64,000 nt of DNA from Cladochytrium replicatum. Taxonomy: Eukaryota > Chytridiomycota > Chytridiomycetes > Cladochytriales > Cladochytriaceae. The notes beneath the pieces were generated by a model that was given only the letters and a program-made list of their open reading frames with translations, was not told the DNA's origin and made no database searches. Positions 1-64,000 of this stretch are shown here, piece by piece. Where the stretch lies: assembly GCA_025526935.1 (NCBI GenBank), contig JAHLKD010000006.1, forward strand, positions 742,310-806,309, given 5' to 3'. Within the stretch, counting starts at the first letter, position 1. Each line of letters begins with the position of its first letter. The translations under genes were made by a program, and so were the position numbers.

Positions 1-934
1 TATCGATGGGGAGTTCGCGCTGGGAGCAGTCGCGGAGTATGCAAGTACGTACGGCATTGTCCTGGAGTCGACAGAGCCGTACACTCCCCAGCACAACGGA
101 GTAGCAGAACGCCCAAACAGAGCGATTCTGACGCGCGCTCGATGCATGCTTCATCACGCAAACCTACCGGAGCAGTTCTGGGAATACGCGATGCAGTACG
201 CAATCGATATCTCAAACTGTTCGCCAAAGAAGTCCCAGCAAGGAATAACGCCCTACGCGTGTTGGTACGGAAAGAAACTGAACGTAAGTCGAGTCCGCGT
301 CTTCGGCTGTGATGCGTACGTACTGATCCCGACAAGTATGCGTGATGGGAAGATGGGAGATCGAGCCTGGCGAATGATCTTCGTGGAATGGATAAGACTT
401 TGGCGTGGATGTTTTACCAGTGGGATACTGGGCGAGTCATCACATCACACCTTGCCCGATTCTCGGAAAACAGCTTCACTCGCGGAGCTATGTTTAACGG
501 TGCGAAAGTGTTTGATGCACTGCCGGGTTGGGAAGCCTGGCCACGGACACCTTTACCGTTGTTGAGGGAAATTTTAGGAGTTCCCGCACCGAGGGACTTT
601 GGATATTTGGCCGATTTAGAAGGACCTGAGGACGTCGCCGTGGACGACGTCATTGGAACGCGGAGCGATGTAGCGCTGGAAGTTGTGGACAGCGAACCCG
701 AGGCACCATCCTTAGACAAAGCGATGGCATCACCTTTCCGGGCGGAGTGGATCGAGGCGATGCAGCTTGAAGTCGCCGCACTTGCCGCAATGGGAGTGTT
801 CAAGATAGTCGATCTACCACCTGGAGAGCGGGCTGTGAGGTGCAAGTGGGTCCTGAGGAGAAAGGTTCATGCAGACGGGCGACACAACCGGTTTAAGGCT
901 CGACTTGTCGCCAAAGGATTCTCGCAGCGCGCAG

Positions 935-1055
935 GAGTGGACTTTGATGAAACGTTTGCGCCAGTGCTTGACTTTGTCACCCTCAGACTGAAGGTTGCGG
1001 AGTGGACTTTGATGAAACTTTTGCGCCAGTGCTTGACTTTGTCACCCTCAGACTG
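935..1055 (+). repeat. 65-bp tandem duplication inside Copia RT
   Basis: Bases 935-990 recur almost exactly at 1000-1055, separated by 9 bp, a period of 65. The period is not a multiple of three. The frame before it and the frame after it differ by exactly that offset, so this duplication accounts for the RT frameshift. Confidence 0.9.
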
Positions 1056-2296
1056 ATTTGCGCGCTAGCCGCAATCTTCAGATGGAAACTAAAGAAGGGG
1101 GATGTGCGGACAGCTTACCTCAACGCGCTGCTCAAACACAAAGTGTACATGGAAATTCCGCCGGAGGTCGAAGGCAACGGAACGGGCAAGGTATACTTGG
1201 TTTTAAGGGCTCTCTACGGTCTGCGGCAGTCGGCGATGGAGTGGAATCGGGAGTTTGACGAGAAAATGCGAAAAGCTGGGCTGCGGCGCTTACGAAGCGA
1301 CTCGTGCGTCTACGTCCTATGAAATGAGAACCTGGCGAGCCCGGCGCTAGTTGCGGTGTTTGTAGACGATGCACTAGTGGCGGGACCACCGGCAATGGTC
1401 TAAAAGTTTTTGAGATCTTACGGGCAGCGTTTGCAATCTGCGAGGAGGAGGATGCCGAGAGTTACTTAGGAATGCGAATAACTCGGGGCGATGGTGGAAG
1501 CCTGCGGTTGGATCAGACCGCATACGTCGAAAAGATCTTAAAGAAATTCAAGATGGACGAGGCGAACCCAGTGGCAACGCTGGAGGAGCAACGAGATGGA
1601 CGACGTACACCAATCCCAAGGGCGAGTATCCATATCGGGAAGCAGTAGGATCGTTGATGTTTTTGATGTTAGGCACCAGACCTGATATCGCCCACGCTAT
1701 CATGGAAGCCTCACGGTACCTCGAGGATCCGTGCGCAGAGGACGTGAAGGCGGTAAAAAGAATTCTGCGATACTTGGTCAGCACCAAGCACCTAGGTATC
1801 GAATTCAGCGGGGCCGGCAGTGTGCAGATCACAGGTTATAGCGATGCAAGCGGTCCTGGAGCGGATGCGACTACAAGACATGGCACAACTGGCCACGTGT
1901 TTCTGGCTAACGGTGGACCGATCGTCTGGAAGTCACGGCTGCAGCGGTCCACAGCACTGTCGACCATGGAGACGGAATTTTACGCATTTGCAGGTGCGAC
2001 GCAGGAAGCGATCTGGATCAAGATGTTTCTCGGGGAGCTCAATTTTGCACCGAAGAAGGCGTTCACCATCTTCGAAGATAATCAAGCGTGCATTGCGTAT
2101 TTGCACAACCCGACCAAGCGCGGAAGAACCAAACACGTGGACATTCGATTACAGTTTGTCCGGGAGGCTATAGCGGAGAACATCGCGGAGCCTGTTTATG
2201 TTCGAACGGAAGAGAACTTGGCAGATATCTTGACAAAGCCTTTGGGGAAGGAATTGTTCGCTCATCTTAGGAATGGCTTGCACCTGGTTTAGGTAG

Positions 2297-2638
2297 TGTT
2301 GGGGACATGTCTGTTTTTATCAGTTATGTTGGGAACCTTCAACATTTTCTTTGCTTCACTCAATCCAAATTCGTTTCAAGCGGGGCTTGTTGGAGAAATT
2401 GGTGGCTGGTGTAATGTTCTTGTGGCTAACTTTGTTTGATCTGCACAATTTCATGCGAAACGTCTTTTGGCTTGTCTTGATCATTATTTGGCTTGCTATT
2501 TATTTCTGTTTGCAATTCGGATCGATTGAATGTTTTTCCGGTGTTCTGTTATAAAAGGGCAAGTGGGTCTTGGGAATCATCACAAAAAGAGCGTATTTCA
2601 CTGGTCTCTTCAAACTCTCACGAGCCCCAATCACAACA
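2297..2638 (+). repeat. 3' LTR of the first Copia element
   Basis: It starts TGTTGGGG five bases after the RNase H stop codon and ends ...CAACA, giving TG...CA termini with a short inverted repeat. A TATAAAA box lies at about 2550. The left LTR is outside the window, so the boundaries rest on position, termini and TATA box only. Confidence 0.6.
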
Positions 2639-2663
2639 TCATCACTCGTCCACTCCCACAGTT

Positions 2664-3720
2664 TCACGTTCCTAACGCGGCGATCACAGCAGCTCCTTGC
2701 CCTGATCCATCCCGTGCTGATGTTTTGATGGCGTCAATTACAAAAGTCATTCATCTGATGCCAAACTTACCTTGCTCCAAAATAACTTTCGCGGCGGTAA
2801 TACCAAGCAATTCGCGGGTTGATCTTGCTCACAATAGCGGAGTTCCTGCTTGGGAGAGCCGGGCAGATCGGTTCCAACAAGCTCGCAGATTCACTTAACG
2901 ACAGTTCGGTCATCTATAGAAGTAGCAGGAGACTTCAAGATCTCCTCCAGCACTGTACGCGTGTCCGCAAGTTCAGTAGTGTGGTCCCTACACAAAGAAA
3001 CCTTACTGAGCTGGAAAAACTTTGACACAAAGCTTGTCATACTTCTCTATTCTGCTCATCAGGGCGGTTCCGAAGCAGTAAGGGGTGAGAAGGTGTGGGC
3101 TTTTCTTGCCTCCGAAGAGTTCTCCTGTTCCCATCAAAATCGAGGATAACCTGCCGGACCAGCTCACCGAGGTACATCCCCGAGATGAGCTTCTCAAAAG
3201 TCTGCCTACCAGGGTTTCGGGGAAGCTCGGTCCACTATTAAATCATATGAAGTCATTGTGCTCATCGTCGAATGCTCCTCTGATTCACCGAAGCTTGTAA
3301 GAATGAATGACGGCAGCTTCTGCGCTCAATTATTTATCATTCCATGTTGATCACCATCTCTCCACTGCGGTCAGCGATTTCGTCGTGGACTTGTAATATT
3401 CTCCATGCGGTCAGCGATTTCGTCGTGGAGCTTTGTAATATTCTCCATGCTCTCCACGTACGCGGGGTTGCATCCCGCTCCGAATAACACCGACATACGT
3501 ATGAGGGTTCGAGTACGCATGACTGATCAGTGTTCCAACAGTGTCATTCACAATGTCGGGAACCGAAATGTCACCACTTTGCGCTCGAGAGAACTCCGAA
3601 GCATTTTAACGACATCCTCGCCGACTACTCTGGCACACGAGAATCCTTTCGTCCAAGTGATCAACACACCTGTGTAGAGCGGATGGTTTGGCCTCGGAAA
3701 TTAAAGATCTTTATCATATC
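2664..3720 (-). pseudogene. Hexokinase relic
   Basis: Reading the minus strand in shifting frames gives an ordered series of hexokinase blocks: WTKGFS then VVGEDVVK (about 3560-3660), VNDTVGTLISHAY (about 3520), an adenosine-site-like stretch with CNPAYVE (about 3440), VDRASP and ISGMYLGEL (about 3170-3250), LFGGK...LTPY...SRIE (about 3050-3130), SIDDRTVV and ICELVGT (about 2890), and the C-terminal DGSGQGAAVIAA ending in a stop at 2664-2666. Several one-base shifts, a stop and a roughly 40-bp tandem duplication (3366-3447) break it. The N-terminal part with the first glycine loop is not visible. Family membership is firm; choice between hexokinase and glucokinase is not possible. Some breaks could be introns, but not all. 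Confidence 0.8.
3366..3447. repeat. About 40-bp tandem duplication in hexokinase relic
   Basis: The sequence beginning TGCGGTCAGCGATTTCGTCG at 3366 repeats at 3406. A period of 40 shifts the reading frame of the hexokinase relic. Confidence 0.85.
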
Positions 3721-3922
3721 AGGCGGGGCTATCCCCCATCCCAGCCCGCAGGAGTCTGAGCTCGACAGCAACTTTTCTTGCAACCGAACGATGAGAATAG
3801 AAGTCTTCTGTCGCTTGCAGTTCATCCCGAAAGGCACATTTATAGAACTATTTTTTCATTTTGTAAATTTAAATGTTTCAATAGTGTTTTTCCCAAGCCG
3901 CGTGTACACTCTCAACGCGACC

Positions 3923-6758
3923 ATGATCCCATTAACGCTCCCGTCGCCTGTGCGGGCAAATCCCACCAGCGACACAGAGGATGGACACCGTCTGCCTTCA
4001 AAATTTTCAGTGATTCCTGCTCAAGAATCAGCGATAGATACGGAAGAGGACGATCTCTTTCGGGATCAAGACGACGTGAATGAGACACCATCTACGTCTG
4101 ATCCGGGTCCCAACTCGACCTCGCTTACTGCAACCATTCAAGATGGCCATCCTAGCCCTTTAAGCGCATCACCAGCAAACATAGGTACATCTCGATTGTC
4201 TCCACTTTTAGTGATTTGTGGTTGACGTGCTTTGATGCAGAATGCCTTGATTCCGTGCTTCAACCCGTCCACATGCTCTCAGGTAAAGCCATCACGGTAA
4301 AGAAAATGATTTCTCATACGGATTTCAAGGCGCTGAAGAGAAATATCTTTGGGAGCAAGTCCCGGAAGCGTGGTGCTTGGAGCAGTTTGTGAACTACTTG
4401 GTTGTTCACGAAGACGTACCTTGTCCCGTAACCGTTTCGCGATACGTCCAGTTCAGATGGGACAATCTCCTTCGTGCAGCTGTGTCAAGAAACATTGGCG
4501 CGTCCATTGCACGAAAGCTGATCGTGAGAACAAGGGTGAGTCAGGAAACCGACACCAAGCAAGTTGCAACTTACACAAGATGGAAACTCCCAGGCCGATC
4601 TTCAGGCCTTGGATCAAATGTTGGCATTTATTCAGGCCAAGATGGATGATAAGAACCGGTCAAGAGAAGAGGTAACTTTAGCAAGTCAATCACTAATATT
4701 GAATGGACCTTACTGATTGTCCCTGAATCTGGGGAATCTGGGTATTTCTCAGTACGATCTGGTTCATCCATCAGTGAGCTTGGGATGGCCGATCCAACAA
4801 CGAACTGGGAAAACCCAGGTGGCAGCAACACAAATCCAACCAAACTCAAACGTGCGCTTTCCCGGGTACTTCTTTCCTACCTCGCAAAACTACGACCAGA
4901 GGCGTTCCATCTGCAGTGGAGTTATATCCCAAAACTGCTTTCCACAGAACGGAAACGGCACGCAAAACTGTCGTAATGAAGCAAGTGGGCAAGAGGCGGG
5001 CAATGAAGTTTGGCTTCACAGCAGCACCTTCCGTGCAGATAATCGCTCGTAAGCTCAAATGTACCACTGCTTTTCAAATCTTGATAATAGTTCAAGCAAC
5101 TTTGCAAGCAACCGAAAGCTTTCAAAAGCTGAGGAGAGTATGTTTACTCTTGATGAATTGGATCAAACGTACTGATGCTCTTTTTGATGGAGTAGTCGCG
5201 GCCGCAGCCGAGGCTGCCTCTATTAACTTGGAAGCTTCGGGATCGTTGCCCCAAGGCGTCATGTTATCTGGAATGGATCCGTCTTCGTCGCAGAACCTTG
5301 GAAACCGTCAATCAAGTTTCCATGGATCGCATGCTCTTGGTTGGCTCCTCTACACGGATCGACAGGGAGAGCGCCATGGTGGCGGCTTCCAACCACAGAG
5401 GGTAAATCCTTGTCAGGCTGTGTTTCCCAAGAATGCTCAAAAGTAAGTTTTAGCAGAATGGATCCCTTCCTTTTCCGCCATCCCAACAGAACTTTCTTAC
5501 GGTCAATGAGGGACGTATGGGAATGACTGTGAGTGTAGATCACTTGAGGTACGTTCCAATGCTGATTAGTTTCAAGCATGCAACCATGAACGAGGCCAAC
5601 GGGTGGCGATTGCTCGGACCGGCTGTCAACGGATCAGGACCTGCTCACGACAGATCGGGAAGCCTCCAGCGTTCCGAAGGGTCTACTTCATCCTCAAACG
5701 GGGCTCCCAAAAACGGCAAACGATTTGGCGACTCATGCCGCTCGCGGTCCCCCTCGATGCAATACAACGCCCAGAATAAACGACACGACGATGCAGATGA
5801 ATCGAGCAAGTGGCTAGCAGGATTGTACATTGAACGATCTCAAAGGGACAACCACAACTGTCGACGCAACCAGAACGAAACGCAGCATCAGAATCGATCA
5901 CCGTCAAAGCACACCGATGGGAACAAACGAGGACGGTCTCCGTCCAACGTCGCCCGAGATCAGAGCAAGCACAGTAAAATTCGAGGGGAGCACTCTCAAC
6001 CGAAGAATCAGGGCAACGTCGCGGATTCCCCTGCTCCACGCAAGCGCGTCCGTTCGAACACGTCGATGGGTTCCAAGACGTCTCTGGAGGAACGGCTCAA
6101 GAAGCCCCTTGCGCACTGGAACTCGTATCGTCCAGCTGGCTATCGACGACGACAAGGTGCGGAAGTCAAATCCGACCGGAGCGAGTCGATTGTGGATAGC
6201 GACAGATCAAGGGGGAGTGCTGGGACACGCGCCGAGAGGGGATGGAATTGCTACAGGCCCCAAAGGCGATCGAACGCTTTGGCTTCGAGGGAAGGATCGA
6301 CTGCCAACCCAGGGATCGCAAACGAGAAGCGCGAAAGCTCGCCGGCTCAGTATGCCAACCAGGTCGGTCGCAATTCGTACAGGCCGAAAGAAGAATTGTC
6401 GAGAGCGTCCTCGTCTTCACTGACCACCATCCGCGGAAGCAACCGCACTGTCACTCCCGACAAAATGAAGGCAAGCAACTCACAGGAGTTGTCCGATGTG
6501 TCATCGAAGCCCATTATTGATCACACGGCGTTACTTAAGCTTGCATCGCTCTCTGCTCCACTCACGACGTTGACGGATGCGATCACAACTCTGGAGAAAC
6601 TTGCTGTATTCCCACCTCATGTTAACAGCGGCCAAGAACCGAAAGCATCGAGCCTGGAAACGACCGCAAACATTGACGTCTCCACTGCAGCCGCGGCGGC
6701 CGCTGCGCTGATTGCATTAGCTGGGTGTCTCAAAGGGGCTGCGGGCCAGGATGCTTGA
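3923..6758 (+). CDS. Unrecognised low-complexity protein with NSYRP repeats
   Basis: I built an eight-exon model in which all splice phases agree: 3923-4184, 4241-4282, 4330-4535, 4594-4671, 4753-4972, 5054-5137, 5193-5401 and 5490-6758, giving 789 residues. The N-terminal part is acidic and Ser/Thr/Pro-rich. A more ordered stretch follows (exon 3, with WEQVPEAWCLEQFV), then a short helix-prone exon (ADLQALDQMLAFIQAK) and an Asn/Gln-rich segment. The last exon is basic and rich in Ser, Arg and Asn, resembling nuclear RNA-linked proteins only in composition. It contains three copies of [WR]N[SC]YRP at model residues 577, 619 and 661, exactly 42 apart, and an Ala tract near the C-terminus. No family was recognised. 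The last exon is the surest part. The donor at 4973 is weak, and the start codon could lie elsewhere. Confidence 0.6.
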
Positions 6759-7030
6759 ACTATTTGCTTCACACAAACGCTGCTTCGTCTTGACTATAGA
6801 AGACAAAACATCGACCGGGGCTGATATTGGCAGATTCTGGAGTGAATCAAATCGATATAGAGGAAATCTGTTACAATCAGCCTTCTTTCTGAATCCAAAG
6901 CCAAAGAAAATACACTCTTTTGCAACGACATGGCAGTAATTTGAAAAGCGCTATTATTTATCATCAACAAACGAGACTGCCCGCAATGATTAGAGTTCGA
7001 AGCGTTAGCACGTCTGATCAATATGAGATA

Positions 7031-7903
7031 TCATTGATGTTTTCCATAGTTGCAAGTATTCGCGCACAATCCCGACGACTCGTCGCTCCCGTCGCAGCAA
7101 TCACAGATTCCGTCATCAACCCATGCGCTAGGCACCGAGGACTTTGCATGTGTGCAGACAAACTTGGACCCCCGTCCCTTTCCACTACACGCCGAAGTAC
7201 CCGGTTCGTCTGTAGCATCCTCGCAGTCGCAGTAGTCATCATCCACTACCGACCAAGGGACAACTCGAGGCGGCTGGTCACAGACAAACCCTTCCGGGTG
7301 AAGTTTCGCGTCGTATCTACTCGCCCGATCTGGAGATACCCCACGTCGAATGCGAGACCGATTCGTTGAAGCTGGTGATGATTCATCGGTATGGTGATGA
7401 AGTCGTGGCGGAAATGCGACCTGTGATTCTGCTTCGAGCTGAACTAGGAGCACGACCGCGAGGAAGAGGGTTGCGAGAACAGAGAAAGCGATGAACTGAA
7501 TTTGGGCTCTCCGCGATACGAGACGTCGAGTGATGGTATCATATATTCGATGGTAGAATGAGTCTCTGGCGGTTCGAACGCGGGGAGTGAGTCCTTGTCG
7601 GCTCGGAACGGGTTGGGCATAACGAGAGCGATGAATGCGTGGAGAGGCAGGTGGTTTGGCCGGGAGGGCTTTATTCGGGTCCGGTGGAGGAGGGAGAAAC
7701 GTTGTACGAGGAGCTGAGTCAACTCTCGGTGATGGTGGGTATGAGATTGGAGTTCTTGGAAGCGATTGAGATGGCTGAAAACTAGGTGTCGATAGTGCAG
7801 TACTGGAGGCAGACTTGGCTCGGGGTGACAGTGGAGCAGAAGATGCTATTGGAACGGGCAGTGCTTGAGCAGGGGTGATGGTAACGGGAGGACCCTTGGA
7901 CAT
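7031..7903 (-). CDS. Type II membrane protein with glucosidase II beta-like domain
   Basis: Single-exon gene of 290 residues. Residues 1-130 are Pro/Ser-rich and basic, without a signal peptide. A hydrophobic segment at about 135-156 (FIAFSVLATLFLAVVLLV) follows a basic stretch, so the C-terminus should face the ER lumen. Residues 187-285 match the N-terminal domain of glucosidase II beta: GVSPDRASRYD, then two Cys/Asp-rich repeats, DDDYCDCEDATDEPGT and DDGICDCCDGSDE, of the LDL-receptor-A-like, calcium-binding kind. The usual long acidic middle, the MRH lectin domain and an HDEL-type ER signal are absent. Authentic glucosidase II beta is soluble and longer, so this is a membrane-anchored relative; its partner is unknown. 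It is convergent with the upstream plus-strand gene. Confidence 0.85.
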   Translation of the reverse strand: MSKGPPVTITPAQALPVPIASSAPLSPRAKSASSTALSTPSFQPSQSLPRTPISYPPSPRVDSAPRTTFLPPPPDPNKALPAKPPASPRIHRSRYAQPVPSRQGLTPRVRTARDSFYHRIYDTITRRLVSRRAQIQFIAFSVLATLFLAVVLLVQLEAESQVAFPPRLHHHTDESSPASTNRSRIRRGVSPDRASRYDAKLHPEGFVCDQPPRVVPWSVVDDDYCDCEDATDEPGTSACSGKGRGSKFVCTHAKSSVPSAWVDDGICDCCDGSDESSGLCANTCNYGKHQ

Positions 7904-8183
7904 TCTGGACAGGGCAAATTGAAAAAACCATTACTTGCACAACCTTTTTGAACCATTCCTCCAGAATATGAGGTCGCCGCTCCAAAGCGCCCGACCAGCT
8001 CCATTATTTCCGACGAGTGACAACAATTGTTCCAGTGAAATACAATAAAAAAAAATAAACAACAACGCACTTCTTTTTGGGGGCTTCATGAAATTTAGTA
8101 CACAAATCCATTGCGAAAGAAAAAGCGACCTGTCATTCGAAAAGCTGCCCACCGGTATCCAATACCGAAAGTCGTGCGCGTGC

Positions 8184-9669
<1,486 letters not shown>

Positions 9670-11478
9670 TGAGTTCAAGGCTGAAGAGATTGCTGGGTGG
9701 GTTTCGGCGCGACAGGGAGGGAGGGCTGATAGGGTTGCGGACAGTGCCACCGTGCACACATGACACAATATGTCAGTCACGTGAAAGTTACAGGTGCAAA
9801 CGTTGTCTATTTAATGTAACACGCTTTACCAAACGGACAATAAACACAAATGCTACCCAAGTAAGGGCAACATGCTCAAATATGCTTCTTACAAAACTTT
9901 TAAAAAGGAAGCACGAACATAACCCACAGCGGCCTGACTTGGCTGAAATAACAATAAATATAAATATAATCAGACACGGATAGATCAGCACAAATTACAG
10001 TGCAACACATACCCAATAAAGAAAGACACTCTCCTGATATCCCCAAAGAAACTGATGAGCTCCCAACACCAGACACTCCCAAAAGACACCAAAAGAGATT
10101 ATCCTACATGCAAGAGATATATTTGCCAGAATCCCAGCAAAAGATATCCTTGAAAAAGTGTGGTGAGCAATAGAAGAATGATCCAACTAAGACCAAGAAG
10201 ACTTACTATATACCATTGCTGATAATAACAAAAGGAGGGAAAACTGTGGTGAAATTCGGTGCGTGTTGAGAAAGGAGTGAGATCTGGAATCTGAGAGTGC
10301 GGATCGTGGCAATTTATGCAAAAATGGATGAGGTGCATATGATAACCAAATCACTACCCAGGAAAAACAGAAAGTTTTGAATGTTTCTGAGGATACCTGC
10401 TTGAAAGAACTGCAAAATGTCTTGGAAGGTTAGTTACGAGGACCTTTGTGAGGTCATTAACAGGGTTACCTGAATTGCGATCTCAGCTTCTTGTTTCTCA
10501 AAAAGCTGAAACACCCGACTAGCCTCAGAGACGCAGTTGAAGAAGGAGGGTGTGAGGATTGGGAACAACATCAGTTAATCCTGGCAACAAATGATATTGA
10601 TCCTCCACATACCTTGAGCAAGCAACGAAGTCGCCGCAAGGAAAGGGCGAAACAAGGAAATTTACAAGCCCTCTGACAACAACTTCACCACAAAATGATC
10701 CTGGACAACCACAAACTGAGCACAAACAATCTTTTCACCAGTATTCATTACCAATGCAGAGTGGCAACACAAAGGGGACATAGAGTACATACAAAAACTA
10801 TCCAGTGAAAGTGTGACAAGTATCCTGCTGTATGTCTTGAAGCACTGGTACTTTACATGATTAATGGCTTTTTAGGCTGATCTCATTCTGGCAAAGTACC
10901 TATTGTCCACACACTCTGATCTCGGCAAAATGTCAACGTTATCGATTAGTCCATCTTCACCTGGCATTTCTGCCTGCTCTTTCTTCCAATTGTGTTTCTG
11001 CCCACTCCACGACACAACCTGGAGCACAGAGTACTTTGTCTTCAAGTACTTCTTCCCTTTGGTGTCAGCATGCAGCTGATCCACATTATGAACTTCGCAC
11101 TCCTTCCTCTTGAATCGCCTGTTGTAGAAGTCTGCTGCTCCCTGACTCAACAGCCCACCAAACAAAGTGATTTAGCTGAGCGAGCGAGAGTGGTCCTGAA
11201 ATCCTTGTAGACCTGAATCTGAGTCAGAAGGCTTTTCCTGTGGTCACCATTCTTAAAGTTATGCTTGGAGTACTGTCAGTCTTGCTTTTGCTCTGGCATC
11301 AATTCCTATCCAGTTATATCAAGCGAACCAAATTGTATTGTGCATAGTTGTTGGATTATGAACGTTACAGGACTCTATTACTACAGTCATTTTCACAAAC
11401 ATACTACTACATAACAGATGCCCTGGAGACATCCAGGAGTTCTTTATGAGGGATGCAGAGAGACCTGTCGGTTATAAT
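9670..11478. other. 1.8-kb stretch without a recognisable gene
   Basis: The first 100-200 bases are presumably the promoter of the protease. The remainder is AT-rich with many stops in all frames. Two short open stretches exist, at 10491-10676 (plus) and 10872-11165 (minus, 97 residues, Lys-rich). Neither has a motif I recognise. It may be an eroded mobile element. Confidence 0.5.
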
Positions 11479-11877
11479 TGTTAAGGCGATAACAATTGTT
11501 TACTCAGGAAGAGTAATTTGTATTTTTGATACTTATGTTTCTTCTATGTGATTACCAAACATGGTAATATTACTTACATTACGCGTTTACATCAATCCAA
11601 GGTTTGTTCCCGTTTAACACAAAGAATCTATTGTCTGATTGAAGCACTCTTTGGTAATCACAGTGATATTTACTTATTGGGAACAGTAGTTTAGTAATCA
11701 AGCCAAACTGCTATATAAGTATGCAACACTGATTGAATGGCATGCATGAGTCTCAGGATCGACTCTAGTCAATCACATTCGAACAGAGTATACCCACTCC
11801 TATTAATCCTCTCTACCACAAAATTCTACATAACACATATCGACAGACTATCAACGGTCAATGAGGACGAAACAACA
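11479..11877 (-). repeat. Probable 3' LTR of old Copia copy
   Basis: In minus orientation it runs from TGTTGTTTCG (11877) to ...CCTTAACA (11479). A TATATA motif at about 11711 sits where the Cop-A LTR has its TATA-like box. It follows the RNase H end directly, so part of the 3' internal region appears deleted. A perfect inverted repeat (AATTGTTA...TAACAATT) lies at the distal end. No second LTR or clear target duplication was found. Confidence 0.45.
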
Positions 11878-14500
11878 AGAACTATGACAATCAAGTGGTT
11901 TTGTGAAAATATCCGCAACCATATCTGTTGTGGAGATATGCTTGATTTGAACTAACTTCTTTTTCGATACATTGAATAACCAATTTCTCTCAAGGATCCA
12001 AATGTTTGGTACGTCGATTGTAAGTCCTATCGTTTGCGATTGCATCAGTGGACGTATTGTCCTGATACATGATTAGAGCTCTTCATGATATAACCCCAAA
12101 AGCATCTAACATTAGACTAATCCATGCCATTTCTCTGGTCAATTCATTAAGTGCAATCAGTTCCGCTTCTGATGAAGATAGCGTAATGATCTGTCGCCTA
12201 GTTGATTGCCGGCTAATTGCAGCGTTTGTGAACATTACAACGAAACCAGTTCGTGAGTACCTTGATGGATTGTTTGAAAATCTGCATCAGTGTATCCTTG
12301 TGGTAGAAACTGTTCTTTGTAGTTTTCATCTGATGAGTCCACCCATTCATACATTCCCTCTCATGTACTTGGTTTTGGCATGTTGGTTCGCATGTAATGC
12401 AATCCTAAATCCAATGTACCAACAACATACCGGTAGATTCTATTCAATGCATGTTTATCACACACTTGAGGTCACCCATTCATACATTCCCTCTCGTCTA
12501 ACTTGGTTTTGGTATGTTGGTTCGCATGTAATGCACTCCCAAATCCCATGTACCAAGAATATACCGGTAGATTCTATTCACTACATGTTTATCACATGCT
12601 TGAGGTTGAACCTGATGTTGTGCAAGAATATTTACTGCATATGAGAGATCTGGTCTAGTCTTTGTTGCTAAGTACGAGACTTTCATGAGTACAGAACGAC
12701 ATTGGGTTGCAGCTTCCTCCGTGAGTAGCAGTGAATTGTCATCTCTTTTGTAAGATGATGACATTGGAGTTTTGGCAGACTTAGTGCTGGTACCCCGTCG
12801 CTTTATGGCTTCTAAGATCTTTTGCGCGTTAAGTCTATTGTCCAAGAAATAACCTTCTTCCATCTCTACTACTTCCATTTTCAGTATCCATTTTGCTTTG
12901 TGATCACTTCCAACAGTAAAAGATGAATTCAAATCATGCTTAAAAATACTACATCGAGATGGATCCGGATTGAAGAGTAGAATGTTATCGACATGAACCA
13001 TCGTATCTTCTTCTCTTTCTCCGTGTTTGCCAGGAATCTTTCGCCAAAAATGATAGACATCTGACAAGTTTCGTACAAAATCCATAGTGGTGTACTTTTC
13101 CCATAAAGTGATATACCATTCTCAGGTGGCTTGATGCAAACCATACAAGCTCTTGATTAACTTCTCGAACGCATGGGGCATCTCAAGATAGTTTGTTTCG
13201 CAAACTAACCCTAAGAAAGTACCAAGTTCTGAGTGGTCTTCTGTTTTCCAACTTAACCTTTCAGATTTGGATATGTATATTGTTCCAAAGGTGTGGATAG
13301 ATGCTATATCCATAATCTTGCCAAAATAAGCAACAAATGGTATGCTTTTAGTTTGTTTGTGAACTACCCTGTTTTTAACCATCACGGCATAGATGATTGA
13401 AAACTTCCTGAATAGGATGTTGCGAGGTAGTCCAGATTGTAGCAGCATTGCTTCTGAAAACTCCTTGATTGAACAAATATTTTGCTCTGCCAATTCCTTA
13501 AGTTCCTTCACATGAGCTGGTGAGGGTTGAAGTGCAATGGATGGTACCTTTTCGGCGCAATATCTTCCAAGCTCGTTGGTGATTCAAAGTTCCATGACAG
13601 TATCACCAGTTGCCGTTTCGATCTTTGCGATGTGTCGAATAATGCAATCTGTCATGTCAGACTTCCTCGAGAGGAAGGAAATAAAGATGAAAGATGTGTA
13701 TGCATCGATGATAATCATCCAGTACAGTCCTGATCTTTCTACAGGAACAACATCTAAGCAGAAGCAATAATTCCTCTTGGAGCTCGTTGTTGTGAACCGT
13801 AAATAGGTTCTTGTACCATCTTGTCTTATTGCTATACAATCTTCAAGAACAGAACTGTGTACAAGATGAACAGCGTCATCATTGATCTTTGGCATCTTAA
13901 TCCCAAGCATGCGACCCGTATGAAGAATTGTACTCAAGTGCATATGACCGGACCGCAGATGTAATTCTGCGCATTTGTGTACTGCCATAGGTGAAGGGTT
14001 GCTTGAACCTTCGTTTGCTGGGATAGATCAATAGTATTCTCTTTGAGTGTTGCTGGAGCTGGACTTACAGTCAAAGGTCCATACTCATCATACACATCAA
14101 TGCCGGTGTTGTGTGTACAAGAAGCGTCACTCGTATCTTGTCCGGATTCTACATCCAATGAATTGTTCAGTGAAGTCACCATCCTACTGATTCGTGTAAG
14201 TCTCACCATCCGAAGACCATCCGAAGACATGTTTCTCGCCTTAAGAGTGTGTGTAAGTGATTCATTATTGACGGAGTGCATCTCATACATGTCTTTGGAT
14301 GCAAGGAGATATTACGAACCTCCGACTCATCAGCCAATGACAACACGTTCATTAGCGTCTCTGTTTTCGAGCATCACATTTTCTCGAGAGAAACTAACAA
14401 TGTCTCCGCTGTCCCCAATGATGCTATAGACGGAAGCGAGTTTCCGCTAAATCAGGAACATAGAGAGCATTTTGAATGTGTCTGATTTTTCCATTTGTTA
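11878..14500 (-). mobile_element. Old, deleted Copia element related to Cop-A and Cop-B
   Basis: Minus-strand fragments in order: protease/pre-integrase region (about 13934-14480), integrase with LHLRSGHMHLSTIL (about 13584-13988), integrase C-terminus (13122-13511), RT C-terminal half (12498-13085, with TKTRPDLSYAVNILAQHQ) and RNase H end (11851-12045, MVADIFTKPL). The RT N-terminal part is missing between the integrase end and LIKSLYGLHQA. The catalytic VDD box reads HVDNILLF, so one Asp is lost. Gag is absent. Similarity to the Cop elements at 37-59 kb is clear but many stops show greater age. Confidence 0.85.
12340..12605. repeat. 133-bp tandem duplication in the old Copia copy
   Basis: The block beginning CACCCATTCATACATTCCCT at 12340 recurs at 12473 with few differences, a period of 133. 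It lies in the RT-RNase H interval and is one of several local duplications in decayed elements of this window. Confidence 0.85.
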
Positions 14501-14804
14501 GAACAAGACTTACATCCCCAATACCGTTGACTGGTACAACAGTGCTGTTTGCTAATTCAACTTCTCCAAGACATTTTTATTGTTCCGTATTGTTAAAAAC
14601 ATGAACATTTGGTGTTATTTACACACAAGCGCCCGAATCAAGATGTTGACGTCGCTTGAGGTTGATGAGGCGGCATCGCTGTTTGTTTCTTCTTCATCAA
14701 CCTAACTTCCTGAAACACACAGAAACACCACAAAGCTGCGAAGAAGAAATTGAAATGAATTGGAGACCAAAAATCACCAAATTAAAAGGATCCCTGTTTT
14801 GGAT

Positions 14805-14884
14805 TTGACCCTTTTATGGTCATATTTTGACCCTTTTATGATCGTATTTTATTGTCATACTTTTAACCCTTTTATGGTCATATG
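14805..14884. repeat. Short imperfect repeats of ACCCTTTTATGGTCATAT
   Basis: Three related copies occur at about 14808, 14830 and 14867, in AT-rich DNA between the old Copia copy and the LINE remnant. No function is evident. Confidence 0.6.
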
Positions 14885-14966
14885 AGCCACCATTCTTTGA
14901 GGTGCGAACTCGTACAAAAAACTTGTACTGGTACTAGAACTTGTATTTGATTTTCAGTTGATTAGA

Positions 14967-16199
14967 ACCCTTCGACAATGGCACTGTAACTAGCGTGATC
15001 CAGAAGCTGCCAACTGGGAAGGCTGCTGGGGCAGACACAATGAGGGCTGAATTGCTCATACTGGGAGCACCATAGTTGGCCCTACTACTGAAGATCATTT
15101 TGCAGGCTTGCCTCTTAACTGGCTTGCTCCCAACTGCGTTGGGGAGTGGGCTCCTCGAGCCCCTGTGGAAAGGTAAAGGGTCTGCCACTGACATTGCCAT
15201 GTACCATCCGGTCTCCCTCACGCCGATTGGTCAAAAGCTGTTTGAGTTGCTTGTTCTCTCGTCAGTGACAATGTGAGGTGGTATGCCAGACATTGCACAT
15301 GGTAGATTTCGGCGAACTGGGGGAACTTACGAGCAAATCTATATGTTGGATGTGACAGTGAAACGGTGGTTGCGAGCGGGGCGACAGGTACATCAGGTGT
15401 TTTTGGATATCAAAGCAGCATACCACATTGTTGATCATGGGATTCTGGGGGAGCGACTTCAGGAACAGGGTTGCCCGAGAGGTGGTTACAGCTGCTGCGA
15501 GCGGCCTACGCCAACTGTCATAGCAGGGTGGTGGTGGGTGATATGAATCATGAGAATTCTGGTTGGGTAATAGCCTTTTCAAAGTTTGTTGTTGAGTTTA
15601 GTTCTTTATTCTTTGTTTATTGACCTGTTGCCGCAAATTTTGTGTTTACCCCGAACATCATACCACCCGTGCACACCTTGCTGAATGTTCCGATGCGATT
15701 GTAACACTGTGGGGGGTGGCCCTGAAGTTTCAGCAACAGCCCTGGCCCCACTCAATGCGATCGACGCTGCCCTCGACCCTGCTCCCTCAGACGCCTCGGA
15801 TCACGGTCTTCCCTTCTCCTGGCGATCTGGCCGCCTGGCGTGACTGCGGCACCATCAATGCACCCGCTCACCCTCTCCGGACTGCAACTGCCGAACTCCT
15901 TGACCTGATCTATGTCCACCACCTGGGCTACGTCGACGCTGAATGGCAGTGATCTTCCTTTTGGTTGGTTCTTTACAAAAATTGACACTTTCATCGCCAC
16001 TGGAACCCATCGTGGCCCGCTTTGGCACTTTGTTCACCGCCTCGGGTCTGCTGCCTTAGCGGCCCGCTTAATGAGCATTGGGTTCTTTGGTTGGCTCTCC
16101 CGGGCACACGGACACTGGGGTTTTGATTCATTTCTGTATGCTGGGCTCATCGATACGATAGCCTCTGCGCCTCGCGGGGTAAATAAAGATATTTCTTAA
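14967..16199 (+). mobile_element. 5'-truncated LINE-type (non-LTR) retrotransposon remnant
   Basis: The plus strand encodes broken reverse transcriptase typical of non-LTR elements: GKAAGADTMRAELL, a YHPVSLTPIGQKLFE block (the usual YRPISL...KLFE motif) and VFLDIKAAYHIVDHGIL (the usual D-K-A-F/Y-D motif). A later frame at 15620-15952 begins with a Cys/His stretch and HTTRAHLAEC, like the C-terminal region of such elements. The segment is bounded by a perfect 15-bp direct repeat, TTTCAGTTGATTAGA, at 14952-14966 and 16200-16214, which fits a target-site duplication. The AT-rich 3' end reads AAATAAAGATATTTCTTAAT. No endonuclease remains. Confidence 0.75.
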
Positions 16200-16615
16200 T
16201 TTCAGTTGATTAGAGCGTTGTGGAGTGTGTGTTAATATTTCCGCTCTTCCAGCTGGCAGCACCGTAGCTGGCAGCACCGTCAGGTGCGTTGTGATTTGGC
16301 TGGGCTGTTTCGGAGCAGAGGTATCGTTTTATTCCAATCACCAACCCATACGTGTTCCGTTGTGCCAGGTTGCGCGATCCGCACCATCTAAGTTTTTATA
16401 TTATATTATATATAATTCCGACTGATTCGCACAGTTTCTCTTCCGCTGGTCTCTTAAAAAGCGCCATCTCCACATTGCAGCACACAATACGCCATATTAT
16501 GCACAGTTCCAGCACAGTCCGCAACCATTTATTTAAGCTATCTGTCACCCCCAATCTCTCAAACTCTGCGTCGACAAATCAACCTGATAATTCTCTGCTT
16601 CTCAAATTCAAAGCC

Positions 16616-17215
16616 ATGGAATATCATCTCAACTGGTGCATCGTTTGTAATAAGCAGTTGGAACCGACTTCCCCTCCAAGACAAGATATCGGTCGCTTCG
16701 ATTTTTCTGTCGATAACAATGATCAACACTGCCGTCTACACTCCAACCTCTACTGCAGTGCGGAATGCCGCCAATCCGACTCTGCAAACCCTGACGTCTC
16801 ACACTGCCGCGGATGCAGCGCCCAATTCGGCAACACTGCAACATCGTCTGCGGATGATCTTCTCAATTCGATCTCATGGTCGTCACCCCCGCCAACCCCA
16901 CCAACACTGACCTCCGCGTCTCCCATTATGTCCTCGGATGATCCTGATTACCTTGACCCGCTCTTCGATGAAGACTTCTCTTCCGCTTCGGATGCGATCT
17001 ACGCCTCTGCGGCTGCAAACCCACTTGTCAATGAAGCAAGCGAATGGCGGCGGAAGAAGAGGGTATGGGGCTCGGCACTTCAACGAGACAATCGAGCAAA
17101 CTTCGCGCTTCCACCGCCGGCGTACATTTTCGCACTTCCTCCAGTGGGCCTACCTCCCAAAGAGGAGTCGGAGATTTGGCGGCAAGGCACTGATGCACAG
17201 TACCCCACTTTCTGA
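16616..17215 (+). CDS. Ecl1-family zinc-binding protein
   Basis: A 199-residue product is predicted from the ATG at 16616. Its start places the motif MEYHLNWCIVCNKQL at the N-terminus, as in the fungal Ecl1/2/3 (life-span regulatory factor) family. Cys8 and Cys11, then Cys47 and Cys51 in LYCSAECRQSD, form the expected zinc ligands. The rest is Ser/Pro-rich with an acidic patch (DDPDYLDPLFDEDF). In yeasts this family acts in stationary-phase survival and metal stress. The frame is open upstream to an ATG at 16499, but that adds only low-complexity residues. The gene lies just downstream of the LINE insertion, whose 3' direct repeat is 400 bp before the start. Confidence 0.8.
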   Translation: MEYHLNWCIVCNKQLEPTSPPRQDIGRFDFSVDNNDQHCRLHSNLYCSAECRQSDSANPDVSHCRGCSAQFGNTATSSADDLLNSISWSSPPPTPPTLTSASPIMSSDDPDYLDPLFDEDFSSASDAIYASAAANPLVNEASEWRRKKRVWGSALQRDNRANFALPPPAYIFALPPVGLPPKEESEIWRQGTDAQYPTF

Positions 17216-17603
17216 GGGAATTTTGCACTTTTTCCCTTTCTCTTGTTTGATATCCATAAATTCCTCTCATTTATTCCTCTTATTATCTCCTCATTTTGGC
17301 CGAGTTGAACTCGACACCAGGTTTGACGCTTAGTATTACTGTCTTCTTAGTGTGTTTGTGGACTTCCTCCCCGATTTTCCCAACACAACCCTAACCAAAA
17401 CATAAAAAGGCGCCGAATAGTTGGGGCGATACTACTATCAATGTATATATCTGTCCCTCCGCCACTCTTCTACTGGTTTCCCTTTCTCTGAACAAATTCC
17501 ATTCTTATTTGAAGCTACCGTTGAGTTTAATCGCTCACGATTCAACCTTTTTTTTGAAATATGACAAACCAAAAAAATTTGTGAAAACCCAACACAGCAA
17601 AAG
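17216..17603. other. Intergenic region between convergent genes
   Basis: It holds the 3' flanks of the Ecl1-like gene and of CFAP91. It is pyrimidine-rich at 17215-17290; no other feature is seen. Confidence 0.6.
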
Positions 17604-20924
<3,321 letters not shown>

Positions 20925-21388
20925 GTTCCTTGATCTGAACCGACACGTGACCAGATCACAGTGGCAAACCAATCTGTTTATAGCGAATGATTGTATTGTT
21001 CAACGCAAGCATAGCCAGCTGTTGTGCCTTTTTGGACGGCAAAGGAACGTAATGTGCAATGTGTGATTATGTAGAAAATGTGCCTTTTTGGACGGCAAAG
21101 GAACGTAATGTGCAATGTGCGATTATGTAAAACAGCAAAAATGCCAGATAAAAGCCGAAAATTATGTCCATTTGAGCAAGTCGAATTTAAAAACTGGAGT
21201 TAATGTCTTGCGGATGCACCTTGACAAGCAGATTGCCAGCTAAAGTTGGGACAGCAGGGTCGACTCTGCTCTCGTAAAATTTGTGCTCAGCAAAACTATG
21301 ATCACATGGGTGGCGCTCAAGTGTGGTGTCGAACAAACCTTAAAACTGATTCAGCCCCAATTCTTGTTGTTTCGCTCTACCGGCGACA
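20925..21388. other. Divergent intergenic region
   Basis: This separates the CFAP91 start from the CFEM-like gene start and should hold both promoters. It contains a 56-bp tandem duplication (listed separately). No RNA gene is seen. Confidence 0.6.
21023..21134. repeat. Two-copy 56-bp tandem repeat
   Basis: The segment starting TGTGCCTTTTTGGACGGCAA at 21023 recurs at 21079 with one or two changes, in the divergent promoter region. Confidence 0.9.
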
Positions 21389-22172
21389 ATGAAGAACGCT
21401 TTAGTTATTGCTCTGCTCGCCCTCTTCGTCAGCCAATCCTCGTTTGCGCGCGCACAAGCTCCATCAGCCAGTCCTACTGGATACTTCTGCCCCAACGATG
21501 CACCGGTTCGCCCTTACATCTTGTTCATCGACGGAAGTTCCATCGGTATCACCAACGCTTGCGCCAAGGAGTGCATGTTCAACGCTGGAAACCGATGCAA
21601 TGTGAGTTTGAAGTGCTTCAATATCCATCCTAAGTATATTGACTGAGCAACTTTCTCCTCCATAAAGTGCATGTCCCAGCAGCCTCTCACCGATCGTACT
21701 TGCATTTGCCAAAAGGCGTCGTACGAAGATGACATTGTAAGTCAATTGCTGCTCGTGGATTGGGAGGATTTCAACTTATCTTGCTGCTTAGGTTGGATGC
21801 ATGAACTCATGCGGTGGTGCTTCCGCCGCTGTGACCACCTTCCAATCCTACAAAACTGCCTTCTGCGCCAACCGTGTTACCGGACCTGAGCAATTCGCCC
21901 CCAACGCTCCGCGGGCAACGATTGTCGGGACTATCGTCGCTCAGACAACCACTGTTGCTACTACCACGACCGTAAACACAACCACTACCACAACTGTTGC
22001 AAAGACCGCTGCTTTCACGACTTTGCAGCAGACTACCGCTGCTCGTACTACCTCCCCCCCCACTGCGACGTCTGGTGCTGATGCTATTGCCCATACCACT
22101 GCAGTTGGCTCGACTGTGGTTATTGCAGTGCTTTCTGTTGTACTTGCCCTCATTGCCCCCCTTATCCTGTAA
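21389..22172 (+). CDS. Cys-rich CFEM-like, probably GPI-anchored surface protein
   Basis: Three exons, all phase 0 (21389-21601, 21668-21736, 21792-22172), give 220 residues. A signal peptide (MKNALVIALLALFVSQSSFARAQA) leads. Residues about 33-125 hold ten Cys in a pattern resembling CFEM: CAKEC, CNC, CIC, GCMNSC and a final AFC. A Thr-rich spacer (TTTVATTTTVNTTTTTT) follows, likely O-mannosylated. The C-terminus ends in a hydrophobic run (VVIAVLSVVLALIAPLIL) after small residues, as in GPI signals. CFEM proteins act in cell wall, haem or host contacts. CFEM assignment rests on Cys spacing only; a generic Cys-rich wall protein is the alternative. Confidence 0.7.
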
Positions 22173-22462
22173 TTATTCAATTTTTTGGCGAGCATTCCGT
22201 GTTTTGTGTTTTTGGTTGTATGGAAAACGTGTTGTCGCTCTGCAGTGCGTTACAACACACAAAGTTTATCTTTTTGGCGACTCGAATGCTATTGCAATGT
22301 GAGAAACTAGAATGTTTACATAGAAGCTTGGGTACAGACCTTGCAAGTGATTGGTCGTTTATAGAAAAGTAAATATTCCAACATTGGACAATAACGAACC
22401 TTGATCAGAGTGTTTAAGATGATGTTTGTGCCCAAACTAGTCGATCACTCTGTAGACTTCGA

Positions 22463-24775
22463 ATGTCTGGACAGCAGCCGTTCTCGAAGTTTTATGAACG
22501 CATCATGCGTCGCATTGCGGAGAAGGGCTTCAACAATGTAATGCTACATTTTTTTTCGCACGCAATGTTGCTGACAAAACAATCTTAGGGCTGCTTTCAC
22601 CAGTTTGCAGCATTGATGCAAGGAATGATCCCCCCAGAGCGGAACCCAGAGCACCCACCGAGTTCCTCCTTCTCCTGCGAGCAACTTCTTGAAGGCATTG
22701 TTCAGCAACTAAGCGTGACCACCGACGATGCAGCAATGGTCGCTCAAAGCTATCTCGACGCTCGACTGCTTGTGCCCCATAACGGCAAGCTGTCTGACAG
22801 CAACATGCGCTTTCGCCCCGATTGTTCGTACGTGATAACTAAGAAGGGTGTCAAAGCCCTTATCGACGTTGAGCACAGCCGGATATTGACCGGCGACGAA
22901 CTGTCCAACCTGCACGACTACCAGATCAACACACACTTGATCTACTTGGACCGTACTGCGAGCGGCAAAATTAGTCTTGGCATGAACGCAACGATGATCA
23001 TGTTCAGATTATTTGCAGGCGACGAAACAGTCAAAGTAAACCCACCTCTAACCGGTGACGCATTACATGGTATGAAATCGCCAGATTTGTCAGGAAAAAG
23101 GAAAGATGGTCGACGCAGCAGCAACACTGAGGGAAACGGCGTGCCGATGAAAGATCGCCAGCATTTCCTGAAAAAGTTTTCGTACACATTCACCGGTACC
23201 GAAGCAATCGACTGGCTACTCGAACACGTTGCGACAGTATCAAGGGATGAAGGGGTGTTTTTGGTCTCCCACTTTAAGAGTTTGGGTTGGCTGACAAACA
23301 TGAACGGCGAGGAAGTCGTGCGCGATCAGAAAAACGCAGTTTATTACCTCACCCACAAAGGGCTCCAAGAAATTGGATGGGCCGATCCGAGCAGTGAGCC
23401 GGGCACACCAAACCGGCTCAGTGTGGGGGCAGCTCGAAAGAATAAGTCTGGGAACGACGACCTGCGTATCTCCACTGAGAACCTTGCAAAGTTCGACGAC
23501 TTTGTACGCAAATCTGAGCACAGCGATACAGTCGACAGTGGATGGAAAGGTAGAAACAACCACAGAGGGAGTGTTGACATGGAATCCCGGAACCAGATGC
23601 CCAAAAGCCAATCTTCCAAGGGTCGGCCGTTGTCGGCTATGATCCAAGATTGGGAGAATAGAGGCAGGAGCATTACCGCGTCTCCAGGTGCACGGAAGTC
23701 CAAGCGTTCGGCAACCGTGGCAGAAGGGGGAGATCGACCGGAGCGACCTGCATCCGCCGACACGAGAACCAGCACTACTGCTCGAGAATCTACCGGAACT
23801 GCTTCTCCGGCAATAAACTTCGCGGATTTCTTTGCTCGCGAGTCGCGTGGTGCGAGGTTGAACCAGATTTTGGAAAACGACGAGATGCTCGCAAGCTTCC
23901 GAACGTTCTTGCAGAGCATGTATTGCGAGGAGAACCTTGAGTTTTGGCTGCAGACAGAAACATTTAGAACAACCTACTTTTCACTGTTCAACTCCAAAAC
24001 CCGTCGATCTACTACTTGGTCTCTGGATTATCGAACCAAGGCTATTCGCGAAGACAATCCTTCAGATGAGCTACCTGAGACCGATGATCCCGCAATTCTC
24101 GAAAGGAGGCAGCAGATGATCGCGCACGCCATTCTATTATACCTCAAGTTCATCAAGACCGAATCAAAGTTTGAAGTTAACAACCCCTCCAGCATCAGGC
24201 GAGAGATCGATGCCGTCGCCAACAATGCTCGGCAGTACTTTGACCTTATCAACAACGACTCAGCCAGCACGCTCACACAGCAGACCGCAGACCAATTTCT
24301 TGCTCCCGGCGCTCAGTTCTCTCAGTTACCTAGCAGCATCCCGGGTTTCCACAACATGATGTTTAAGAGTGCACACATACACATCTTCCGTCTCATGGCC
24401 ACGGACTCGCTTCCAAAGTACATGCGAACGGAGGAGTATCGTGCTCTCTTCACATCCCTCGTGGAGCGTGGAGTTATAACGGTTGACATGCCTGCTTCGA
24501 AACGACCTTCTCAAGCACAAAATTCCGCTGAAGCCCAAGAAGGTAGCACAACGGAGGCCGGTTCCAAGTCGTTGAACGCTTCAGGCGAAAACAGCAGTGC
24601 AAACTACGTTGCTGCACCTTCATCTGCTCGCCCGTCCGTTCTTGAAACAATTAGAAACAGCACATCAGATAAAGTGACTCCTAGATCTGAGAGCGACTTA
24701 GAGGCAGGCGCAACTCCCAAAGCAAATAAGACAACGACAGAAACTATTGAGGCTGGCACTGTCAGCGCTTCGTAA
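22463..24775 (+). CDS. DEP and RGS domain protein (Sst2-type G-protein regulator)
   Basis: Two exons (22463-22537, 22589-24775) give 753 residues. Starting at 22463 places MSGQQPFSKFYERIMRRIAE ahead of exon 2; the ATG at 22616 would drop this. A DEP-like module occurs near residues 50-115 and a clear DEP domain at about 215-283 (FTGTEAIDWLLEHV, VSHFKSLGWL). An RGS domain spans about 438-660, beginning FADFFARESRGARL and including MYCEENLEFWLQTE, split by a low-complexity insert, and ending LPKYMRTEEYRAL. RGS proteins speed GTP hydrolysis on G-alpha; the DEP-RGS order matches fungal Sst2/FlbA, where DEP tethers the protein to receptors. The Ser/Thr-rich tail and linkers suggest phosphorylation. 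Confidence 0.88.
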
Positions 24776-25152
24776 GGCAGGACAATTGTGTTCCGCTTGT
24801 GGCTCCTCCAATACCCTCCCTGAATTTATAAACTCATTACGTTACCAGTGAACCCTTCAACGATGAGGCTAAAATTACAATGGAAGTTGACACAAGTCGC
24901 TGGCATTGAACATTGTTTGGCACATAGTGAGAACATTATTGCAGCAACCAATCGACATGAACCAAAAGTATACTAGAAAACCCGACCTTGCACTGCCGGT
25001 GAAAAGACAAAAAAAACTCTAAACAATGGTAACTCTCCGCATGAAACACTAAAATGGTCAACGTAAAAGAAGAGACAAGGCATAAAGCTAAGAACTAAGG
25101 CATTGATAGCACAGCATGCCGGCCTGTATTGACTGACATTCGAAAAAAAAAT
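24776..25152. other. Intergenic region between convergent genes
   Basis: AT-rich DNA with the 3' flanks of the DEP/RGS and SH3 genes. Nothing else is seen. Confidence 0.6.
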
Positions 25153-26610
25153 CTATGACGTAGAGCGACCATCCTTTTCTGTGTTGATCAGGTGCTTGAC
25201 GTCCCCAAACCATGTGGTGACTCTTTCGGAAATGCCGCTGACCTGAGACTCTGCAACCGGGGACATTGACCGAGCGGCTAGAACAGGAGACTGGGAATTC
25301 GCTGGAGAAGAGCAACCCGCTGCGGCCTTCGGTGGATCAAAGCAAAGCTGTGGAATCACTTATAAAAGTTCAGTTGTGACTTCAAAAATATATTCAAAGA
25401 AACACATACTTCCACGAGAACCAGTTTTAGGGTTCACTGCGTAGCACCACCCATCTTTAAACCGCTTGACAATGACAACGCTATCGCCTTTCAGTGCGTG
25501 CAACTCGTCTGGTCGGTTAGGTTTCCATCCAGCTTGTACAATCGTTGGGGGCTCGATGTTTGTTGCGGCAGATACATCTGAAAGGATGTCCGACATAGAA
25601 TCGTTCTCGACAGGCAGTTGACCATCGGATGGCTTCTTAATCGGACCCAGTACGGAGCTGCGGGCACCAACTGCGGATATCGCTTCGTCATCATCTGGGA
25701 CACCTTGTGCTGCCAGCTCGGCGGTCATCAAATCAGCTGCGGCACCCAGCGATGCACTCGACATTGGACGCGCATCGACAAAAGGAACAATGAGAGTGTC
25801 GCGTGGTCTTGGCTGGCTTGGAGCGTTCCGGGAGTCTGTGGTCGCTGGAGTAGGTGCTGCCGGGGAGGTAGCGGTGCGTGCAGGAGCAACCGGTTGTTGA
25901 AGCGTGTAAATAACCTGAGGGAAAGGTTGGCTTGGACCAGGTGCTGGTGCTCCAGGTTGGTACACGCTGTACGGTTGCTGAAGACCAGGTGGGTACACAG
26001 TAACTGCCGGTTGTGGGGTGCTTCTAGGGTTGAAAGTTCCTCCTTCGAGTGTGGAGGAATCACCTTCAAGAGCATGCATTTCGGGTTGAGGACTGGTTAC
26101 ACTCTTGCGGCCCAAAGAAAGATCGTGCGCAGGCGGTCTTTGAAGAGAACCAGGGAGTGGTGCCGGGGTGCGACGCTCCGGCTGATGAACCTTCTTCCAG
26201 CCCTTAGCCCGTCCATCCTCTCCGTACCGCTTTCGTCCATTCCTCCACGTGATAATCGAGGCAATGAGCATTACAATCAGAAAGATTGCAATCGTGCCAA
26301 TTCCCACCCACAACCCATAGCGGTCGAAGTATCCCCCGGACGCAGCATATTCATCGATTCCAGTTCCTGCTTGAGCTACAACGTTTGCAGAAGGCGAAGG
26401 GGAAGACGAAGAGAGGACGGGGTCTACTGGTGGAGCGGATGGAATCACGAACGGAGAGGTAGTGGTGCTGGTCGTGGTTGTGGTAGTGGTAGTAGTGAGG
26501 GTGGTCGTAAGGGTAGTTGTCGTGGTGGTTGTAGTGGTTGTTGTGGTAGTCGGGATAGCAGGCGCCGATGTCGCCGCGCTGGTTGGAGCGAGTGTCCCGG
26601 AGGTGCTCAT
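25153..26610 (-). CDS. Single-pass membrane protein with Thr-rich ectodomain and C-terminal SH3
   Basis: Two exons (25410-26610 and 25153-25358) give 468 residues. The order is a short N-terminus, a Thr tract of about 30 (residues 21-52), a Ser/Pro stretch, one transmembrane segment at about 100-122 (WVGIGTIAIFLIVMLIASII) followed by basic residues, a long Pro-rich cytosolic region and an SH3 domain at about 357-410 (ELHALKGDSVVIVKRFKDGW, completed across the intron by GMIPQLCFD). The architecture recalls fungal wall sensors: glycosylated stalk outside, adaptor domain inside. No signal peptide is evident from this start; an ATG at 26694 adds 28 residues with a weak hydrophobic stretch. The Thr tract is encoded by a trinucleotide-type repeat. 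Confidence 0.8.
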
Positions 26611-26924
26611 GCAGAAATGCTGAGCGACACGACGGGGTTGGTGGAACGCAAGGACCCAGCCACTAAAAAAGAGTTTACACGATATTGGAGTCAAAAAGAA
26701 TAAAGGCAGATCAGGAGTGATAGAAACAAGTGGTCTGTGCGGTTATGCGTGCGGACCGAGATGTTGAAAGTGTGCATGTGTACTGGTGTGGAAGGAGATT
26801 GCGCTTGTACACTCCAGTCTCAAATCACAGTATCAATTAGCTTTATCACTTATGTAATTTTGACATCTTCGATTCCTATCAATAATGTTCCTCTGGCTAT
26901 TTCATAACTCGTAGTAAAACTTAT
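26611..26924. other. Divergent intergenic region
   Basis: Presumed promoters for the SH3 gene and the GT71 relic; the first 84 bases could be coding if the upstream ATG of the SH3 gene is used. No specific site is recognised. Confidence 0.5.
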
Positions 26925-28440
26925 GTGTCGACTTGTTTCAATTTCAATGTCTCTGCGAAAACAACTTGTCCGCTCTCTAATCACAACCAAGAATTATGGA
27001 TCTCCAGGAATATCATCGCACGACCTTCCAGGAAAATAACATCGTTTACCCTCCGCCCTCCCAACTCAGCACAATCATCTCAACGCACCTTACCGTTCTC
27101 TTTCTTCCGCATTCTCAAGCTCTTGACCAGACGGCATCCCCTCTCCTCTGCCCGCTTGTGCAGTATCACAATCCTTATGATGTGCTGCATGCTCTACAAT
27201 TTGGTCTTCTACGATCCCTTCCCACCAGCTCACACCTTCGAAGATGCTGATCCAGATTACTACTGGCACCTCGCCGGTCTGAATCGAACCACCATTTTCA
27301 GAAATGAGATGGCTGAGCTTGGCCCGTGTCGACCATCAAACGACCGGTATCAGCTCGAACCTTTGCCGGAAGACGCAAAAACTCTCTGGCCGGTCGACGA
27401 CATTCTGCGTCACAGAAGGGGCAAAGATGGCTTGCAACGACGTATGGTAAGCGCTAAGCGTCGTTACAGCGTGCAAGCATGCATCTGGAGCAACGACAGG
27501 GGATCAAAGGAGGAATTAAAGGGCGTGGTCAGCCGAATCGATTTATCAATTGACTTTAATCAACATGTCTGATCCATCATGCACAGGAATTACAATTTAC
27601 CTGGCCGGTCCAGAAAAGATCAAGTTTCTCGCCGGGAATCTTGCTCTGCTTTGCAAATATAACTGCTCCCTCCCAATCGAGGTCTGCGCTTTCTCTTCCG
27701 AGGAGGTGTGGACGAAACCCGAGCACCGCCAGCAGATTCTGGCTCTGAATACTACTGAGCAGTTTTCGTTCGGTCCAGAACCGAAATGACTATGTATATG
27801 TAAAGAGGGATCACGATGATCGCGGTTTTAACATCAAGATCGCCGCAATCCTGTACACGCATTTCCGAGAACTAATTGCCCTCGATGTGGATGCTTTCCA
27901 ATGAGGAATCCAGAGTTTTTGTTCGAAACACCGAGTTTAGAGAAAACGGAAATGTTTGTGGTGAACTTGATGCATTTTACTGATTCTTTTTGACAGGATC
28001 ACATGGAATGACTACTGGAATACCCCCAGAGCAAATCCTGCATGGCTATCGATGGGTCAAGTATGTACTGACGACTGGGATCAAGTATTTCTCCTCATTT
28101 GCATCGAGTACGCACGAAAGCGGAATAATCGTACTGGATAAGGCTTGATCATGGCGAGCGCTCTACCAACATGGTACCCATCAGCCACCGAGTTGTTACG
28201 CAAATGGCACAAATTCCTCCACGGAGACAAGGACAGCTTCCGCTTCGCGTTCCGGGCTAACAAAACCCCTAGCCACAGGGTACGGCACTGGCTCATCCCC
28301 GGCGGTGCAACATTCAGTGGCTTCTTCTGCGGTCTCGCTATGATGCAACCGGCTCCAGAGGGCTCACTCGGTTTGCCCACGTCAATCTCGTAAAATACAC
28401 AAAGTCCCTGCTCGAAATGCTCGAATTGCGTGTATGTGAA
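26925..28440 (+). pseudogene. GT71 (Mnn1/Mnn2-type) alpha-mannosyltransferase, frame-broken
   Basis: The first part (26925-27441) encodes a type II membrane protein with a signal anchor near residues 82-100 (LCSITILMMCCMLYNLVFY). A possible 145-bp intron leads to ITIYLAGPEKIKFLAGNLALL and NCSLPIEVCAF. The frame then shifts near 27775 to give NIKIAAILYTHFRELIALDVDAF, the donor-site region with a DxD-like DVD, and again near 27900 (NPEFLFETPSL). Later blocks include ESGIIVLDKA followed by a stop and LHGDKDSFRFAF. These are Mnn2/Mnn5 landmarks, enzymes that extend mannans in the Golgi. At least three frame breaks suggest a pseudogene; unrecognised introns could remove some but not the one-base gap at DAF/NPEF. 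Confidence 0.75.
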
Positions 28441-28847
28441 CCGATAGAAGATGGTAGGTTAAAAGAGCTCAGAGAGATATGTATTGGACGCTAGGCGCAT
28501 ACTGCAGGAGTGAAGGCAAACTTGTTTGGTTGCATGCCAAGGGCGGATCGTTTGTTTGCGTCGGGCTTTAGCAGGGTGCGGTCACGGGTCAGTTCTTACC
28601 GTATGCCAAAACCGTACTCAACAATCCAACGTTTGCGAAAGCCTTTTGAGATGTAGTTGCCCAGTTTGGAGCTCAGTGAACCGTTTTTGTCGGTTACATT
28701 TATGCGGTAATTATGTGCTGAAGATTCGTTCAATCTGGAAAAACCACTATAAACCCTTCACGTTCCAACACTTCAACAGAAAAACAATTGCAGTTCCTCT
28801 TACTATCAACACAAAATATATAAAAGGGAGAGCTGCTTGAAGCAGAA
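28441..28847. other. Between GT71 relic and TORC2 gene
   Basis: Possible eroded C-terminal coding of the GT71 relic continues to about 28650 in broken frames. The rest is 3' flank; no other feature is seen. Confidence 0.4.
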
Positions 28848-29624
28848 TTAGGCATGAGCCGTCAACGCAGCGTGACGCTTCAGTAACGTCAAGAGATCCA
28901 GTACACGACTTTTCTGACGTTCGTCAAGCGATACTTGCTGAATGATAGACAACATCTGCATAAATCGCGAGAGCGTATCCGATACCCTCCTATTGCTTTC
29001 AATGTCCGCAAACAAGCGAGGTAGTGTATCTATCAATAATCCCAAGAAGTCAATATCGCAGTAAATTCGACAAAATGGCAATAATACCTTCTAATCTGCC
29101 AGCCCGAGGAAGCAGCACATGCTCTCTGAAAGAAACAAGTGCGAGTCCCCGGACATCTGGTGGCTCCACCCCGTTTCGAGTCTGTATTCGGGTCAGCAGA
29201 CGCACCGGTAGAAATACGCCTTGGAAGTACGGGAGTACGGTGCCAAAGTAGAACGACCAAGCTTCTGCCACCCGCGTGGCCAAAACTTCGTCCGGGACAC
29301 TGTTGAGTTTTGCACCCAGCGCAACGTTCCCCGTAGAGAGCAGCTCGTTGATTTCATTGATCACTGTCTGTGGTGGTGTATCTCGAAGCCATTGTCTACA
29401 AACTCCAATCGGTAAATGCAATGCTTGGGCGTTGTCAGCTTTTGGGAAGTGTACCGCACTAATTCGTTCAGGTCCTCTATTGAACCTTTGATCCCCTCGC
29501 CATTGAATAATGGAATCACTTTTGTGACAATTGTCTGCCACACGTTGTCATTATACGGAACGTACTCAACACTTGCATCTTTTGAGTTTGGTTGCCATGC
29601 TGTGTAGGGTGGTGTTGCGGCCAT
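28848..29624 (-). CDS. HbrB/PRR5/Bit61-family TORC2 subunit
   Basis: Three exons (29455-29624, 29088-29395, 28848-29029) with consistent phases give 219 residues. Family motifs are clear: VIPLFNGEGIKGSIEDLNELV at the N-terminus, INELLSTGNVALGAKLNSVP, AEAWSFYFGTVLPYFQGVFL and DVRGLALVSFREHVLLP, then a C-terminal helical region (LPRLFADIES, LSRFMQMLSII). PRR5/Protor in animals and Bit61/HbrB in fungi are accessory subunits of TOR complex 2, which controls actin, membrane stress and AGC kinases. It is compact compared with many fungal members, lacking their long low-complexity N-terminus. An in-frame ATG at 29642 would add six residues. Confidence 0.88.
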
Positions 29625-29793
29625 TGTTTTGGTAGGGCTCACGTGCTAACGCTTGGAGGGGACAATGATTTTGCAGCTGAACTTAAATATACAGAAAGTG
29701 GCCGATTTTGTAGTTGTATTGCAATGGATGTGATGCTCAATATTCAACAGTCAAAATGCTACACCAATTTGCTCCAGCAAAGAGACCGAGACG

Positions 29794-30105
29794 CTATTCC
29801 TCTTTGCTTGCGTTGAGGGCAGCTATTTTCGATAAACGAGCATTTCGTGAGCATTATCTAGTATCCCAGAGTCACAAATTAACGCACCCAACGATCCGCG
29901 CTTAGCGAACTTCTGGTTCCTCAAGAACTTAGGGTCACGACCCTTCTGCGAGGTCCACCTATGGGTCTTTGGCTTCTTAATGCCGTTGCGGTGAGCCTTG
30001 TAACCCTGGTTGTGGTTGGTGTGGTTCTATTTTACGGTAAATAGAAGCGAGACTATTAACAATACTACCTCGAACAATCGTTTGCCATACCTTTGACTTG
30101 GCCAT
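29794..30105 (-). CDS. RPL29: 60S ribosomal protein eL29
   Basis: Three exons (30091-30105, 29888-30026, 29794-29822) give 60 residues. Exon 1 encodes only MAKSK; exon 2 gives [20 protein letters not shown] and the [15 protein letters not shown] block; exon 3 supplies the end AALNASKEE. Length and sequence match eL29 throughout, which confirms both introns. The protein sits on the large subunit near the subunit interface. An intron directly after the first few codons is common in fungal ribosomal protein genes. Confidence 0.96.
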
Positions 30106-30604
30106 TGCGTTATCTGGAAAACGACATCGAAAAGTTTCCAGTACGAGGAGGCAAAAGGAAAAATCGGTCAGAATTATCTACGCCAACAATGTCCAGAATA
30201 CCGATGGTATATCCCACGTTGAAAATCCACATTTACTCTCGCGAGAAGCCCGGTGGCAAAACCATTTTCCACTACTTCCAACGCAATACGGCCTGCTCCG
30301 CTCACGCTCAATGTGGTCATGGCAGCGATCCACCCATCCTTCTTCCATCCTCATCAACCAACTGCATATGCATCCGTCCATCCATCCATCCATCCATCCA
30401 TCCTCGATAGCATATCGACATCTCCGCTTCTCTATCTTCGGAAGCAACTCTCTCCGCCCGCCCCGCCTCCTCCTGACTCCTGCATTCCAATGCAATGGTT
30501 ATACCTCGATGAACTGAGAGTGGCTGCGCACGTGACCAATTGATGGGAATTGTCATTTGTATTGTGTGATCTTCACAGCCCATTTTACATCTGCAAACTC
30601 GCTC
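30106..30604. other. Intergenic region with a CCAT microsatellite
   Basis: Promoter side of eL29 and 3' flank of the next gene. A run of about seven CCAT units lies at 30376-30403. Nothing else is recognised. Confidence 0.7.
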
Positions 30605-31367
30605 TCAACGTGATAGATCCATCCTGGAATGAGAGGGTGACCCATTCTTCGAAACAGAAAGCGACGAGTTTGAAGGAAATGATGAGGCTACGATGTTTGT
30701 TGGAGACATGAACGATTGTCGAAAAATCATTGGAGAAGCTGGAACCGCGGACCGAGCACCTCCAGCTGTAGTCGTTCGATTTTGTCGTTCAACAAGCGAC
30801 CCGTTCATTTTAATTAAACCGGCCAGAATCCTATCCGACTCCACCGATCCATATTAGTTTTTACGATTGAATACTATTTCATCTCCTTACTTCGTTAATC
30901 CATTCGCGCAGCCCAGATATCTTCTCCCCCAGTTCTTTCCTTTCCACAAGAAGTCTTTGAATATCCATGGTGTGATCCGAAATACCCTTTTCACATTCCA
31001 AATTGAGCACTCGAAGGCGATCCCTTTCCCGAAGATTTCTCAACAGCGATTTCTCGTCCCTGATGTTAGCTAGCATTTCTGGTATTCCAATAGAATATAC
31101 ATTTTTGGCTTTGATGCGTTGGGTGAATTGATTCCCGACGATAGTTACAAGATCATGGGGGTTGGTTGTGTCGATGTTGACATAGTTGTGCAAATCCACG
31201 GGAAAGGTTGTTCTTGCATCACTTGAATCATTCAGTGACGGATTCGATTTAGCTCCGAAGATGACAAGCAGATCGTCGGTCTCCTGACGGTCTTGCTTCT
31301 GAGATTGGGCAATTTCGTTGTATGTGCGGAGTGTGCGGGGTGCGCCAGGTTTGATTTCGGTGGTCAT
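30605..31367 (-). CDS. Unrecognised coiled-coil protein
   Basis: Two exons (30891-31367, 30605-30838; both phase 0) give 236 residues from MTTEIKPG. An ATG 21 bases upstream would add seven. The first 90 residues are polar, with short hydrophobic patches (DLLVIFGAK, DLVTIVGNQF). Residues about 100-160 are charged and helix-forming (ANIRDEKSLLRNLRERDRLR, LLVERKELGEKISGLREWIN), likely a coiled coil. The tail is Ser-rich. No domain is recognised. It starts 72 bp downstream of the next gene's stop on the same strand. Confidence 0.7.
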
Positions 31368-31439
31368 GATAGTCAGGTTATCAATCACAACAAAACGATT
31401 GGTATTAGAAAATCAATTAACCGTAACAGAACAATAGTG

Positions 31440-33374
31440 TCAGATCAACCCTTTTTGCCCCACACGTAGTGTAGAGCGCTGGTCACTCAGCGACGGTGGC
31501 AAACGGTCCATAATTCTTTCAAGTTCTTGAATTCGTCTCTCCTGAGGGTGCTCAGCAGATTGCGAATCCAAGCGTCTATCGTTCATCTTGTCTACTCGCT
31601 TCAAAATGTTGCTCATGTACAATTTCTTTTCCTTCGCCGGAGTCATCACGAAACGCTGTTCGTTCATTCTGTTAGCACACTTTTCCAAGTCGTGTTGCAG
31701 GGTCGAGAGATCCGCAATGAGTCGCTCCTCTTTGGACTCCCAATCCTTTACAGGTGGTCAGAAACAGTAAAATCATACACGGTTTGGTTCGCACCTGATT
31801 CGTATAGCGAGACTTCTCCTGCCGCGCAATTAGTGATCCAAGCCGAGCCTCATCCATTCGCTGCTGTCCGTCCTTGCTGAAACCTGCACGTTGGTTTTGC
31901 AAACTTCGCTGACCGGCAATAGTGATGTTGTCAACAAGGACATTCAACGTTTCCCACCGCGCTGAAGGTGAAGCCCGCTGGTCATGGAAGCGACCTCTGG
32001 AAAGTCGGTCAACTAGCGCAGTCAATTGGGCGTTCGACATCATTCGTTGCTGCCGATCATTGAGTGCTACACTCTGATCAAGCATTCTCGGCGCTAAATT
32101 CATGACTCGCTCTATCGCGTCAACTACATCTCCCAAATCGATCTCGTCCCTGATAGCCCGCCCCTTCTCATCTTGGATTGCATCGCCAAACTCTTTCCTG
32201 GGACTCTTGGACGTCACATTAGAGCTTGCCCCAGCGCTTAGGGCTTCTTCGTATGTTGGTAGAGGTGACTGCCTAATTTCTAAACGACTACGCCTTCGCT
32301 CTTGGCAAATGGCCTGAACAAGCAGCATGAGTCGGTCGATTTCGTTCCAGAGAGCACGGGTCTCCTCGCTGGCGACGTTCAAGTCAATTTGGGGTCGCCA
32401 GTTTTGAACGTCAGCGACCGACTGAAAAATACCACTGTAACGCAGTGACGCCGCTGACTCCTCTGGTAAGATAGAGGCATCTGTAGAATGAGTCACCGCA
32501 GGGTTTCCGGAAGCCACTACGATATGGGAGGTCTCGCTTTCCATTATCTGATACAGACCGTTGCATAGGGCTGCAAGCGCAACGGCAAGCCCATGGTCGG
32601 TCATTAGTTCACCAGATAGCGCCGGAGCAACTAGTTGCGCAAATTGACCATCGGCATTTGTGTGTTCAGGTGCACTGTTTGCTGTCAGGTGATTAAGCGC
32701 ATCGTTGCTGCGATTCAATAGATCTCGGCTCATCGAACGATTCTCCATAGTTTGATTCAATGCAGCAGCAATTTGTCCACCGTCTGAAATTTGACCGAGT
32801 CTGTCGACAATGTGCTGTAGCTCACTCCCTGAATTACTGGTTCTAATGGCAGGAGCGCTAGTCGAAACCTGTTTCATCTCAGGGGATTCGAAAGAAGCTG
32901 GTCTCTCTTGGGTGTTTGGAGTGCATGCACCAGAAGAATTGGCGGTATCCTCAGCCTTGTTTATTTCATCTTCGATCAGTCGACGGACAAGGGAATTCAA
33001 AGCCTGCAGAGAAGCTCTTTTAAGAGCATCCAAGGACTCTAAGACGTCCTGCTGCTCCAACATTAGTCGTTCTCGATGAGACGAATCAGAGTTTTGCTCA
33101 CTTTGTTTGCTGTAGTGTCCGTAATCACAACCGGAACATCTTGGATTGTCGGCGCTTCTGGATATTGAACATTGACAAGAGAGCTAATCGCGGGAACAGA
33201 ATCAGTCCCACTAGCTGCACCGAGAATACTATCGATGTCATTCGCTGAAGACGCAACATGGAGTTGGGAGCCGTAATTGACGTCATGAATGTGCCTTGAG
33301 TCGACACTGGGGGACCTGCTATTAGAGGACGTCTGCTTCCTGCGCGACTTCTTTTTCGTCAGCATAGACTCCAT
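31440..33374 (-). CDS. Unrecognised helical protein, 612 residues
   Basis: Three exons (33102-33374, 31795-33054, 31440-31745; all phase 0). The first intron is 47 bp with donor GTGAGC and a CTAAT branch-like site. The N-terminus is basic and Ser-rich (MESMLTKKKSRRKQTSSNSR). The middle is helical with long linkers and includes a PLPTYEEAL motif resembling PY-type sites. The C-terminal exon is strongly charged (DWESKEERLIADLSTLQHDL, RRIQELERIMDRL), likely a coiled coil. I do not recognise the family. Confidence 0.75.
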
Positions 33375-34513
33375 GGTACAGTATCAATATTGTTGGGAGT
33401 GGTTGGCTGTTGACAGTGGCAGTGACTGGTGTGGAGTGGGACACTGCGACTGACAATCTCACCCATTATCCGACGGAAATTGAGACTTGATTAGCTTACA
33501 GACATCCGTCAAGTCAGAGATACAAAGCAACATTGATAGCCAGGTCAGGCTAATTCAGATTCAGGGAGAAGCACTTGCTGCAGGCATCCCGTTGAAACTG
33601 AGACACATACAATTGAAAGATATCAATACTACCTATAATAATGTGCAGGGACAACAGCATGATCATTAGAGGGTTTATTTTCTGAATCAGTGAGTCAGAG
33701 GCGAGAAGAAGTCTGCAAACGGCGTTGATGATAATCAGAACTTCAATTCAATGGAAATGGAATGGAAGAATGACGAAAAAGAAGAAAAAGAAAAGTACGG
33801 AGAAACTGTCCAAATTGAGTGTACCAGCGGATCCACCTGTCGTTTTACAAGCAGCTTCGACAACCCATGTACTGTAAATTATTGACCATGTTTTCACTTT
33901 GGAAGCAGTTCAAATTGTTACAGTCCCCAGGGCATTTTTTGCATTTGGCCTGAGTGAGGCGTAGATCGTGTTCCACTGGTGAAGAAAGGTACACATAGGA
34001 ATAGCAAGCTACCCTCAGCCCACCTATACCCTTGCCTGGAATCACAACCCTCCACAGTACTAACCCATTAAGATAACCCAAAGGTTGAATCTACCACATA
34101 TTCCCAAGGCCTGCCACTATTTCATTCCTTGAATAGTAGTACCTGTAAAGTATAAAGATGAAACCAAGCACTGAGGGAAGGACCTGGAAAGTGCACTAAC
34201 TGACCACCCACAGAAATCCAAAAATACATAACAAACATTTCAAAAATGTCTGAGATGCCCAGAAAGGCAACAAGGCACAACGCATTGAAAGGTTCCCCAC
34301 TACATCCATCTTCCAATCGCACCATGTTCAGAAAGACACTGCACGCCATGCCCCATCACTCACTGTGAATTCCTTGATGCTGTTGTCGCTCAGAGCAGCA
34401 CCCCTGCATCACCAACGCGAGAGTTGGCGAAAGAGTGCTGATAGATAACCTTTCTTCGACAGAGGTCAGGTGAAGCACTATCTTGGCTGGCACTGCTGTC
34501 CTTGCCGATATCT
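33375..34513. other. 1.1-kb stretch without a recognisable gene
   Basis: The first 100 bases are promoter of the preceding gene. The rest has short open stretches only; one on the minus strand (33845-34081) has clustered Cys (CKKCPGDCNNLNC) but no family match. It ends at the solo LTR insertion. Confidence 0.5.
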
Positions 34514-35111
34514 TGTTGAACAAAGCTAAGGTCTGGATCCTCAGGTTGTGTGTGTTGTTAATTCACGGGTTAATGTTGCTAAGAGATGAATAAAGAAGAT
34601 TGCGAGTCACAAGTGCTAGCGCAAGAGAATGCTCCTTGTGTGTATCGCCACAGGCTCCTTAAATAAGTGTACTGTCGTTTTGGCTTTTCCTTCCGGAAGA
34701 TCTGGATCGCAGCGATAAGGTTTGACTCTTCTTCTCACAGGCGTAGCGAAGCATAATCATGCTAAGCTGTGCGTGAGATCTAGCTCTCCTCAACAGGATT
34801 GTTCTCACACATGATTCCCACGAACGCGTTAATCATATGTAAACCTTTGCTGTGATCTGATCCGGGCTTCACTTCTACAAGTGGATGATAGAAAAGTAAT
34901 GACAGTTTACTATACCTATGGCTGCAATAAATATAACCCATGAAGAAATAACCGGAGGTATCCAAACTCGTAATAGATCATCATCTATATGCTTTAGTTC
35001 AATAGTTAGAAATGTTGCTCGGTGAAGAGTGACATTTCTGTATATCGGGCGTTTGTGTTTTGTACTATCAATGACTGGATTGGCCAAGTCCATCAATCGA
35101 AATACTTAACA
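34514..35111 (-). repeat. Cop-A solo LTR with TSD TATCT
   Basis: A 598-bp LTR in minus orientation, beginning TGTTAAGTATTTCG at 35111 and ending TTGTTCAACA at 34514. The 5-bp sequence TATCT occurs immediately on both sides (34509-34513 and 35112-35116), so a whole element inserted here and was reduced to one LTR by recombination. Confidence 0.95.
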
Positions 35112-35267
35112 TATCTGCCAGCACTGCTCCTCAGGGAGACTACTCCACTGTTTTCGCCACCAAAGCATTTGCAAGTGTGTCCAATTTGGTGTGCATGTTT
35201 CACTCAACAAAAGAATGTGTTGTACTGATCCAATGAGTGGAATCCTTGCTCCCAATCCGCCACTCCT

Positions 35268-35350
35268 TAAGGTTCGGCAGGTCCACGTCAGGTGCATTTG
35301 GTCAATGGACCCGGACCCGACCAAAAGACCCTAATACCTGCCGATCCTTA
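35268..35350. mobile_element. Short GC-rich element with 15-bp terminal inverted repeats
   Basis: Ends are TAAGGTTCGGCAGGT (35268) and ACCTGCCGATCCTTA (35350), inverted repeats with one mismatch. The 83-bp body contains GGACCCGGACCCGACC. It directly abuts a hAT fragment. Related sequence starts at 59933 next to the complete hAT gene, so it may be a hAT end or a separate small element. Confidence 0.55.
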
Positions 35351-35742
35351 CTAATGGCTCTCAAGCGCTCAGCGTCTGTTTTTTCTGTCTATCACCAGAA
35401 GCTCCGCTCGAATCGTGTCAACATTCTGGCGTGTTTCCAAAAACATCAGCACCACTGTTCTTGATTTTCTGTGACTTATACGATTCCTCCCAGACTTTCC
35501 GCACTAGGGTGACCTGATCCCTTCCAAGCCTTTGAAAATCGATAATATCGATCCTTAAAACGAGATCGAGTACCGTAGCAACTGCTAAACACGGCCTCTT
35601 AGCGATTGAGTATATCTTCTGAGCTTATCTAGTGCATTTCGAAATGCTTTGGTGAAAGTTTCATCCAATTCTGCCTCCTCTAGGTCCTCCAGTTGATCGA
35701 TAAGATTGTTGTAAAATGGAATAACAAGCGGAAGTGTTGGAT
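35351..35742 (-). pseudogene. Fragment of hAT transposase
   Basis: It is the reverse complement of a part of the hAT gene near 62620-63030, with high identity and small indels. It is cut on the right by a Cop-B LTR inserted after ATCCAACACTTCCGC, and on the left by the short GC-rich element. Confidence 0.9.
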
Positions 35743-36396
35743 TGTCGAAGTTTGGTTTGAGGGCGATGTGATTTGATCAGTTTTAGTGCTGCTGATCTGG
35801 GACTTGCGCTAGAGATAGTCCTCAGGTTGATCTGGGTATGTGCAGAGTTTCGTGTTTCTCCAATCACGCCCTTGCGCCACAGCCACCTGAAATCTCATAT
35901 CGCCACAGGCTCTTTGAATTGTGCAAACAGTTCAAATATACTGTCGTTTCGGCTTTTATAATTAACCTGTGGCTATAGATATATGGAAATATCTGATATA
36001 AACATTATTCTCTCGAATAGAGAGATATAGATCCCAGTGATCGTTCACAATAACCATTGTGAGCAGAACATGAAGATTAGGGCTATGAGAAATAAGTATG
36101 TAGTACCTTGCATTTATATCATACGAGATGTACTCAAGTATGATATAACTGTCAGCAGCAAACTGATTAGCATCACATTCTTTCTCAAACGCGTGGTCAC
36201 TCTCAGAACTCTACTAGATTCCAATGAGTAAAGGAGGATGTCTTCATGACCAATAGTTAGAAATGCCAGTTCTTTCATGTAATGTATGATTACGCATGAA
36301 CTTGTCCCAGACGTCTCTGGTAAGGCTATTTCCCCTCAGTGTCGGTAGTGGATGAAGACTGGAGTAGCTAGTTCCATATATGTGTATGCATCAACA
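35743..36396 (-). repeat. Cop-B LTR, 654 bp
   Basis: In minus orientation it runs from TGTTGATGCAT (36396) to ...CTTCGACA (35743). It is followed inside by a purine-rich tract and the RNase H end, so it is the 3' LTR of a Cop-B copy. It sits in the hAT fragment. A second, nearly complete copy at 47114 defines the distal boundary. Confidence 0.9.
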
Positions 36397-36747
36397 CACC
36401 CCCGAGTAAAAGCTGCGGTAGACAATGAGGATATTGGTATGAGCGTTGAGTTGCACATCTGTTTGTTGGTAATGTATGTATTAGTCAACAAGGGTCAAAT
36501 CAGATTGACATGTAAGACCAAGTGCGCGTGTGAATTTTGAAAATAGTTTGAATGTCAAGGGTTTTGTGAAAATATCAGCAATTTGGTTCTCAGTATCAAT
36601 ATCTCTGAGTTCCTGCTGCTTCTGCTCAATTTGAAGAATCACAAACTTTTCTCGAACATCCATGTGTTTAGTTCTGTGATCATTAAGCAGGTCATTGGCA
36701 ATAGACTGTGTAGAGGTATTATCTTGCCAGAGGATCATGGGGTTACT
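36397..36747 (-). mobile_element. Cop-B 3' internal fragment
   Basis: Encodes the RNase H C-terminus (DNTSTQSIANDLLNDHRTKH, IADIFTKPL) and is cut by a Cop-A LTR inserted at 36748. It matches 41719-42065 nearly base for base. Confidence 0.92.
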
Positions 36748-37346
36748 TGTTGAACAAAGCTGTGGTCTGGATCCTCAGGTTGTGTGTGTTGCTAATTCAC
36801 GGGTTAATGTTTCTAAGAGATGAATAAAGAAGATTGCGAGTCACAAGTACTAGCGCAAGAGAATGCTCCTTGTGTGTATCGCCACAGGCTCCTTAAATAA
36901 GTGTACTGTCGTTTTGGCTTTTCCTTCCGGAAGATCTGGATCGCAGCGATAAGGTTTGACTCTTCTTCTCACAGGCGTAGCGAAGCATAATCATGCTAAG
37001 CTGTGCGTGAGATCTAGCTCTCCTCAACAGGATTGTTCTCACACATGATTCCCACGAACGCGTTAATCATATGTAAACCTTTGCTGTGATCTGATCCGGG
37101 CTTCACTTCTACAAGTGGATGATAGAAAAGTAATGACAGTTTACTATACCTATGGCTGCAATAAATATAACCCATGAAGAAATAACCGGAGGTATCCAAA
37201 CTCGTAATAGATCATCGTCTATATGCTTTAGTTCAATAGTTAGAAATGTTGCTCGGTGAAGAGTGACATTTCTGTATATCAGGCGTTTGTGTTTTTGTAC
37301 TATCAATGACTGGATTGGCCAAGTCCATCAATCGAAATACTTAACA
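36748..37346 (-). repeat. Cop-A 3' LTR
   Basis: A 599-bp LTR in minus orientation. Its neighbour at 37347 is CACCCCCTCAGTCATT, the complement of the polypurine tract, so it is the 3' LTR of the adjacent internal region. Confidence 0.95.
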
Positions 37347-40300
37347 CACCCCCTCAGTCATTAGATAGGTACAACCGAGAGTATCACTCAACCGATCATA
37401 ACTTTCTGTAAATGCTGAAGTTGATATTCCATTGAAATAAAGGTGAGTTGTATGGACATCGCCAGTCGGTCGTTCAAGATAGTATATTAAGTGAAGACTG
37501 ACTGACTAGCCCCAACGAGCCCCTGTGTTTAAGGTATAATTTACTTCCAAGAGGTTTAGTTAAGATGTCCGCGATCATATCAGAAGTATCCATATGGTGT
37601 AACTCCTGATGTTTCTGTTCAACTTGGAGATTCACAAATCTCTCGCGAACATCCATGTGTTTAGTCCGTTTGTTGTTGAACAGATTGTTTGCGATAGACT
37701 CGGTGGATTGATTGTCTTGCCATAAACGGAGCGGATTGAACGACGTAATTCCGATACCCGTCATAAGATTTTTCATCCACTTCATCTCACGCGATAGTTC
37801 GTTCAGCGCATACAGTTCGGCTTCCGACGACGAGGCTGCAATAGTCTGTTGTCGAATCGACTGCCACCTGATTGCCGCATTAGCGAACATTACCACGTAA
37901 CCGGTTTGTGAGTATCTATCTGCATCGCCCGCCCAGTCTGCATCGGCATAACCTTGTGGGTTGTTAGCCGAATCAAACATGTAGAGACCGTTGGGTCTTA
38001 GCATCGGAGACGTGATACCAGTCCATGTATAGTGTAAACCGTAATCCCAAGTACCGAGTAAATATCGTTGTAATCGATAGAGAGCCTTTGATTCTGACTG
38101 TCGAGGATCAATCTGATGTTGTGCCAAAATATTGACTGCGTATGAAATATCCGGTCGTGTCTTAGTCGCCACGTACGATATCTTCATTAACATTGATCGA
38201 AATTGTGTTGCCTCGGCATCGGACAGTGTTGGTGTGGTCTCATCAAAGATATATGATTTTGACATCGGTGTTTTGGTCGGTTTGATGTTGGTACCCCATA
38301 AATTCGCTTCTTCGAGAATCTTCTTTACGTACAATGCATTGCTAAGGAAATATCCTTCCGTTGTCTGCAATAACTCCATTTTCAGAATCCATTTCGCCTT
38401 CGAAGTACTGCCTACTGTGAACGAAGTTTCCAAATCGGTCTGAAACCGATGATATGCGTTTGGATCTGTGGAAAAATGTAGTATATCATCGACATGAACG
38501 GTAGTGTGTTCGCGGGTATTATTTGTTGGATTGTATCGCCAGAAATGACAGATGTCTGCAATATTCCGCACGAAACCAACACTGAGATATTGTTTCCAAA
38601 GAGTTTTGTACCATTCTCGAGCTGCCTGGTGTAGACCGTACAGACTTTTGATAAGTCTGCAGACGATGGGTCGATTCTGGAAATCTACTCGTCCGAAACC
38701 ATGAGGGAGTTAGACGTAGTTCTCTTCTTCCAGTATCGCATTGAGATATGCACCCTTGATATCAAACTGGAATATGATCATGCCGACTAATGCTGCTAAT
38801 GCAATCAGAAAACGGATCGTGGACGTTTTCGTAACTGGAGAATAGGTTTCATCGAAATCCAATCCTTCAATCTGTGAAAATCCTCGTACGACCCAACGTG
38901 CTTTGAATCGAGTAATATTGCCATGTTCGTCAAGCTTATATGTGAAAACCCATTTGCCCGATAATAAATTCCGTCCATCAGGTAAAAACTTTTCGGCCCA
39001 AGTATTGTTGCTGACTAGTTGTGTGACTTCCTCCTTCATCGCCGCTAACCAGAATGGAGCCTCATCGGATCGTGATAAAGCCTCACGAAGAGTCTTTGGT
39101 GCAGTCCGTATATTTCCATTCCCAATTGGTTGTGTTGGATATGAGGAATCGGCCTTCAGGGTCCAATCGATATTAGGAACGGACCGGGTAAACAAGGAAT
39201 TTGTTTCCTTTTGGCGTTCGACAAATTTGCACTTGCTTGACGTTTTCGTTTTCTTGCTGCATACGCTTCGTCGACATCTTCTCCAATGAATTGAAGATCA
39301 CTTTCGAGTTGTGCATCATATTCCTCTACAGGAGATACGGAAGACAAATTCGGAGATTCTTCAGTAATGGATTGTGGAGTCGATAAATCAGCATTTGGAT
39401 CATAATCAGCATCGTCTGGGTCATCATCGTCTAGTCCATGTAAATGTTCAACAACATGCATGTCACCGGCTTCTTCTAAGCGGTAATATATGGGGTCGTC
39501 GTTTATATCCTCATCGATTTCTTCGTCTGCAACGGTAGAAATCGGGAAATTGTCTGAGACAAACTCAACAGTCGTCTCTTGCACCCCCTGATCCCCGGCT
39601 GGTATTTGATCAACATCGAAATATGTCCCGGCCTTCAGTGGATATTGTACCGTAAGATCGTCGAGTAACTGTCGGGTAGGATTATAACCAACAAAAACTC
39701 CCTCGTGGAACGTAACATGGAAGTATTCGCCTATTGTGTTTGTCCGAAAATTGAGTGCTATGACGATCTTCAGGTCTTCACCCTTGTATCCGAGAAACAG
39801 ACCTAGTTCAGACTTGTCTCGGATTCTGCGCGCCAACCTTTGTTCGTGTGAGATCCACAAACTAACGAGTGTTCCAAAGGGGTGGATAGTTGCCAAATCT
39901 ATCCGCTTGTCAAGGTAAGCACAGTACGGAATCGCATTCACAGCTGAATGGAAAGTAGCGTTCTTGACGACGGCAGCGTATAGGATGGAGAGTTGCACGA
40001 ATTGAAGTGTTCGTGGTAGTCCAGCTTGTAGCAGCATCGCGTCCGACATATACTTGATCGATTGTATATTCCGCTCTGATAGACCATCGAGTTCCTTTAC
40101 TGACGGAGGAGCTGGGTGGACGCGGATGCGAGGAATCTTGGTATTGCACCATTGGATCAACCGTTTAGTAATCAATTCTCCTGAATCGGAACGTAGTTCA
40201 GCAACGTGTAATGGGTGATTGCGATTTTCCACATCAGCGATATGTCGAATCATACTATCCACCGCATCACTCTTTCGATTCAGGAAGTAGATTGTGATGA

Positions 40301-40865
40301 AACGAGGTTGTTCGTCGACAATGATCTGCCAATATCTCTTCTTCTGTCCGTCGTAGATTAAACGTACGACATTGGAAAACAGACGGAAAAGTTTCCTCGG
40401 AGCTCGACTTATTGTAGAATAAATCGGCTTCTGCTTCAGCTTCGTGCGACTACAGACCAAACAATTCTGCATAATTGATTTGTTGACAAGATTGAATGCA
40501 TCCGGTTCAACCTTGGGCATTTTGATGTTGAGCTTCTCTGCCGTTCGAAAGATCGTCCGTAAGTGGATGTGACCAAACTGCTGGTGTAACTTTGCAAGTT
40601 CGTGTACTGTCACTGGCGATAAGTTGGTGCTCACTCCAACTGTATCTTGAGATGCTCGTTGACATTCATCATCGTTCGTTTGACGAATGTTGTTGTCTGA
40701 CATTACATCGAGACCCATCGCGTGAGAAGATCGTACACCGGACGTAAAGTCCATCGACTGATCGAGACCTTCTGCGGATACCGCTACTGCTTTAGCTCGT
40801 TGAGCAATCGCATGCCGCGGTTGGTGAGTTCCGACGGTACTAACATCAGCATAGAGATAGTACAA
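37347..40865 (-). mobile_element. Cop-A internal region, copy 1 (integrase to RNase H)
   Basis: Read on the minus strand: pre-integrase zinc site (HQQFGHIHLRTIF...CLVC) and integrase (40862-39160; VDEQPRFITIYFL, SDSGELI, VKELDGLSERN), RT (39195-38710; FKARWVVRGFSQIEG, QFDIKGAYLNA), then after an in-frame TAA at 38710-38712 RT continues (TTVHVDDILHFSTD) into RNase H (37474; DADWAGDADRYSQTGY, SSSEAELYALNEL, LTKPLGSKLY). A lost A near 39190 shifts the frame between integrase and RT relative to the copy at 50 kb. Gag and protease are missing: the sequence ends inside the block LYYLYADVS where an oppositely oriented LTR begins. Confidence 0.95.
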
Positions 40866-41464
40866 TGTTAAGTATTTCGATTGATGGACTTGGCCAATCC
40901 AGTCATTGATAGTACAAAAACACAAACGCCCGATATACAGAAATGTCACTCTTCACTGAGCAACATTTCTAACTATTGAACTAAAGCATATAGATGATGA
41001 TCTATTACGAGTTTGGATACCTCCGGTTATTTCTTCATGGGTTATATTTATTGCAGCCATAGGTATAGTAAACTGTCATTACTTTTATATCATCCACTTG
41101 TAGAAGTGAAGCCCGGATCAGATCACAGCAAAGGTTTACATATGATTAACGCGTTCGTGGGAATCATGTGTGAGAACAATCCTGTTGAGGAGAGCTAGAT
41201 CTCACGCACAGCTTAGCATGATTATGCTTCGCTACGCCTGTGAGAAGAAGAGTCAAACCTTATCGCTTCAATCCAGATCTTCCGGAAGGAAAAGCCAAAA
41301 CGACAGTACACTTATTTAAGGAGCCTGTGGCGATACACACAAGGAGCATTCTCTTGCGCTAGTACTTGTGACTCGCAATCTTCTTTATTCATCTCTTAGA
41401 AACATTAACCCGTGAATTAGCAACACACACAACCTGAGGATCCAGACCACAGCTTTGTTCAACA
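40866..41464 (+). repeat. Cop-A LTR in plus orientation
   Basis: 599 bp, TGTTAAG...TTCAACA. It lies opposite to the LTR and coding strand on its left, and its 5-bp flanks (TACAA and CTGGA) do not match. It therefore marks a recombination junction, not a simple insertion. Confidence 0.93.
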
Positions 41465-41718
41465 CTGGAAGGTTCTGATTCCTGAGAATCGATATCCATG
41501 TTCCAGAACAAAGGTCTAGTCGCAAAGTATCAGAGAAGTCAGAGCTAGGACTATTTCTGGGTTATAAGGGTGAAGATATGAAAATCATTCATGCTTTGAA
41601 TCTTAATACCAAACGCATAAAACTTGTCCCAGACGTCTCTGGTAAGGCTATTTCCCCTCAGTGTCGGTAGTGGATGAAGACTGGAGTAGCTAGTTCCATA
41701 TATGTGCATGCATCAACA
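41465..41718. mobile_element. Scrambled Cop-B pieces
   Basis: 41465-41503 matches Cop-B at about 45777-45815 in the same orientation. 41504-41624 is the reverse complement of about 44100-44215 (integrase block SELGLFLGYKGEDMK). 41626-41718 is the last roughly 90 bp of the Cop-B LTR next to the polypurine tract. Three pieces with an inversion are joined within 250 bp. Confidence 0.85.
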
Positions 41719-44700
41719 CACCCCCGCAGTCAAAGCTGCGGTAGACAATGAGGATATTGGTATGAGCGTTGAGTTGCACATCTGTTTGTTGGTAATGTAT
41801 GTATTAGTCAACAAGGGTCAAATCAGATTGACGTGTAAGACCAAGTGCGCGTGTGAATTTTGAAAATAGTTTGAATGTCAAGGGTTTTGTGAAAATATCA
41901 GCAATTTGGTTCTCAGTATCAATATCTCTGAGTTCCTGCTGCTTCTGCTCAATTTGAAGATTCACAAACTTTTCTCGAACATCCATGTGTTTAGTTCTGT
42001 GATCATTAAGCAGGTCATTGGCAATAGACTGTGTAGAGGTATTATCTTGCCAGAGGATCATGGGCTTACTTTTGCATGAAATACCAATGGTTGCCATGAG
42101 GTTTTTCATCCACTTCATCTCACGTGATAATTCATTCAATGCATATAACTCTGCTTCAGTGGAAGAGCAAGTTATAACCTGTTGCTTTGTAGACTGCCAG
42201 CAAACAGCTGCATTGGCAAACATTACAACATATCCTGTCCTGGAATAGCGAGCAGGATCATTTGCCCAGTCTGCATCAGCATATCCCATAGGGATGTGTT
42301 CATTTGATGCAAACTCATATACACCGTCAGAGTGTACGTTGGGAGTGGGTATGTTATTGCATGTGTAATGCAAACCATAGTCCCATGTTCCCAATAAGTA
42401 ACGATGCAGGCGAGCTAGTGCCTTTTGTTCGCAAACTCGTGGTTCAACCTGATGTTGTGCCAAGACATTGACAGCATAAGATAAATCAGGTCTGGTCTTT
42501 GTAGCTAGGTACGAGATTTTCATGAGTTCCGAGCGAAAAATAGTTGCATCATTTTTGGATAAAATAGGCAAGCTTGTTTCATGTTTGTAGTGAGAAGAAA
42601 TAGGTGTTTTGGCTGGTTTAAGATTGGATTCCCATAATTTCAATCTCTGCAATATTTCCTTTGCATATTGAGCATTGGTTATGAAATAGCCGTGAGTAGT
42701 TTTGATCAATTGCATTTTCAGAATCCATTTGGCTGTAGAGTGACTTCCGACCTTGAATGAGGAATTCAAGCCATTCATGAAGTCTTGGTAGCCATTTGGG
42801 TCTGGAGAGAAATGAAGAATATCATCTACATGAACAGTAGTGTGTTCACGTATTTTCACAGTGGAACTGTGAGTAGATGGTTTCATTTGCCAGAAATGAC
42901 AAGCATCTGAAAGATCACGGATGTATCCCATGTCTTCATATTTCGCCCAGAGGCATTTGTACCATTCTCTAGCAGCTTGATGTAAACCATATAAGCTTTT
43001 GACAAGATAACAAACTAATGGATTGCCAGATTCGTCAGTCTCTGTAAATCCATGGGCATTTCAACATAAACATCTTCCTCAAGTGATGCATTGAGATATG
43101 CTCCTGTAATGTCAAATTGATAAATGTGTAATTTGACAATTGCAGCAAGAGCAACTAGTAATCGAATTGTAGTGGTTTTCGCCACAGGAGAATAGGTTTT
43201 GTCGAAATCCATTCCCTGTATCTGGGAGAACCCTCTAACTACCCATCGTGCCTTGAATCGGATGATGTTGCCATCTTCATCAAGTTTGTATGAATAAACC
43301 CATTTGCCAGTGAGAAGGTTGTTCCCATTTGGCAAGATGCGTTTGTTCCATGTTCCCAAATTGATAAGTTGTTGATTTTCTTCACACATGGCTGCAAGCC
43401 AGTATGGCCATTCATCAGGTCGCGACATAGCTTCCTGGACTGTCTTGGGAATACTTCTCAAGTGTCCTTGAGGTATAGGAACGTCGGGTGTACTCGATTT
43501 TGCTTTCTCATTTACATTGACATTGGGGATATTACGTCTCAACAAAGGATGTCTTTGCTGGGGATGAAATCTGTTTGTTGGAGTAACCATATGTTGTTTG
43601 CCTTTAAGTTTGCGACGTTTGGCTTTGTGTGCCACAAATCCATAATCGTTGTCATCATCTTCACCAATCCATTGTAAATCTTCCAAATCACTTTGGGAAT
43701 CATCTTCATTTTGTTCTTGTACGTGTGGTACAGAAAGTGGTACATAAGTGTCATTGTTCATGTTTAACGAATGGTTATAGTCGTTGGTGGTATCGTGCTC
43801 GTCATCAACATTTGAATCATGTTGGGACATAGGAGTAACATGCATTTGTGAGATATCCATTCGATGATAAAATCGTTGGTTGGGATCCAACTCCTCATCA
43901 GATGAGGTGTTAGCGCTATCATCACAATCTGAGTCTGTAGTATTGTCATTATCGCTATTCATATCAGGTAAATTTGAAATATCAAAATGATGACCCTGAG
44001 GAATAGGATAGTGTTTGGTGATGTCATTTAAAGTTTGTGATGTTGGGTTTAAGCCAACAAATACTCCCTCATGAAAAGTAAAATGAAAATATTCGCTTAT
44101 GCGTTTGGTATTAAGATTCAAAGCATGAATGATTTTCATATCTTCACCCTTATAACCCAGAAATAGTCCTAGCTCTGACTTCTCTGATACTTTGCGACTA
44201 GACCTTTGTTCTGGAGAAATCCAGAGACTAACCAGGGTACCAAAGGTGTGAATGATTGCCGGATCAATCAGCTTGTCAAAGTAAACAGTATGTGGTACAT
44301 TCTTAGTTCTAGAATGGTAAACACAATTTTTGACAGTCGCAGCATAAAGGATGGCAAATTTGATGAACTGTAAAGTATGTGGAAGACCAGCTGTTTTCAG
44401 CATAGACTTGTACATCTCTTTCATTGAACGGACATTCCGTTCAGCAAGACCATTTAGCTCTTTGACTGATGCAGGTGAAGGATGGGCATGTATGTGTGGT
44501 ACCTTGTTACTGCACCAAGTCAAGAATTGGTTTGACAATAGTTCTCCAGAATCGGATCTCACTTCATAGACGTGAAGTGGCAGAAATCTATTTTCAACAT
44601 CTGCGATGTGTCTTAGCATACTATCAGAGGCTTCGCTCTTTCGTTGCAAGAAGTAGATTGTAATGTGAGAACTGTATTCATCTACGATAATCTGCCAGTG

Positions 44701-47113
44701 ACCTATTGTTTTGCCATTTCGGACAATTGGTACTGCATCAGTATGTAGGCGATATAATTTCCTCAGTGCTGGACTTAGCGTCGAGTTAATTGGAGTTTGT
44801 ACAGCCTTAGTCTGATTGCAAATTATGCAGTTCTGTAAAATAGACGAGTTAACAAAATCAAGTGCATCACTCCTGACTTTGGGCAGTTTCTTTCCCAGAG
44901 AATGTAAAGTTTGCAGGATTTTCCGCAAATGTATGTGACCAAATTGCCAGTGTAATCTAGCTAATTTGTTGATGGTCACAGCTGAAACGTTGTTTACTCC
45001 ATTATCAGCCATTGTTTGGGAGTATAGACTTAATGTTGCAGATGATGCTCCGTCTAAAACTTCACCCCCGTAATTTCTAGTTTTGTTAGAATCTTTTGGG
45101 AAAACATTGTTGTCCTTCACTGTGTCAAACCTTACACCAGACGTGGTTGTCTGCTGCTCTTGGGCAGTGTTTGTAGTGGTACCAGGTAAAACATTCTGTT
45201 TGCCAACAGAGAGTGCAGAATTAGAAAGATTCGTCAAAATAGCTGCACCTATTTTGGAAGAGTGTTTAAGTAATGGATTAGTGGTATCCAAACTTCCATG
45301 AAGATAATGTAAACCTCCACGTCTTAAACCAATGGTAACACATTGTTCAGTTCCTTTGTTTGACAAATAGACTTTGTCTTTGGTGAAACTGACTATATCA
45401 CCTTCATCCCCGATGATGCTATAGACAGATATAAGTGTATCCTCTAAATCGGGAACAAAAAGTGCGTTTTGAATGTGTTTTATTGAACCATTTGACAAAA
45501 CAAGTGCAATATCTCCATAGCCTTTAATAGGAATGGGATGATTGTCTGCCAAGTAAACATCTCCTGCATCATTAACGTAAAATAAATTCTTGAATGCATG
45601 TCTGTCTGGAGTCATCCAAGCAGTAGCACCAGAGTCAATCAAACCGAGAGGTTTGGCATTTACGTGTAGATTGCAGTTGGTACTCTTCAATGCTGTGATA
45701 ATAGAGGGATGTGTAAAATCCACAATATTATTAGCTTTGAATATTGAAGAGAAGGATTTGATGGATTGTACCTTGCTGGAAGGTTCTGATTCCTGAGAAT
45801 CGATATCCATGTTCTGGGATGTTGAGGAGGAAGCACGAGATGCTTTTATCTGTTTCCATTCCTCATCATTCAAACTTTTGGCTAGTTTGCATTTCCTGCA
45901 GAAATTCTGCGTGTGGCCAGATTTGCCACAGAAATCGCAAGAGAATTTGTTGTTCTTCGCATCCTTTGATATTGATGCGGCACGATTGTTTGCAGTCTTA
46001 CTGTTGGCATTTCCTTTATGTGAGGAAGCATGTTTCTCAATCAAATATTTGAGTTGTTTACACTCTGCAGAAGAATGAGAAGAGTTGGGATGTAAAACAC
46101 AAACCTCATGAGCAGCATGAGCTTTCGGTAGTCTTTTGGTCTTTGCTCGCATGGCTTTGCCTTTGATTTGAGGTGAATCTGAAGGAGTGTAATCGCGAGT
46201 TACATCCATTTGAATGATTTCTCTCATCTCAGCAAGTAAGTTCTGCATTGTTCTCAGGTAATGGTGTTCTGATTGTATCTTCTGACCAGAATCATCCTCA
46301 TCATCAAGTAGATCAGGTTCATACTTTGTGAAAGTATCCATTGCTGAGTAAAATCGAAAAGGATTGTAGATTGATAGCAGGTTCACTGATCTTTGAGCAA
46401 ACTCGAGTGAGAAGTTCGTGAATCACAGCTTCAGCTGGTTGGGTTGAAAGCTTTTCCTCGGTGAGTTGAATCAGCTCAGCAATGAATGATTTGACTTCAA
46501 GTGCATCTTCACCGTTGGAGCAAGCTAGAGCTTTGAAACGGTCTTCCCAATGGCGGCTCTCAAAAGTCTTCTGCCGTTTAGCTGCGTAAATTCCGCGTAA
46601 AGCAGCAACTCGATCAACGGCATTCTGATGTTTTTGTACTAAATTGATGTCGACCTTCGGAAAACAATTGGCAAGACAACTGTTTGCAATGTTGTTGTGT
46701 CCTTGAGATCGTTCGTACATCTGTAATTCAGCGCGATATGATTGCAATCGTCGATGATTGTCGTTCACAATTGCGTTGTACTCTTTCAACGCTACGTCGT
46801 ACTCTTTAACGGCATAATCAAAGTCATTTGTTGTGTCGTATTCTTCGAGTGCAGATGGTCGTTCAGGCCGTTCAGGTTCCTCTTCTTTCACAAAGTCTTC
46901 CGGCTTTGGGTAGGGCGACTTTGTGAGCAAAGTTCCAGCTTCTCCTTTCGAGTTCGCATAATTCTGAACGATCTTCATGTATTTATCGAACTCCCCAAGC
47001 GTTTGCCCAGCGAACGGCCTTGGTTTTCCGTTGCGGGTGTCGTTCTTAGGCATGCTGTAAGCGTTGGAGATCTGGTGTTGATCGGGGGAAGCGCCTTGTG
47101 GCACTAACTATTG
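41719..47113 (-). mobile_element. Cop-B internal region, nearly complete gag-pol
   Basis: Minus strand, three frames in succession. Gag begins at 47104 (MPQGASPDQ; GKPRPFAGQTLGEFDKYMKI). After a one-base shift near 46330 the main frame (to 43015) has the zinc knuckle CDFCGKSGHTQNFC, protease LIDSGATAWMT, integrase (VDEYSSHITIYFLQ, SDSGELL, VKELNGLAERN) and the start of RT (QFDITGAYLNASLEEDVYV). A second one-base loss at the EMP/HGF position moves to the last frame (42931-41804) with VHVDDILHFSPD and RNase H ending LTRQSDLTLVD. Only these two single-base changes break it. The site just inside the 5' LTR reads CAATAGTTAGTGCC, the likely primer site. Confidence 0.95.
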
Positions 47114-47763
47114 TGTCGAAGTTTGGTTTGAGGGCGATGTGATTTGATCAGTTTTAGTGCTGCTGATCTGGGACTTGCGCTAGAGATAGTCCTCAGGTTG
47201 ATCTGTGTAGGTGCAGAGTTTCGTGTTTGTCCAATCACGCTCTTGCGCCACAGCCACCCGAAATCTCATATCGCCACAGGCTCTTTGAATTGTGCAAACA
47301 ATTCAAATATACTGTCGTTTCGGCTTTTATAATTAACCTGTGGCTATAGATATATGGAAATATCTAATATAAACATTATTCTCTCGAATAGAGAGATATA
47401 GATCCCAGTGATTGTTCACAATAACCATTGTGAGCAGAACATGAAGATTAGCTATAATCTTGTCTACAATGACATGTTCTCTATGAGAAATAAGTATGTA
47501 GTACCTTGCATTAATATCATACGAGATGTACTCGAGTATGATATAACTGTCAGCAGCAAACTGATTAGCATCACATTCTTTCTCAAACGCGTGATCACTC
47601 TCAGAACTCTACTAGATTCCAATGAGTAAAGGAGGATGTCTTCATGACCAATAGATAGAAATGCCAGTTCTTTCATGTAATGTATGATTACGCATGAACT
47701 TGTCCCAGACGTCTCTGGTAAGGCTATTTCCCCTCAGTGTCGGTAGTGGATGAAGACTGGAGT
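47114..47763 (-). repeat. Cop-B 5' LTR, interrupted
   Basis: Matches 35743-36370 closely. Its outer end is lost where a Cop-A LTR joins at 47764, after GACTGGAGT. One 26-bp insertion relative to the other copy lies near 47453-47480. Confidence 0.9.
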
Positions 47764-48362
47764 TGTTGAACAAAGCTGTGGTCTGGATCCTCAGGTTGTG
47801 TGTGTTGCTAATTCACGGGTTAATGTTTCTAAGAGATGAATAAAGAAGATTGCGAGTCACAAGTACTAGCGCAAGAGAATGCTCCTTGTGTGTATCGCCA
47901 CAGGCTCCTTAAATAAGTGTACTGTCGTTTTGGCTTTTCCTTCCGGAAGATCTGGATCGAAGCGATAAGGTTTGACTCTTCTTCTCACAGGCGTAGCGAA
48001 GCATAATCATGCTAAGCTGTGCGTGAGATCTAGCTCTCCTCAACAGGATTGTTCTCACACATGATTCCCACGAACGCGTTAATCATATGTAAACCTTTGC
48101 TGTGATCTGATCCGGGCTTCACTTCTACAAGTGGATGATAGAAAAGTAATGACAGTTTACTATACCTATGGCCGCAATAAATATAACCCATGAAGAAATA
48201 ACTGGAGGTATCCAAACTCGTAATAGATCATCATCTATATGCTTTAGTTCAATAGTTAGAAATGTTGCTCAGTGAAGAGTGACATTTCTGTATATCGGGC
48301 GTTTGTGTTTTTGTACTATCAATGACTGGATTGGCCAAGTCCATCAATCGAAATACTTAACA
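47764..48362 (-). repeat. Cop-A LTR (D), 3' LTR of the inverted arm
   Basis: 599 bp in minus orientation, followed by the polypurine complement at 48363. It carries the variant AATAACTGGAGG, shared only with the LTRs at 54634 and 58360. Confidence 0.95.
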
Positions 48363-48886
48363 CACCCCCTCAGTCATTAGATAGGTACAACCGAGAGTAT
48401 CACTCAACCGATCATAACTTTCTGTAAATGCTGAAGTTGATATTCTATTGAAATAAGGGTGAGTTGTATGGACATCGCCAGCCGGTCGTTCAAGATAGTA
48501 TATTAAGTGAAGACTGACTGACTAGCCCCAACGAGCCCCTGTGTTTAAGGTATAATTTACTTCCAAGAGGTTTAGTTAAGATGTCCGCGATCATATCAGA
48601 AGTATCCATATGGTGTAACTCCTGATGTTTCTGTTCAACTTGGAGATTCACAAATCTCTCGCGAACGTCCATGTGTTTAGTCCGTTTGTTGTTGAACAGA
48701 TTGTTTGCGATAGACTCGGTGGATTGATTGTCTTGCCATAAACGGAGCGGATTGAACGACGTAATTCCGATACCCGTCATAAGATTTTTCATCCACTTCA
48801 TCTCACGCGATAGTTCGTTCAGCGCATACAGTTCGGCTTCCGACGACGAGGCTGCAATAGTCTGTTGTCGAATCGACTGCCACCTG
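48363..48886 (-). mobile_element. Cop-A RNase H segment, left arm
   Basis: Encodes the RNase H end on the minus strand (48801-48490; KWMKNLMTGIGITSF... LTKPLGSKLY). It is separated from the rest of RNase H by the solo LTR at 48887. Confidence 0.95.
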
Positions 48887-49485
48887 TGTTGAACAAAGCT
48901 GTGGTCTGGATCCTCAGGTTGTGTGTGTTGCTAATTCACGGGTTAATGTTTCTAAGAGATGAATAAAGAAGATTGCGAGTCACAAGTACTAGCGCAAGAG
49001 AATGCTCCTTGTGTGTATCGCCACAGGCTCCTTAAATAAGTGTACTGTCGTTTTGGCTTTTCCTTCCGGAAGATCTGGATCGAAGCGATAAGGTTTGACT
49101 CTTCTTCTCACAGGCGTAGCGAAGCATAATCATGCTAAGCTGTGCGTGAGATCTAGCTCTCCTCAACAGGATTGTTCTCACACATGATTCCCACGAACGC
49201 GTTAATCATATGTAAACCTTTGCTGTGATCTGATCCGGGCTTCACTTCTACAAGTGGATGATAGAAAAGTAATGACAGTTTACTATACCTATGGCCGCAA
49301 TAAATATAACCCATGAAGAAATACCCGGAGGTATCCAAACTCGTAATAGATCATCATCTATATGCTTTAGTTCAATAGTTAGAAATGTTGCTCAGTGAAG
49401 AGTGACATTTCTGTATATCGGGCGTTTGTGTTTTTGTACTATCAATGACTGGATTGGCCAAGTCCATCAATCGAAATACTTAACA
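48887..49485 (-). repeat. Cop-A solo LTR (E) inserted in Cop-A RNase H, TSD ACCTG
   Basis: 599 bp flanked by ACCTG on both sides (48882-48886 and 49486-49490). The uninterrupted site CGACTGCCACCTGATTGCC is present in copy 1 near 37860. It carries the variant AATACCCGGAGG. Confidence 0.97.
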
Positions 49486-50039
49486 ACCTGATTGCCGCAT
49501 TAGCGAACATTACCACGTAACCGGTTTGTGAGTATCTATCTGCATCGCCCGCCCAGTCTGCATCGGCATAACCTTGTGGGTTGTTAGCCGAATCAAACAT
49601 GTAAAGACCGTCGGGTCTCAGCATCGGAGACGTGATACCAGTCCGTGTATAGTGTAAACCGTAATCCCAAGTACCGAGTAAATATCGTTTTAATCGATAG
49701 AGAGCCTTTGATTCTGACTGTCGAGGATCAATCTGATGTTGTGCCAAAATATTGACTGCGTATGAAATATCCGGTCGTGTCTTAGTCGCCACGTACGATA
49801 TCTTCATTAACATTGATCGAAATTGTGTTGCCTCGGCATCGGACAGTGTTGGTGTGGTCTCATCAAAGATATATGATTTTGACATCGGTGTTTTGGTCGG
49901 TTTGATGTTGGTACCCCATAAATTCGCTTCTTCGAGAATCTTCTTTACGTACAATGCATTGCTAAGGAAATATCCTTCCGTTGTCTGCAATAACTCCATT
50001 TTCAGAATCCATTTCGCCTTCGAAGTACTGCCTACTGTG
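49486..50039 (-). mobile_element. Cop-A RT/RNase H segment, left arm
   Basis: Minus-strand coding for RT C-terminal part and RNase H start (TVGSTSKAKWILKMELLQTT to MFANAAIR). It stops at 50039 inside TTCACAGTAGG and is joined to plus-strand pol sequence. Confidence 0.93.
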
Positions 50040-53000
50040 AGGTAATCTTTGACCTTACCCAACCTACTTCTGTTGATAAAGATGCTGACACATACATCGG
50101 AAATATATTTTCGATAGTGAACGCACACTCGGCACAGAAGGTTGTCCGTGTACATGTTCAAGCAAAGGATCGTGTAGGTTTGCTTGATACAGGCGCAACT
50201 GTTTGGATGACACCTAATCGTCATGCCTTTAGTTCGCTGACGTATACGAATGACGAGGACGTGGTGGAACTAGCGGATAGTCATACAATTCCAGTTTGTG
50301 GTTTTGGAGATGTATCTGTAGTTTTACCCAATGGGCGAATTAAGATAATACACAACGCACTTTATGTTCCTGATCTCGAAGACACACTTGCATCAGTGTG
50401 TAGTATCATTGGAGACTCCGGGGACATTGTGAGTTTCACCAAAGACAAGGTTATCCTCACGCATGGTGATACGGATGAACACGTTATTATTGGGCGACGG
50501 GAAAGAGATTTGTACTATCTCTATGCTGATGTTAGTACCGTCGGAACTCACCAACCGCGGCATGCGATTGCTCAACGAGCTAAAGCAGTAGCGGTATCCG
50601 CAGAAGGTCTCGATCAGTCGATGGACTTTACGTCCGGTGTACGATCTTCTCACGCGATGGGTCTCGATGTAATGTCAGACAACAACATTCGTCAAACGAA
50701 CGATGATGAATGTCAACGAGCATCTCAAGATACAGTTGGAGTGAGCACCAACTTATCGCCAGTGACAGTACACGAACTTGCAAAGTTACACCAGCAGTTT
50801 GGTCACATCCACTTACGGACGATCTTTCGAACGGCAGAGAAGCTCAACATCAAAATGCCCAAGGTTGAACCGGATGCATTCAATCTTGTCAACAAATCAA
50901 TTATGCAGAATTGTTTGGTCTGTAGTCGCACGAAGCTGAAGCAGAAGCTGATTTATTCTACAATAAGTCGAGCTCCGAGGAAACTTTTCCGTCTGTTTTC
51001 CGATGTCGTACGTTTAATCTACGACGGACAGAAGAAGAGATATTGGCAGATCATTGTCGACGAACAACCTCGTTTCATCACAATCTACTTCCTGAATCGA
51101 AAGAGTGATGCGGTGGATAGTATGATTCGACATATCGCTGATGTGGAAAATCGCAATCACCCATTACACGTTGCTGAACTACGTTCCGATTCAGGAGAAT
51201 TGATTACTAAACGGTTGATCCAATGGTGCAATACCAAGATTCCTCGCATCCGCGTCCACCCAGCTCCTCCGTCAGTAAAGGAACTCGATGGTCTATCAGA
51301 GCGGAATATACAATCGATCAAGTATATGTCGGACGCGATGCTGCTACAAGCTGGACTACCACGAACACTTCAATTCGTGCAACTCTCCATCCTATACGCT
51401 GCCGTCGTCAAGAACGCTACTTTCCATTCAGCTGTGAATGCGATTCCGTACTGTGCTTACCTTGACAAGCGGATAGATTTGGCAACTATCCACCCCTTTG
51501 GAACACTCGTTAGTTTGTGGATCTCACACGAACAAAGGTTGGCGCGCAGAATCCGAGACAAGTCTGAACTAGGTCTGTTTCTCGGATACAAGGGTGAAGA
51601 CCTGAAGATCGTCATAGCACTCAATTTTCGGACAAACACAATAGGCGAATACTTCCATGTTACGTTCCACGAGGGAGTTTTTGTTGGTTATAATCCTACC
51701 CGACAGTTACTCGACGATCTTACGGTACAATATCCACTGAAGGCCGGGACATATTTCGATGTTGATCAAATACCAACCGGGGATCAGGGGGTGCAAGAGA
51801 CGACTGTTGAGTTTGTCTCAGACAATTTCCCGATTTCTACCGTTGCAGACGAAGAAATCGATGAGGATATAAACGACGACCCCATATATTACCGCTTAGA
51901 AGAAGCCGGTGACATGCATGTTGTTGAACATTTACATGGACTAGACGATGATGACCCAGACGATGCTGATTATGATCCAAATGCTGATTTATCGACTCCA
52001 CAATCCATTACTGAAGAATCTCCGAATTTGTCTTCCGTATCTCCTGTAGAGGAATATGATGCACAACTCAAAAGTGATCTTCAATTCATTGGAGAAGATG
52101 TCGACGAAGCGTATGCAGCAAGAAAACGAAAACGTCAAGCAAGTGCAAATTTGTCGAACGCCAAAAGGAAACAAAATTCCTTGTTTACCCGGTCCGTTCC
52201 TAATATCGATTGGACCCTGAAGGCCGATTCCTCATATCCAACACAACCAATTGCGAATGGAAATATACGGACTGCACCAAAGACTCTTCGTGAGGCTTTA
52301 TCACGATCCGATGAGGCTCCATTCTGGTTAGCGGCGATGAAGGAGGAAGTCACACAACTAGTCGGCAACAATACTTGGGCCGAAACGTTTTTACCTGATG
52401 GACGGAATTTATTATCGGGCAAATGGGTTTTCACATATAAGCTTGACGAACATGGCAATATTACTCGATTCAAAGCACGTTGGGTTGTACGAGGATTTTC
52501 ACAGATTGAAGGATTGGATTTCGATGAAACCTATTCTCCAGTTACGAAAACGTCCACGATCCGTTTTCTGATTGCATTAGCAGCATTAGTCGGCATGATC
52601 ATATTCCAGTTTGATATCAAGGGTGCATATCTCAATGCGATACTGGAAGAAGAGAACTACGTCTAACTCCATCATGGTTTCGGACGAGTAGATTTCCAGA
52701 ATCGACCCATCGTCTGCAGACTTATCAAAAGTCTGTATGGTCTACACCAGGCAGCTCGAGAATGGTACAAAACTTTTTGGAAACAATATCTCAGTGTTGG
52801 TTTCGTGCGGAATATTGCAGACATCTGTCATTTCTGGCGATACAATCCAACAAATAATACCTGCGAACACACTACCGTTCATGTCGATGATATACTACAT
52901 TTTTCCACAGATCCAAACGCATATCATCGGTTTCAGACCGATTTGGAAACTTCGTTCACAGTAGGCAGTACTTCGAAGGCGAAATGGATTCTGAAAATGG

Positions 53001-53510
53001 AGTTATTGCAGACAACGGAAGGATATTTCCTTAGCAATGCATTGTACGTAAAGAAGATTCTCGAAGAAGCGAATTTATGGGGTACCAACATCAAACCGAC
53101 CAAAACACCGATGTCAAAATCATATATCTTTGATGAGACCACACCAACACTGTCCGATGCCGAGGCAACACAATTTCGATCAATGTTAATGAAGATATCG
53201 TACGTGGCGACTAAGACACGACCGGATATTTCATACGCAGTCAATATTTTGGCACAACATCAGATTGATCCTCGACAGTCAGAATCAAAGGCTCTCTATC
53301 GATTAAAACGATATTTACTCGGTACTTGGGATTACGGTTTACACTATACACAGACTGGTATCACGTCTCCGATGCTGAGACCCGACGGTCTTTACATGTT
53401 TGATTCGGCTAACAACCCACAAGGTTATGCCGATGCAGACTGGGCGGGCGATGCAGATAGATACTCACAAACCGGTTACGTGGTAATGTTCGCTAATGCG
53501 GCAATCAGGT
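50040..53510 (+). mobile_element. Cop-A internal region, copy 2 (protease to RT)
   Basis: Begins in the linker after the zinc knuckle (IFDLTQPTSVDKDADTYIGN). It holds protease LLDTGATVWMT, the pre-integrase site, integrase with VDEQPRFIT...SDSGELI...GLSERN, and RT. The frame from 50117 is open to a TAA at 52664-52666, after which the same frame continues without a further stop through VHVDDILHFSTD to the LTR insertion at 53511. The TAA is at the same codon as in copy 1. Confidence 0.95.
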
Positions 53511-54109
53511 TGTTAAGTATTTCGATTGATGGACTTGGCCAATCCAGTCATTGATAGTACAAAAACACAAACGCCCGATATACAGAAATGTCACTCTTCA
53601 CTGAGCAACATTTCTAACTATTGAACTAAAGCATATAGATGATGATCTATTACGAGTTTGGATACCTCCGGGTATTTCTTCATGGGTTATATTTATTGCG
53701 GCCATAGGTATAGTAAACTGTCATTACTTTTCTATCATCCACTTGTAGAAGTGAAGCCCGGATCAGATCACAGCAAAGGTTTACATATGATTAACGCGTT
53801 CGTGGGAATCATGTGTGAGAACAATCCTGTTGAGGAGAGCTAGATCTCACGCACAGCTTAGCATGATTATGCTTCGCTACGCCTGTGAGAAGAAGAGTCA
53901 AACCTTATCGCTTCGATCCAGATCTTCCGGAAGGAAAAGCCAAAACGACAGTACACTTATTTAAGGAGCCTGTGGCGATACACACAAGGAGCATTCTCTT
54001 GCGCTAGTACTTGTGACTCGCAATCTTCTTTATTCATCTCTTAGAAACATTAACCCGTGAATTAGCAACACACACAACCTGAGGATCCAGACCACAGCTT
54101 TGTTCAACA
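53511..54109 (+). repeat. Cop-A solo LTR (F) in RNase H, TSD CAGGT
   Basis: 599 bp with CAGGT on both sides (53506-53510, 54110-54114). It is at the same nucleotide position of RNase H as LTR E and has the same diagnostic variant (CCTCCGGGTATT). Confidence 0.97.
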
Positions 54110-54633
54110 CAGGTGGCAGTCGATTCGACAACAGACTATTGCAGCCTCGTCGTCGGAAGCCGAACTGTATGCGCTGAACGAACTATCGCGTGAGATGAAG
54201 TGGATGAAAAATCTTATGACGGGTATCGGAATTACGTCGTTCAATCCGCTCCGTTTATGGCAAGACAATCAATCCACCGAGTCTATCGCAAACAATCTGT
54301 TCAACAACAAACGGACTAAACACATGGACGTTCGCGAGAGATTTGTGAATCTCCAAGTTGAACAGAAACATCAGGAGTTACACCATATGGATACTTCTGA
54401 TATGATCGCGGACATCTTAACTAAACCTCTTGGAAGTAAATTATACCTTAAACACAGGGGCTCGTTGGGGCTAGTCAGTCAGTCTTCACTTAATATACTA
54501 TCTTGAACGACCGGCTGGCGATGTCCATACAACTCACCCTTATTTCAATAGAATATCAACTTCAGCATTTACAGAAAGTTATGATCGGTTGAGTGATACT
54601 CTCGGTTGTACCTATCTAATGACTGAGGGGGTG
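54110..54633 (+). mobile_element. Cop-A RNase H end and polypurine tract, copy 2
   Basis: RNase H resumes (RWQSIRQQTIAASSSEAELY to LTKPLGSKLY... stop at 54506). A purine tract GACTGAGGGGGTG ends at 54633, directly before the LTR. Confidence 0.96.
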
Positions 54634-55232
54634 TGTTAAGTATTTCGATTGATGGACTTGGCCAATCCAGTCATTGATAGTACAAAAACACAAACGCCCG
54701 ATATACAGAAATGTCACTCTTCACTGAGCAACATTTCTAACTATTGAACTAAAGCATATAGATGATGATCTATTACGAGTTTGGATACCTCCAGTTATTT
54801 CTTCATGGGTTATATTTATTGCGGCCATAGGTATAGTAAACTGTCATTACTTTTCTATCATCCACTTGTAGAAGTGAAGCCCGGATCAGATCACAGCAAA
54901 GGTTTACATATGATTAACGCGTTCGTGGGAATCATGTGTGAGAACAATCCTGTTGAGGAGAGCTAGATCTCACGCACAGCTTAGCATGATTATGCTTCGC
55001 TACGCCTGTGAGAAGAAGAGTCAAACCTTATCGCTTCGATCCAGATCTTCCGGAAGGAAAAGCCAAAACGACAGTACACTTATTTAAGGAGCCTGTGGCG
55101 ATACACACAAGGAGCATTCTCTTGCGCTAGTACTTGTGACTCGCAATCTTCTTTATTCATCTCTTAGAAACATTAACCCGTGAATTAGCAACACACACAA
55201 CCTGAGGATCCAGACCACAGCTTTGTTCAACA
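54634..55232 (+). repeat. Cop-A LTR (G), shared by two tandem copies
   Basis: 599 bp. It is the 3' LTR of copy 2 and, since gag of copy 3 follows directly, the 5' LTR of copy 3. It has variant CCTCCAGTTATT as in LTR D. Confidence 0.95.
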
Positions 55233-58200
55233 CAATAGTTACGAATCGTTGCTTAACACATTTCTTTGGACAACAACGACAAGATGGGTTCAGGATCGAA
55301 TGACGCCACATCTTCGCGGCCGAAGCCATTCACCGGTAAAACGCTGCAGGATTTCGATCTGTACATGGAACAAGTGCAGACTTACGCAAACTTACGTGGC
55401 GGCGCTGGCACTATGCTTCTCCAAGAACCAATGGCTCTTCCTGATAGTCCGAATTACGAGGCGGAAGGAAATCGCCCACAGCGTCCGATAGTCATCGCCG
55501 GAGCTGCTGGCGGAGCTGCTAACGAAGCACGAGCACAATGGGAAGCAGAACTACGTGAACATTTTGGCGATCGTCACACACAACAGTCACTTACGTACGC
55601 AATATCGTGCTGAGATGCAAGATTACCGTGCACAACAAGCGGACAATAACGTCGCAGTTGGAATTCTATGCGAATGTTTCCCAAAACGCGACATGAATCG
55701 AGTCAGAGCTTATGCGTCAGCAAAAGGCAAAGTCGATGGACTTCGCCGAATTTTCAGTGCTGGCGGTCAAGCTCCGATCGAATCGTCTATGTGGGAGCAA
55801 CGGCTGGTAGATCTGAAATGTACGAACGGTCAGTCGGCAGAAAGCGTTCAGCAGTTTGTGACCGACCTCACTGAGTTATTCGAACTCAAACTGAACTCTT
55901 TACCGGACGAACTCGTAATCAAGGATCTACTAAACCGGTTAGTCGCAAAAATCACGATGCAGACAATTGAACTACGGACCCTCGTACCTTTTCTCGCAAA
56001 AATGATCACTTCTGCGTATGCCGAATGGGAACCGGCATTAATACAAGATCCAATTGATGCTGCAAATCCGAATGCTCCGCGACCATTCCACCAAAAGCCA
56101 ACGCATTACTTCGAAACAGTGTCAAATATCTTGACCGACCTCAACCAATTGGTCCAACTCAACGTCACCATGGATGCCGGTGGGCCGAATGGGACAAAGA
56201 AGGCCATGAAGGCAAAGGCGAAGAAAGCGAAGGCGAAAGCGAAAGCCAAGGTTGCGAAGTCGGAGGATATTTGTACCTTGCATCCGAACTCATCTCACAC
56301 CAATGCTCAATGCCGTAAGCAGGGTGCCTCGGGTGGCTCAGGCAGTAGCGGTGGGAGTAGCAGTTCCACTCGGACCAGGCAGTCGCAGGACTCCAGGTCG
56401 TCCACATCTTCTTCTGCAAAGAAGACAGATCTCACATGCAATTTCTGTGGCAAACGAGGACACAAGCAGTCGGCGTGTAAACGCTATCTCACTGCAAAGA
56501 GTCTTTGTTTAGACACGGATTTTCGTGCATTCATTGCCAGCCGTGGCGATGCAGGTGATGATTCGTCGGAGGACGAATCTACCGCCAAACCGGTGTTGAC
56601 CAAGAAGGTAATCTTTGACCTTACCCAACCTACTTCTGTTGATAAAGATGCTGACACATACATCGGAAATATGTTTTCGATAGTGAACGCACACTCGGCA
56701 CAGAAGGTTGTCCGTGTACATGTTCAAGCAAAGGATCGTGTGGGTTTGCTTGATACAGGCGCAACTGTTTGGATGACACCTAATCGTCATGCCTTTAGTT
56801 CGCTGACGTATACGAATGACGAGGACGTGGTGGAACTAGCGGATAGTCATACAATTCCAGTTTGTGGTTTTGGAGATGTATCTGTAGTTTTACCCAATGG
56901 GCGAATTAAGATAATACACAACGCACTTTATGTTCCTGATCTCGAAGACACACTTGCATCAGTGTGTAGTATCATTGGAGACTCCGGGGACATTGTGAGT
57001 TTCACCAAAGACAAGGTTATCCTCACGCATGGTGATACGGATGAACACGTTATTATTGGGCGACGGGAAAGAGATTTGTACTATCTCTATGCTGATGTTA
57101 GTACCGTCGGAACTCACCAACCGCGGCATGCGATTGCTCAACGAGCTAAAGCAGTAGCGGTATCCGCAGAAGGTCTCGATCAGTCGATGGACTTTACGTC
57201 CGGTGTACGATCTTCTCACGCGATGGGTCTCGATGTAATGTCAGACAACAACATTCGTCAAACGAACGATGATGAATGTCAACGAGCATCTCAAGATACA
57301 GTTGGAGTGAGCACCAACTTATCGCCAGTGACAGTACACGAACTTGCAAAGTTACACCAGCAGTTTGGTCACATCCACTTACGGACGATCTTTCGAACGG
57401 CAGAGAAGCTCAGCATCAAAATGCCCAAGGTTGAACCGGATGCATTCAATCTTGTCAACAAATCAATTATGCAGAATTGTTTGGTCTGTAGTCGCACGAA
57501 GCTGAAGCAGAAGCTGATTTATTCTACAATAAGTCGAGCTCCGAGGAAACTTTTCCGTCTGTTTTCCGATGTCGTACGTTTAATCTACGACGGACAGAAG
57601 AAGAGATATTGGCAGATCATTGTCGACGAACAACCTCGTTTCATCACAATCTACTTCCTGAATCGAAAGAGTGATGCGGTGGATAGTATGATTCGACATA
57701 TCGCTGATGTGGAAAATCGCAATCACCCATTACACGTTGCTGAACTACGTTCCGATTCAGGAGAATTGATTACTAAACGGTTGATCCAATGGTGCAATAC
57801 CAAGATTCCTCGCATCCGCGTCCACCCAGCTCCTCCGTCAGTAAAGGAACTCGATGGTCTATCAGAGCGGAATATACAATCGATCAAGTATATGTCGGAC
57901 GCGATGCTGCTACAAGCTGGACTACCACGAACACTTCAATTCGTGCAACTCTCCATCCTATACGCTGCCGTCGTCAAGAACGCTACTTTCCATTCAGCTG
58001 TGAATGCGATTCCGTACTGTGCTTACCTTGACAAGCGGATAGATTTGGCAACTATCCACCCCTTTGGAACACTCGTTAGTTTGTGGATCTCACACGAACA
58101 AAGGTTGGCGCGCAGAATCCGAGACAAGTCTGAACTAGGTCTGTTTCTCGGATACAAGGGTGAAGACCTGAAGATCGTCATAGCACTCAATTTTCGGACA

Positions 58201-58317
58201 AACACAATAGGCGAATACTTCCATGTTACGTTCCACGAGGGAGTTTTTGTTGGTTATAATCCTACCCGACAGTTACTCGACGATCTTACGGTACAATATC
58301 CACTGAAGGCCGGGACT
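55233..58317 (+). mobile_element. Cop-A internal region, copy 3 (gag to integrase)
   Basis: A primer-site-like CAATAGTTACGAATCG follows the LTR. Gag starts at 55266 (MDNNDKMGSGS; KPFTGKTLQDFDLYMEQVQT), shifts frame once near 55560-55610, then continues with AEMQDYRAQQADNN, a Lys-rich stretch (KKAMKAKAKKAKAKAKAKVA), zinc knuckle CNFCGKRGHKQSAC, protease and integrase. It breaks off after LTVQYPLKAGT at 58317, so RT and RNase H are absent. This is the only Cop-A copy here with gag. Confidence 0.95.
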
Positions 58318-58359
58318 GACGAGGCTGCAATAGTCTGTTGTCGAATCGACTGCCACCTG
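58318..58359 (-). mobile_element. 42-bp Cop-A RNase H scrap
   Basis: Matches the sequence left of LTR E (48845-48886) ending GACTGCCACCTG. It joins copy 3 to the next LTR. Confidence 0.9.
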
Positions 58360-58958
58360 TGTTGAACAAAGCTGTGGTCTGGATCCTCAGGTTGTGTGTG
58401 TTGCTAATTCACGGGTTAATGTTTCTAAGAGATGAATAAAGAAGATTGCGAGTCACAAGTACTAGCGCAAGAGAATGCTCCTTGTGTGTATCGCCACAGG
58501 CTCCTTAAATAAGTGTACTGTCGTTTTGGCTTTTCCTTCCGGAAGATCTGGATCGAAGCGATAAGGTTTGACTCTTCTTCTCACAGGCGTAGCGAAGCAT
58601 AATCATGCTAAGCTGTGCGTGAGATCTAGCTCTCCTCAACAGGATTGTTCTCACACATGATTCCCACGAACGCGTTAATCATATGTAAACCTTTGCTGTG
58701 ATCTGATCCGGGCTTCACTTCTACAAGTGGATGATAGAAAAGTAATGACAGTTTACTATACCTATGGCCGCAATAAATATAACCCATGAAGAAATAACTG
58801 GAGGTATCCAAACTCGTAATAGATCATCATCTATATGCTTTAGTTCAATAGTTAGAAATGTTGCTCAGTGAAGAGTGACATTTCTGTATATCGGGCGTTT
58901 GTGTTTTTGTACTATCAATGACTGGATTGGCCAAGTCCATCAATCGAAATTCTTAACA
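58360..58958 (-). repeat. Cop-A LTR (H), recombinant
   Basis: 599 bp in minus orientation. Its left flank is that of LTR E (ACCTG), its right flank is Cop-B sequence (TATTC), and its internal variant AATAACTGG is that of LTRs D and G. Confidence 0.93.
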
Positions 58959-59932
58959 TATTCTTCATTTCTCTCCAGACCCAAATGGCTACCAAGACTT
59001 CATGGATGGCTTGAATTCCTCATTCAAGGTTGGAAGTCACTCTACTGCCAAATGGATTCTGAAAATGCAATTGATCGAAACTCCTAACGGTTATTTCATA
59101 ACCAATGCTCAATGTGCAAAGGAAATATTGCAGAGATTGAAATTATGGGAATCCAATCTTAAACCAGCCAAAACACCTATTTCTTCTCACTACAAACATG
59201 ACACAAGCTTGCCTATTTTATCCAAAATGATGCAACTATTTTTCGCTCGGAACTCATGAAAATCTCGTACCTAGCTACAAAGACCAGACCTGATTTATCT
59301 TATGCTGTCAATGTCTTGGCACAACATCAGGTTGAACCACGAGTTTGCGAACAAAAGGCACTAGCTCGCCTGCATCGTTACTTATTGGGAACATGGGACT
59401 ATGGTTTGCATTATACACGCAACAACATACCCACTCCCAACGTACACTCTGATGGTGTATATGAGTTTGCATCAAATGAACACATCCCTATGGGATATGC
59501 TGATGCAGACTGGGCAAATGATCCTGCTCGCTATTCCAGGACAGGATATGTTGTAATGTTTGCCAATGCAGCTGTTTGCTGGCAGTCTACAAAGCAACAG
59601 GTTATAACTTGCTCTTCCACTGAAGCAGAGTTATATGCGTTGAATGAATTATCACGTGAGATGAAGTGGATGAAAAACCTCATGGCAACCATTGGTATTT
59701 CATGCAAAAGTAAGCCCATGATCCTCTGGCAAGATAATACCTCTACACAGTCTATTGCCAATGACCTGCTTAATGATCACAGAACTAAACACATGGATGT
59801 TCGAGAAAAGTTTGTGAATCTTCAAATTGAGCAGAAGCAGCAGGAACTCAGAGATATTGATACTGAGAACCAAATTGCTGATATTTTCACAAAACCCTTG
59901 ACATTCAAACTATTTTCAAAATTCACACGCGC
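58959..59932 (+). mobile_element. Cop-B RT/RNase H fragment
   Basis: Plus-strand copy of Cop-B from LHFSPDPNGYQDFM to the RNase H end (IADIFTKPLTFKLFSKFTRAL). A frame break lies near 59230. It is truncated at ACGCGCAC, where GC-rich DNA begins. Confidence 0.93.
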
Positions 59933-60110
59933 ACTAAGGATCGGCGGGTTTTAGGGTCTTTCGGGTCGGGTCCGGGTCCATTGACTAAATGTACCCGACC
60001 CGAGTGCCGGGTTTTCATGGAAAATTTTCGGGTCGGATCCGGGTCGGGTATCGGGTCCAGTAGGAAAACCCTTCTCGGGTCAAAAGTCAGACCCGAGTAA
60101 AACCCGATGT
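59933..60110. repeat. GC-rich block with CGGGTCGGGT-type repeats
   Basis: Begins TAAGGATCGGCGGGTTTTAG, closely like the end of the 83-bp element at 35268-35350. It carries GGGTCGGGTCCGGGTCC and several CCCGACCCG copies on both strands. Such subterminal repeats are common in hAT elements; it may be the left end of the hAT element beside it. Confidence 0.6.
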
Positions 60111-60143
60111 GATAGAGAATCTAAAACGAAGCTATTGTTCTTT

Positions 60144-60930
60144 CTGTCCACGCGGACACTTTCCAAGAAGACGCAATATAAGTTTTGTATGTATCAAACA
60201 ATTTTGCATCACAACGGACATCGAGGCATGTATTTTCTGTCCACCCGGACACTTTCTCAACTCATTGACGTACTTCAGTTATCTCTACCCAATACAACTA
60301 ACCTCTCTATCAATGTTACTAGCAATAAGATTCTGTCCACCCGGACACTTTCTTAACTCATTGACGGTACTTGAGTGATCTCTATCAAGTACAACTAACA
60401 TCTCTATCAATGTTACTAGCAATAAAATTATGTCCACCCGGACACTTTCTCAACTCATTGACGTACTTCAGTTATCTCTACCCAATACAACTAACCTCTC
60501 TATCAATGTTACTAGCAATAAGATTCTGTCCACCCGGACACTTTCTTAACTCATTGACGGTACTTGAGTGATCTCTATCAAGTACAAACTAACATCTCTA
60601 TCAATGTTACTAGCAATAAGATTCTGTCCACCCGGACACTTTCTCAACTCATTGACGTACTTCAGTTATCTCTACCCAATACAGCTAACCTCTCTATCAA
60701 TGTTACTAGCAATACGATTCTGTCCACCCGGACACTTTCTCAACTCATTGACGTACTTCAGTTATCTCTACCCAATACAGCTAACCTCTCTATCAATGTT
60801 ACTAGCAATAGGATTCTGTCCACCCGGACACTTTCTCAACTCATTGACGTACTTCAGTTATCTCTACCCAGTACAACTAACCTCTATCAATGTTACTAGC
60901 AATACGATTCTGTCCACCCGGACACTTTCC
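60144..60930 (+). repeat. Left array of a roughly 96-bp tandem repeat
   Basis: Nine units begin CTGTCCACCCGGACACTTTC (first has CGCGG) at 60144, 60237, 60333, 60430, 60526, 60624, 60720, 60816 and 60910. The inner units are nearly identical, in two subtypes (TACTTCAGTTATC and TACTTGAGTGATC). Each has the small palindrome TGTCC-ACCC-GGACA. Open frames through the array are by-products of the repeat. Confidence 0.96.
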
Positions 60931-61049
60931 AAGAAGTCACAACGGAAGTTCTGTAACAAACAATTTCTACCACGACAGACCTCGAGAGCTGTGCTTTCTG
61001 TGCACCTGGACATTAGAGTCGGTAACGTTCCAGCCACACCACAGCAAAA

Positions 61050-63485
61050 ATGGACGCCGCCTTTGTTAAACCAAAGCGTAAGGCAGCGTCCGACGCAAGC
61101 CAAAGACTAGTGGACAGTCATCCGCTTGACACACGGAAGCGAAGTCTGCCAGCCCCCCAAATTTCAGAGGCGTCCAGCGAGGGGAACATCATGCAGGACA
61201 AACGCAGACGTGTATCAGGACACTGTGGCAACAACAGCGCTCGAGAGCCGAGCTCCACATCTTCTTCCAATGACTCCAGCGAGTTGGGCCCGGCTTCTCA
61301 GCATGCACCACAGCTTCCTGCCGACGTTAGTTTTGCTGACTCTTCAGTGCGACAGGAGCCTGCAGCTGGATCAGTTCAACCATCAATGCTTTCATCAGAC
61401 GCAGATGTTGATAGCATGTCGGACTGTAGAGGTAGTCGAGGCGGCATAGCGAAGGATTACTATAAGGTTGATAATGGTCTGAGAACATGTTTGGTTGCGA
61501 AATGCAAGTGGAGCCAGAAGGTCGATAAGACGGGATCAACAAAAAACTTCCTCCGGCATCTGAAAAACCACCATGGAAGTATTGCCAGGTCGCTTGGACT
61601 GTTGGACATCGTCCCCAAGGGACAACAGACATTGAATTTCGGCTCGCAGGAGAAGGAGCAAAACTTTGTGTTCAATCCAGACGTAGCGTGGCGGTCGATT
61701 TTGGACTGGATTGCTGCAGACAATCAGGCTTTTACTGTTGTGGAGAACGAGTTCTTTGTCAGCATGCTGAAGACTTTTCAGCCAAACTATACACCAAAGA
61801 CGGCAAAAGCAGTGAAGCAAAAGGAGATGGATCTTTACGATAGGCAGAAGGAGCTCATTAAAGGTCTGATTGTTGGTTCGCCTTCAAAAGTATCAATAAC
61901 AGCTGACTGTTGGACATCGAAGAACCAGATTTCTTTTCTTGGAATTACTGCCCACTTCATCACGAAAGAATGGGAGCCGCAGGACTTGCTGCTGCAGATG
62001 ATTCCGATGGTTGGAAAGCATGAAGGCGTCGCCATGGCTAGTCAGCTTGTCAAGTGTCTGGATGAATTTGGCATGCTATCGGGTGAACGCTTATTGTGCA
62101 TTACAACCGACAACGGTTCAAACAACTTTACCATGAGTGCTAAGCTGGAGACGCTCTTGGAAGATAGGGATATTGCGTGGTCTGCAGAAACTCAACACAT
62201 GCGGTGTATGGCACACATTATCAATCTTGCAGCAAAGGATTTTATCGATACATTCGCGCCCGCAGGGGACACAGTCGCAAATGACGATAACTCCGGCGTT
62301 AATGTCATAAACCTTCTTCGACGGCTAGTCAGAGGAATCCGGTCTTCCCCAAAACGACGAAGCTCATTTATTGATTCGTGCCGATTTGTGAAACTGGTTC
62401 CTCTATTACCAATTATCGATGTGACAACTCGCTGGAATAGCACGTTCTATATGGTCAAACGAGCCTTACAGCTACGAGAGGCAATGGACAAAATATGCTG
62501 GATTGAAGATTCTTTGAAAGATTGGTCAATAAATCCAAAGCAATGGGAGGTCCTACAGAAGATCCGGGATGGTTTGAGTGTTTTCGAGGTTATATCAAAG
62601 GCAATCGAAGGGTCTAGATATCCAACACTTCCGCTTGTTATTCCATTTTACAACGATCTTATCGATCAACTGGAGGACCTAGAGGATGCAGAATTAGATG
62701 AAACTTTCACCAAAGCATTTCGAAATGCACTAGATAAGCTGAGAATATATTACTCAATCGCTAAGAGCCCGTGTTTAGCAGTTGCTACGGTACTCGATCC
62801 TCGTTTTAAGGATCAATATTATCAATTTTCAAAGGCTTGGGAGAAAGATGTAGGAAGGGATCAGGTCACCCTAGTGCGGAAAGTCTGGGAGGAATCGTAT
62901 AAGTCACGGAAAATCAAGAACAGTGGTGCCGATGTTTTTGGAAACACGCCAGAACGTCGACACGATTCGAGCGGAGCTTCCGGTGATAGACAGAAAAAAA
63001 CGGACGCTGAACGCTTGAGAGCCATTAGATCCGTTTTCATCTGGCAAGAAGAGATTCCTGAGGAAAAAGATGAGCTGGATCGCTATCTTGGCGATCAGGT
63101 ACTCCGCGGTATTGATTCTGATGGGAAGCCAATCAATATTATGGACTGGTGGAAGACCGTTGGAAGTGTGAACTTTCCAGCCCTAAGCCAGATGGCAATG
63201 GACTATTTAGGAATACCAGCAACAAGCGCTCCAGTCGAACGAAAGTTTTCAGCCGGGGTTGATTTGGTACCTGCAACTCGCAACCGCCTTGCTCCAAGAA
63301 CAATAAATGCGTTGATGTGCCGTCATGACTGGTTGCATCAATTGAGTGCTGAAGAACCGTTCAAAAATGATTCCATAGATTCAAAAAGTGATGTTAGTGA
63401 GGATTTTGTAAAGGTGCATAATTTTGGCGAGGATTTTGATGTGGTATTAGAGTTGGAAGCAACTGATGATAACCCACTCTTTTAA
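61050..63485 (+). CDS. hAT-superfamily transposase with BED finger, intact
   Basis: 811 residues in one exon. The N-terminus has basic clusters (KPKRKAAS, DKRRRVS) and a Ser-rich linker. A BED-type zinc finger lies at about 137-176 (Cys147, Cys152, His170, His174/175). The RNase H-like catalytic core shows Asp286 in SITADCWTS, Asp354 in CITTDNGSNN, a CMAHIINLA Cys/His motif (CxxH) near 386, TRWNST near 460, and Glu730 in the C-terminal dimerisation region (TSAPVERKFS) with the hATC pattern LSQMAMDYLGIPATSAPVER. No frameshift or stop is present, and all three acidic residues are kept, so it could be active. It is flanked by inverted repeat arrays. A truncated relative is at 35351-35742. Confidence 0.96.
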   Translation: MDAAFVKPKRKAASDASQRLVDSHPLDTRKRSLPAPQISEASSEGNIMQDKRRRVSGHCGNNSAREPSSTSSSNDSSELGPASQHAPQLPADVSFADSSVRQEPAAGSVQPSMLSSDADVDSMSDCRGSRGGIAKDYYKVDNGLRTCLVAKCKWSQKVDKTGSTKNFLRHLKNHHGSIARSLGLLDIVPKGQQTLNFGSQEKEQNFVFNPDVAWRSILDWIAADNQAFTVVENEFFVSMLKTFQPNYTPKTAKAVKQKEMDLYDRQKELIKGLIVGSPSKVSITADCWTSKNQISFLGITAHFITKEWEPQDLLLQMIPMVGKHEGVAMASQLVKCLDEFGMLSGERLLCITTDNGSNNFTMSAKLETLLEDRDIAWSAETQHMRCMAHIINLAAKDFIDTFAPAGDTVANDDNSGVNVINLLRRLVRGIRSSPKRRSSFIDSCRFVKLVPLLPIIDVTTRWNSTFYMVKRALQLREAMDKICWIEDSLKDWSINPKQWEVLQKIRDGLSVFEVISKAIEGSRYPTLPLVIPFYNDLIDQLEDLEDAELDETFTKAFRNALDKLRIYYSIAKSPCLAVATVLDPRFKDQYYQFSKAWEKDVGRDQVTLVRKVWEESYKSRKIKNSGADVFGNTPERRHDSSGASGDRQKKTDAERLRAIRSVFIWQEEIPEEKDELDRYLGDQVLRGIDSDGKPINIMDWWKTVGSVNFPALSQMAMDYLGIPATSAPVERKFSAGVDLVPATRNRLAPRTINALMCRHDWLHQLSAEEPFKNDSIDSKSDVSEDFVKVHNFGEDFDVVLELEATDDNPLF

Positions 63486-63540
63486 ATATAAATTGTTGTT
63501 TAGACTGTTCATCTGTTGAAGTACCGTCCAGGAGTTGAGA

Positions 63541-64000
63541 AAGCGACCGCCTGGACAGAATCCTATTACAAGTAGTATTTGTAGAGAGGTTGGTTGTACT
63601 TGATCGAGATCAGTGAAGTATCAGTGAAGTACCGTCAATGAGTTGAGAAAGTGTCCGGGTGGACAGAATCTTATTGCTAGTAACATTATTAGAGAGGTTA
63701 GCTGTACTTGATAGAGATCACTGAAGTACCGTCAATGAGTTGAGAAAGTGTCCGGGTGGACAGAATCCTATTGCTAGTAACATTGATAGAGAGGTTAGTT
63801 GTATTGGGTAGAGATCACTGAAGTACCGTCAATGAGTTGAGAAAGTGTCCGGGTGGACAGAATCCTATTGCTAGTAGTATTTGTAGAGAGGTTAGCTGTA
63901 CCTGATAGAGATTACTGAAGTACCGTCAATGAGTTGAGAAAGTGTCCGGGTGGACAGAATCGTATTGCTAGTAACATTGATAGAGAGGTTAGCTGTATTA
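63541..64000 (-). repeat. Right array, inverted copy of the same repeat
   Basis: Units in reverse orientation contain GTGTCCGGGTGGACAGAATC at 63651, 63748, 63845 and 63942 (period 97), with a divergent first unit at 63541. The array continues past the window end. Confidence 0.96.

Follow-up and report, generated by a model that had tools for sequence, protein, structure and literature searches.

The analyzed stretch, hereafter the window, comprises 64,000 nt of the Cladochytrium replicatum assembly GCA_025526935.1 (contig JAHLKD010000006.1, positions 742,310–806,309, forward strand). Its rightmost part is occupied by a hAT element on the plus strand (59935–64000, from the left end to the window edge), in which two inverted arrays of a ∼96-bp repeat flank an open transposase gene. 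The window edge falls within the right array, and the right end of the element lies beyond it. The transposon looks autonomous and appears to be inserted in a copia retrotransposon, a type of element of which the window holds further copies.

Transposase Gene

The transposase ORF (61050–63485, plus strand) comprises 811 codons with no internal stop. It matches the Pfam model Dimer_Tnp_hAT (72.7 bits, E = 2.2e-20, cut-off 21.4) and, below threshold, the hAT-like RNase-H model (24.2 bits against a cut-off of 27). A phmmer search returned four distinct sequences, half of them annotated as Hermes transposase and the others simply as transposase, with the best stretch at residues 694–759; the one Hermes alignment shown covers the regions of the first D, the W, and the E, those of the first D and the W weakly. 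Residues D286, D354, C386/H389 (CxxH, 386–389), W462, and E730 are in place, D354 and the CxxH being what we take, from hAT motifs, to be the corresponding positions. By its catalytic D, D, and E, its CxxH and W, and its C-terminal dimerization region, the predicted protein is assigned to the hAT superfamily. At E values up to 10, the Pfam models hit by the whole protein were the two for hAT and, weakly, zf-BED; a P-type transposase with a THAP domain was not recognized.

An N-terminal BED zinc finger is common among hAT transposases but not universal. The first-pass annotation of this DNA had proposed one here, and a BED finger is possible: weak BED-like residues occur at C147/C152/H170/H174, with zf-BED scores of 7.8 bits on the whole protein and 14.6 bits (E = 0.034) on a 90-residue piece. 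These scores stay below the cut-off of 20.6, and the match is partial, covering residues 150–175 and excluding C147. Single-sequence structure prediction of the transposase was unusable (mean pLDDT 35.8, pTM 0.22).

Left End and Insertion Site

The left end was located by comparison with empty sites. Two other copia copies (reverse strand, through 41844 and 36521) are uninterrupted and read CACGCGCACTTGGTCTTACA, whereas the occupied site reads CACGCGCAC, then TAAGGATCGGCGGGT. Occupied and empty sequences part after CACGCGCACT; the copia flank extends to 59934, the left flank of the element being ACGCGCAC. The start of the element is 59935; a T common to both sides leaves this position ambiguous by one base. 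TAAGGATCGGCGGGT constitutes the left terminal inverted repeat (59935–59949, plus strand) and is one of three exact matches to the 15-bp pattern TAAGGWTCGGCRGGT in the window, the others being the two ends of the 83-bp derivative described below. The copia flank is 98.5% identical over 979 bp to the copy at 41844–42822, and the hAT insertion therefore came later than the split of these two copia copies.

The left array starts 207 bp inside this end. Because the empty and occupied copia sequences separate at 59935, outside the array, the left array lies within inserted DNA, and the arrays belong to the element, as the first-pass annotation had held. The element start that it had placed near 60144 moves outward to 59935. 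An element end within the arrays, the contrary outcome named in that annotation, was looked for on the left and not found, the end lying 207 bp outside. A host minisatellite targeted by the hAT insertion was likewise ruled out, as the two uninterrupted copia copies diverge at 59935, before the array. Growth of the arrays only after insertion is unlikely, judging from the mirrored arms; the arrays may also have been collapsed or misjoined during assembly.

Between the left terminal repeat and the left array lies a subterminal region with a cluster of short motifs (59950–60141, plus strand). Counted over 59935–60141 on both strands, with overlapping sites included, CGGGTC reaches 9 occurrences and ACCCGA 10, where shuffles average 0.45 and 0.48; neither observed count was reached in any of 1,000 shuffles, the two words overlapping and hence not being independent. 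By word count, CGGGTC is absent from both arrays and from the ORF. By sequence counts, the left side of the element thus has, in its outer 207 bp, clustered short subterminal motifs of the hAT type. The idea that the whole subterminal region had turned into arrays is not supported, because this motif cluster separates the left end from the array; the range considered earlier started within the element and did not include these 207 bp. Short repeats adjoining the ends are bound by the hAT transposases of Ac, Tol2, Tag1, and Herves (PMC3143072), and the terminal cluster here would, by the same logic, be the main transposase-binding region.

Organization of the Arrays

Tandem Repeats Finder reported 7.2 copies of period 96 at 60235–60929 and 3.9 copies of period 97 at 63620–63997. 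Each unit, as cut here, has at one edge a 22-bp head, TTCTGTCCACCCGGACACTTTC, that contains a TGTCC/GGACA dyad. The exact head palindrome TGTCCACCCGGACA occurs eight times on the plus strand (60238–60924) and four times on the minus strand (63652–63956). With up to three mismatches, the count in the window rises to 17, including two matches outside the element and two that come from one site, at 60145, read on both strands. The expected number is 4.52 and the maximum among 100 shuffles was 12, none reaching 17, which places the count beyond chance.

The left array (60142–61012) contains nine heads at 93–98 bp spacing plus a degenerate tenth, TGTGCACCTGGACA, at 60999–61012. Its outermost unit, L1 (60142–60234, plus strand), has a body of type C; units L2–L8 (60235–60907, plus strand) follow as A B A B A A A, the source of a 193-bp higher-order period; and L9, again of type C, closes the array together with the degenerate tenth head (60908–61012, plus strand). 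L1 and L9 thus form the borders of the left array. Taken with their following heads, they align by BLAST over 112 columns at 78.6% identity (E = 4e-12), and their bodies alone show 0.81 identity against 0.70 ± 0.06 for shuffled sequences.

The right array (63517–64000, minus strand) is inverted and runs from the degenerate R1 to R5 plus part of R6. It has four exact heads at 97-bp spacing and a degenerate innermost head at 63560–63539; the partial R6 amounts to 41 bp at the window edge, and the right unit count is therefore at least five. The arms are inverted with respect to each other, with, for example, 60270–60463 matching 63633–63826 over 194 nt, ungapped, at 95%. Repeat detection, head counts, and the ORF confirm the first-pass description of nine left and at least five right inverted units around an open 811-residue hAT transposase. 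The near identity of units also described there applies to the core, which consists of A and B variants, but fails for L1 and L9, which are of a second type, and for the degenerate R1. Searches of the window with L1, A, B, and L9 as queries found no unit copies outside the two arms beyond weak matches of at most 24 bp.

Conservation of the Unit Head

Head and body behave differently among unit types. Between C and A/B units, heads are identical at 21–22 of 22 positions in all five pairs tested, whereas gapped alignments of the bodies give 0.61–0.73 identity, no better than shuffled sequences (0.70–0.72). Across the core units, 11 in number, invariant columns make up 21 of 22 in the head and 53 of 87 elsewhere. 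A head kept between unit types whose bodies show no similarity above the shuffled level suggests a protein-binding site, and this conservation is the best evidence, at the level of sequence comparison, for the importance of the head.

Several observations weigh on the other side. R1 shows the opposite pattern, with 18 of 22 head positions matching L2 and a body 0.90 identical to that of L2; its head divergence counts against the head as the functional part, as does a 9-mer, TCTCTATCA, that the unit body shares with the terminal region. The degenerate tenth left head also counts against head importance. Head conservation in L1 and L9 is, on its own, borderline (P = 0.015–0.14, depending on the divergence assumed), and shared heads may instead reflect how units joined, because the head is one edge of the unit as cut here.

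Taken together, our preferred reading, held tentatively and at a little under an even chance, is of a hAT transposon in copia with a terminal-cluster binding region, head sites in the arrays, and homogenized arms. Under this reading, each unit would supply one 22-bp candidate site, recognized either by the transposase or by some other protein, with the ∼75-bp body serving mostly as spacer. Growth in unit number may have come from unequal exchange or slippage between two older units of type C, with likeness within and between arms maintained by gene conversion. The arrays could raise the local transposase concentration or aid pairing of the two ends, as suggested for Galileo, and unit number may vary.

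A more specific version posits two-layer end recognition, in which the terminal cluster and the mirrored arrays of 22-bp dyads at ∼96-bp spacing act together, the arms evolve in concert, and copy number sets pairing; we regard it as rather unlikely. A single transposase site for head and terminal region would join both layers through the 8-mer ACCCGGAC, common to the 22-bp head and the terminal region. This link is weak: An 8-mer in common with the head turns up in 262 of 2,000 shuffles, and the terminal region also has a 9-mer in common with the unit body.

A passive origin has considerable, if less than even, probability: The arrays would be a minisatellite carried in the element, with no role in transposition, whose units spread through slippage or unequal exchange and whose inverted arms homogenized each other through gene conversion. 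Mosaic right units and cross-arm similarity (below) are in line with it, as are the greater divergence of the R1 head than of the R1 body, the existence of an array-free derivative, and the recorded cases, listed in a review, in which tandem repeats arose from transposons (PMC9659126). It accounts less readily for heads kept in all five tested pairs of units with unrelated bodies, or for arrays on both sides in mirror orientation.

The position of the left array also invites a regulatory explanation, in which heads are sites for a dyad-binding regulator, the left array is the putative transposase promoter, and unit number tunes expression. The heads are palindromic, and the last, degenerate one ends at 61012, leaving 37 bp before the ATG at 61050; yet the right array, built of like units, starts 31 bp past the stop codon, and we consider this explanation improbable.

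Likeness between Arms and Unit Folding

Units of the left arm share on average 94.7% identity (21 pairs) and those of the right arm 90.5% (6 pairs); units of opposite arms share 90.7% (28 pairs), as much as right-arm units do among themselves. These means are over 11 of the 15 aligned units and part-units, with L1, L9, R1, and the partial R6 left out. At eight diagnostic columns, each of the four right core units has A states in some and B states in others. Such A/B mosaics, with the cross-arm likeness, would fit conversion between the arms. The mixtures could also be ancestral states retained on the right, and duplication followed by inversion also fits the likeness of the arms.

The inverted arms raise a structural alternative, in which paired arms or unit hairpins form and the structure, rather than the sequence, is recognized or triggers silencing. 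Inverted matches of up to 194 nt, ungapped and 95% identical, would permit pairing, and the B-type unit L3 folded more stably than its shuffles (z = −2.76) through GTACTTGA/TCAAGTAC. The other four of the five units folded did not exceed shuffled sequence in stability (z from −0.61 to 0.45), all values being computed with RNA parameters for DNA units, and the left array stops short of the left end. We give structural recognition very little credence. Among the five units folded, the hairpins proposed in the first-pass annotation find support in L3; its term foldback-like holds loosely, the left end lying outside the arrays.

Array-Free Derivative and Transposase Fragment

An 83-bp derivative of the family (35268–35350, minus strand) carries both element ends and no array. 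Read from 35350 to 35268, its first 64 bases match 59935–59999 at 89%, and it closes in ACCTGCCGAACCTTA, the complement of its own start with one mismatch in 15. The short terminal inverted repeats of the family are accordingly 15 bp long with one mismatch in this derivative, and the left one is found at 59935 too. Because the derivative retains both ends without an array, arrays may be dispensable. No 8-bp duplication was seen by eye at its flanks, where it adjoins a transposase fragment.

That fragment (35351–35742, minus strand) is decayed and homologous to 62620–63028 at 92%, with indels: Over 392 bp it differs from the transposase by 15 substitutions and four gaps. The substitutions divide into 6 synonymous and 9 nonsynonymous, too few to show selection. 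The fragment lies directly beside the derivative in an order incompatible with a simple internal deletion; because it adjoins an end in this order, a nested arrangement, with one hAT element within the ends of another, is conceivable.

Relation to Known Elements

The nearest parallel is Herves, a hAT element of Anopheles gambiae, compared here by description and not by sequence alignment. Herves shares a hAT transposase, short terminal repeats, and a short subterminal binding motif with the present element, and it has three ∼100-bp tandem repeats, described for its left end (PMC3143072); the present element has nine left and at least five right units in mirror orientation, with a palindromic head. 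Tandem ∼100-bp repeats in a hAT end are thus already known, and what sets this element apart is their presence on both sides, their mirrored orientation, and the larger number of units.

Long, inverted, internally repetitive ends also occur in Galileo (P superfamily) and Foldback-like elements (PMC3688188). Galileo differs in its P-type transposase with a THAP domain and in the place of its repeats, which form part of the long terminal repeat; in the present element, 207 bp of other sequence separate the left array from the left end. In Galileo, tandem repeats of the long ends contain sites bound by the transposase. The domain responsible is the DNA-binding domain of the transposase, the sites are present in two of four repeats, and the authors propose that several sites may give specificity (PMC3688188). 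The lack of the site in the other two repeats counts against our preferred reading.

Two further elements are alike in part. Muta1, a MULE of Aedes aegypti classed as type 2 Foldback, combines terminal repeats that include nine subterminal tandem units with an active transposase, but the repeats are 12 bp long and the transposase is Mutator-like (PMC5225508). The gadMor-hAT MITEs of Atlantic cod have hAT-derived long inverted tandem repeats with units of 167–169 bp, but they are nonautonomous, have no transposase, and lie in tandem at inversion breakpoints (PMC12368964). No hAT element with mirrored arrays around its transposase was recognized in the literature searched, largely outside subscription papers.

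Database searches covered viral and prokaryotic collections, which say little on eukaryotes. No transposase relatives were found in viral_contigs, a viral collection, and the unit pattern was found in neither viral_contigs nor genome_contigs (viral and prokaryotic). The sequence TGTCCACCCGGACACTTTC had one match in viral_contigs, at L001 (3911 bp of a 180,825-bp contig), with no array in the part seen, and this match is taken as chance.

If the heads bind transposase, the element would be a hAT that has reached the Foldback-like repetitive form described in P-type and Mutator-like elements, and its units would provide a natural series—in number, type, and left vs. right position—for the effect of repeated sites on hAT mobility. 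The 22-bp head is short enough for direct testing. Beyond 64000, the right array is predicted to end, perhaps in a C-type unit, and to be followed by an ACCCGA/CGGGTC cluster, an end like ACCTGCCGAACCTTA, the target duplication ACGCGCAC, and then TTGGTCTTACACGTC.

Copia-Derived Surroundings

A ∼558-bp LTR-like sequence at 58401–58958 belongs to a set of eight copies in the window, the other seven 98.4–99.8% identical to it and present in both orientations; eight copies so alike point to recent copia-type activity. A nearly complete-looking copia element lies at 41804–47104 on the minus strand, with ORFs at 41804–42931, 43015–46386, and 46319–47104. In a scan of its first two ORFs, with the third (46319–47104) left out, RVT_2 matched the first (below cut-off) and the second, and Pol_BBD matched the second. 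A solo LTR-like copy of the copia-linked repeat occurs at 34514–35114 (minus strand), apparently with AGATA on both sides by eye.

An inverted repeat with arms at 47764–50040 and 52956–55232 (2277 bp, 99.96% identical, 2915 bp between arms) encloses an 849-residue ORF (50117–52666) that resembles copia pol by eye; this structure could reflect a rearrangement of copia, a foldback-like form of it, or an artifact of assembly. The window also contains DEP/RGS, subtilase, and glucosidase II beta-like genes.
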